Source: Oscillospiraceae bacterium (lineage in GTDB: Bacteria; Bacillota; Clostridia; Oscillospirales; Oscillospiraceae). From it: 40,450 nucleotides of DNA. The notes under the pieces were generated by a model. It was not told the DNA's origin. It was given only the letters and a program-made list of their open reading frames with translations, and ran no database searches. Of this stretch, positions 1-40,450 are shown piece by piece. Numbering within the stretch: position 1 is the stretch's first letter; the number at the start of each line of letters is the position of its first letter. The stretch lies in contig JAFWTG010000026.1 of the NCBI GenBank assembly GCA_017519005.1, positions 1-40,450 on the forward strand, read 5' to 3'. The translations under genes were made by a program, and so were the position numbers.

Positions 1-1
1 C

Positions 2-2152
2 GAACCCACCTGCACCGAGCAGGGCGAAAAGACACGCGAGTGCTCCCGCTGCGATTACTTTGAGACCGAACCCGTGGACGCTCTGGGTCACGACTACCAG
101 ATCTTCCAGGTCATCGAGCCTACCTGCACCGAGGGCGGCAAGACCATCTTCAAGTGCTCCCGCTGTGAGGACTCCTACGAGGGCAACTACACCGAGGCCC
201 TGGGCCACGACATGGGCGAATGGACCGTGACGACTCCCGCCACCTGCACTGAGGACGGCGTGGAGACCCGCAGCTGTGCCCGCTGCGGCGAGACCGAGAC
301 CCGCGTGATCGAGCACAGCGGCCACCAGCCCGGCGAGCCCGTCCAGGAAAATTACCAGGCTCCCACGGCCGCGGAGGATGGCGGCTACGACACCGTGGTC
401 TACTGCCTCCGCTGCGGCGCTGAGCTCGACCGTCAGCACACCCTGCTCCCCGCCACCGGTCCCGAGCTGTCCGACGGCTTCTATCTTATCGGGCCTGATT
501 GGTCCGCCAACGACCTCGACGGCGCAGATCGTTTCACCGAGAACGGAGAGAGCCAGGGCGAGTACCTTCTGCACACCAGCCTGGAAGCCGGCGAACGCTT
601 TAAGGTGGTCAAGCTGGAGAACCGGGCCATCACTGCCTGGTATCCCGAGGGCGAGGGCAACGAGTACGTCGTGGATCCTGCCCACTCCGGCATCGCCGTC
701 ATCTACTTCCGCGAGAGCTGGAACGAGGCCTGGGCCTCCTTCGGCGGCTACTTCTACGTGGAGCATATCCACAGCTGGACCGTCCGGGGCGACAAGATCG
801 TCTGCGAGCACTGCGGACAGGAGATGCAGCTGAACGACGGCCTGTTCGGACTGAACGGCAGCGTCTACTATGCGCTCAACGGCAGCCTGCAGAGCGGCTG
901 GCAGCAAATTGAGGGAGACTGGTACTACTTCGACGAGACCAGCATGGCCGGCATGAACGGAAGCTGGAAGAACAGCAGCAAGGTCACCTTCCGGTTTGAG
1001 AATGGCAAACTGCTGAGCGGCGTCTGGCAGCTCACCAACAACCACTACCGCTACTGGTTCGGCCCGGACTACTACAAGAAGACCGAGGGCACGCCCAAGT
1101 ATCTGGAGCAGGAGATCGACGGTGATCTGTACCTCTTCAACGTCTATGGCTACCGTGCGGAGGGCGTCACGTTCAACAAGAACGCCGAAGGCACCCTGCT
1201 GAAGTGGTTCGACTGCGGCGCTGACGGCAAGGCTGTCAGGCTGAGCGGCCCGCAGATTCTGGAGCACGAGGGCAAGCTTTATTATCTGAACGAGAACGGC
1301 GAGACCGTTCCGGATCTTGGTCTTATCCTCTTTGAGGAGTATTACTATTACGCGGTCTATGACGGCAGCCTGAAGCGGAACGGCGACCGGGCCGTGACGG
1401 AGGAAAAGGCCAACGGTCTGCTGCCCGCCGGTACGTATCACTTCGACGAAAACGGCCGGATGACCAATCCTCCCGAGCCGCAGCCCGCCGACGGCGTCGG
1501 CTCCGACGGCTACTACCGTGAGAACGGTGAGATCGTTCCCGATAAGGGCCTGATCTTCTTCGAGGGCTATTACTATTACGTCATCTATAACGGTCAGATC
1601 AAACGGAACGGCGAACGGGCCGTGACGGAGGACAAGACCAACGGTCTGCTGCCTGCCGGCAAGTATTACTTCGACGAGAACGGCCACATGACCAACGTGC
1701 CTGTCCTGGACGGCATCGACGAGGACGGCTACTACAGGGAGAACGGCGTAATTGTCAAGGACAAGGGTCTGGTCTTCGTGGAGGGCTATTACTACTACGT
1801 CATCTACAATGGCAAGATCAAGAAAAACGGCGACCGCGTTGTAACGGAGGATAAGACCAACGGCCTGCTTCCGGCCGGCACCTACCACTTCGGCGAGGAC
1901 GGACGGATGACGAACGTCCCGGTGGAGTTCGGCATAGACGCCGACGGCTACTACCGCGAGAACTTTGAGATCGTGAAGGACGCCGGTATGGTCTGCGTGA
2001 ACGGCAAGCTCTACTACGTTCTCTACAACGGCAAGGTCAAAAAGAACGATTACCGTGTGGTGACGGCGGACAAGGCCAACGGCCTCGTCGCCCCCGGCAA
2101 ATACTACTTCGGCGCCGATGGCGCCCTGTGCGATCCTCCCGACAACGGATGA
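2..2152 (+). CDS. Repeat-rich cell-surface protein, 5' end outside window
   Basis: The reading frame is open from the first bases of the window, so the start and any signal peptide lie upstream. The visible part has about 716 codons. Residues 1-120 hold at least three Cys-x-x-Cys units of the type TCTE-G-x-x-x-x-x-C-S-R-C separated by GH-x-x-x-W/Y spacers. Such zinc-ribbon-like units are frequent in clostridial secreted proteins. A middle part around 480-780 nt reads like a small beta-sandwich (YLIGPDWS ... WYPEG) that may bind ligand. After another CEHCG unit, the rest consists of Tyr/Gly-rich repeats resembling glucan- or choline-binding repeats. The last four copies, about 65 residues each, share YY-x-x-NG, NGLLPAG and YYF-x-x-DG-x-MTN. 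No LPXTG motif or C-terminal membrane anchor is present, so attachment may be through the repeats. Function is inferred only as cell-surface or matrix binding. A GTG at 74 could be mistaken for the start, but the frame continues upstream with the same repeat type. Confidence 0.85.
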   Translation, partial: EPTCTEQGEKTRECSRCDYFETEPVDALGHDYQIFQVIEPTCTEGGKTIFKCSRCEDSYEGNYTEALGHDMGEWTVTTPATCTEDGVETRSCARCGETETRVIEHSGHQPGEPVQENYQAPTAAEDGGYDTVVYCLRCGAELDRQHTLLPATGPELSDGFYLIGPDWSANDLDGADRFTENGESQGEYLLHTSLEAGERFKVVKLENRAITAWYPEGEGNEYVVDPAHSGIAVIYFRESWNEAWASFGGYFYVEHIHSWTVRGDKIVCEHCGQEMQLNDGLFGLNGSVYYALNGSLQSGWQQIEGDWYYFDETSMAGMNGSWKNSSKVTFRFENGKLLSGVWQLTNNHYRYWFGPDYYKKTEGTPKYLEQEIDGDLYLFNVYGYRAEGVTFNKNAEGTLLKWFDCGADGKAVRLSGPQILEHEGKLYYLNENGETVPDLGLILFEEYYYYAVYDGSLKRNGDRAVTEEKANGLLPAGTYHFDENGRMTNPPEPQPADGVGSDGYYRENGEIVPDKGLIFFEGYYYYVIYNGQIKRNGERAVTEDKTNGLLPAGKYYFDENGHMTNVPVLDGIDEDGYYRENGVIVKDKGLVFVEGYYYYVIYNGKIKKNGDRVVTEDKTNGLLPAGTYHFGEDGRMTNVPVEFGIDADGYYRENFEIVKDAGMVCVNGKLYYVLYNGKVKKNDYRVVTADKANGLVAPGKYYFGADGALCDPPDNG
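1291..2130 (+). repeat. Four tandem ~200-bp coding repeats in surface protein
   Basis: Four in-frame units encode the same pattern: NGE-x-V-x-D-x-G-L, a YYYY-containing strand, YNG-x-x-K-x-NG-x-R-x-VT, NGLLPAG or NGLVAPG, then Y-x-F-x-x-DG. Units 2 and 3 are the most alike and unit 4 the most diverged. The DNA is similar enough for recombination to change copy number. Confidence 0.75.
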
Positions 2153-2187
2153 TTCCATTCAAGGAAATCCCCATAATTAACTGCCGC

Positions 2188-2233
2188 AAAAAAGACAAGG
2201 TCCCGCCGTTTCGGCGGGATCTTGTCCTTTTTT
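2188..2233 (+). terminator. Intrinsic terminator after surface protein
   Basis: A 15-bp stem (GACAAGGTCCCGCCG pairing with CGGCGGGATCTTGTC, one G-T wobble) has a short TT loop. It is flanked by six A on the left and six T on the right, so it can stop transcription from both sides: the surface-protein gene on plus and the flavodoxin operon on minus. Confidence 0.85.
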
Positions 2234-2254
2234 GGGCTGTGCAATTCAGGCCTG

Positions 2255-2413
2255 ATACTGAACTCCCATAGAAAGATTGAAGAATGGTCCGTGCAGGAAT
2301 TGCGCCAGACGAGGCGGAGGACGCAGGCGGGCTTGACGCCCGGCAAGGACGACAACGAAGTATGGCACAATTCCTGCCGGAACAGATTAAAGGTTTCTAT
2401 GGGAGTTCAGTAT
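2255..2413. repeat. Structured element with 20-bp perfect terminal inverted repeats
   Basis: The left arm 2255-2274 (ATACTGAACTCCCATAGAAA) is the exact reverse complement of the right arm 2394-2413. Inside, GCAGGAATTG at 2293-2302 pairs perfectly with CAATTCCTGC at 2368-2377, and a GGGC/GCCC hairpin sits near the centre. The whole 159 bp can therefore fold as one long nested hairpin on either strand. No target-site duplication is obvious at the ends. It lies between two convergent transcription units. It is most likely an interspersed palindromic repeat or MITE-like element; a structured RNA is the alternative. No open frame inside it looks like a gene. Confidence 0.7.
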
Positions 2414-2417
2414 GATA

Positions 2418-2888
2418 TTACAGCGAATCGGCCCATGCGCGCAAAGAAGCTTCCGAATCCCGGTGTGACAGGCGTTTGCCTTCTAGGACCGTTGCGCCGG
2501 GAGCCAGGCGGCGAAAGTTTTCGGCAGTTTCGCCAAGCCCGCTGCCGCCGGAGGTGCAGAATGGAATCAGCGTCTTTCCGGCAAAATCGTACTGCTCCAA
2601 AAACGTGTCGATGATGGACGGCTCGCGATACCACCACACCGGGAAGCCTACGAACACGCGATCATACTGACGCAGGTCCGAAAGCCTGGAAGCAATCGCA
2701 GGACGGCAGCCGCGGTCGTTCATCTCCAGGGAAGAACGGCTCTTCTTGTCCATCCAGTTCAGATCCGCCCGCGTGTAGGGCTGGGCGGGAACAATCTCGA
2801 ACAGATCGGCATCCGCGCCGTCAGCCAGCTTCTTTGCGGCCTTCGCGGTGACGCCGCTGGCGCTGAAATAAGCAACCAGGGTTTTCAT
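2418..2888 (-). CDS. Flavodoxin family protein
   Basis: This 156-residue protein starts MKTLVAYFSASGVT, the beta-1 strand and phosphate-binding loop that holds the FMN phosphate in flavodoxins. The second FMN loop is the stretch RVFVGFPVWWYREPS and the third is PFCTSGGSGLGET. The length fits the short flavodoxin/NAD(P)H-oxidoreductase family. It presumably carries single electrons in the cytoplasm. It is the last gene of a four-gene minus-strand operon, 3 bp after the Fe-S aldo/keto reductase, so the two may share electrons. The start is supported by AAAGGAG 9 bp upstream of the ATG. The partner enzyme and physiological substrate are unknown. Confidence 0.88.
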   Translation of the reverse strand: MKTLVAYFSASGVTAKAAKKLADGADADLFEIVPAQPYTRADLNWMDKKSRSSLEMNDRGCRPAIASRLSDLRQYDRVFVGFPVWWYREPSIIDTFLEQYDFAGKTLIPFCTSGGSGLGETAENFRRLAPGATVLEGKRLSHRDSEASLRAWADSL

Positions 2889-2891
2889 ATT

Positions 2892-3995
2892 CTATTGCTC
2901 CTTTGCTTCAAAATAGTCGTTGATTTCCTTCATCCGTTTGCTCTGCGCAACGCCGAAGGGGCAGCGGCTGTCACAGTGGCCGCAGCCGACGCAGGCGGAG
3001 GCATTCAGCGCCAAGCTCCGATAATGCTCGACTGCCAGTGCGTCGCCCATGCGGGCGAGGTCGTAGTATTTGTTGACCAGGCCGACGTCGATGCCCATGG
3101 GGCAGGGCTTGCAGTGGTTACAGTAGACGCACTTGCCGCTGGCCTGGGGCGGGGCGAAGCTGCCGATGACGGAATAGTCGCGTTCTTCCTCCCCTGCATT
3201 GCAGAAGCCGAGCAGCTTTTTGACCTCTTCCGTGTTGGATGCGCCGGGCAAGACCGTCAGTACGCCGGGCTTGTCGAGACAATACTGAATGCACTGGTAC
3301 TGCGTCAATGCCTTCCCAAAGGGAGACTGCTTTGCGTCCAGCAGCTGCCCGCCGGAAAAGGGCTTCATCACGGAGATCCCGACGCCCTCCTTTTCACAGC
3401 GGCGGTAGATGGCGCTGCGCTCGTCCACGCTTCCGTTGGCGTAATCGCCCTGCCCGTAGTCGTAGGCGGGGTTGACCGAAAACATCAGCATGTCAATGGG
3501 CACGTCGTCCATGATTTTCTGGATCACCGCAGGCGTGTGGGAGGATAGTCCCAGATGCTTCACGACTCCCTGCTTTTGGAGAGAAAGCAGATAGTCATAT
3601 ACGCCGTTGCGCTGATAAGTCTCCCAGTCAGAAAGCTCGTCCTGGCAATGAATAAAGCCATAATCAACGTAGTCGGTCCTGAGCTGCTCCAGCTGCCAGG
3701 CGACGGAGCGCTTCACGTCCTCCAGCGCCAGGGACCAGCCGTAGGTCCCCTTGGAATAGTCCGCGCCGAAGTGAATCTGAAACAGCACGTTCTTGCGCAC
3801 CGGCGAAAGGGCCGCGCCCCAGATCGGAAAGGCAGCGCCGTCGCCGGCCGCCAGATCGAAATAGTTGATTCCGCCCTCCACGGCGGTCTCCAGGGCCTTC
3901 ACGCCCTCCCGCAGCCCGGCCTCGAACAGATAGGCCGAGCCGAAGCCGATCTCGCTGATCCGGTCGCCGGTCCGTTTATTGACTCTGTAATTCAT
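2892..3995 (-). CDS. Aldo/keto reductase with C-terminal 4Fe-4S domain
   Basis: The 367-residue protein has a TIM-barrel aldo/keto reductase domain at about residues 1-285, with the N-terminal GFGSAYL strand, NYFDLA with Asp47, the IHC strand with His116, and LPGASN near 249-254. A bacterial-type ferredoxin domain follows, with C289, C292, C295, C298 and C335, C338, C341, C345, enough for two 4Fe-4S clusters. This fusion is a known class of clostridial oxidoreductases. The Tyr and Lys of the classical aldo/keto reductase tetrad are not evident at the expected places (the stretch after Asp47 is LAAGDGAAF, and the strand usually ending in TK reads LFQIHF). The reaction may therefore not be ordinary NADPH carbonyl reduction. 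CGGAGA 9 bp before the ATG supports the start. It sits between the hydrolase and flavodoxin genes in one operon. Confidence 0.88.
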   Translation of the reverse strand: MNYRVNKRTGDRISEIGFGSAYLFEAGLREGVKALETAVEGGINYFDLAAGDGAAFPIWGAALSPVRKNVLFQIHFGADYSKGTYGWSLALEDVKRSVAWQLEQLRTDYVDYGFIHCQDELSDWETYQRNGVYDYLLSLQKQGVVKHLGLSSHTPAVIQKIMDDVPIDMLMFSVNPAYDYGQGDYANGSVDERSAIYRRCEKEGVGISVMKPFSGGQLLDAKQSPFGKALTQYQCIQYCLDKPGVLTVLPGASNTEEVKKLLGFCNAGEEERDYSVIGSFAPPQASGKCVYCNHCKPCPMGIDVGLVNKYYDLARMGDALAVEHYRSLALNASACVGCGHCDSRCPFGVAQSKRMKEINDYFEAKEQ

Positions 3996-4009
3996 AAACT
4001 TTTCTCCGT

Positions 4010-5011
4010 TTATTGCAGATATTCCCTGTAGAACGCATCCAGCTTGTCGAAGGGGATCGCGTTTTTGCCGCCGCCGTCATAGAGGTCGGTGTGGACCGCG
4101 CCGGGGATGATCAGCAGCTCTTTGTTGTCGGTATATTTGTTGTCCCGGACCATATCGGCGTAGGCGTCGCGGCTGAAATAGCAGGAGTGGGCCTTTTCGC
4201 CGTGGACGATCAGCACCGCCGAGCGGATCTCGCCAATATACTTCAAAATCGGCTGGTTGATGAAGCTCATGCAGCCGGTCACGTTCCAGCCGCCGTTGGA
4301 GTTCAGAGAGCGCTTGTGGTAGCCCCGGGGCGTCTTGTAATAGTCGTAGTAGTCCTTGACGAAGAAGGGCGCGTCCTCCGGCAGGGGATCCACCACGCCG
4401 CCGCCCAGCTTGTAGAAGCCATTTTGGTAGTCCTCGACGCGCTGGGCGTTGAGAGCCTTTTTCATCTCATAGCGGGCTTCCTCGCTGTTGGCGCTGTCGA
4501 AGTAGCCGTTGGCGTTGACTCTCGCCATGTCGTACATGGTCATGGCGGCGGTGGCCTTGATCCGGGTGTCCAGGGCCGCGGTGTTCAGCGCCATGCCGCC
4601 CCAGCCGCAGATGCCGAGGATGCCGACGCGCTCCGGGTCCACCTTGTCCTGAACGGAGAGGAAGTCCACGGCGGCCATAAAGTCCTCGGTGTTGATATCG
4701 GGAGAAGCCATATAGCGGGGCTCGCCGCCGGATTCGCCGGTGAAGGAGGGGTCGAAGGCCAACGTCAGATACCCGCGCTCCGCCAGGGTCTGGGCGTAGA
4801 GGCCGGAGCACTGCTCCTTGACCGCGCCGAAGGGGCCGCAGACCGCAATGGCGGGCAGCCTGCCCTTGGCGTTTTTCGGGGTGTACAGGTCGGCGGCCAG
4901 GGTGATGCCGTAGCGGTTGATAAAGGTAACCTTGCTGTGCTTGACCTTGTCGCTCTTGGGGAAGGTCTTGTCCCAACGCTTTGCGAGCTTGAGTTCCTGT
5001 GTCTGCATCAT
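4010..5011 (-). CDS. Alpha/beta hydrolase, dienelactone hydrolase/YcjY-like
   Basis: The 333-residue product has the alpha/beta hydrolase layout. An early strand DLYTP and PAIAVCGP is followed by an oxyanion-hole region GAVKEQCSGLYA, LAFDPSFTGESGG, and the nucleophile elbow GICGWGG with Cys135 in place of the usual Ser, as in dienelactone-hydrolase relatives and the YcjY group. A late His lies in PGAVHTDLYD. No signal peptide is visible, so it should be cytoplasmic. The chosen ATG at 5011 is 8 bp after GGAGG. A longer frame would need a TTG lying on that ribosome binding site. The gene begins 4 bp after the stop of the small upstream gene, whose last codons provide the ribosome binding site, so the two are probably translationally coupled. 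The substrate is unknown. Confidence 0.85.
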   Translation of the reverse strand: MMQTQELKLAKRWDKTFPKSDKVKHSKVTFINRYGITLAADLYTPKNAKGRLPAIAVCGPFGAVKEQCSGLYAQTLAERGYLTLAFDPSFTGESGGEPRYMASPDINTEDFMAAVDFLSVQDKVDPERVGILGICGWGGMALNTAALDTRIKATAAMTMYDMARVNANGYFDSANSEEARYEMKKALNAQRVEDYQNGFYKLGGGVVDPLPEDAPFFVKDYYDYYKTPRGYHKRSLNSNGGWNVTGCMSFINQPILKYIGEIRSAVLIVHGEKAHSCYFSRDAYADMVRDNKYTDNKELLIIPGAVHTDLYDGGGKNAIPFDKLDAFYREYLQ

Positions 5012-5015
5012 GATA

Positions 5016-5249
5016 TTATCCTCCAATCAAATGATTCTTTTGTGTTTCCCGAATCAGGTAATCCAGCCGGTCAACCCTGCGCTGGCTCTCGTGCAGCTCC
5101 TCCATCCGGCTGCAGCGGCATTTCCGAAGCTGCCGCAGCATGGAGGACGCACCCTTTGTCTGATACACGCGAACGGCCTCCTGAATTTCGTCTTCCGTAC
5201 AGCCGGCGTCATGCAACGTCAATTGAATCTGTTCCAGCGCTTCATCCAT
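5016..5249 (-). CDS. Small helical protein, first gene of redox operon
   Basis: This 77-residue protein is charged and predicted helical, with no membrane segment: TEDEIQEAVRVYQ, then LRQLRKCRCSRMEELHESQRRVDRLDYLIRETQ. The style resembles the C-terminal helical part of small regulators that lack a recognisable DNA-binding domain, but I do not recognise the family. The start is strongly supported by AAAGGAG 8 bp upstream of the ATG and a good promoter (TTGCAA-17-TATGAT) about 30 bp further up. It leads the operon with the hydrolase, reductase and flavodoxin, so it may regulate or assist those enzymes. That role is inference from position only. Confidence 0.75.
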   Translation of the reverse strand: MDEALEQIQLTLHDAGCTEDEIQEAVRVYQTKGASSMLRQLRKCRCSRMEELHESQRRVDRLDYLIRETQKNHLIGG

Positions 5250-5257
5250 AGGACTTG

Positions 5258-5310
5258 CTCCTTTGTTTTTCCTTCACGGACATCATAGCACATTGACGTC
5301 GTTTTTGCAA
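5258..5310 (-). promoter_or_regulatory. Sigma-A promoter and RBS of the redox/hydrolase operon
   Basis: Read on the minus strand: -35 TTGCAA (5305-5310), 17-bp spacer, -10 TATGAT (5282-5287), then AAAGGAG at 5258-5264 ahead of the ATG at 5249. The palindrome at 5319-5340 lies just upstream of the -35, a usual place for an activator site or for cross-control with the opposite promoter. Confidence 0.75.
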
Positions 5311-5321
5311 ATGGTTATAAT
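5293..5321 (+). promoter_or_regulatory. Opposing sigma-A promoter
   Basis: On the plus strand TTGACG (5293-5298), 17-bp spacer, TATAAT (5316-5321). It overlaps the minus-strand promoter face to face. The transcript would start near 5328, inside the palindrome, and run only to the terminator at 5399-5441. It would be about 110 nt, with at most a 14-codon peptide (MNIMIFILGIALRL) that lacks a ribosome binding site. Confidence 0.6.
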
Positions 5322-5340
5322 GAATATCATGATATTCATT
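5319..5340. promoter_or_regulatory. 22-bp perfect palindrome, likely operator
   Basis: The half-site AATGAATATCA is followed directly by its exact reverse complement. It overlaps the plus-strand -10/+1 and abuts the minus-strand -35, so a dimeric regulator bound here would block one promoter and could activate or also block the other. An 11-bp part (AATATCATGAT) recurs at the start codon of the alpha/beta hydrolase near 5007-5017, possibly by chance. Confidence 0.6.
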
Positions 5341-5398
5341 TTAGGAATAGCATTGCGCTTATGAATCGGAAATCAAGGGGCATCGGAATGCAAGACGA

Positions 5399-5441
5399 CA
5401 AAAGACCTGCAAGCAGGAAGGATTCTCCTGTTTGCAGGTCT
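5399..5441. terminator. Bidirectional intrinsic terminator
   Basis: AGACCTGCAAGCAGGA pairs with TCCTGTTTGCAGGTCT (one G-T wobble) around a short loop. Five T follow on the plus side and four on the minus side. It lies about 105 bp past the stop of the 1324-residue gene on minus and ends any transcript from the plus promoter at 5293-5321. Confidence 0.8.
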
Positions 5442-5546
5442 TTTTCAATCACTTTTTGCTTGCTGGATGCAAACAGCCCTGTCTTTGACTGTACGGTCTG
5501 AAATTCCAGCGGGTTGAAGACGGCCTTCTCCGGATTCGGTCTTGCA

Positions 5547-8500
5547 CTAAATTTTTGGCCCTCCTTGATTGGGCTTTGGCTTGCGGACATTGCTCATGCG
5601 TTCCCGCTTGCTGACGCGCTCATTCACCTCTTTGAGCTGCTCGTTCCGGGGATTGTTGAGCGCTTCGTAGGCCTCCACTTCTTTCAGCAGCTTCCGGGCA
5701 TAGTCGATGCGCTTCTGCTCATAGTCGCTCCGGCGCCTCAGCTGGTCGTAGCTCTTCACGCCCTGCTCGGTCATCTTCTTCCGCAGGTAGGTCTCCGTGG
5801 CCTCCCGGACCTTTTGCATGGCCTGATCGGCCTTTTCCCGCTGCTCCCGGACCCTGTAATCGGAGCGGTCCAGACGCTCCTTATCCGCGCCGATCTCCGT
5901 TTGGATCTTGTCTGCCACAGCCTTGGCGTTCTTGACCGCCCGGACCATGTTTCGGAACTGGTCGGAGCTGCGCAGGAAGGAGGACAGGTCCCGGACCCGG
6001 AAGCCAACGACTTTGTTCTCAATGGCCCGGGACATGCCCTGCATGGAATCGGCAATTCCGCCGGCCGTGTACTTCCGATCAACGGTGCCGACTTCCTTCA
6101 GGGGATCCGCTTCCCAGCGCCGCGCTTTGGGATCAAAGGGATAACGCTCCCGGTATCGCCCGACGAGCTGTGAATACTTGTCTACCGTTCTGTTGAAAAT
6201 GTTCCTGGTCGTTTGCGCAATGGTTTTAATATTCAGATTGTTCAGATTCTCGTCCTGCATCACGCAAAGCTTATCGCGGGCTTCATTCACTTCCTTCGTA
6301 CCGGAAGCCGTTATGCTGCGTTCCCGAAGGGTTTCCTGGAGATCCTTCAGCCGCGTGCATGCAGCCTGAAGCTCCTCGTCCCTCAGTCCGCGTCCCCGGA
6401 GCGCAAAGCGCAGCATGTCCGGGCTCAGGCTTTCGACTTTTTTCGCCATGCTCGCACTGATGACCCGCAGATCCTTGGTTCCGTTCAGCTTGTTGTATTT
6501 TTTGTTTTCGCCGGGGATGCTGACGCCGAAGGAGGAATCGTTGTCGATGGCCTGAACGCCCGTGAAAACGCCCCTTCTGTCCGCAAAGTAAGTCAAATTC
6601 CCGCCATGGCGATCTACGTTGCCGCAGATATAGTCCAGAACCTGCAAATCCGCCAGGGATTTGATGATTCCGGCGGGCGGTCCAAACGGCTGATCGCAGA
6701 TGTAGCTCAGGTTTTCCTGACCGTCATCGGCGTATAAGTCCATACCCTCGGAGAACTCCATGAAGGTACCCTCCTTCACGTTTCCATCCTCGTCCAGATA
6801 CTTCATATTCTCAGCGCGGGCCACCAGCTCCGGAACTCCCAGCAGAGACGCCACGGCGCTCATGGCGGTATTGCGATGATCGAGCCGGTCCCCTTCCTTC
6901 AGCTGCAGATACGTGGTGTTCACCCGGTTGGAGAGATCCATCGAGAGCAAGCGCAGCCCCTGCTTCAGCTTCGTAAAAGCCTGCGGGTACATCGTCTCAG
7001 GGCTGAAGCCCAGCTCGTTCAGCAGATCCTCCGTCTCGTTTTCTTTGTTATGGGAAATCTTCTCCGCCAGATACCCCACCAGCAAATCCTTCGAGGCGTC
7101 CTCCGGCTTGACGTGCAGAAGACTTTCTTGTTTTTTGATCAGATACTGCCGGAAACTGGGTATCAGATTGTTGAGCTGCTGTTTCATGCCATCCGCAATA
7201 TCGTCGTGGTCCATCTCCTCCGCGCTCTTGATATCGTTCGGCCGATACCCGTTTTGGAACAGCGTTTCTCCATATGCTTCCGCCTGCCACGCAAACTGCA
7301 CTTTGTCGTACTCTTCAGACACGAGTTTGATTACTTTCTCAAACTTCTCCTGGAAGTTTACGTAAGTGGCTTTCGTGAAGACGCCGTCGCGGCGGCTGCC
7401 ATCCGCGTCCACCACTGTCATGGCAAGCCGGGAGGACTGTGCTCCGCTCAGCCGCTGAAGATCCATTCCCCGGAAGTCAACAATTCGGGTTCTGGCATTC
7501 TCCTGAAGCTCCGGGAAGGAGAGCTCGACCTGCTCCGGATCGTAGGCGCCGAGCAGTTCATAATCCTCGAAGAGCATCTGCTGGAGCCTGGTCACTGTAT
7601 CGGAAACGCCGGTCCCGCGCTTGGGGTTGGCGCCACGGACGTCAGACAGGAAGCTCTCGCCCAATCGGGCGGTGGCTTCGATGGCCTCCCGCAGCTTCGA
7701 CTTGCCATCCGCGTCCAGAACCTTCGGGATCCCGATCTCTTTATCCGGCTCGGAATAGCTGTTCATCAGCGCGTTGAGCTTCCGCAGCGCGTCGCTGTAT
7801 TGCAGGTATTTCTGGCCTGCGGTATTGACGTAGCCATTCTCATTCGTCTCCAGGATCGAATTGATCAGGCGTTCCCGCTCCGCAGCGCGGGGATCCCGCG
7901 AGGTCTTTTCTGCGCCGTTCGCCGCCTGTGGCGCCTTTTCAGCGGCGGGCTCCGCGATATACATCTCCTCGCGGTAGGAAGCGGCCTCCTCCGTGTAACC
8001 CGCGTCCCTGGGGCTCCTGCCGGTGACGGCACAGCGGACGGCGTTTTCCTTTGTGATGCCGAGATCGGTCAGCAGCTTTACAAGCTCCGGGGCAGTCAAT
8101 CGTTCCCCGCAGAGCTTCTGGTTCAGCTCCTCCATCTGCCTGAGCGCTTCGGGGCTGGATTTGGAGCGCTCCTGCAACGCCTGATAGCCGCGCTGGAAGT
8201 CGGTTAAAACTCCGGTGAGATCCGCGGGCGTCATGTGCGACAGATCAACCTCTCTGCCTCCGTATTTTCTGCCGACGCCGGCCTTTGAGGAAAAGAACGG
8301 AGACACGTCATAGCTGACGGCCTTGATGTTATGGAACTGACCAATGGAGCTCTCCTGGCCGGGCTGAGAGTTTTCAAAGCCCATCATGATGCTGCCGCAG
8401 TGGGTTGGATCGCCCTTTCTCGTTCGCATGTACATGTGGCCGAAGCCGCCCCGGTCGTCGATGCAGTCGGTCCCATTAAAGACTCTTCCCATTCCGCCCG

Positions 8501-9521
8501 TGGGGACGTTCATGCCAAAGTTGCCGAAGTAGGTGGTCGCCTTTTTATTCAGTTGGAGCGACTTCAGCTGTTTCTTCCAGCGGAGTTGGACCTCTTCAAA
8601 GGGTTTGGTCACGTTCCCCTCCGCATCCACCTGACGGCGGTGCATCTCGTGGCTCGCAAAACGGCCTTTGATCATGACGCCCCTGTCCAGAGCGTTTTTC
8701 CGCCAGGCGTCATACATGAGATCCTGATGCTTCTGCTCCCCCTGTGGGAGCGTGAAGGCTGTCCGGGCTCCGTGACTGAAAAGCTCGGCGGTGGAGCCGA
8801 GATATGGGCGCCTGGTTCCGTTTTCCTCCGTAACGTCCAGACGGCCAAGCTGGGCCATCAGGAGGGATTTGGCGAGAAAGCACTGTTTATCGCTGTTTTC
8901 CGACAGCATCCTCTCACCCTGCGCACCGGGATATTTCCGGCGAATTCGTTCCGCCGCCTCCTGCGAAACAGGCTTTAGCGTATCCGCCAGAAGCCGTTCG
9001 TTCAGATAGGTATCGTATTCCTTCAGGCGCCCGGCGACACGCTTCCCTTCTTCGTCTACAGCATTTCGTCCGATCAGTCTGGAAAGCGCGTCCCGGAACT
9101 CCGGGCGAACCGCCCACTGCTCCAGCTTTTGTTTCAGCGAATCGTCCAGGGGCGGGAACTCCAGCGCCGGGCCGAAGACCTCTGCCAGAGCTTTCCGGCC
9201 ATAGTACTCTCGCAGAAACTGCGGAACGTGGCTATATTTGCTGACGTCGCCCGCCTTGATTCTCCGGACTGCGTCGTTGATCTGCGCGAGGCTGCTGTTC
9301 TTGGTTTGAATGGCCGGGTCCGTGAAGGGCTGCCCGTCGGCAAGCGCGGCCTCGATCCGTCCCACGTCCGCAGCCGTGACGTTCCAGTTGCTGCGCTCCG
9401 CGGCAGAGACAGCTCCCGAAATGACGGCGTCGTTTCCCGGCGCAAAGGCAGCGTCTCCGTTCGATCTGCGCTGTTCCAGCTCGATAAATTCCAAAGCAAG
9501 ATTGTCTAATTGCGTAGGCAT
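5547..9521 (-). CDS. 1324-residue protein with kinase-like core, unknown function
   Basis: No known full-length family is recognised. The protein starts MPTQLDN after AAAGGAAA, with no signal peptide or membrane helix. Residues 1-550 are a mixed region with a Gly-rich part (GGFGHMYM, HCGSIMMGFEN). Residues about 690-1030 read like a kinase fold. An N-lobe strand LAMTVVDADGSRRDGVFTK carries Lys717, then a helix-rich insert, then NTAMSAVASLLGVPELVA and GTFMEF. The catalytic loop is GNVDRHGGN (Asp970, Asn975) and the metal site AIDNDSSFG (Asp993). The DRH-x-x-N plus I-D-N-D layout is that of PI3/PI4-kinase-like and HipA-like enzymes rather than classical Ser/Thr kinases. The last 150 residues are highly charged and probably coiled coil. 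It is a single-gene unit flanked by terminators. Whether it phosphorylates lipid, protein or something else is unknown. Confidence 0.85.
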   Translation of the reverse strand: MPTQLDNLALEFIELEQRRSNGDAAFAPGNDAVISGAVSAAERSNWNVTAADVGRIEAALADGQPFTDPAIQTKNSSLAQINDAVRRIKAGDVSKYSHVPQFLREYYGRKALAEVFGPALEFPPLDDSLKQKLEQWAVRPEFRDALSRLIGRNAVDEEGKRVAGRLKEYDTYLNERLLADTLKPVSQEAAERIRRKYPGAQGERMLSENSDKQCFLAKSLLMAQLGRLDVTEENGTRRPYLGSTAELFSHGARTAFTLPQGEQKHQDLMYDAWRKNALDRGVMIKGRFASHEMHRRQVDAEGNVTKPFEEVQLRWKKQLKSLQLNKKATTYFGNFGMNVPTGGMGRVFNGTDCIDDRGGFGHMYMRTRKGDPTHCGSIMMGFENSQPGQESSIGQFHNIKAVSYDVSPFFSSKAGVGRKYGGREVDLSHMTPADLTGVLTDFQRGYQALQERSKSSPEALRQMEELNQKLCGERLTAPELVKLLTDLGITKENAVRCAVTGRSPRDAGYTEEAASYREEMYIAEPAAEKAPQAANGAEKTSRDPRAAERERLINSILETNENGYVNTAGQKYLQYSDALRKLNALMNSYSEPDKEIGIPKVLDADGKSKLREAIEATARLGESFLSDVRGANPKRGTGVSDTVTRLQQMLFEDYELLGAYDPEQVELSFPELQENARTRIVDFRGMDLQRLSGAQSSRLAMTVVDADGSRRDGVFTKATYVNFQEKFEKVIKLVSEEYDKVQFAWQAEAYGETLFQNGYRPNDIKSAEEMDHDDIADGMKQQLNNLIPSFRQYLIKKQESLLHVKPEDASKDLLVGYLAEKISHNKENETEDLLNELGFSPETMYPQAFTKLKQGLRLLSMDLSNRVNTTYLQLKEGDRLDHRNTAMSAVASLLGVPELVARAENMKYLDEDGNVKEGTFMEFSEGMDLYADDGQENLSYICDQPFGPPAGIIKSLADLQVLDYICGNVDRHGGNLTYFADRRGVFTGVQAIDNDSSFGVSIPGENKKYNKLNGTKDLRVISASMAKKVESLSPDMLRFALRGRGLRDEELQAACTRLKDLQETLRERSITASGTKEVNEARDKLCVMQDENLNNLNIKTIAQTTRNIFNRTVDKYSQLVGRYRERYPFDPKARRWEADPLKEVGTVDRKYTAGGIADSMQGMSRAIENKVVGFRVRDLSSFLRSSDQFRNMVRAVKNAKAVADKIQTEIGADKERLDRSDYRVREQREKADQAMQKVREATETYLRKKMTEQGVKSYDQLRRRSDYEQKRIDYARKLLKEVEAYEALNNPRNEQLKEVNERVSKRERMSNVRKPKPNQGGPKI

Positions 9522-9575
9522 CGTATCATTTCCTTTCCAGTTTTATCCATATAGTAGGGCCAGTCGGGTTTGGAG

Positions 9576-9590
9576 CTTCCGCTGCGGAAG
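9576..9590. promoter_or_regulatory. Small inverted repeat in leader of the 1324-residue gene
   Basis: CTTCCGC, one T, then GCGGAAG: a perfect 7-bp inverted repeat about 55 bp upstream of the start codon. A TATAAT on the minus strand (5' end at 9610) lies just upstream, but no convincing -35 pairs with it. The repeat may be an operator or a leader hairpin. Confidence 0.4.
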
Positions 9591-9686
9591 GAACGCAAGC
9601 TCAAATTATAGAAAAAAGCACGGAATTCATCCATTTTTGTTCATTCTATCACATTTTTCGATGAATTCCAATCAGAGAATCGTATA

Positions 9687-9728
9687 ACAGCATACCCCGT
9701 ACCCGAAGCGGATACGGGGTATGCTGTT
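9687..9728. terminator. Hairpin after mscS, likely terminator
   Basis: CAGCATACCCCGTA pairs perfectly with TACGGGGTATGCTG around an 11-nt loop that can add a few more pairs. The T run is poor on both sides, so termination may be partial. It separates mscS from the upstream region of the 1324-residue gene. Confidence 0.55.
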
Positions 9729-9785
9729 GCGGCGTCTTCCAGGATTGACGCCGTCTGTACGGGAAAAACGCCTCTGTTTGTCCTC

Positions 9786-10718
9786 TTACTCGCCCTTGTG
9801 TACCACAACCTGGGGGAAGGGGATCTCGAAGCCGTTGGCGTCCAGCAGCAGCTTCACATCCCGGTTCAACGCGCGCTTGGCCTGGAAGAACTTATCCTCG
9901 TCTGCCTGCACGGAGAACTTCAGATTGACGCCGCTGTCGGCCAGCTCGTCCACGCCCATATAGCGGATGTCGGTGAGATAGAGCTCGGGATGGTTCAGCT
10001 TCGTGCCCGGCAGCTCCTTTTCCATCACCTTCTCCAGCCTCCGCAGGTCCGTATCATAGGACACGGCGCAGATGATGATGACCAGGGAGTTGATGCGGGA
10101 ACGATTCTGGAAGTTGCGGATGTCGGAGTTGTTCACCACCTTCAGGTTGCCGCCGTCGTCCTCGATGACCGTGGTGCGGACGCCGATGCTGCGGACCGTG
10201 CCGCGGACGTCGTCCAGGACGATGATATCGCCCACGCTGTACTGATTCTCGAAGATGATGAATGCGCCGGTGATGATGTCCTCAATGAGACTCTGCGCGC
10301 CAAAGCCGATGATCAGGCCGATGATGCCGACGCCGGCCAGGACCGCTCCGGCGTCCACGCCCAGGATGCTCAGGCCCCAGACCACCGCCACGATCACGGA
10401 CATGTACTTCAGCAACCCGCAGCACATCTCGGTGATCGTATAGCTCCGCTTGCTCCGCTTGCCAATGAGCCGCAGGACGAAGCAGAGAATCCGGTAGAGC
10501 AGCCAGACGATGCAAACCGCCAGCACCAGCGTAATGAGCTGCGCCGCAGTGGTTTTGAGATCCTGGTTGAGGATCAGATTGCTGCGCTCCGTGCTGGTAA
10601 GCTTGGCCCGCAGGGACTCGGACAGGGGCAGCCATTTGGGGTTGGCGAGCACCAGGGCGATGATCGCCACGATAACGAAGGTTACGTATGCCTTTGCGCC
10701 GCGTTTCTTTTGTTTCAT
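9786..10718 (-). CDS. mscS: Small-conductance mechanosensitive channel, MscS family
   Basis: The 310-residue protein opens in the cytoplasmic membrane when turgor rises and lets solutes out. It has a basic N-terminus, a first membrane helix at about 9-26, a second near 57-83, and a third near 103-120 leading into the pore helix. The pore helix and following strand read AGVGIIGLIIGFGAQSLIEDIITG (about residues 128-151, cited in part) and then FENQYSVGDII, the MscS signature. The soluble beta-domain follows with RTTVIEDDGG and VVNNSDI. The length fits the short MscS class. The start has GAGGAGG 8 bp upstream. It begins only 29 bp after the stop of the 1708-residue repeat protein and shows no promoter of its own, so the two are probably cotranscribed. 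The pairing with a surface protein is unusual but not interpretable. Confidence 0.93.
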   Translation of the reverse strand: MKQKKRGAKAYVTFVIVAIIALVLANPKWLPLSESLRAKLTSTERSNLILNQDLKTTAAQLITLVLAVCIVWLLYRILCFVLRLIGKRSKRSYTITEMCCGLLKYMSVIVAVVWGLSILGVDAGAVLAGVGIIGLIIGFGAQSLIEDIITGAFIIFENQYSVGDIIVLDDVRGTVRSIGVRTTVIEDDGGNLKVVNNSDIRNFQNRSRINSLVIIICAVSYDTDLRRLEKVMEKELPGTKLNHPELYLTDIRYMGVDELADSGVNLKFSVQADEDKFFQAKRALNRDVKLLLDANGFEIPFPQVVVHKGE

Positions 10719-10747
10719 GATTCAATCCTCCTCTTTGATCCTGGTTC

Positions 10748-13700
10748 TTATTCGATTGTGAGAATATCCGTTGTGGCGGTGTATTCCTTGCCGCTGGCGC
10801 GGTCCTTGACGTTGATCTGGAACTTACAGCTGATCGCCGCCTCCGGCTTCGGGATCGTGCCGATGTACTGGAAGGAATAGCATTCCGCGTGATCAACGGT
10901 AACGTCCTCGGCCGGGTTCTCCGTCACGGAGCTGGTCGACAGCAGATTTCCGCCCTCGTCGTACCAGTAGGCAATCAGCGCGGTGGCGACAAAGTCATAA
11001 TTGTCCACGTGCGGGTCGCCTGCTCTTGGCCAGAACTCCGCCCAGTATTCCACAACGACCTGCTCGGCATCGGACGCCAGGTAGACCTCGCCGCCGCTGT
11101 CAAAGCTGTCCGGCGTCATGGTCACCACAAGCGTTTCACTGACGGTGATGCTCTGGGTCCCGTCGTGGGAGTAGACGCCGGTGAGCGTTACCGTGACGGA
11201 ACTGGCGTTCTCCGGGATCGTCAGCGGAATCGTGCCGCGGACTACGTCGGAATCGGTGAATTCTCTTTCCGCTTCCTCGCCCACAAGCATGCCGGTGTCG
11301 GAGCTCACGCTGGCGTGGACTGTCACCAGGGAGGCGTCGCCTATGGTCAGACGGCAGCTGTAGCTCAGCCGGGCGTCGGCCAGGTCTTCAAAGTCGTTGA
11401 GACTGGCGACCAGGGTGCTGAAGGAAGGATCCTGGAAGGGCTGCACGGCCGGCAGATTCACCCGGCTTGATATTTCATGGCTTTCTCCCAGATACTCGTA
11501 GCTGCCTCGCAGGATCATATAGTCCGCCGTCTCGCCGGTATCCACGGTGAAGGGGCCGAAGCTGTCGCCGCTCTCGCAGTGCAGGGCGGGCTCGCTGTGG
11601 ATCAGCACGTCGCTCGCGTTGTAGAATTCGGCGGTAACGTCCAGATAGCCTGCGGACTGATAATAGACGTTGAAGCTGTAGACAACAACGCTGTCCGTAC
11701 TGCCGCGTTCCGCGGAGCCGCTGAGGCTGGGCTCCTCGAAGAAATCTCCTTCATCCACGGCTTTGACTGCCGTGATCTCACAGCTGACGCCGTCCCGCTC
11801 ATATGTGCCGATCACTTCCAGGTTGATGGGGTACGGCATGTCGTCTTCGCAGTAAATGCGCCGGTTGCTGAGGGTCTGCGAGGAAGTAACGGTGATTGGG
11901 CCGTCGGAGCCGTAGACGTCCGGCTCCATTGCCAGCTCCGCCCGCAGCTCCAGGCTGTCCGCGGAGTTCAGCTCGATCTGCACCGTGTAGACCACGATCC
12001 ATGCGTCCGGGAACGATCTGTCAAATTCCGCGGAGAGAATATTGATGGTCGGTTCGATGAACGGCGTCGTAATCTCCGCCAAGGCGGTGACGCTTTGCGT
12101 GCTTCCGCTGCTCTCATACACGCCGGTAAGAACGAGTTTGGTCGCCGAGCTGAGGTTGGCGTCATTGACCTCCTCCGTGAAGGTTCCGCTGCTGTCCTGC
12201 AGAATGACCGGAGCTTCGAGAAGAAGCGTATCGGCGTCGTCGTAGAAGCTGGCTGTGATTTCCATCTCGACGGCGGAGTTCAGCGTGAGCTCATATTCGT
12301 AACGCACGCCAGAGTCGGTGTGGACTGCGGAATTGATGATGAGCTCCGGATCTGTAAACGGGTTTTCGATGTCCTCATAGGCCCAGACTTCAAAGCTCTC
12401 TTCTTCGATCTCAAAGCTGCCGTACAGCCACAGCGTCAGGTTGCGGTCAAGGGAATCCGGCGCGTCGATTACGCGGTCCGTGATCGACTGGGAGGACTCG
12501 ATTTCAATGGGGCCGTCAGAGCCAAGGAGCGTATAGTCATCATCATACAGCTCGGCTTTCACGCTGAGCTGCTCCGCATCATTGAGCCGGACGTCCGCGT
12601 TGTACAGGATCTTCCGCGGATCGGAGGTATCGCGTTGGACTGCGGTGATGATCAGCTCCGGCACCTGGAAGCGCTCCACAGGCTGGGTGACCGTGAAGGT
12701 TTTGGTCTCGCCGTCTTCCGTTTGGTAGCTGCCCGTCAGAATCAGAGTGAGGTCGTCAATTTCATCCAGATCGCCGACCTCCCCAACGCGCAGCTCCGTG
12801 GTCTCAGACGCAGTGTGCGTGGTAATTCCGTCTGCAACGAGCTCCTGGGTTTCAGGCACGGGATTCCCGTAAGCGTCCTCGACCATGACCACGCCGGTCA
12901 CCACTGCGTCAACGTCCAGCTGCGACGCGTCGTTGAGCGTAACGGTGTAGTTGTAAACGATAAGGCTGAACTCGTTCAGCGAAAGGGCGGTCTTGACCTC
13001 GACGGTGGGAGCCCGGAAGGGCTCCGGCGGCGCCTCCAGCGTCCGGGATGCCGTGACGGTCTTCGTGGTCCCGTTCTCGGAATAGCTTCCCGTCAGGGTC
13101 AGGGTCACAGTCCCCGGCCAGTTGACCCAGTCAAGATCCACACTGTGGCTGGACGAAATTCCGGAGACCGTGTGATCGAAGGGGCCGTCGGCGCCCAGGC
13201 TTTCCCCAAGGTCCGAGCTGACCGAAGCGCTGACCTGCATGCTCTCCGCGGAGTTCAGATTCAACTGATAGCTGTACGTGAGCGGAGTCAGGTCGTTTTC
13301 CGTCAACGCCATGCTCTCGATGCTGAGGGTCGGCGCCGTGAAGGGCACGGTCAGGGTCTGGGAGGCGGTGACGGTCTTGGAGCTTCCGTTTTCCGTGTAG
13401 GTGCCCGTCAGGGTCAGGGTCACGGAGGCCGGCCGCTGGGTCCAGCTCAGGGCTACGGTTCGCGCAGCGGAGGTTCCGGAGCTGCTCTGCGTAAAGGGAC
13501 CGTCAGTCCCCAGCGAGACGCCGTCAGCCGTGACGGCGGCCCGGATCTGCAGGTTGGCGGCGGAGTTCAGGGTGACCCGCGCGGCATAGCTGAGGGAGTT
13601 CGCGTCATCGCCGTTCAGCGCCGCGTTCGCGATGGCAAGCGTCGGGGCCGTGAAGGGCTCCGCCGGTACGGTCAGGGTCTGGGTTGCGGTGACGCTCTTG

Positions 13701-15874
13701 GCGCTCCCCTTCTCATAATAGGTGCCTGTCAGGGTCAGCGTCACGCTGGCGGGTCTGGTATTCCAGCGCAGGGCCGCGCTGTGCGTGGGCGAATTGCCGG
13801 AGTTCGTGTGAGAATAGGGACCGTCCGTTCCAAGGCTGGCGCCGGTGTCGGAGCTGATTGCCGCACGGACCACCAGGGTTTCCGCAGAGTTCAGGGTCAC
13901 GCGATAGCTGTAGCTGAGGGGCGTCACGTTGGAGCCGTTCAGCGTCGCGCTGACCAAATTCAGCGTGGGGGCTGTGAAGGGCTCCTCGGGGACGTTCAGC
14001 TGCTGCATGGCGGTGACGGTCCTCGTAATTCCGTTCTGCGTATAAGTACCGCTAAGGGTCAGGGTCACAGTCCTGGGCCGGGTGGTCCAGCTCAGGGCCG
14101 CGCTGCGGTTGGCGGAGGTTCCGGATTGGCTGTGATTGTAGGGACCGCCGCTGCCGATTCTGGCTCCGGTGTTGGAGCTGATTACAGCCTGCACCTGCAT
14201 GGAGGACGCGGAATTCAGGCTCACCCGATAGCTGTAGTTGAGCTGCTTCGCGTCGGTTCCGCTCAGGGCGGCGTTGGCAATGGTCAGCGTCGGAGGCGTG
14301 AAGGTCGGCGCCGCCACCTGCATGGTCCTGCTTGCCGTGACGGTTTTCACGGTACCGTTTTCGGTATAGCTTCCCGTCAGGGTGAGGGTCACGGAGCCGG
14401 GCCGGGTATTCCAGCGCAGAACCGCACGCCGGGTAGGCGAGGTCTCGGATTTGCTGTGGCTGTAGGGGCCGTCTGTGCCCAGCTGCTCCCCGTTATCCGC
14501 GGTAATCACGGCGCGCACCTGCATGGACTCGGCAGAGTTCAGCAGCACGCGATAGTGATAGTTGAGCGGCGTGATCTCGGAGCCGTTGAGCACCGCGTTG
14601 GAGATGGTCAAGGTCGGGGCTGTGAAGGGAAGCTCCGGCACGGCAACGGTCTGGCTGGCGGTAACGGTCTTTTGCTGGCCGTCCTCGAGATAGCTGCCCG
14701 TCAGGGTCAGGGTAATTCTGTTGGGTCTGGCCGCCCAGGTCAGAGCGGTCTCCCGCTCCGGGGAGCTCTCCGACGCCGTGTGGAGGAAGGGTCCGTCGTC
14801 TGCAAGCACGCTGCCGCTTTCGTCGGTGATCTGCGCCGTGACCTCCAGACTCTCGGCGGAGTTCAGCTGCAGCTCATATTGCCAGCGCAGCGGCGTTCCG
14901 TCCGGTGCCTGCAGCTTCGCGTCGGTGACGGTCAGGGTCGGCGCGGTAAAGGTCTGCTCCGGCACCGCGAGGGTCTGGCTGGCTGTCAGCTGCTTCTCCT
15001 CGCCGTTTTCGGTGTAGCTCCCCGTCAGGGTCAGGGTGATCTCCGCGGGCCGGTTTTCCCAGCTCAGCGCGGTCTCCCGCTCCGGGGAGCTCTCGGTCCG
15101 GCTGTGGCTCCAGGGGCCGTCCGTCCCCAGCAGATTGCCCGCTTCATCCCGGATCTCCGCCGTGACCTCCATGGACTCGGCTTCCCCCAGCGCCGTCTCG
15201 TAGCGGTAGCGAATGGGACTGACGTTGGTTCCGTTGAGCTCACAGCTCAGGATGCTGAGCGCCGGGCCGACAGGCGGCTCGGTAGGTACCGTGGTGCTGG
15301 GAAGCTGGGTGGGCTCCGTCTGTGGCTGCTCCTCCCGCAGCGGAACCTCCCGCTCTGCGTTCAGCTGGTAGGATTCCCCGTCCCGGTAATAGCTGCCGGA
15401 AAGCTCCAGCTTCAGCATGGTCAGGCCCACCGGATGGGAGACGCTCATGGTCCTCTGCTCGGACACGCCGCTGATTTCGTGATAATACGGTCCGGCGGTT
15501 CCGAGAATCTCGCCGCCCTCGGTGCGGGCCGTGACGTACACGTCCACCGCGTCGGCGTCGTTCAGCTGAACGTCGTAGCTATAGAACAGCTCGTCCGGAT
15601 TCTCGGGGCTCTGTTCCGCAGAGACGATTTCCAGAGTCGGCGGCAAGAAGCTCTCCGCCGCCCGGCTCTCCTCTCCGTCGCTTACCATCAGGGCCAGCAC
15701 AGCAACCACAGCAGCCGCGGCGGTCCAGAAGTACCGTTTGAGATTGTTGATGCGGGAGGCGCGCTTGGCGCTGTTCAGCCCGGCGGCTCCCTTCAGCGCG
15801 CCGTAGCTTTTCCCGCTTCGTACCTTTGCATAGAGGGGCATGATCTCGGGGTATCGGTTGTCTACTTCATACAT
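10748..15874 (-). CDS. Membrane-anchored protein with about 14 Ig-like repeats
   Basis: The 1708-residue protein has a short cytoplasmic N-terminus (MYEVDNRYPEIMPLYAKV), a basic stretch and one membrane helix at about 49-64. The rest is extracellular. A Pro/Thr linker (EEQPQTEPTQLP) follows the first repeat. About 14 repeats of 95-110 residues each begin FTAPTL-x-I and contain LNSAESM-V-A, GTDGPYSH, and LTLTGSYTENG with V-TAS-T. A final divergent unit ends the protein. This is a beta-sandwich rod, anchored at its N-terminus. Units 3-8 are nearly alike and the last six diverged. ATG at 15874 is chosen because AAAGGAGG lies 12 bp upstream. An earlier frame start lacks a ribosome binding site. 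Function is unknown; a stalk, adhesin or envelope spacer is plausible. mscS follows in the same unit. Confidence 0.87.
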   Translation of the reverse strand: MYEVDNRYPEIMPLYAKVRSGKSYGALKGAAGLNSAKRASRINNLKRYFWTAAAAVVAVLALMVSDGEESRAAESFLPPTLEIVSAEQSPENPDELFYSYDVQLNDADAVDVYVTARTEGGEILGTAGPYYHEISGVSEQRTMSVSHPVGLTMLKLELSGSYYRDGESYQLNAEREVPLREEQPQTEPTQLPSTTVPTEPPVGPALSILSCELNGTNVSPIRYRYETALGEAESMEVTAEIRDEAGNLLGTDGPWSHSRTESSPERETALSWENRPAEITLTLTGSYTENGEEKQLTASQTLAVPEQTFTAPTLTVTDAKLQAPDGTPLRWQYELQLNSAESLEVTAQITDESGSVLADDGPFLHTASESSPERETALTWAARPNRITLTLTGSYLEDGQQKTVTASQTVAVPELPFTAPTLTISNAVLNGSEITPLNYHYRVLLNSAESMQVRAVITADNGEQLGTDGPYSHSKSETSPTRRAVLRWNTRPGSVTLTLTGSYTENGTVKTVTASRTMQVAAPTFTPPTLTIANAALSGTDAKQLNYSYRVSLNSASSMQVQAVISSNTGARIGSGGPYNHSQSGTSANRSAALSWTTRPRTVTLTLSGTYTQNGITRTVTAMQQLNVPEEPFTAPTLNLVSATLNGSNVTPLSYSYRVTLNSAETLVVRAAISSDTGASLGTDGPYSHTNSGNSPTHSAALRWNTRPASVTLTLTGTYYEKGSAKSVTATQTLTVPAEPFTAPTLAIANAALNGDDANSLSYAARVTLNSAANLQIRAAVTADGVSLGTDGPFTQSSSGTSAARTVALSWTQRPASVTLTLTGTYTENGSSKTVTASQTLTVPFTAPTLSIESMALTENDLTPLTYSYQLNLNSAESMQVSASVSSDLGESLGADGPFDHTVSGISSSHSVDLDWVNWPGTVTLTLTGSYSENGTTKTVTASRTLEAPPEPFRAPTVEVKTALSLNEFSLIVYNYTVTLNDASQLDVDAVVTGVVMVEDAYGNPVPETQELVADGITTHTASETTELRVGEVGDLDEIDDLTLILTGSYQTEDGETKTFTVTQPVERFQVPELIITAVQRDTSDPRKILYNADVRLNDAEQLSVKAELYDDDYTLLGSDGPIEIESSQSITDRVIDAPDSLDRNLTLWLYGSFEIEEESFEVWAYEDIENPFTDPELIINSAVHTDSGVRYEYELTLNSAVEMEITASFYDDADTLLLEAPVILQDSSGTFTEEVNDANLSSATKLVLTGVYESSGSTQSVTALAEITTPFIEPTINILSAEFDRSFPDAWIVVYTVQIELNSADSLELRAELAMEPDVYGSDGPITVTSSQTLSNRRIYCEDDMPYPINLEVIGTYERDGVSCEITAVKAVDEGDFFEEPSLSGSAERGSTDSVVVYSFNVYYQSAGYLDVTAEFYNASDVLIHSEPALHCESGDSFGPFTVDTGETADYMILRGSYEYLGESHEISSRVNLPAVQPFQDPSFSTLVASLNDFEDLADARLSYSCRLTIGDASLVTVHASVSSDTGMLVGEEAEREFTDSDVVRGTIPLTIPENASSVTVTLTGVYSHDGTQSITVSETLVVTMTPDSFDSGGEVYLASDAEQVVVEYWAEFWPRAGDPHVDNYDFVATALIAYWYDEGGNLLSTSSVTENPAEDVTVDHAECYSFQYIGTIPKPEAAISCKFQINVKDRASGKEYTATTDILTIE
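13020..14950 (-). repeat. Near-identical tandem coding repeats (Ig-like units 3-8)
   Basis: Six consecutive units of about 310 bp share long stretches of DNA, such as the parts encoding FTAPTL, LNSAESM, TDGP and TLTLTGSYTENG. The similarity points to recent duplication or gene conversion, and to a site where assemblies may collapse. Confidence 0.7.
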
Positions 15875-15971
15875 CTCGATTCTCAGCCTCCTTTCGTCGG
15901 CTTGCGGTGCGGTCCGCGCCTGCGGATCTGATCGTGTCTGAAATAATCTCTTGCTGTGTTCCTTTATCGTA

Positions 15972-15999
15972 TTATTACACACAATTCGACGAATATCAA
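15972..15999 (-). promoter_or_regulatory. Candidate promoter of the repeat-protein/mscS unit
   Basis: On minus, TTGATA (15994-15999) is followed 16-19 bp later by TAATAA/TAATAC, in an AT-rich stretch that stands out from GC-rich surroundings. The best -10 register is uncertain. The start codon is about 100 bp downstream. Confidence 0.5.
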
Positions 16000-16054
16000 G
16001 TGTTAATATGGGGTTTTTCGGTGCTTTTTCTTTGAAAGAAAATTCATCCGGGGC

Positions 16055-17842
16055 TCACTGCCGGGTTTGTCCGCCCGCCGAGGGTCCGCGGTATTCCAGA
16101 CAGAGCATGGTCAGATCGTCGAACTGCTCCGCGCTGCCCACAAAGGCATTCACCGCGCTGTGTACCCGCTCCAGATCGGTTCTGGGATCGCCGCCGTTCT
16201 GATTCAGCGCCTTCAAGGTCCGGTCCAGTCCAAAGAGCTCGTTTTGCGCGTCGGTGGCCTCCGGAACGCCGTCCGTGTAGACGAAGAGCCGGGCGCCGGG
16301 CCGCAGCGTGAGCTCGTAGTCCCTGTACTTCATGCCGTCCATGCCGCCGATGATAAAGCCGTGCTTATCCTTGTAGACGGCAAAGCCGCTCTCGGACTGC
16401 TTCAGCAGCGGGTATTCGTGGCCCCCGTTGGCGGCGGTGAGCCTGCCGGTGGAAATCTCCAGAATGCCCATCCAGACCGTGACGAACATCTGCTCCGGGT
16501 TGTTGGAGCAGATCTGGTGATTGACCGCCTCCAGCACCCCCGCGGGACTAAGCCCCGTCATGGCGTAATTCTTGAACAGAATCTTGGACACCATCATGAA
16601 CAGCGCCGCCGGAACGCCCTTGCCGGAAACGTCCGCAATCACCAGGGCCAGGTGATCGTCGTCCAGCAGGAAGAAGTCGTAGAAGTCGCCGCCCACCTCC
16701 TTGGCGGGGTTCATGGAGGCGTACACGTCAAACTCCGTCCGGTCCGGGAAGGCCGGGAAGCTGCTGGGCAGCATGTGGGCCTGGATCCTGGTGGCCAGGT
16801 CAAGCTCCATGCTGATGCGCTCCTTCTCGGCGTTCATCCGGGTCAGATTCTCCGCGTTGTCGATGATACGGGTCTGCATGGAGCGGATTTCCCGGTACAG
16901 ATCTCCGATCTCGTCCGTGGATCGGATGGGCAGATTCACCACGTCCTCCCGGCGATAGCTTCCGTCCCCCGCCGCAAAGGCTGTGGCCGCCGCGGACAGC
17001 TGCCGCAGCGGCTTGATGGCCATACGCCGCAGCAGGAAGAGGCTGAGGCCGATGGCCACGGCCACCATCATCGCCACGAAGAGCAGGCTCTGGAACAGGA
17101 AGGCCTTCTGCCCCTGCCTGGCGTCGGTGACGTCGCAGCTGTAGATAAGATAGAAGCGCTCGCCTGAGCGATCCACGGGGACAACCCGGAAGAGCTCGTT
17201 CCCGGTATCGGTATCCAGGCGGAAATCCTCATGCTTTTTCTGGGCGTGGTAGACGGCCAGGGGCTCCGGCTCCTCTATCGGCTTGCCGAAATCGAGGCCC
17301 ATGGAAAGCTCGTCAAAGTTGTAGGCTGTGGAGGCCCGAATGACCTCCGTGTACTGCCCCGGCGTCATCTCCGCGATGGCCGCGACGGAATAGATATCCG
17401 CCTGCCGGGCCAGATCCTGCAGCGAATAGCTGACGTTGTAATAGTTGGCGGTGGCGCTGTTCGAATAGTCCGCAGTGCTCGGCACGTCGATCTCGTTATA
17501 TTCCGCCTGCGGAATGAGCCTGTCATAGGCATCCACGATCACGAATCCTGAAAGCCACTCAAAGAGATGCCAATCGTCGTGCTCCTTCAGCGCGATCTGC
17601 CGTTTCTCCTCAAAGCCGTCGAGCCGCATGACGCGGATGCACCAGACGATTTTGTCGTACAGGTGCTTATCTTTTTCGACGGCCATCTTTTCAACAAAAT
17701 TCAGTTTTTCGTAATAGGCCTGGTAGACCGTTCGCGTGTAGGCGTCGTAGCTGCCCTTCGCCAGGACCAGCGAGCCGGTCAGCACGATCAGCGACAGCAA
17801 AAGATTCAGCTTGAACGCCAGCGACATGCGTTTCCGTTTCAT
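16055..17842 (-). CDS. Membrane SpoIIE/RsbU-type PP2C phosphatase with HAMP
   Basis: The 595-residue protein likely dephosphorylates a Ser-phosphorylated anti-sigma-factor antagonist in response to an outside signal. Membrane helix 1 is at about 11-28, an extracellular sensor domain of roughly 215 residues follows, and helix 2 is at about 248-271. A HAMP linker (RRMAIKPLRQLSAAATAFAAGD) spans about 272-325, then a short coiled coil and the PP2C domain. The phosphatase motifs are present: GGDFYDF at 384-390, ADVSGKG at 403-409, TDGVPEATD, and DDLTML near the end, so it should be active. ATG at 17842 is preceded by AGAAGGAGA at 7 bp, while the frame upstream has no ribosome binding site. No anti-sigma or antagonist gene is next to it, so the target is unknown. 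The SpoIIE developmental role is unlikely, because SpoIIE has ten membrane helices. Confidence 0.9.
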   Translation of the reverse strand: MKRKRMSLAFKLNLLLSLIVLTGSLVLAKGSYDAYTRTVYQAYYEKLNFVEKMAVEKDKHLYDKIVWCIRVMRLDGFEEKRQIALKEHDDWHLFEWLSGFVIVDAYDRLIPQAEYNEIDVPSTADYSNSATANYYNVSYSLQDLARQADIYSVAAIAEMTPGQYTEVIRASTAYNFDELSMGLDFGKPIEEPEPLAVYHAQKKHEDFRLDTDTGNELFRVVPVDRSGERFYLIYSCDVTDARQGQKAFLFQSLLFVAMMVAVAIGLSLFLLRRMAIKPLRQLSAAATAFAAGDGSYRREDVVNLPIRSTDEIGDLYREIRSMQTRIIDNAENLTRMNAEKERISMELDLATRIQAHMLPSSFPAFPDRTEFDVYASMNPAKEVGGDFYDFFLLDDDHLALVIADVSGKGVPAALFMMVSKILFKNYAMTGLSPAGVLEAVNHQICSNNPEQMFVTVWMGILEISTGRLTAANGGHEYPLLKQSESGFAVYKDKHGFIIGGMDGMKYRDYELTLRPGARLFVYTDGVPEATDAQNELFGLDRTLKALNQNGGDPRTDLERVHSAVNAFVGSAEQFDDLTMLCLEYRGPSAGGQTRQ

Positions 17843-17897
17843 CCGCAGTTCTCCTTCTCGCGCTTGCCGGATGCGCAAAAATATCCATTCTTTTTCG

Positions 17898-17926
17898 ATT
17901 ATACCATGCTTCCGCCCCCGCGTCAA
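17898..17926 (-). promoter_or_regulatory. Sigma-A promoter of the PP2C phosphatase gene
   Basis: On minus: TTGACG (17921-17926), 17-bp spacer, TATAAT (17898-17903). Transcription would start about 45 bp before the ATG at 17842. Confidence 0.75.
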
Positions 17927-18027
17927 TCGTTGCTGCCCTCAAAATATTCCTCCCCCCTCCAAATATACGCGAAAGAGGAGAATTTTCGCTTCCAACAGAA
18001 GACGATGGCCGTTTTCGGAAAAACGGC

Positions 18028-18056
18028 TTGCCATCTCCCCGCGCCCATGGTATAAT
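18028..18056 (+). promoter_or_regulatory. Sigma-A promoter of pepC
   Basis: TTGCCA (18028-18033), 17-bp spacer, TATAAT (18051-18056). It is divergent from the phosphatase promoter, about 100 bp apart. GAGAGGAG lies just before the pepC ATG at 18128. Confidence 0.75.
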
Positions 18057-18127
18057 TATAATGTTATACGGCGTTATGATCGGAAGCGAAGTATGAACCG
18101 CCACACAGAAAAAGAGAGGAGCAACCC

Positions 18128-19441
18128 ATGAACGAGATCACCTTGGAACTGCTGGAGCGATTTCGCGCCCAGGAGGCCGGGCGGAAGGAGCTGAAGACTC
18201 TTCAAGCCGCCATGGCCAAGACCGAGCTGAAGGACCTGGCCTTCATACCCGCCGCGGCGGCAAGGCTGAACGGCGACTTCTCCCTGGAGCTGAAGACCCG
18301 GGGCGTCACCTGGCAGCAGAAGAGCGGCCGCTGCTGGCTCTACGCGGTGCTGAACATCCTGCGGGAGAAGCTGTCCGAGACCCTGGGGCTGGACAAATTC
18401 GAGCTCTCCGCCAACTACCTGTCCTTCTACGACAAGCTGGAGAAGGCCAACAATTTCCTGGAGCTGGTCATTGAGAACGCCCACAAGCCCCTGAACGACC
18501 GGATGATGGAGTACGTGCTGGGCGGCGTAGGCGACGGGGGTTATTGGGACATGGCCACGGACCTGGTGGCCAAATACGGCGTGGTCCCCGCCTGGGTCAT
18601 GCCGGAAACCTGGCAGTCCACCCACACCGAGAAGTTCCTGAAACTGCTCAACAGCCTGCTGCGGAAGGACGCGATGCGGCTGCGGGCCGTGATCGCCGCC
18701 GGCGGCGATGCGCAGGCGGAAAAGGAGGCCATGCTGGAGGAGGTCTACCGGATGGCGTGCATCGCCTTCGGGGAGCCCCCGAAGCGCTTTGACTTCGAGT
18801 ACCGGGATAAAGACGGCGTCTTCCACGCCGAACGGGGCCTGTCCGGCAGGAGCTTCTATGAGAAGTATCTGCCCGACGCCCTGGACGAGTACGTCACCGT
18901 CACCAACCATCCCACCCACGGCTTGCCCATGAACCTCTACTACGTGTTTCACTACATGGGGAACATGGCGAACCGGGACGTGATCAACCTGAACCTGAGC
19001 GTGGAGGAGATGGAGGAGCTGACGGTCAAACAGCTCCGGGACGGCGAGCCGGTCTGGTTCGGCTGCGACTCCGGCGCTTACGGAGACCGGGAGAAGGGCG
19101 TCTGGGACCCGGAGAGCCTGGATTACTCCGGCCTGCTGGGCGGCGTGGACTTCTCCATGTCCAAGGGCGACCGGCTGGAGTCCCACGACAGCTTCGCCAC
19201 CCACGCCATGATCTTCGTAGGCGTCAACTTCGACGAGGACGGCCGTCCCGACCGCTGGAAGATCGAGAACAGTTGGGGCGAGGAGGTCGGCAAAAAGGGC
19301 TACTTCGTGTGCAGCGAACGCTACTTCCGGGATTTCGTCTACGAGGTCATCGTCCGCAAGAAGCATCTGACCGAGGCTCAGCGCGCCCTGCTGGCTGGCG
19401 AGCCCCGGCGCATCCAGCCCTGGGAGGGCGACTGGCTCTGA
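18128..19441 (+). CDS. pepC: Aminopeptidase C (bleomycin hydrolase family, C1B)
   Basis: The 437-residue cytoplasmic cysteine aminopeptidase releases N-terminal residues from peptides; PepC enzymes form hexameric barrels. The papain-type catalytic set is complete: Gln and Cys69 in WQQKSGRCWLYA, His359 in SFATHAMIFVG, and Asn381 in KIENSWGEE. Length and N-terminal extension match PepC/BLMH. No signal peptide is present. GAGAGGAG upstream of the ATG and a consensus promoter support the start. The C-terminus (QPWEGDWL) is slightly unlike the usual PepC tail, which feeds into the active site, so specificity may differ. It is not part of an operon. The next gene has its own promoter at 19491. Confidence 0.95.
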   Translation: MNEITLELLERFRAQEAGRKELKTLQAAMAKTELKDLAFIPAAAARLNGDFSLELKTRGVTWQQKSGRCWLYAVLNILREKLSETLGLDKFELSANYLSFYDKLEKANNFLELVIENAHKPLNDRMMEYVLGGVGDGGYWDMATDLVAKYGVVPAWVMPETWQSTHTEKFLKLLNSLLRKDAMRLRAVIAAGGDAQAEKEAMLEEVYRMACIAFGEPPKRFDFEYRDKDGVFHAERGLSGRSFYEKYLPDALDEYVTVTNHPTHGLPMNLYYVFHYMGNMANRDVINLNLSVEEMEELTVKQLRDGEPVWFGCDSGAYGDREKGVWDPESLDYSGLLGGVDFSMSKGDRLESHDSFATHAMIFVGVNFDEDGRPDRWKIENSWGEEVGKKGYFVCSERYFRDFVYEVIVRKKHLTEAQRALLAGEPRRIQPWEGDWL

Positions 19442-19490
19442 TTGACGGTATTTCAAAATATTTTCCAAATTTTCATTTGCGCCTCTGTTT

Positions 19491-19519
19491 TTGTAATGGT
19501 TTTGTACGCCTGATATGAT
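19491..19519 (+). promoter_or_regulatory. Promoter of the two-gene HGG-module operon
   Basis: TTGTAA (19491-19496), 17-bp spacer, TATGAT (19514-19519), in an AT-rich intergenic stretch. The first gene starts about 50 bp after the expected start of transcription. No terminator for pepC is seen before it. Confidence 0.6.
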
Positions 19520-19575
19520 AGATTGATCCCGAAAGAACAGAACGCGCATCAAACATGAATTTGGAGGTTTTGATT

Positions 19576-21588
19576 ATGCCTATTACCATCACCGAGCTCA
19601 ACAGCGCTACCCCGAGGCGGATTATCAATTCGGGGCCTCGCAAAGACCCAATGCAATCCTATCTCTACGAGAATATCCTGCAGATGCAGGCGCAGCTGAG
19701 AAACCTGGACCTTGACGAAACCAAGCCGCTGCTGCAGGCGCTGGAGCGGCTTGAGGACAAGCTTCTGATCGACAAGGGCTTGAAGAAACAGCAGCGCCAC
19801 CCGGACGAGCCCGCGCTGAACGATCAGCAGGTTGTCGAGTACATACAGAACTTGATTGAAAGCGGACTGACGACCCTCTACGAGACCTGCTTGAGCGAGA
19901 AGGCGTCCAAGCCTGTTTCGGATGAAAGCACCCGGAGAACGCTGATGGATCTCAGCGGCCTCCTCAGCGCCGGTCTTGATCTCCATCCTGAATTCCGCGT
20001 TGAAACGAAATACTATGACCACAACGCAGTCTATGTGAACATTGGCATGACGGAATCGATGTCAGACCATTTGATCTATAAGAATGAAGACGACGGGCCA
20101 GAATTTCAAAACAACAGCTATAAGGCCTACGGGAAGCTGGAGGCGTACAAGCAGCAGGCAGCCCGCTACCATCAGGAAAAGCGTATTCCGAAGGCCGAGC
20201 TGATCGACCAGCCTCATATGATTCTTTCTGTGGATGAATATGCGAAGAAACAGACGGAAAAGCTCAAGGATCTCTGCATCAAGATTGCCGCCCACAGGAG
20301 AGCTGTGAACGCGCCGCGCAACGATAAGAGCACGCTGATGACCCTGGACAGCAACGCGGCGACCGTGCAGAAGTGGGAGGAAAAGCTGAAGCATTCCACG
20401 GGCTTCAACAGCTTCCTGGAAAGCATGAGCTTCGATGAGCTGACCGCGCTGGCCTCCGAGGGCCACGGCGGCAAGCTGGAGGACAAGTTCAAGGAATACG
20501 TCAAGAAAAGCCCGGAAATCCCGGCCGACGTCCCGGACGAATATATGCCCACCGCCAAGGAGCGCTGCGAGATCCTGAAGAAGCACATCCAGAGCTCCAC
20601 CTTCGCCAATTCCAACCCCAACACGAAGCTTGCCATCTATACCGAGCTGATCGCCGCCCGCGCAGCGGTGGATTCCATTCGCAACAACAAGGCTTCTCTG
20701 AACGTCCGTCTGTCGGCGGAGCGGCTGCACGAGGCCCGCCTGCAGTTCCGGCAGGCCGGCCCTCTCAAGACCGCGCTGAGCAGAGCCATGGAGTTGCGTG
20801 ACGGCAGAGTCGCAAAGTCCGCGGCGACCTCCGGCCACGGCGGAGCGCTGGAGGATCTGGTCCGGATGCAGATTCGGGAGATGGGCAAAACCGCCGAGCA
20901 AAATTTCCAGCTTTCCGCCGTTCCCGAACGCTATCTGCCCACCTACGCCCAGCGAAGAGCCGATCTGAAGGAGCTCCTCAACAGCAACACGGCGGAACTG
21001 GGCCCGGAGCAGCGGCTGAATCTGGCTCTGGAGCTTGATCGACTCTCCAGCGGTCAGAATCCGGATAAACAGATTGGTCTGGACCTGGCGCAGGCCTATC
21101 AGCAGATCGAAATCACCGGCAAGGCATTCCGCAGGATCGGAACTCCCGCGGAGCTCGCTGCCCTGGCCACCGCCGGACGCGCCGGAGGCGCGGAGCTTCG
21201 GAACGCGCTTCGGAGCTTCCGCAGCGCGCACAGAGGTCTTCTGGAGGCCGCGGAGCGGCAGGTGGAGCTGGAGCAGGCGATGGAGCAGGCCGCGGATCAC
21301 AAGGATCTGCACGAGGTGAGCAAAAAAGCGCAGACGCTTTGGGATGCTCTCAAGCGCTTTGAAAAAAAACACAAGGATCCCGAAACGCTCCTGGACGAGG
21401 TTCGCGAGGAGCCCTTTGAGTCCAGAGCCGCGAACTGCGAGCTAAATTTTGAAAAGTATCAAAACGTTCCCTTTGATCAACTGAAGGAAGCTGTACAGGC
21501 CAACGTAACGAAAGTAAACAATCGTCTGACGCAGGTCAACAATAACTTGATTCAGGAGCGTCAGCCCCAACAGGCCATCAACGTTTGA
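19576..21588 (+). CDS. 670-residue protein with three HGG modules, unknown
   Basis: I do not recognise a family. There is no signal peptide or membrane segment; it is mostly helical and soluble. The ATG at 19576 (MPITITELN) has GGAGG 8 bp upstream, whereas the in-frame ATG at 19555 precedes that site and has none. Residues about 1-210 are unique. From about 215 on, a roughly 120-residue module repeats: an A-x-R-x-AV-x-x-x-RN-x-K-x-x-L helix, a helical stretch, then GHGG-x-LED (Gly296 and Gly420), then P-x-x-VP-x-x-Y-x-PT. The third copy is degenerate, with GRAGG-x-EL. The last 60 residues are charged and Gln-rich (NNNLIQERQPQQ). The same modules occur near the C-terminus of the next protein, 28 bp downstream in the same operon. 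Partners or scaffold subunits is an inference. Confidence 0.8.
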   Translation: MPITITELNSATPRRIINSGPRKDPMQSYLYENILQMQAQLRNLDLDETKPLLQALERLEDKLLIDKGLKKQQRHPDEPALNDQQVVEYIQNLIESGLTTLYETCLSEKASKPVSDESTRRTLMDLSGLLSAGLDLHPEFRVETKYYDHNAVYVNIGMTESMSDHLIYKNEDDGPEFQNNSYKAYGKLEAYKQQAARYHQEKRIPKAELIDQPHMILSVDEYAKKQTEKLKDLCIKIAAHRRAVNAPRNDKSTLMTLDSNAATVQKWEEKLKHSTGFNSFLESMSFDELTALASEGHGGKLEDKFKEYVKKSPEIPADVPDEYMPTAKERCEILKKHIQSSTFANSNPNTKLAIYTELIAARAAVDSIRNNKASLNVRLSAERLHEARLQFRQAGPLKTALSRAMELRDGRVAKSAATSGHGGALEDLVRMQIREMGKTAEQNFQLSAVPERYLPTYAQRRADLKELLNSNTAELGPEQRLNLALELDRLSSGQNPDKQIGLDLAQAYQQIEITGKAFRRIGTPAELAALATAGRAGGAELRNALRSFRSAHRGLLEAAERQVELEQAMEQAADHKDLHEVSKKAQTLWDALKRFEKKHKDPETLLDEVREEPFESRAANCELNFEKYQNVPFDQLKEAVQANVTKVNNRLTQVNNNLIQERQPQQAINV

Positions 21589-21616
21589 TGGTTCTTGAAT
21601 GACAGGAGGAATCACT

Positions 21617-24600
21617 ATGCCGCACCAACCTAACACCCAGGAATTCAACCAATACTTGGAAAAAATCGTCACAGACGCCGAGAATCAAGCCGGCATTTTC
21701 ATGCCCGACAGCGAAAAATACAATCTGGTAAATCTGCTGGGGGCGGCCTTATCCGATTTTGCCTCGGAGCTGAAAAAAGATAAGGATTCCATCGAGGCCG
21801 GCAAAAAAGCGGAATCCTTTTCCAAAGCCATCGAGACGCTCCTGACTACGGAGCCCCCGATCAAGAATAATAAGAAGGCCAGGAACTCGATCTCACAGGC
21901 ACTGGCAACGCTGCAGGAGCTGGGCCCGTTCCTCGATGATAACCTCGACGATCTGCTTTCGTTCAGCCAACGGCAAACACAGAACGTTCGCGAGGCCATT
22001 GAGCAGGGACTTCCCGTGCTGTCCGACGAACTGGATCTGGGCCTGGACCTCAGTCTGCTCAAGGAGGACGAAGAGGCGCAGGAAGAAGCACAGGACGAGC
22101 AGGACGGACCGCAGAACGACGAGATTATCCAGGAAAACGCCAATGACAACGTGATCCGGGAAAACGTTGAAAACGTTATCAATCAGAACAATCCACCCGA
22201 GCAGGTCAACCAGGAAAACATCGCCAACAATGAAAACAATCAGCCCGGGCAGGTCAACCAGGAAAACAACGTCAACAACGGGAACAACCAAAACGGAAAC
22301 CAGCAGGACGCGCAGGCAAACCCCCAGGCTGCTCCGGCGCATTATTCGTACGAGCAGTTCCTTCAGGTCAAGGAAAACGCAAAGAAGCAGCATCTGTACG
22401 AATACGAGTTCTCCAACCTCGCAGAACAAATGACGCACCATACGAGCTATATGATGAGCAGCGTGTCGTTTTATGACCCAACCAACAGCATTAAAGATCA
22501 CTTGCTGGAGAAATACCCTGGCTACGCAGACGCGATCGCGACCGTGATGTCGAACAACGTCAGCAAGGAAGCCTATGACAACGCCATGCGGACGCTTGCC
22601 GACTTCCCTGCTTTTCTGGCCGCGGTACATTACGGGGTGAGCAATTTCCGGCGGCTCTTCGATGTCGGCAGACAGAATCTCACGTACATTGACCCCGATG
22701 ATTTGGCGGATCAGCTTGCATTCTTCGGCAAGCTGACCGGTTTGCCCATGAACAAGATTCCGCAGGTGGAACGTGCCTATCAGCGCGTGAAGAATATGCC
22801 GCTTCCGGAGCCCCAAGCCCCGCAGGAGGAGCAGGTCAACCAGCAGAACGCCCCGAATCTCAACCAGGAGAACGTTCAGCAGAACGTCAACGCAAACCCG
22901 GAGCAAAACGTTCAGCAGAACGAAAACGTCATCATTGAAAACGCCAACGAGGACCTTCCGCAGAATCAGAACGTGCAGAACGAGCTGAACCAGGAGGTTC
23001 CCGTACCGCAGCCCGAGCCGCAGCCCGTTGCCGACGTCCCGGCTCCTGCTCCCGCGCCGCTGAACAAAAACGAGCTGCTGGAGCCCGCAGCCCGTCTGAA
23101 AACTCATTTCCTGCGCTTAGCGCATCTGATCGGAGCCAACGCTGGCCCCAACACCCTCACCGGCGAGATGCGCATAAAGCTTCCGCAGTTTGCAAACGCG
23201 ATCGCCACGCTGGGCACCGACGGCCAGCCGGCGGAGTCTTATCAGAATGCGACAAGTATCCTGCAGCAACAGCTGCATCCCCTGCTGGTGCGGATCGGTT
23301 CCACCGGCACACTGGGTTACGAATACCTGTCAACACATTGCGGAAAGATTAACGGCGGATGTCCCAACGAGCAGTCCCTGAAGGACGACCTTCGGGCTCT
23401 GAACGGTGCTCTGAATCTGGGCTTGGAGAATCTGGAGCAGGAAGTCGCACAGCATCGGAGTCTGCGCGGACGCAAGATGGACCAACTGATCTACGCCTCG
23501 AAACCGTTGAACCCGCAGTCGCTTAACCACTTTTCAGCGGAGCCTAACCAGCGGACCGCGCTGGAGCATCTGAACGCCCTGTACGCCAGCCTCAAGGCCT
23601 ATGACGACGCCCATCCGCAGGCGCCTCAGTTCACCCAGATTCTTGAGCATCTGAACACGGTCCGGCAATGCGTGGTCGGCACCATAGATGAAAAGCATGG
23701 CAATAGCCTGATGCGGCAGGGCGTCATTGCCAACGATCTCCTGGCTGCCGCCCGCCTGCTGCAGGCCGACGATCAGACTATCACAGAAGGGCTCGACAAG
23801 CCCACGGTGCTCGCCCAACTGCACCGGGCCGCCGCCGCCATGCGCATCAACCCCAACAATTTCGTTCCGGAGGACGTGTACAATCAGGTTGTCTCCAGGG
23901 AAAACGACTATATTGCCCGTCGGGATGAGGCGGAACAGCAGGAAGCCCAACGCATGCGGAATCTGCGGGAACGCTACGGCAACGATTACGAACAGCGCTA
24001 TTCTTATGAGCGCAGTCTCTTCAATGCGATCGATCGAGTCACCAATCGGAACTTTGAGGGCTTTACCTCAGCCGCTAAGATGAACGGAATGATCGGTATG
24101 TTCGCGCTGGCTCAAATTCTGGCGGAATCCCCACGCAGCGGCGAAGTTTCTCTCGATCAAGACCGTGTGTCGCGCACTGCCAACGCGCTTGCCGCCAACC
24201 CCGTGTTCACAAATCTGATCAGCCAAAACATGGCGCAGATTCGAGACGCCGCCCGGAACAATGGCTGGGACGGTATCATGAAGTTTATCCAGAACAAGGA
24301 ACTGGAGATGGAGGAGCTGCCGGAATCGCTGCCCGCAGTCTTCCTGCCGGAGGCCATTGACCTGACCCATGATCGGATCGAAAAGGCCAAGCTTGCAGAG
24401 TTCCGTCAGAAGCCGCTTCCGGATAAGGTCCACACTCTCGCACAGATTCTGGCCGCCCGCGAGGTGGTCGGCTCCACGCGCGGCGACAAGCATACGCTGG
24501 AAAGAGGGCTTGGCAAGAAGTTCTTTGCCAGAACGCGTGAGCTGGAGCAGTCCAAGACCTTCCGCGACTTTGTGCAGCGCAACGAGGAACATATCCTCCG

Positions 24601-25894
24601 CTCCCTTCGGGGCAGGACCCACGGCGGCGCCATGGAGGATCTCTTCAAGTCCTACGTGCTGACCCGTCCCAACATCCCCGACGATATTCCCGACAGATTC
24701 ATGCCCACCGCTCTGGAACGCATCGAGGCGCTCCAGAAGGCTATCAGGTCCAACAGCTTCCGGAATTTGGAGCTGCGTGAAAAGAAGGGCTACTACGCCG
24801 AGCTGATGGCCACCCGTTTGGCAGTCAATTCCGTGCGCAACTCCAAGTCCTCCTTGAACTTCCAGCTGAACGGCGAGGCGCTGGCCAAGGCCAGAGAGGC
24901 AATTCTCTCCGACCCCGACATGGTTCGCGCGCTTGGCGACCGCGGGATGTTCGACGCAGCCAAGACCGGACACGGCGGACAGATGGAGGAAATCGCAGGC
25001 AAGTATAACTGCAAGGACGTGCTGAAGGAGAACATGCCGCCGCGCTATCAGCCAACAGTCAAGGAGTGGATCCAGAGCCAGCTTCGCAAGCTGAGCGACG
25101 CGAATCTGCTTGAAAATGATGCCGATCGGCAAGCGGCCGCCGCGAAAATATTCGTCGCGCTGGAGGCTTACGGCGACAATCAGAATGTCCGGATCGGTCA
25201 GAACGGCCCCAGTGCCGGCGATCTGAACACCCGTGCACAAAACCTGGCCAACGATCAGATTTATAAATCCATCTGCATGATGGGCGGTCTGGCTTCGAGT
25301 CTGGATTTATCGACCGCTCGGAATCCGCTTCGAACCCTGAAAAACACGTTCACGACCAGTTTGAACGCTGCGCAAAACAAACCTCTCGGGGGAAGCTTTA
25401 CCCAGCTGTCTCCAGCTCGCAACCAAGCCCAAAACCAGCAGCCCGCAGCTCCCGTCGCTGTGGACCAGGCGCGCAACTTTGAGAAAAACAAGGCCCTTCT
25501 TGCCGGGCATATGCAGGGGATTCAGAACAACCAGCGCGCCGATTTCTGGAGAAATCTCAACGCCAGGACTGTGAAACGCGCGCTGGCGGAGATTGCGGTC
25601 TGCGCCGTGCCAAATCAGATCGGAGTCCTTACCGAGGAGACGCTGCAGCAGAAGTCCACAGCGTTGATGGAGAGCAGGGAATGGCAGAATCTCTTCGCCC
25701 AGAAGAGCACCGAGCAGCTGCAGGAGCTTGTGACGAACGCCGAAAATCCGCAGCAGTGCATCCAGGCGATCAACGACGCGCTGCATGCCGCCCAGCCTCA
25801 AGCCCCGCAGGCCCAGCAGAACCAGCCGGTCGCACAGGAGCTGCAGAATGGCGTCCAGGCGAACAATCAGCCCATCCAGTTGAACAACCCGTAA
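21617..25894 (+). CDS. 1425-residue protein with Asn/Gln-rich linkers and HGG modules
   Basis: No family is recognised. ATG at 21617 (MPHQPNTQEF) has AGGAGG 7 bp upstream; an earlier ATG at 21599 lies before this site. No signal peptide or membrane helix is seen. The likely layout: helical residues 1-150; an acidic then Asn/Gln-rich linker about 155-240 with repeated QVNQEN; a folded helical part 240-395; a second Asn/Gln/Pro linker about 397-490; helical regions 490-920. Three modules follow at about 925-1240, like those in the upstream 670-residue protein, with HGG at His1002 and His1119 and the third lacking it. A C-terminal part ends in a Gln/Pro-rich tail (PQAPQAQQNQP). The linker-and-domain build suggests a scaffold or multi-domain effector. 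This is not evidence of secretion. A terminator follows. Confidence 0.8.
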   Translation: MPHQPNTQEFNQYLEKIVTDAENQAGIFMPDSEKYNLVNLLGAALSDFASELKKDKDSIEAGKKAESFSKAIETLLTTEPPIKNNKKARNSISQALATLQELGPFLDDNLDDLLSFSQRQTQNVREAIEQGLPVLSDELDLGLDLSLLKEDEEAQEEAQDEQDGPQNDEIIQENANDNVIRENVENVINQNNPPEQVNQENIANNENNQPGQVNQENNVNNGNNQNGNQQDAQANPQAAPAHYSYEQFLQVKENAKKQHLYEYEFSNLAEQMTHHTSYMMSSVSFYDPTNSIKDHLLEKYPGYADAIATVMSNNVSKEAYDNAMRTLADFPAFLAAVHYGVSNFRRLFDVGRQNLTYIDPDDLADQLAFFGKLTGLPMNKIPQVERAYQRVKNMPLPEPQAPQEEQVNQQNAPNLNQENVQQNVNANPEQNVQQNENVIIENANEDLPQNQNVQNELNQEVPVPQPEPQPVADVPAPAPAPLNKNELLEPAARLKTHFLRLAHLIGANAGPNTLTGEMRIKLPQFANAIATLGTDGQPAESYQNATSILQQQLHPLLVRIGSTGTLGYEYLSTHCGKINGGCPNEQSLKDDLRALNGALNLGLENLEQEVAQHRSLRGRKMDQLIYASKPLNPQSLNHFSAEPNQRTALEHLNALYASLKAYDDAHPQAPQFTQILEHLNTVRQCVVGTIDEKHGNSLMRQGVIANDLLAAARLLQADDQTITEGLDKPTVLAQLHRAAAAMRINPNNFVPEDVYNQVVSRENDYIARRDEAEQQEAQRMRNLRERYGNDYEQRYSYERSLFNAIDRVTNRNFEGFTSAAKMNGMIGMFALAQILAESPRSGEVSLDQDRVSRTANALAANPVFTNLISQNMAQIRDAARNNGWDGIMKFIQNKELEMEELPESLPAVFLPEAIDLTHDRIEKAKLAEFRQKPLPDKVHTLAQILAAREVVGSTRGDKHTLERGLGKKFFARTRELEQSKTFRDFVQRNEEHILRSLRGRTHGGAMEDLFKSYVLTRPNIPDDIPDRFMPTALERIEALQKAIRSNSFRNLELREKKGYYAELMATRLAVNSVRNSKSSLNFQLNGEALAKAREAILSDPDMVRALGDRGMFDAAKTGHGGQMEEIAGKYNCKDVLKENMPPRYQPTVKEWIQSQLRKLSDANLLENDADRQAAAAKIFVALEAYGDNQNVRIGQNGPSAGDLNTRAQNLANDQIYKSICMMGGLASSLDLSTARNPLRTLKNTFTTSLNAAQNKPLGGSFTQLSPARNQAQNQQPAAPVAVDQARNFEKNKALLAGHMQGIQNNQRADFWRNLNARTVKRALAEIAVCAVPNQIGVLTEETLQQKSTALMESREWQNLFAQKSTEQLQELVTNAENPQQCIQAINDALHAAQPQAPQAQQNQPVAQELQNGVQANNQPIQLNNP

Positions 25895-25904
25895 AGAAAA
25901 CAAC

Positions 25905-25945
25905 GCAAAAGCCCGGAGCGTCAAAAACGCTCCGGGCTTCTTGCG
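25905..25945. terminator. Bidirectional terminator between convergent genes
   Basis: AGCCCGGAGCG (25910-25920) pairs perfectly with CGCTCCGGGCT (25928-25938) around a 7-nt loop. A-rich sequence lies to the left and TTCTT to the right. It serves the HGG-module operon on plus and the ABC exporter operon on minus. Confidence 0.75.
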
Positions 25946-25962
25946 TACGCGCCGTGCCCGCG

Positions 25963-26415
25963 TTACTTGGCAGCGGCTTCGGTGGCGGCGGCGCTCTCCA
26001 GCGCCTGGAGCTCTTCCAGCTCCTTCATGAGTTCCTCCATGCCAGCCTGATCCTTCGGCATCTTGGCGACAATGCCGGCAAGGCCGAAGTAGGGATCGTC
26101 GCAGTACTGTGCGATCAGAGCGCCGGGCTTGGCCTTCTCGGCGGTGGCCTTCAGCACCTTGAGCATGTTGACGGAAGAGAGCGTCATGGCAATCGCCATC
26201 ACCACGGCGATAACGCCCAGCACGATGGCGCCAACGCCCTTGCCGCCCTTCTTCTTGCCCAGAATGCCGATCACAATGGCCAGAACGCCGAGCACCAGGG
26301 CGATGCCGCCTCCGATGACGCCCGTAAGCAGGGTCATAAAGAGCGCGATCAGAATGGCCAGAATTGCCAGAACGATACCGAGGACCGGATGTCCGGCCTT
26401 CATTTTGGGTTCCAT
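25963..26415 (-). CDS. Small membrane protein, DUF4190-like
   Basis: The 150-residue protein has three hydrophobic stretches. Two are nearly joined, at about 10-30 and 32-52 (GIVLAILAILIALFM, IGGGIALVLGVLAIVIGI). After the basic loop LGKKKGGKG, a third covers about 60-80 (GAIVLGVIAVVMAIAM). The Gly/Ala/Ile-rich paired helices split by a KKKGGKG loop are typical of DUF4190-type proteins of unknown function. The C-terminal 60 residues are charged, with ELMKELEELQALESAA as a likely amphipathic helix. AGGAGG lies 11 bp before the ATG. It follows the ABC permease by 54 bp on the same strand and may belong to that operon, with a short inverted repeat (GTTTCCG/CGGAAAC, 26446-26460) between them. Confidence 0.75.
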   Translation of the reverse strand: MEPKMKAGHPVLGIVLAILAILIALFMTLLTGVIGGGIALVLGVLAIVIGILGKKKGGKGVGAIVLGVIAVVMAIAMTLSSVNMLKVLKATAEKAKPGALIAQYCDDPYFGLAGIVAKMPKDQAGMEELMKELEELQALESAAATEAAAK

Positions 26416-26469
26416 AGTTTCTTTTTCCTCCTAGATATATTTTCGGTTTCCGTCGGAAACGCGAATCAC

Positions 26470-27240
26470 TTATTTAACGTCCTTCTTGTCGAAAATCCGG
26501 ACAGACAGCCAAAGGAAGAGGCAGATGAAAATGGCGGATACCACCAGCGCCTTGACCGTAGGCGGGTTGCTTTCCTGCAGGATCGTATCCGGCATATAGT
26601 TGGCGACTTCGAAATCCTTCTTGGTGAAGATTTTGTCCAAGCCCGTATCGATGCCGTAATAGACCACGGACAGCAGCCCCATGCCGGCAAGGACCGCGTA
26701 GGTTGTACCCAGAGATTTGCTCTGAATGACTGCGACGAAGAGCAGGAGAATGGCGCAGAGGCTCTCGATCAGCAGCAGCCGCAGCACAAAAACGCGCAGG
26801 GCGTCGAGGATCGCGGAGTCAACCACGATCTTCTGAACGAGGACGGTGCCGATCAGGCTGCCGATCAGGGACACCAGCATGAACACCAGCATGTGGGGGA
26901 TGGAGCTCAGGTACTTGGAGAAGACCGTGAAGCCCTTCTTGGGCATCTGGCCGGCGATGTTCTTGACGTAGCCGTTCTCCACGTCCGCATAGAAAAAGCT
27001 GCTAAGCGAAATCAGGCTCAGCATCACGCCCAGGCTACCCGGCTGACCCTTGATCAGGTCGGAGAGCAGCGCCTGCTTGGGGAACAAATCCACTTCCGCG
27101 CCCAGAAGCTCGCCCAAGGAGAAGAGCAGACGGAGCAGGGGCGTGCTTACCAGCGCAACGCAGAAGGCCAGGAACAGGCAGACTTTGAAGCTTCTGGCCT
27201 TCCGCATACGGTAGAGGTCCATTCTGATCAGATTACCCAT
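26470..27240 (-). CDS. ABC transporter permease, ABC-2 type
   Basis: The 256-residue integral membrane protein starts MGNLIRMDLYRMRKARSFKV, the classic N-terminus of ABC-2 permeases of the bacitracin/lantibiotic-export class. About six hydrophobic segments follow (for example LFLAFCVALVS, VMLSLISLSSFFYA, LVFMLVSLIGSLIGTVL, LLLIESLCAILLLFVAVI, YAVLAGMGLLSVVYYG, LVVSAIFICLFLWLS). The start codon overlaps the end of the ATPase gene by 8 bp, which indicates translational coupling and a shared complex. The pair should export a peptide or lipid-like compound or protect against one. No regulator or two-component system is adjacent, and the substrate is unknown. Confidence 0.88.
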   Translation of the reverse strand: MGNLIRMDLYRMRKARSFKVCLFLAFCVALVSTPLLRLLFSLGELLGAEVDLFPKQALLSDLIKGQPGSLGVMLSLISLSSFFYADVENGYVKNIAGQMPKKGFTVFSKYLSSIPHMLVFMLVSLIGSLIGTVLVQKIVVDSAILDALRVFVLRLLLIESLCAILLLFVAVIQSKSLGTTYAVLAGMGLLSVVYYGIDTGLDKIFTKKDFEVANYMPDTILQESNPPTVKALVVSAIFICLFLWLSVRIFDKKDVK

Positions 27241-28147
27241 TGTGCTTCCCTCCCGTCACGCCAAGATAGTAGTCCTCCAGAGAGAACGTATGCTCGCTGA
27301 GTTCCCGCAGACCGACGCCCGCCCCGACGATGGCCTTGGCCATGGCAGGAGTCTCATCCATCCGCTCGGTAATGCGCAGCCCATCGTGCTGCGGATCAAT
27401 GGCCTTGATGCCGATGCCGTTCAGCGCCTTGACCGCGGCAGCGTCGTCCTCGGTGCGAATCAGAACGTACTGTTCGGTGCGCTTGTGCAGCTCCTCAACG
27501 CTGAACTCATCCAGAAGCGTTCCCTCGTGGATGATGCCGTAGGCGTCGGCCAGCTTGGAGAGCTCGTCCAGGATATGGCTGGAGATCATGATCGTGATGC
27601 CCTTTTCGTCCCGCAGACGGGAAAGAATCTCACGGACCTCCACGATGCCCTGGGGATCCAGACCGTTGATGGGCTCGTCCAGGATCAGGATCCTGGGATC
27701 GCCGATCAGGGCCAGGCCGATGCCCAGGCGCTGCCGCATGCCCAGAGAATAGGCGCCCGCGGGCTTTTTCCGGTCGGTGGCCTCCAGGCCGATAAGCTTC
27801 AGCAGCTCATCCACGTAGCCCTCGGGCTTGATGCCCATGCCGAGGCACTTGATTTTCAGGTTTTCATAGGCGGAGAGCCGGGGATATAGACCGGGATGCT
27901 CGATCAGCACGCCCACGTTCCGCAGCTCCTTCCGCATCTCCGCGCCAGTCTTGCCGAAGAGCGAATAGCTGCCGCGGGTGGGAGCGGACAGACCGCTGAT
28001 CATCCGCATAATGGTGGTCTTGCCCGCGCCGTTTCTTCCGATCAGGCCATAGATCTGGCCCTCCCGGATGTGCAGGCTGACGTCCTTGGCGGCTTCCTTC
28101 TGGCCATAGATCTTGGTCAGCTCGTGGGTTTCCAGAATATAGTCCAT
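27233..28147 (-). CDS. ABC transporter ATP-binding protein, BcrA-like
   Basis: The 304-residue ATPase powers the permease encoded downstream. It has Walker A GRNGAGKT at 37-44, the signature SLGMRQR at about 134-140, Walker B ILILDEP with NGLDP at about 153-164, and an H-loop His in ISSHILDE. The roughly 90-residue C-terminal extension is usual for the BcrA/antibiotic-export group. ATG at 28147 is chosen because GGAGGT lies 5 bp upstream; a longer frame has no ribosome binding site. A promoter is present just upstream, so the ATPase, the permease and probably the small membrane protein form one operon. Confidence 0.93.
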   Translation of the reverse strand: MDYILETHELTKIYGQKEAAKDVSLHIREGQIYGLIGRNGAGKTTIMRMISGLSAPTRGSYSLFGKTGAEMRKELRNVGVLIEHPGLYPRLSAYENLKIKCLGMGIKPEGYVDELLKLIGLEATDRKKPAGAYSLGMRQRLGIGLALIGDPRILILDEPINGLDPQGIVEVREILSRLRDEKGITIMISSHILDELSKLADAYGIIHEGTLLDEFSVEELHKRTEQYVLIRTEDDAAAVKALNGIGIKAIDPQHDGLRITERMDETPAMAKAIVGAGVGLRELSEHTFSLEDYYLGVTGGKHNG

Positions 28148-28177
28148 TCTGCACCTCCATGGTTCAAATTCCGGATA

Positions 28178-28206
28178 ATTATAACACAAATACGCGAATT
28201 GCGCAA
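28178..28206 (-). promoter_or_regulatory. Sigma-A promoter of the ABC exporter operon
   Basis: On minus: TTGCGC (28201-28206), 17-bp spacer, TATAAT (28178-28183), about 30 bp before the ATG at 28147. No terminator separates it from the upstream PreA-like gene, so some read-through is possible. Confidence 0.7.
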
Positions 28207-28256
28207 GCTTTCTGTGTATTTTTTGCGAATTTTTGCTATTTTTCCTGTTTTCGAGC

Positions 28257-29756
28257 TCAACTCCGCTTTGTGATGCGCTTGCGGCTGGAGCTGATGGCCC
28301 GCTGTGGGCAGACCAACACGCAGAGATGGCAGCCCACGCACTGCTTCGCGCTGAACAGGGGGCGGCGGTCCTCCGACAGGCGGATGGCCTGGTGGCCGCC
28401 GTCGGCGCAGGAAATCACACAGCGGCCGCAGCCGATACATTTCTCCCGGTGGAATTTGGGGATGATGACCGTGTCCCGCTCCAGCACGTCGGTGGTCTCG
28501 CTGACGGAGTCCAGGGCCAGGCCCTTGAGCTCCGCCACGCTTTGAAAGCCCTTCTCCGCCAGATACAGATTGAGTCCGGCCTTCAGATCGTCGATAATCC
28601 GGTAGCCGTACTGCATCACCGCGGTGGTGACCTGAATGCTGTCCGCCCCCAGCAGAAGGAACTCCAGCGCATCCTGCCAGCTTTCAACGCCGCCCATGGC
28701 GCTCAGATGCATCCCGGTGAGGGTCGGATTCTGGCCCAGCTCCGTGAGAAAGCGCAGAGCAATGGGCTTCACGGCGCTGCCGCTGTAGCCGCCCACGGCA
28801 GACATTCCGTGGACCGCCGGGGAGGAAACGTAGGTATGCGGGTTCACGCCGATGACGCTCTTGATGGTGTTGATGGCGGCAATTCCGTCGGCGCCTCCCT
28901 GCAGGGCGGCTTCGGCGGCGGGGCTCATTCTCGCCACGTTGGGCGTCAGCTTGGCCAAAATCGGAATGCTCGCTCCCCGCCGTGCCGCCGCGGTGAAGCG
29001 CTTCACCAGCTCCGGCACCTGGCCGATATCGGAGCCCAGACCGCCGTCCGCCATATTGGGACAGGAGAAGTTCAGCTCGATGGCGTCGGCGCCGTTTTCC
29101 TGGCAAAGCCGGGCCAGCTCCTCCCACTCCGCGTCGTTCTGTCCCATAATGGAGGCCAGAATAAACTTCGTGGGATAGTTCCGCTTCAGCCGCCGGAAAA
29201 TCTCCATATTCTCCGCCACGCTGTGGTCGGAGAGCTGCTCGACGTTCTTGAAGCCGATGATGCCCCCGTCGCTGCCGGTGATGGCGGAGAAGCGAGGCGA
29301 GGCCTCGTGGATCTCAAAGGAACAGACGGTTTTGAAGGCCGCGCCGGCCCAGCCGGCCTCAAAGGCCCTGGCGCACATATCATAGGTGCTGGCCACCACG
29401 GAGGAGGACAGGAGGAAGGGATTCTCCAGCGGAATGCCGCAGAATCTCGTCCGCAGCCGCTCCTCGTCCTCCGGCAGCGGCAGCTCCAGCAGCGGACGGA
29501 CTTCTTCCCGCAGCCGGGTCAGCAGCCGACGGATCGGGACCTGGCCGGGGCGGACGCAGGCCCGCTCGCAGGGAGCGGAGCAGGCGGCGCAGAGATCCGC
29601 CGCCGGGATGCGGGAGGCGGCGGCTTTTTCATCGTCAAACCAGACGCTTCGCAGCAGCGAGGCCGGGTCCAGGCCTTCGCAGGCATTGGAGCAGGGGGCG
29701 TTTTCGCAAAGGGCACAGCGGATCATATCCGCGCGGTACAGCTTTCGGTCAAACAT
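28257..29756 (-). CDS. PreA-like dihydropyrimidine/dihydroorotate dehydrogenase with N-terminal Fe-S domain
   Basis: The 499-residue flavoprotein likely reduces uracil/thymine or a related substrate with FMN in a TIM barrel. Residues 1-95 form an alpha-helical iron-sulfur domain with C14, C17, C22, C26 and C56, C59, C63, C67 (C-x2-C-x4-C-x3-C, twice). The FMN barrel spans about 100-420, with NPFLLSSS, LNFSCPN, and IQVTTAVMQYG. The C-terminal ferredoxin domain has CIGCGRCVISC and CVGCHLCVLVC. In animal DPD and in PreT-PreA, an FAD/NADPH unit lies between or beside these parts. Here it is absent from the chain, and no PreT gene is adjacent. Electrons may come from ferredoxin. AAAGGAG lies 8 bp before the ATG. 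The gene starts 49 bp after the reverse transcriptase gene. Substrate is uncertain. Confidence 0.85.
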   Translation of the reverse strand: MFDRKLYRADMIRCALCENAPCSNACEGLDPASLLRSVWFDDEKAAASRIPAADLCAACSAPCERACVRPGQVPIRRLLTRLREEVRPLLELPLPEDEERLRTRFCGIPLENPFLLSSSVVASTYDMCARAFEAGWAGAAFKTVCSFEIHEASPRFSAITGSDGGIIGFKNVEQLSDHSVAENMEIFRRLKRNYPTKFILASIMGQNDAEWEELARLCQENGADAIELNFSCPNMADGGLGSDIGQVPELVKRFTAAARRGASIPILAKLTPNVARMSPAAEAALQGGADGIAAINTIKSVIGVNPHTYVSSPAVHGMSAVGGYSGSAVKPIALRFLTELGQNPTLTGMHLSAMGGVESWQDALEFLLLGADSIQVTTAVMQYGYRIIDDLKAGLNLYLAEKGFQSVAELKGLALDSVSETTDVLERDTVIIPKFHREKCIGCGRCVISCADGGHQAIRLSEDRRPLFSAKQCVGCHLCVLVCPQRAISSSRKRITKRS

Positions 29757-29805
29757 AAGGCAATCTCCTTTGCAGCTTGTGGTTGTCTTCGGAATCAGGC
29801 GTTTG

Positions 29806-31011
29806 TCATTTCTCGCGGGACGCGGCGTCGTAGTAGGCGTGGACCAGACTGCGATAGCCGAGGGCCTTCAGGTCCTCATAGCGCACGTTGTAGCGGGCCT
29901 TGGTCCGCCTGCCGCTGATCAACGTACGGAGGCAGTCCTGCGCGTACAGGTCGATGACGCGCAGGCTGTCGGCGGTGTTGATGACGGAGAAGAACCAATG
30001 GCTCCAGCTGAGCTCATGGTCGGAGGGGCTCTCCAGCAGCTTCCGGTTGAAGACCCGGATGAAGGCCGCCGCGGCCTGCTGTCCGCTCCGGCCGGTTCGG
30101 TCCCGCCAGCGGGCCAGCGCCCGGGTCTTGCGGCGCATCTTGGCCTTGAGCTTGGCCAGCGTGGCGGGCGCGATATCCACCCGGCCTTCCTTGCAGCAGA
30201 AGCCCAGAAAGGTCCAGCCGCTCTCCGGCGTGAACCACTCCTCCTTTTTGGGGTTGACCGCCAGGCCCTTCTCCGTCAGAACGGCGCGGATTCGCTCCGC
30301 CTGAGTCCAGAGCTCCGCCTCTGTGGGCGCGAAGACGATGATATCGTCGGAATAGCGGGCGTAGACCGCGCCGCGGCCGCAGAACTCCGCATCCAGGTCC
30401 TTCAGATAGAGGTTGGCGTAGAAGGAGGACTGGGGTGTTCCCGCCATGATGCCCTTCTGCTCGATCAGCGGCTTCCCGCCGTCCAGCGCCGCGGGCTCTG
30501 TCAAGAGGCCGGCCAGAAAGGCGTACAGCGCCGGGTCCGGAGCCAGGGCTGCATGCAGCAGGGGCAGGAAGCGCTCCAAATCGACAGAGTTGAAGTAGTT
30601 GCTCACGTCCACCTTGTAGGCGTACATCCGGCTCAGCCCCGGCACGGAGCGCAGGGTGCGGATCGCGTCCTTGGCGGTGCGGCCCGGGCGGAAGGACCAG
30701 AGACCGGGGGCAAAGAGCTCGTCGCAGCTCCGCAGCAGCAGCCAGGTCAGCAGCTTGAAAACCGTATTCTCCGGCTCCGGGTAGATATAGACCACCCGCT
30801 TCTTTTCGGAGTGCTGCTTGGAGATCACCGCCCGCCGGGGCAGGGGCAGGGCCTCTCCCCTGCTGATTCTCTGGCAGACCGGCAGATAGGCACCCGCGTC
30901 GATATATGCCCGCAGCTGCTTCTCGTCCCGGGCGGAGCAGATCAGCGCGCGCTTGTATTCGTAAAACGCCTCCCAGATCTCCGGCCGGGACAGCAGATCG
31001 AGCAGGGACAT
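29806..31011 (-). CDS. Reverse transcriptase (RNA-directed DNA polymerase), not an intron maturase
   Basis: The 401-residue protein has reverse transcriptase motifs in order: SFRPGRTAKDAI (about 106-117), KVDVSNYFNS with catalytic Asp135, KGIMAGTPQSSFYANLYLKDLD around 186-207 (cited in parts), and YSDD at 220-223 carrying the two other Asp. NPKKEEWFTPESGWTFLGF follows, then a basic helical thumb. There is no HNH endonuclease domain and no group II intron around it. The motif-4 sequence differs from classical retron and DGR forms (no NAxxH seen). The class is therefore uncertain; an unassigned or group II-like lineage is possible. ATG at 31011 has AGGAGG 6 bp upstream. A longer open frame reads through the inverted repeat but lacks any start signal. 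A structured 141-bp inverted-repeat element abuts it 5'. Defence, housekeeping repair or selfish spread cannot be told apart here. Confidence 0.88.
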   Translation of the reverse strand: MSLLDLLSRPEIWEAFYEYKRALICSARDEKQLRAYIDAGAYLPVCQRISRGEALPLPRRAVISKQHSEKKRVVYIYPEPENTVFKLLTWLLLRSCDELFAPGLWSFRPGRTAKDAIRTLRSVPGLSRMYAYKVDVSNYFNSVDLERFLPLLHAALAPDPALYAFLAGLLTEPAALDGGKPLIEQKGIMAGTPQSSFYANLYLKDLDAEFCGRGAVYARYSDDIIVFAPTEAELWTQAERIRAVLTEKGLAVNPKKEEWFTPESGWTFLGFCCKEGRVDIAPATLAKLKAKMRRKTRALARWRDRTGRSGQQAAAAFIRVFNRKLLESPSDHELSWSHWFFSVINTADSLRVIDLYAQDCLRTLISGRRTKARYNVRYEDLKALGYRSLVHAYYDAASREK

Positions 31012-31031
31012 GGACTTCCTCCTGAAAAAAG

Positions 31032-31172
31032 AAAAAACAGAAAGAGAAAGCGTTAAAGCCCGAATAATTTCGGGAAGTACCAGACCGTACACGAATCGGC
31101 TGCCTGCGAAGCCGCTTCTTCGGATTCGTGCCGGGTCCGCCGCAGGCGCAGAGCGTTCTCTTTCTGTTTTTT
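31032..31172 (-). ncRNA. Candidate structured RNA 5' of the reverse transcriptase (retron-like layout)
   Basis: A 17-bp perfect inverted repeat, arm AAAAAACAGAAAGAGAA at 31032-31048 and its complement at 31156-31172, encloses 107 nt. On the minus strand, the strand of the reverse transcriptase, the inside can form CACGAATC/GATTCGTG with an inner CGAAG/CTTCG, and CCCGAA-ATTA-TTCGGG. GCCTGCG and CGCAGGC offer a competing pairing. The element ends 8 bp before the AGGAGG of the reverse transcriptase. Retron msr-msd RNAs have this layout, with a1/a2 arms flanking 5' of the polymerase gene. A leader attenuator is the main alternative, because a T-rich tract follows the 3' arm. That it is an RNA at all is inference. 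Confidence 0.5.
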
Positions 31173-31182
31173 TAGTTTTGTG

Positions 31183-31199
31183 GCGGACCGTCGGTCCGC
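31183..31199. other. GC-rich 8-bp hairpin after the 170-residue gene
   Basis: GCGGACCG, one T, CGGTCCGC: perfect arms only 7 bp downstream of the stop of the 170-residue gene and 10 bp from the arm of the long inverted repeat. No T run follows it on minus, so it is a poor terminator. It may be part of the same RNA structure. Confidence 0.5.
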
Positions 31200-31205
31200 G
31201 GTCGG

Positions 31206-31718
31206 TCAGCCCTCCAGCGCGGCGCGAATCCGCCTGACCACGTAGGAGCGGGCGTTCCACCAGCCCTCGTAGTCGTGATAGAAGCGCAGATAGGGGGTGC
31301 CGTTCCGCCGGCAGTCCCGGCGAAGCTGCTGCAGATCCGCCCTCCGGGACATGATCTCCACCACCAGGACGAGCTTGTCAAAGTCATAGAAGCTATAGAT
31401 CGTCGTTCTGTCGCTTCTGGGGTTTTCGCTGCGGATCACCCGGTATGCGGCGAAGTCCCGGTTGAAGATATCCTCGAAGTATTGCAGATAGCTGCCGGGG
31501 AAGTTGTACTGGTTGGGCTCGTTGGGCATCCGCTCGCCCCAGGAGCGGCCGATGGGGGTCTCCTCCCCCTGCGGGACGTTGACGGTATAGGCAGGTTCTG
31601 GCCTGGCTGCGGGACGCTGGGACGCAGGCGCAACGCTCTGCTCCTTGCCCTGGATCAGATCCACCAGATCCGTCAGAGACGGCTTCTTGCCGCCCAAAAG
31701 CTTGGATAACAGGCTCAT
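31206..31718 (-). CDS. 170-residue protein of unknown function upstream of reverse transcriptase
   Basis: The start (GGAGG 7 bp before the ATG) gives MSLLSKLLGGKKP, an amphipathic N-terminus, followed by a disordered Gln/Pro/Ala linker (about 25-55). A folded domain then spans about 60-170. Its strands IYSFYDFDKLVLVVEIMS and a later GTPYLRFYHDYEGWW are reminiscent of restriction-endonuclease-like folds, in which an Asp and a Glu lie on adjacent strands and a G-x-P-x-L-R strand follows. The Lys of the usual catalytic site is not visible, so activity is doubtful. No membrane helix or signal peptide. It stops 194 bp before the reverse transcriptase start, with two hairpins in that gap, and probably shares its transcript. 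A link in function is inference from position. Confidence 0.75.
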   Translation of the reverse strand: MSLLSKLLGGKKPSLTDLVDLIQGKEQSVAPASQRPAARPEPAYTVNVPQGEETPIGRSWGERMPNEPNQYNFPGSYLQYFEDIFNRDFAAYRVIRSENPRSDRTTIYSFYDFDKLVLVVEIMSRRADLQQLRRDCRRNGTPYLRFYHDYEGWWNARSYVVRRIRAALEG

Positions 31719-31787
31719 GGCATTCCCTCCAATTTGATGATTTGTATTGGTTGCCGGGACGGCGTTTCTTGCGCGCCTCGGCAGGAT

Positions 31788-32810
31788 TTACGAAAAGTTC
31801 GCGGACCACAGGTGCTCCGCCAGCGCCGCGTCGGCAAAGTCCACGATGATCCAGCCCCGCAGCTCTTCCGTGGGCAGCTCCAGCAGACGGGGGTTCAGCG
31901 CGTTTGCGTAATGGAAGGGATGGCCGTAGGCTGCCGTCCCCTTGGTGCTGAGGAAGTGGACGGACAAATCCTCCGGGACGATGGCCGGTTCCCGGAGGCC
32001 GGCCAGGAAGGCGCTCCACTTGTCCTCCGTGCCGTAGCAGAAGCGATCCTGGACCCAGAGGCGATAGCTGCCCTGGTCCACGGCCTCCGCGTGCCTGGAG
32101 ACTTCTTTCCCGTCGTCCTGCTGCGGCCAGCGCAGGGAGACGCCGGCCTCAGGGCCGAGCCCGGCTGCGTCCCGGTGGCGGCGCAGCAGCACCAGCTTGC
32201 CCCGGGCCTCGCCCAGGGTGGGGAGGGTATCCGTCAGCAGGACCAGATCGCCGCGCTGCTTCAATTCACCGGTCAGCAGGGTCTCAAACTCCTCCAGCGG
32301 CGCGGTGACGTGCTCATACTTGACGGCGAAGAGCACGGTTTCCGTCGGATGCGCTTTCAGAAAGGCGGCGCATTGATCCAGCACGTCGCCCAGCAGCAGC
32401 GTATCCGACCAGGGCATGGGACCCCTGCGGCAGCTGGTAAAGCCGTGCATCAGCCGAAGCTGCGCGTTTTCCCGGTCGCCGGATTCGGCAAAGCCCAGGC
32501 GGATATCCAGGTATCGGAAGCCCGCATTCAGCTGCTCTTCAATGGAAAGCGCCTGACATTTCGTGATAAAGGCCAGCTGGGAATATTGGGTGGCGGAGTC
32601 GTGGGTGCCTGGAAGGACGATCTCATTCAGCCGCAGACCGTCGTCCAGCTTTGCCATCCAGTCCGCCGAGCCTGCGGCCGTTTTGACGGAGACAGTCTCC
32701 GTCAGCGGGATCACGAACAGCGCGGCTGCAGCCAGCAGGATCACGGCCAGCAGAACGCAGAGGACGCGCAGCAGGATTCTGAGCGGACGGGGGCGTTTCT
32801 TCTGCGGCAT
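31788..32810 (-). CDS. Membrane-anchored PI-PLC X-domain protein
   Basis: The 340-residue protein has a basic N-terminus (MPQKKRPRPLRI) and a single membrane helix at about 10-34, so the catalytic domain faces outward. It matches bacterial phosphatidylinositol-specific phospholipase C of the X-domain type: LPGTHDSAT with His70, LSIEEQLNAGFRYLDIRL, and LMHGFTSC with His122, the two histidines expected for acid-base catalysis. A DxR pair is in LDIRL. The C-terminal part (DFADAALAEHLWSANF) fits the end of the barrel. Such enzymes cleave phosphatidylinositol or GPI-type anchors, but many gut relatives have unknown substrates. ATG at 32810 has AAGGAG 8 bp upstream. A divergent promoter pair separates it from guanine deaminase. 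Transcription may continue into the 170-residue gene, 69 bp on. Confidence 0.85.
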   Translation of the reverse strand: MPQKKRPRPLRILLRVLCVLLAVILLAAAALFVIPLTETVSVKTAAGSADWMAKLDDGLRLNEIVLPGTHDSATQYSQLAFITKCQALSIEEQLNAGFRYLDIRLGFAESGDRENAQLRLMHGFTSCRRGPMPWSDTLLLGDVLDQCAAFLKAHPTETVLFAVKYEHVTAPLEEFETLLTGELKQRGDLVLLTDTLPTLGEARGKLVLLRRHRDAAGLGPEAGVSLRWPQQDDGKEVSRHAEAVDQGSYRLWVQDRFCYGTEDKWSAFLAGLREPAIVPEDLSVHFLSTKGTAAYGHPFHYANALNPRLLELPTEELRGWIIVDFADAALAEHLWSANFS

Positions 32811-32842
32811 GGGATCAGCTCCTTCGCTTTCTGTCTGTATGT

Positions 32843-32871
32843 ATCCTACCATTTATGCGGGAGGCTGTCAA
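32843..32871 (-). promoter_or_regulatory. Sigma-A promoter of the PI-PLC-like gene
   Basis: On minus: TTGACA (32866-32871), 17-bp spacer, TAGGAT (32843-32848). It may drive the PI-PLC-like, 170-residue and reverse transcriptase genes together, since no other promoter was found between them. Confidence 0.7.
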
Positions 32872-32902
32872 GGCGGAGGTTGTATATTTTTCCGAAATTC
32901 GA

Positions 32903-32931
32903 TTGCATTTCGCCGCAACATGCCGTATAAT
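32903..32931 (+). promoter_or_regulatory. Sigma-A promoter of guanine deaminase
   Basis: TTGCAT (32903-32908), 17-bp spacer, TATAAT (32926-32931), about 30 bp before the ATG. It is divergent from the PI-PLC promoter. No purine riboswitch aptamer fits in the short leader. Confidence 0.7.
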
Positions 32932-32961
32932 ATTGACAGCATACAAGTTGGAGGGTCTCCC

Positions 32962-34233
32962 ATGAAGGATTTTGTAATCAAGGGCCATCTGGTCGACAGC
33001 GAGAGCCCAGATCGGCTGCGCTGCCTGGAAAACGGCTATCTGGTGGTGACCGACGGTCTCTGCCGGGGCGTCTTCCCTGCCCTTCCCGAGCGCTGGGCTT
33101 CCCTGCCGCTGGCAGACTTCGGCGACCGGCTGGTGGTCCCCGGCATGTGCGATCTCCACGTCCACGCCGGGCAGTTTGCCTTTCGGGGTCTGGGCATGGA
33201 TCTGGAGCTGCTGGAATGGCTCGACACCTACACCTTCCCGGAGGAGGCGAAATTCAAGGACCTCGCCTACGCGGAGCTGGTCTATGACGCCTTCGTCTCC
33301 GTGCTGCGGCGCTCCTGCACCACCCGGGCCTCGATCTTCGCCACGATCCACCCGGAGGCAACGCTGCTGCTGATGGAAAAGCTGGAGGCCTCCGGCCTTC
33401 GAACGCTGGTGGGCAAGGTGAATATGGACCGCAACTGCCCGGACCCGGTGCGGGAGCCGGACGTGGCAACCGCCCTCCGGACCACGGAGGACTGGATTTG
33501 CGCGGCCCTGTCGCGCTTTCAGCACACGCGGCCCATCCTGACGCCCCGCTTCATCCCCACCTGCTCCGACGCGCTCATGGAGGGGCTGAAGGGCCTGCAG
33601 CGCAAATACGGCCTGCCCACCCAGAGCCATCTCAGCGAGAACTACGGGGAGATCGCCTGGGTCAGGGAGCTCTCCCCCGACGCGGACCACTACGGCGACG
33701 CCTATGACCGCTTCGGCATGTTCGGCGGGGACCACCGCTGCATCATGGCCCACTGCGTTCACTCCGGCGACGAGGAGCTGGAGCTGATTCGCCGGAACGG
33801 GGTCTTCATCGCCCACAGCCCGGAATCCAATATGAACATCGCCTCCGGCGTCGCGCCGATCTCCCGCTATCTGGCGATGGGCCTGCGCGTGGGACTGGCC
33901 ACGGATTTGGCCGGGGGCAGCCAAGAGAGCATGCTGCGGGCCATGATGCACGCGATCCAGGCCAGCAAGCTGCGCTGGCGGCTGCTGGACGAGCGCGTGG
34001 CGCCCCTGACGGCGGCTCAGGCCTTCTGGCTGGCTACGGCCGGCGGCGGCGAGTTCTTCGGCAAGGTGGGCCGCTTCCTGGAGGGCTATGAGTTCGACGC
34101 CCTGGTATTCGACGACAGCGCGCTTCTCCACGCGATTCCGCTGGACCTGCCCAGCCGCCTGGAACGCCTCATCTATCTGGGCGACGACCGGAATCTCTGC
34201 GCGAAATACGTGGCCGGCCAGAGGCTGTTTTAA
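32962..34233 (+). CDS. guaD: Guanine deaminase (amidohydrolase family)
   Basis: The 423-residue cytoplasmic zinc hydrolase converts guanine to xanthine and ammonia in purine salvage. The amidohydrolase metal motifs are present: the GMCDLHVHAGQ loop with His66 and His68, SHLSEN, HCVHSGDEE, and ATDLAGGS carrying the metal Asp. PGMCDLHVHAGQFAFRG and SHLSENYGEIAWV are the forms found in Firmicute guanine deaminases. It has the full family length. GGAGGG lies 6 bp before the chosen ATG; the frame runs upstream but without a start signal. gpmI follows 68 bp later with its own promoter, so coupling is loose. Other aminohydrolases (for example of chlorinated triazines or S-adenosylhomocysteine) share the fold; I hold guanine as most likely. 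Confidence 0.85.
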   Translation: MKDFVIKGHLVDSESPDRLRCLENGYLVVTDGLCRGVFPALPERWASLPLADFGDRLVVPGMCDLHVHAGQFAFRGLGMDLELLEWLDTYTFPEEAKFKDLAYAELVYDAFVSVLRRSCTTRASIFATIHPEATLLLMEKLEASGLRTLVGKVNMDRNCPDPVREPDVATALRTTEDWICAALSRFQHTRPILTPRFIPTCSDALMEGLKGLQRKYGLPTQSHLSENYGEIAWVRELSPDADHYGDAYDRFGMFGGDHRCIMAHCVHSGDEELELIRRNGVFIAHSPESNMNIASGVAPISRYLAMGLRVGLATDLAGGSQESMLRAMMHAIQASKLRWRLLDERVAPLTAAQAFWLATAGGGEFFGKVGRFLEGYEFDALVFDDSALLHAIPLDLPSRLERLIYLGDDRNLCAKYVAGQRLF

Positions 34234-34240
34234 TTTCCTC

Positions 34241-34269
34241 TTGTGCTTTTCCAAAAAATATAGTAGAAT
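34241..34269 (+). promoter_or_regulatory. Promoter of gpmI
   Basis: TTGTGC (34241-34246), 17-bp spacer, TAGAAT (34264-34269). CGGAGG lies 7 bp before the gpmI ATG at 34302. The promoter begins 8 bp after the guanine deaminase stop, and no terminator is seen between them. Confidence 0.6.
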
Positions 34270-34301
34270 AGATACAATTTGAATGAACGGAGGATACCCC
34301 A

Positions 34302-35873
34302 ATGAAAAAACCCATTGTTCTGGTGATTATGGACGGCGTCGGCAAGGGCGACGGCGGCCCCGGCGACGCGGTGGCCCAGGCCAAAACCCCCAATCTGGAC
34401 CGTCTGTTTGCCACCTGCCCCTACACCTGGCTCAAAGCCCACGGCTCCGCCGTCGGTCTGCCCACCGACGACGATATGGGCAATTCCGAGGTTGGCCACA
34501 ACGCCCTCGGCTGCGGCCAGATCTACTCTCAGGGCGCCAAACTGGTGCAGGAGTCCATTGAGAACGGCTCCATCTATCAGTCCCCGGTCTGGCAGGAGCT
34601 GATTGCCAACTGCAAGGAGAACGGCAAAACCCTGCACTTCCTGGGTCTGCTCTCCGACGGCAACGTCCACTCCAACATCGGCCACCTGATCGCCCTGCTG
34701 CGCAAGGCCCGGGAGGAGGACCTGAAGAGCGTCTGCGTCCACGCCCTGCTGGACGGCCGCGACGTCCCCGCCACCTCCGCGCTGGAGTACGTCGACAAGA
34801 TTGAGGCCGTGCTGACGGAGCTCTCCGACGACGATCACAAGTATCGCATCGCCTCAGGCGGCGGCAGAATGAAGATCACCATGGACCGCTACCAGGCCAA
34901 CTGGGGCATGGTGGAAGCCGGCTGGAAGACCCACGTCCTCGGCGAAGGCCGTCAGTTCTCCTCCGCGCGGGAGGCCATCGAGACCTACCGGGCCGAAACC
35001 GGCGCCATCGACCAGGATCTGCCCGCCTTCGTCATTGCCAAGGACGGCGAGCCCGTGGGCCGCATCGAAAACGGCGACTCCGTGATCCTCTACAACTTCC
35101 GCGGCGACCGTGCCCAGGAAATCTCTCTGGCCTTCGACCGGAAGGACTTTGACAAGTTCGAGCGGCCCGGCTATACCGGCGTCAAGTTCGCCGGCATGCT
35201 GGAATACGACGGCGACCTGAAGATCCCCTACCATTACCTGGTTCAGCCCCCCGTCATCAAGAACACCCTGACTGAGGTGCTCTGCGCCGCGGGCGTCCGG
35301 GAATATGCTCTCTCCGAGACGCAGAAGTACGGCCACGTCACCTACTTCTGGAACGGAAACCGCTCCGGCAAGGTGGACGAGAAGCTGGAGGTCTACGAGG
35401 AGATCCCCTCCGACATCATCCCCTTCGAGTTCGCACCTAAGATGAAGGCCGCGGAGATCACCCAGCGCATGGTGGAGAACATGGCCGCGAAGAACTTCGA
35501 CTTCCTGCGCTGCAACTTCCCCAACGGCGACATGGTGGGTCACACCGGCGTCATGGAGGCCGTTATCACCGCCATGGAGGCCGTGGACGAGGGCGTCGGC
35601 AAGATCATTGAGGCCGCCGACAAGTACGGCTATCTGGTCTGCGTCACCGCCGACCACGGCAACGCCGATCAGATGCTGGAGACCAAGAAGGGCAAGACCT
35701 CGGTCCGCACAGCCCACAGCCTGAATCCGGTTCCCTTCATCATCTACGATCCCGAGGAGCGGCACGTTTTCAAAGAGGGACACTACGGCCTGGCCAACGT
35801 GGCCCCCACTCTGCTGAAGCTCATGGACATTGAAGCCCCCGCCTGCTGGGAGCCCTGCATGATCGAGAAATAA
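34302..35873 (+). CDS. gpmI: 2,3-bisphosphoglycerate-independent phosphoglycerate mutase
   Basis: The 523-residue glycolytic enzyme interconverts 3- and 2-phosphoglycerate through a phosphoserine and two Mn ions. The alkaline-phosphatase-like fold begins KKPIVLVIMDGVGKGD with metal Asp11. The nucleophile Ser62 lies in DDDMGNSEVGHNALG. DGRDVPATSALEYV and SGGGRMKITMDRY are substrate-site motifs, NFRGDRAQEIS is the arginine patch, and GDMVGHTGVMEAV and TADHGNAD carry the other metal ligands. Length is normal. The high GC3 of this gene is typical of a highly expressed housekeeping gene of this genome. A hairpin overlapping the downstream tRNA promoter may end its transcript. Confidence 0.97.
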   Translation: MKKPIVLVIMDGVGKGDGGPGDAVAQAKTPNLDRLFATCPYTWLKAHGSAVGLPTDDDMGNSEVGHNALGCGQIYSQGAKLVQESIENGSIYQSPVWQELIANCKENGKTLHFLGLLSDGNVHSNIGHLIALLRKAREEDLKSVCVHALLDGRDVPATSALEYVDKIEAVLTELSDDDHKYRIASGGGRMKITMDRYQANWGMVEAGWKTHVLGEGRQFSSAREAIETYRAETGAIDQDLPAFVIAKDGEPVGRIENGDSVILYNFRGDRAQEISLAFDRKDFDKFERPGYTGVKFAGMLEYDGDLKIPYHYLVQPPVIKNTLTEVLCAAGVREYALSETQKYGHVTYFWNGNRSGKVDEKLEVYEEIPSDIIPFEFAPKMKAAEITQRMVENMAAKNFDFLRCNFPNGDMVGHTGVMEAVITAMEAVDEGVGKIIEAADKYGYLVCVTADHGNADQMLETKKGKTSVRTAHSLNPVPFIIYDPEERHVFKEGHYGLANVAPTLLKLMDIEAPACWEPCMIEK

Positions 35874-35889
35874 GCCGAAGCAGGAAAAC

Positions 35890-35934
35890 AGCCTCCGGGG
35901 CAAGAAATGGTTGACATTTCCTGTCCCGGAGGCT
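35890..35934 (+). terminator. 20-bp hairpin after gpmI overlapping tRNA promoter
   Basis: Left arm 35890-35909 and right arm 35915-35934 match at 18 of 20 positions, one of the others being a G-T pair, with a GTTGA loop. No T run follows, so it is an atypical terminator. The right arm contains part of the tRNA-Arg promoter. Confidence 0.55.
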
Positions 35935-35939
35935 ATAAT
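35911..35939 (+). promoter_or_regulatory. Consensus promoter of tRNA-Arg
   Basis: TTGACA (35911-35916), 17-bp spacer, TATAAT (35934-35939): both hexamers match the sigma-A consensus exactly. The mature tRNA starts 18 bp later. Confidence 0.8.
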
Positions 35940-35957
35940 ATATGGGCGCATGAAAAT

Positions 35958-36034
35958 GCCCACGTAGCTCAGCTGGATAGAGCGGCCGCCTCCTAAGCGG
36001 CAGGTCGGAGGTTCGAATCCTCTCGTGGGTGCCA
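35958..36034 (+). tRNA. tRNA-Arg (anticodon CCT), CCA encoded
   Basis: A full cloverleaf can be drawn. The acceptor stem is GCCCACG/CGTGGGT (first pair G-T), the D arm GCTC...GAGC, and the anticodon arm GCCGC-CTCCTAA-GCGGC with anticodon CCT reading AGG. The T arm is GGAGG-TTCGAAT-CCTCT, with discriminator G and an encoded CCA. Confidence 0.95.
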
Positions 36035-36039
36035 GAAGC

Positions 36040-36090
36040 AACGCCGAAAACCTTTGTTTGCAAGGGTTTTCGGCGTTCTTTCTGCTTTTC
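36040..36090 (+). terminator. Intrinsic terminator of tRNA-Arg
   Basis: AACGCCGAAAACC pairs with GGTTTTCGGCGTT around an A/T-rich loop, followed by a T-rich tail (CTTTCTGCTTTTCC). It also faces the convergent 616-residue gene, whose stop is at 36125. Confidence 0.8.
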
Positions 36091-36124
36091 CTGCCGTGAC
36101 AGCTATCCTGCTGTACTGATCATT

Positions 36125-37975
36125 TCAACTTTTTACGAGCGGATTGTCAAGAACGGCTTCCTGACGTTTTTCGGGCAGCTCGACCTGGCCGCGCTGTTCC
36201 AGATCCACAAAATTGTTCTGCCCCCTCCTGGCGCCGCGCACCTCGTTGAAGCGGTCAACGAGTATCTGCGCCCTTGCCTTCGCAACATCGTCGCCGTTTT
36301 TGGCAACGATCGCAAGCGCGTCGAGCGCCAGATCCACCCTGGCCTTTCTCTCGGGATCGTTCTTTACGGACTTCTTTCCCTTGGTGAAGTTTTCCACCGC
36401 GGTGAAAACAGCATCGGAATCCTTCAGCTTTTTATCTGTCAGAACCTTTCTCAGCTCGTTCCAGGTCTTATCCTTGGCGGAAGCGTTCATGCGGGAGCCG
36501 AGCAGCTGGAGCTTCCGCTTCGCCTCATCGCTCACAGCATAGCGCTGTTTATCGCCGGTCATCAACTTGAACAGCTCAGAGGGTACTCCGCCCGTCAACA
36601 CCTTACGCACCCGATCCATGCCTTCGGCGCGGATGATCGCCTTGAACGCGGGGCGCTGTTTGAAGTTTGACGCGAGGATATGCGTAAATTCCAGGTTGAA
36701 GCCTTCCTGGCCCTCTTGCATCAGACGCAGCGAAGCCGCTGCCTTTGACAGGTAATCCACAAGCTTTTTGTCGCTTAAGCCTACGGCGTGCTTGCCCGTG
36801 TGCAGCTGATAATAGCGATTGCAGGTTCGCTTCGGCGGCAGACTAACGATATCGGAATACGGATTTTCACGGTTCATGGGGTTCGATACATTGCTGTTTT
36901 TCACCTTTTTGAACGTATCGAAATACGGAATCTTTTTCACGTTCCGCCCCGCATGGAAGTCCGTGATCTCCTGCTTGTTTCTGTAAACGCCCACGCCCGT
37001 GCGGACCGGAGTGGGACGGAAGAGCAGATCGCCGCCCGCCGGCGCGGTGGACTCCAGTGAGAGCGTGTAGTTTTTCCGTTCGAGCAGACCGTTCTCACCG
37101 GGGAGCTCCACTTCCACGTCCGCCGCGAGCACGTGATGCATATTGAACAGCTTCTTTTTGCCCTCCTCGACCGGCTGATCGCTGAAATCCAGCGTCTCGT
37201 GCGAGACTCGGTAAGTGCCGAGATGATTCGCTTCGCGGAAGGCATTGTTCTGCTTGATGAAATCCTCCATGATCGCAGCAAAGCTGCCGCAGTCCATCGG
37301 GTACAGGATACGCGTCTCCTTTTCCGGGTCCATATCCGCCATCTCGCGGTAGGAGCGCAGCGTGTTCTCGCACTGCATTTTATACTGTTCCGCGTACTGC
37401 TTTTCCTTCTCTCCGAGCTCGCCCCGCATGGCCTTTTGATACTGCAGCACGCCGCCGTTCAACTCCTGAAGCATCATATTCACCGGGCCGTAACCAAAGC
37501 CCAATAAACGGGAGGTCCTGCGCTTGGGCGGCACGTCGTTCGCAGAGAGGAAGCGCTTGAAGTTTTCCCTTCTGGAAGCCGGGATTTCCAGCGTTTCGAT
37601 GAGATCATCCACCAGCTGGGCCTTCTCAGCCGGCTGCATCATGCCGGAATTGATATTGTCGCACAGATTCTCCAGCTTATTGACCCTGTTTGGATCTATG
37701 TTGCCGTTCTCGTCCATTGAAGCGCGGATCATGCCGCGCACCAAATAGTTCATGTTGACGCGGATATCGAACTCCTGCCCCTCGAGTTCGGGATTGTTGT
37801 TGCCCGTGGAGATATATCTGCCCTTTTCAGGCAGGCGGACCTGCATCACGGTCTTTTCGCCCGCTTTCTCAAAACGCAGCAGTTCCTTCCCGAGCGGGGT
37901 TCTCTGCAGGGCTTCCGCCATCTTCTTTGAAATCACCGCGCCATGATAATTTGTGTTCTGTAATTCATTTGGCAT
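36125..37975 (-). CDS. 616-residue soluble protein of unknown function
   Basis: No family is recognised. ATG at 37975 gives MPNELQNTNYHG, with AGAGG 9 bp upstream; a TTG three codons earlier lies closer to that site and is less likely. No signal peptide or membrane helix. Residues about 1-150 are mixed, with MVQV-RLPEKGRYIS-like strands. About 160-250 is helical around CENTLRSYREMADMDPEKE. About 255-380 is beta-rich (HHVLAADVEVELPGENG). From about 400 it is helical and basic, and the C-terminal 100 residues are rich in Lys, Asp and Ala. In size, solubility and Met-Pro start it resembles the three other large unknown proteins in this window, but no shared module was found by eye. It is a single-gene unit directly after tRNA-Arg with its own promoter. 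Confidence 0.78.
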   Translation of the reverse strand: MPNELQNTNYHGAVISKKMAEALQRTPLGKELLRFEKAGEKTVMQVRLPEKGRYISTGNNNPELEGQEFDIRVNMNYLVRGMIRASMDENGNIDPNRVNKLENLCDNINSGMMQPAEKAQLVDDLIETLEIPASRRENFKRFLSANDVPPKRRTSRLLGFGYGPVNMMLQELNGGVLQYQKAMRGELGEKEKQYAEQYKMQCENTLRSYREMADMDPEKETRILYPMDCGSFAAIMEDFIKQNNAFREANHLGTYRVSHETLDFSDQPVEEGKKKLFNMHHVLAADVEVELPGENGLLERKNYTLSLESTAPAGGDLLFRPTPVRTGVGVYRNKQEITDFHAGRNVKKIPYFDTFKKVKNSNVSNPMNRENPYSDIVSLPPKRTCNRYYQLHTGKHAVGLSDKKLVDYLSKAAASLRLMQEGQEGFNLEFTHILASNFKQRPAFKAIIRAEGMDRVRKVLTGGVPSELFKLMTGDKQRYAVSDEAKRKLQLLGSRMNASAKDKTWNELRKVLTDKKLKDSDAVFTAVENFTKGKKSVKNDPERKARVDLALDALAIVAKNGDDVAKARAQILVDRFNEVRGARRGQNNFVDLEQRGQVELPEKRQEAVLDNPLVKS

Positions 37976-38019
37976 ATCACGCAACCTCTTTTTCTTTCGA
38001 TTCGGTTGGATTTGCTTTT

Positions 38020-38048
38020 AATTTATCAGCTTTTATGGGCTTTGTCAA
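38020..38048 (-). promoter_or_regulatory. Sigma-A promoter of the 616-residue gene
   Basis: On minus: TTGACA (38043-38048), 17-bp spacer, TAAATT (38020-38025), about 45 bp before the ATG. Confidence 0.7.
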
Positions 38049-38162
38049 TATCGATCTATGAAAAACCGGCGTATCGGTATCCCGGACCGTTCAAGCAAAT
38101 GCTCATATTTTGACCATCAGGCAGGATTTCCCGAAATGTTCAGAAGCGCTTGCACAAATTTC

Positions 38163-38192
38163 TTGACACAAGCTTTCCTGTTTTGATAAATA
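38163..38192 (+). promoter_or_regulatory. Promoter of the papain-like lipoprotein gene
   Basis: TTGACA (38163-38168), 18-bp spacer, TAAATA (38187-38192), about 48 bp before the ATG at 38241. The surrounding sequence is clearly more AT-rich than the metabolic genes. Confidence 0.55.
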
Positions 38193-38240
38193 GACATATC
38201 GTTCGAAACAAGAAAAAACTGATACGGTTTGGAGGTTGCT

Positions 38241-40072
38241 ATGAAAAGAATCCTTGCTTCGCTGCTGTTGGTCGTACTGGCGACCTCAATGATGTTCACT
38301 GCGTGCACGACAAACACGCCCAATGCAGAATCATCAAATCATCCAAATACGGAAGCATCGCTTCCAAGCACGGAATCACCGGATCATTCCGATCCTGCGG
38401 AAAGTACGGAAGCCCCGGATGCTTCCGGATACGTCAACCCGGAGGACTGGAGCGACGATTGGGCCTCGCGTCCCATTCCGTCAAGCTTCGACCTGAGAAG
38501 CGTAGACACAGACGGCGACGGCGTTGGGGACCGCTGCTACGTGACGCCGGTAAAGCTTCAAAATCCATACGGTACGTGCTGGGGCTTTGCCGCGACTGCG
38601 GCCGTGGAGATCAGTCTTTTGGGCTCCGTTTATGATTATGACCCGAACGCATACACCTGGCTGGACTTATCTGAAAAGCAGCTTGCCTATTTTGCACACA
38701 TGCCGAACCCGGCAAACGGCGAAGGATATCACCCGAACGTTGAATTGATGTCCAACGTATACTCCGGCGGGCAGGTATTTCTTGCCACGTCCACCTTTGC
38801 GCAGGGGATCGGCCCTTCCGATGAATCATCGAACCCCTTGTTCGAGTATCACGGCAATCAAATAGTTATGCAGCAGCGGTATTTTAACGGCGCCTATCAG
38901 CCGTTCTGCTACAGCGATCTGGACGACTGGAACATCCCCGAGGAATATCGCTTCTACCAGGACTACGTGCTGTCGGAGTCGATTTTTATCCCTTCCCCGG
39001 TCCTGGCCGAGAACACGATGTACGCAGGATACAACGAAGAAGGAACGCTGGAAATCAAAAAACAGCTTCTGCAAAAACGCGGCGTTGCAATCGGCTTCCA
39101 GGCGGATACCTCAAGGCCAAATCAGGATCTGCAGGAGGACGGAATCTATCTGAGCACGAAAAACTGGGCTCATTACACCTGGGAATACACCGGGGCCAAT
39201 CATGGCGTCACGATCATAGGCTGGGACGACAATTATCCAAAGGAAAATTTCATAGCGGGTCATCAGCCTGAAGAAAACGGCGCATGGCTTGTGAAAAACA
39301 GCTGGGGCTCCGGGGAAGAAGATTTTCCGAACAAAGGTAACGGAAGCTGGGGAATTCCCGTCCAGAAACAGGACGCGAAGGGAAATCCCGTCTTTGACGA
39401 AAACGGCGAGCCCGTCATGGTGGGATCAGGGTATTTCTGGATTTCCTACTACGACAGGTCGATCTCAACCCCTGAGGCGCTTGTTTTCAACTACGCCCTT
39501 TCTCAGGATCAAATCAATCAGCACGACTATATGCCTGTCATTGCTTACTTAAAAGTAGTACTGGCGGAATACACCGGAGAAGAACAGAGACCGCAGCTCG
39601 AAGTCCGCGCAAAAGGCAATATCCCGCTGACCGAAGGGATTCATTATTCCGCTGAATACATCAACAACGTCAATTGCGGCGTGGGAAAGATTCTGGTGAA
39701 AGGAATCGGCGACTGTGTCAATCCCGACAATCCGTCCCCGTTGGTTTCTTTTTTGTAATCGTTCCCGCAAAGGCGCAGTTAACGTCTGTCACGGCCAACG
39801 GCAGCACCATTCACGTGAAGGTCGGAGATATGTGGGACACCGGAATCTCGTATTACGAAGTCGAATACTGCAAAAAGGGCGCAAACGAATGGACCGTCCT
39901 AAAGCTTGAAAACGAGCAAACACAGATCTCGGTGGACGGATTTGAAGCAGGCGAATATCTGTTCCGGGCCAGAGCCTTCCTGGACACAACATCAATTGAA
40001 GACAAAACTCCCGTGATTTTGAAATTATATAACGGCGCATACAGCGATGAGGTATCTGTCACCGTCAATTAA
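38241..40072 (+). CDS. Papain-like (C1A) cysteine peptidase lipoprotein with -1 frameshift
   Basis: The first frame (38241-39758) starts MKRILASLLLVVLATSMMFTAC, with a lipobox-like FTAC and Cys22 as the likely lipid anchor, then a Ser/Pro/Glu-rich linker. The C1A domain has the full catalytic set: Gln and Cys113 in KLQNPYGTCWGF, His321 in ANHGVTIIGW, and Asn353 in LVKNSWGSG. GGAGG lies 5 bp before the ATG. The frame ends at TAA 39756 in the middle of an Ig/fibronectin-like region. The -1 frame continues from FVIVPAKAQLTSVTANG to 40072 with YYEVEYCKKGANEW and the YLFRARAFLD strand of a fibronectin type III domain. The heptamer T-TTT-TTG at 39749-39755 sits directly before the stop, so ribosomal slippage, a T-run indel or a sequencing error all fit. 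The coordinates span both frames. Confidence 0.8.
39749..39758 (+). other. Slippery heptamer next to stop codon
   Basis: T-TTT-TTG in the zero frame (codons TTT, TTG), then TAA. Slipping back by one base re-pairs both tRNAs with TTT and continues in the frame encoding VIVPAKAQ. No strong hairpin was seen just downstream, which weakens the case for programmed frameshifting. Confidence 0.55.
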
Positions 40073-40090
40073 TACCAGGTTTTCATAAAC

Positions 40091-40135
40091 AATGGGCGCG
40101 TTGCAAGTCAACACTTGCAGCGCGCCCAATTTTAT
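40091..40135 (+). terminator. Terminator after the papain-like gene
   Basis: GGGCGCGTTGCAAGT pairs with ACTTGCAGCGCGCCC (one mismatch) around a CAAC loop, followed by AATTTTAT. It faces the convergent partial gene on minus. Confidence 0.8.
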
Positions 40136-40194
40136 GGATTACTCAGGGAATGAAACGCAGACCTGCGTTTTGGTCTCAGCCCGCGCCTGTCGTC

Positions 40195-40450
40195 TTAATT
40201 CGCGGCGGCCACGGCGTCCACGTAGTGGAGCAGGGCGTTCATCAGGGCCAGCTCCTCCTGGGAGGTATTGGGATTCTCCCGTGCGGCCTTGATGTGGCCC
40301 TCCACGGACCAGATCGCCGGCGTGCCCCAGGCCGCGCCGTCCACCAGCGCGCTGACCTCGTAGGCCGTCCGCATATTGCGGGCAGTCAGTCCGCTGTAGC
40401 TCGCCTCGTAGACCCGCCCTTGGTTCTCGGCGTCCAGGTCGATCACCGCG
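40195..40450 (-). CDS. C-terminal fragment of a secreted/surface protein, start outside window
   Basis: The minus-strand frame is open to the window edge; only the last 84 or so codons are seen. They read YSGLTARNMRTAYEVSA, WSVEGHIKAAREN, and ELALMNALLHYVDAVAAAN. This matches the closing domain found on many clostridial secreted proteins, where LSAKDM, YSV-x-x-Y and LLNYG-AAQ occur in that order. The role of that domain is unknown. A GTG at 40446 is in frame but is probably internal. Confidence 0.7.
   Translation of the reverse strand, partial: AVIDLDAENQGRVYEASYSGLTARNMRTAYEVSALVDGAAWGTPAIWSVEGHIKAARENPNTSQEELALMNALLHYVDAVAAAN

Follow-up and report, generated by a model that had tools for sequence, protein, structure and literature searches.

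How does a stand-alone reverse transcriptase (RT) relate to a set of hairpins, enclosed by a long inverted repeat, that ends directly in front of its gene? The question is raised by a locus on the reverse strand of a 40,450-nucleotide stretch of Oscillospiraceae DNA (the window), for which a sequence-only reading had pointed to a retron-like layout and suggested an undescribed RT-RNA class. Its description of the locus is accurate: a perfect 17-bp inverted repeat with arms 107 nt apart ends 8 nt before AGGAGG, the ribosome binding site of the RT gene (start at 31011), and a gene for a 170-residue protein lies immediately upstream on the same strand (Table 1). On the RT strand, the fold of the inverted-repeat region has a z score of -3.8, and none of 200 dinucleotide shuffles was equally stable. 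By itself, the inverted repeat is little proof of anything, because the window holds five seed positions of perfect 17-mer inverted repeats no more than 300 nt apart, the reported one counted.

Table 1. Features of the UG26 locus in the window.
Feature	Position	Strand	Evidence
UG26 reverse transcriptase, 401 aa, YSDD	29806..31011	-	PADLOC RT_UG26, Pfam RVT_1, AlphaFold2
Whole noncoding RNA element (RT-5 core plus P1)	31028..31177	-	Covariance model R1, 156.8 bits, E 1.2e-36
RT-5 core (RF03026)	31045..31151	-	94.9 bits, E 4.1e-19, model positions 1-104 of 104
P1 5' arm, 17-bp outer helix	31156..31172	-	Covariation, 15 of 17 pairs
P1 3' arm	31032..31048	-	Covariation as for 5' arm; 8 nt before AGGAGG
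Pseudoknot 5' strand, GCCUGCG	31141..31147	-	Pairs in all 63 RNAs; changes are wobbles only
Pseudoknot 3' strand, CGCAGGC, in P2 tip loop	31102..31108	-	Covariation alignment
P2 stem and tip (outer 31134-31138/31082-31086; inner 31123-31130/31090-31097)	31082..31138	-	10 of 13 pairs changed on both sides
P3 hairpin, directly upstream of candidate template	31059..31074	-	5 of 5 pairs changed on both sides
Candidate A-B-A' template, GCUUU-AAC-GCUUU	31047..31059	-	Inference
Partner protein, 170 aa, RTasCOG2852, likely PD-(D/E)xK-like fold	31206..31718	-	PADLOC profile

The RT belongs to a catalogued group, UG26, which PMC10504277 names among the RTs of viruses. It matches the PADLOC profile RT_UG26 (PDLC03764) at 535 bits (E = 1.9e-161, positions 1 to 396 of 398), while the second-best PADLOC profile, UG27, reaches 95 bits (E = 1.2e-27); the other RT profiles found next to the UG26 match include UG4, UG17 (which is DRT10), Drt9, Drt2, and Drt3a. 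Pfam RVT_1 is found at an E value of 1.2e-18. In its full-length match, and in having a partner protein, RTasCOG2852, that is listed in the same collection, the window departs in nothing from the UG26 RTs of PADLOC. Structure comparison of an AlphaFold2 model (pLDDT, 93.6) places the fold nearest to those of group II and G2L4 RTs. Unlike in group II introns and their G2L4 relatives, no intron family is among the three Rfam matches up to an E value of 5 in positions 29700 to 32900, and the group II profile TIGR04416 scores 93 bits, under its cut-off of 300. The protein includes GIMAGTPQSS, and the motifs that had been read from it (GIMAGTPQSSFYANLYL and YSDD, with NAxxH absent) are as described.

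Further comparisons used 90 RT loci, namely, the window, 9 loci from a survey of its order, and the best 80 of at least 538 stretches encoding an RT relative at an E value of 1e-3 in a scan of GTDB species contigs, a threshold that does not imply UG26 membership for all of them. Many of these best 80 of at least 538 stretches carry sample titles from the rumen or other ruminant gut. Ruminococcus flavefaciens (L039 and L060) is one of the carriers with a species name. The 90 loci hold at least two duplicates (L004/L074 and L007/L071), with others across sets (L046/L130 and L087/L111), and 24 of the 90 RTs were left out of the RT alignment (A7). As their catalytic motif, 83 loci have YSDD, 5 have YPDD, and 2 have YLDD.

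Is the locus a retron? In that case the arms would be a1 and a2, the RNA would be msr-msd, and the product would be msDNA, which carries a branched guanosine. A structured RNA followed by an RT, along with complementary terminal arms, is what such an element looks like, and to this extent the likeness to a1-msr-msd-a2-RT that had been noted is real; it does not go beyond layout. The hallmarks of retron RTs are the NAxxH and VTG motifs, each of which occurs in 2 of the 90 RTs and neither of which occurs in the window RT. With these motifs missing, profile cut-offs missed, and an RNA that is separable from its RT (see below), we reject retron identity, which is strongly disfavored and, in our judgment, highly improbable.

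The RNA proved just as recognizable as the RT. Its core is a full-length match to Rfam RT-5 (RF03026), a family named for a link with RT genes, and its score stands well above the gathering score of 45.7. However, in the Rfam match the structure line leaves both the inverted repeat and a pseudoknot that we describe here unpaired. A sequence pattern found the RNA in 70 of the 90 loci; 7 were too alike, and the 63 kept at less than 92% identity were aligned by sequence alone. Under the proposed structure, 94.7% of the cells in this alignment pair, compared with 84.7% after shuffling and 41 to 52% when the structure is slid by 1 to 3 columns. Changes on both sides were found for 30 of the 42 pairs, P1, P2, and P3 all contributing (Table 1), and thus the compensatory changes that had been proposed as a check on the 17-bp arms are present in all but two of their pairs across homologs. 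The inverted repeat is P1, the outer helix of the RT-5 RNA, and is real and functional. The 7-bp pseudoknot is paired in every one of the 63 RNAs, and because its changes are wobble only, it is supported, not proved. RNAalifold recovers P1 to P3 unaided, together with a rival 3-bp pairing of the pseudoknot 5' strand. Two G-C pairs beside P1 in the fold of the window RNA are not conserved in the alignment. Two loci have RNAs that are some 55 to 75 nt longer than the others (L052:5773-5994 and L081:5786-5989). A weak match to the RNA model (35.7 bits; L104:1501-1568 in genome G274) has P1-like arms with no core, RT, or partner nearby and is probably a terminator-like hairpin.

Covariance model R1, built from the 63 sequences with the window RNA among them, detects the RNA in 86 of the 90 UG26 loci, on the same strand as the RT and including loci outside the seed. 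Its distance upstream of the RT match is 6 to 573 nt (median, 21.5), with 78 of the 86 inside 100 nt. RTs that keep no repeat would have spoken against the pairing, and the four exceptions are informative here, since three of them have the RNA elsewhere in the genome. In L037, L076, and L077, the sequence starts just 0 to 156 nt before the RT. The L076 genome has the RNA with an RT start behind it at a contig end, and the L077 genome has it at a contig end; a search of the L037 genome found none. The fourth, L084, has 6 kb upstream of the RT without the RNA, and its genome (a metagenome-assembled genome) carries the RNA, immediately preceded by a partner gene, on a contig other than that of the RT (33,751 versus 48,515 bases). 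In total, 89 of the 90 loci have the RNA at the locus or elsewhere in the genome; as in DRT-type systems, a structured noncoding RNA belongs to the RT.

More telling is one genus, g221, in which RNA and RT have come apart. Among its 85 genomes, 51 have both, 1 has the RNA only (G803), none has the RT only, and 33 have neither, with RTs counted at an E value of 3.2e-86 or better and two genomes with a weak RT row (E of about 3e-36) excluded. In the 47 cases on a single contig, the RNA always precedes the RT on the same strand, with a gap of at most 96 nt in 23 and of 1.2 to 9.5 kb in 24. Split and adjacent arrangements differ by one change on the RT tree, and the g221 split is therefore one event; the L084 lineage appears to be a second split, arranged differently. 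In the 16 loci examined, the gap, if present, holds mostly opposite-strand genes (e.g., in G843, genes for a GH43 enzyme, a LytTR protein, and a DUF7010 protein and two genes with no Pfam match). Upstream of the RNA, a cysteine-rich gene of about 270 aa with no Pfam match recurs in 15 of the 16 loci, and downstream of the RT, an FtsX-domain permease gene recurs in 9 of the 10 whose sequence extends past it. The exception in both counts is G837, which is a partner-type locus. Because these neighbors recur, the g221 site is fixed. The 10 system-free genomes examined for an empty site all keep the upstream gene, and the 6 that were fetched have other neighbors, with no clean empty site among them.

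Among the 23 g221 RNAs without an adjacent RT (20 with a measured gap of 1.2 to 9.5 kb and 3 whose RT is on a different contig or was not found), 14 pairs changed on both sides, a number reached in none of 500 shuffles; the inner 12 pairs of P1 are kept in all 23, and the outer 4 are mostly lost. The split RTs have a median dN/dS of 0.107 (17 pairs) and keep the catalytic motif as YSDD in 16 and YLDD in 1, with 17 of the 18 taken being read and 1, misframed, left out. Moreover, TATAAT ends 6 to 7 nt before P1 in all 26 g221 loci inspected (the 23 RT-distant ones and 3 adjacent ones), where 1.2 would be expected, and TTGACA is matched at 3 to 5 of 6 positions 16 to 18 nt further upstream. Because these promoter-like sites stand just before P1, they suggest that the 5' end of the g221 RNA lies at P1. 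For the 84 partner-type loci we make no such claim, since a TATAAT-like site (5 or 6 of 6 positions) precedes P1 in 12, versus about 6 by shuffling; a promoter search before the RNA in the window found none.

These observations bear on whether the hairpins are simply a cis-acting part of the RT mRNA, such as a leader, attenuator, or terminator. Proximity to the RT in most of the 86 loci and a U-rich 3' arm fit such an element. However, the g221 RNAs without an adjacent RT still covary, a promoter stands just before P1 in the split g221 loci, and the L084 genome has RNA and RT on different contigs. Contradicted by the split loci, the cis-regulatory leader is rejected; its probability is close to nil. 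Given the large separation of RNA and RT together with their joint inheritance, the RNA appears instead to act as a discrete, trans-acting component.

Other arrangements were seen near RNA or RT. In eight g221 loci (L180 to L182, L184, L187, L188, L193, and L194), a very variable gene of 196 to 510 aa, encoded on the same strand as the RNA, stops just upstream of it, in the usual position of the partner; the product from G843, the only one tested, has a high content of Ser, Thr, Pro, and Gly and gave no match in Pfam. Two distant RT-RNA pairs (L212 in G608 and L213 in G478) have no partner match and sit amid repeated genes, one of which, when tested, had B12-binding and radical-SAM domains. 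In G823 (L215:5890-6495), the RNA and RT are preceded by a 202-aa gene with a partner-like start, for which neither the partner profile nor Pfam gives a match.

The protein encoded upstream of the window RNA is likewise catalogued, matching PADLOC RTasCOG2852 at an E value of 3e-53; Pfam gave nothing above cut-off for it. This profile also matches 72 of the 73 partners in alignment A3 at 0.001, 12 of 85 having been left out. The folds listed by VIA-align include a modest match to a PD-(D/E)xK-like fold, in keeping with the nuclease fold that had been thought possible. E121 is conserved in 71 of the 73 partners; the strand preceding it has no acidic residue that is conserved, nor is there a conserved lysine two residues on. 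The partner, which lacks the usual catalytic residues, is probably a binding subunit. Its gene was found in 12 of the 22 genomes tested, all 12 from g221, as were 20 of the 22; six split genomes have it on the opposite strand, 8.3 to 13.8 kb away from the RT. The core consists of RT and RNA; the partner is frequent without being universal. Longer partner forms occur, including one of 430 aa whose extra N-terminal part has repeats (L008:29-1318) and one of 250 aa whose extra N-terminal part is seemingly a zinc ribbon (L009:547-1296); one A3 member matches zinc-ribbon families. In the window, partner and RT both start with MSLL (residues 1 to 8 compared), as do many relatives of each, and the gene upstream of the partner (31788-32852, reverse strand) has a weak PI-PLC-X match slightly under the Pfam cut-off.

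What might the RT copy? The segment between P3 and P1 reads N-UUUAA-NN-nn-UU in 82 of 89 RNAs. In 54 of these 82, the base that precedes UUU (A or C) is matched by the bases in front of the second UU (shuffle P < 5e-5). Placed on the RT tree, this A/A' rule holds for 54 of 81 RNAs (simulation P = 0.003; second measure, 0 of 3,000), figures that come from the same data in which the pattern was first seen, with too few independent pairs. A hold-out set of 43 RNAs (2 duplicates, 33 usable) gave 27 of 33 that fit (P = 0.18), with a single C-type RNA and hence no power. Pooling 115 of 126 distinct RNAs in a blockwise shuffle gave a mean match of 3.70 versus 3.32 (P < 1/2,000, kinship ignored). As a best guess only, GCUUU-AAC-GCUUU may serve as an A-B-A' template from which short tandem-repeat DNA is made.

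Alternatively, the RNA may be an essential scaffold or cofactor only, with RT-5 never copied and the RT engaged in snap-back, untemplated, or repair synthesis, as has been discussed for group II-like G2L4 RTs. The fold of the RT, nearest to group II and G2L4 RTs, fits this, as do a fixed chromosomal site with ordinary neighbors, which would suit a repair-like role, and the indirect nature of the template evidence. Against it, the profiles near UG26 include those of the RNA-templated DRT10, DRT9, DRT2, and Drt3a, and an unpaired UUUAA beside P3 with matching flanks has the look of a template. We regard the scaffold-only role as possible, if on the unlikely side.

A further possibility is that UG26 is a mobile or phage-borne, DRT-like defense cassette with rapid turnover. 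PADLOC places UG26 under DRT, and the distribution is patchy, with 9 positives at 1e-40, the window's own counted, among 295 genomes from the order. Nevertheless, searches of 50,697 phage and 72,556 plasmid records with the window RT gave no match at 1e-20, viral contigs gave a single remote one, and the site is fixed in the g221 clade. Nor does any PADLOC family occur in more than 5 of 145 neighbor ORFs from 25 loci, the commonest being mad3 (5 of 145); the ORFs were chosen by length and some are spurious. Of 122 neighbor Pfam families, the 25 listed mostly represent transporters and metabolic enzymes, and each reaches 5 ORFs at most. The neighborhood thus gives no support for a defense island, and a defense role stays compatible with it; the mobile cassette itself we consider rather unlikely.

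We favor, at about even confidence, a chromosomal ribonucleoprotein RT that combines the UG26 RT, a trans-acting RNA as scaffold and template, and a nuclease-fold partner and that makes a short tandem-repeat product. The RT would work with a discrete, pseudoknotted RNA of about 150 nt, a molecule that P1 would close and that, on comparative-genetic grounds, would act in trans, most likely as both scaffold and template. The RT would copy the short stretch running from P3 to the P1 3' arm, P3 would mark the 5' border of the template, and the A-B-A' repeat would let new DNA slip back to give short tandem repeats, predicted for the window as (GTTAAAGC)n. Such DNA might serve in abortive defense or in some other role for the host. 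Template and product are proposed because of the analogy with DRT10, DRT9, and DRT2. DRT10 (UG17; RT, noncoding RNA, and SLATT protein) likewise has three parts but differs in RNA sequence and partner; the UG17 profile scores 78 bits on the window RT. Unlike in DRT9 and DRT2, the UG26 RNA has no poly-U template and a partner protein is usual. In layout only, the split genomes also resemble telomerase (TERT and a separately encoded RNA) in having an RT, a separately transcribed RNA, and a putative align-and-copy segment. It is quite improbable that UG26 is a vertically kept telomerase-like enzyme, in which a trans-acting RNA and a catalytically dead nuclease-fold adaptor would serve to make A-B-A' tandem-repeat DNA for a host function and not for a defense cassette prone to turnover.

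RT, RNA, and partner are thus of a kind already catalogued and unexplained, and the proposal of an undescribed RT-RNA class is not borne out. The literature surveyed, from which the likely source papers of 2022 and 2017 were absent, yielded no account of how UG26 or RT-5 works. What is new is P1 with its covariation, the always-kept pseudoknot, the coupling of RNA and RT, the apparently trans-acting RNA, and the likely fold of the partner. The split genomes amount to a natural experiment in which the RNA is shown as a separate component. For the window, the template hypothesis predicts a precise, testable 8-nt repeat that would be made by an RT belonging to neither a retron nor an intron.
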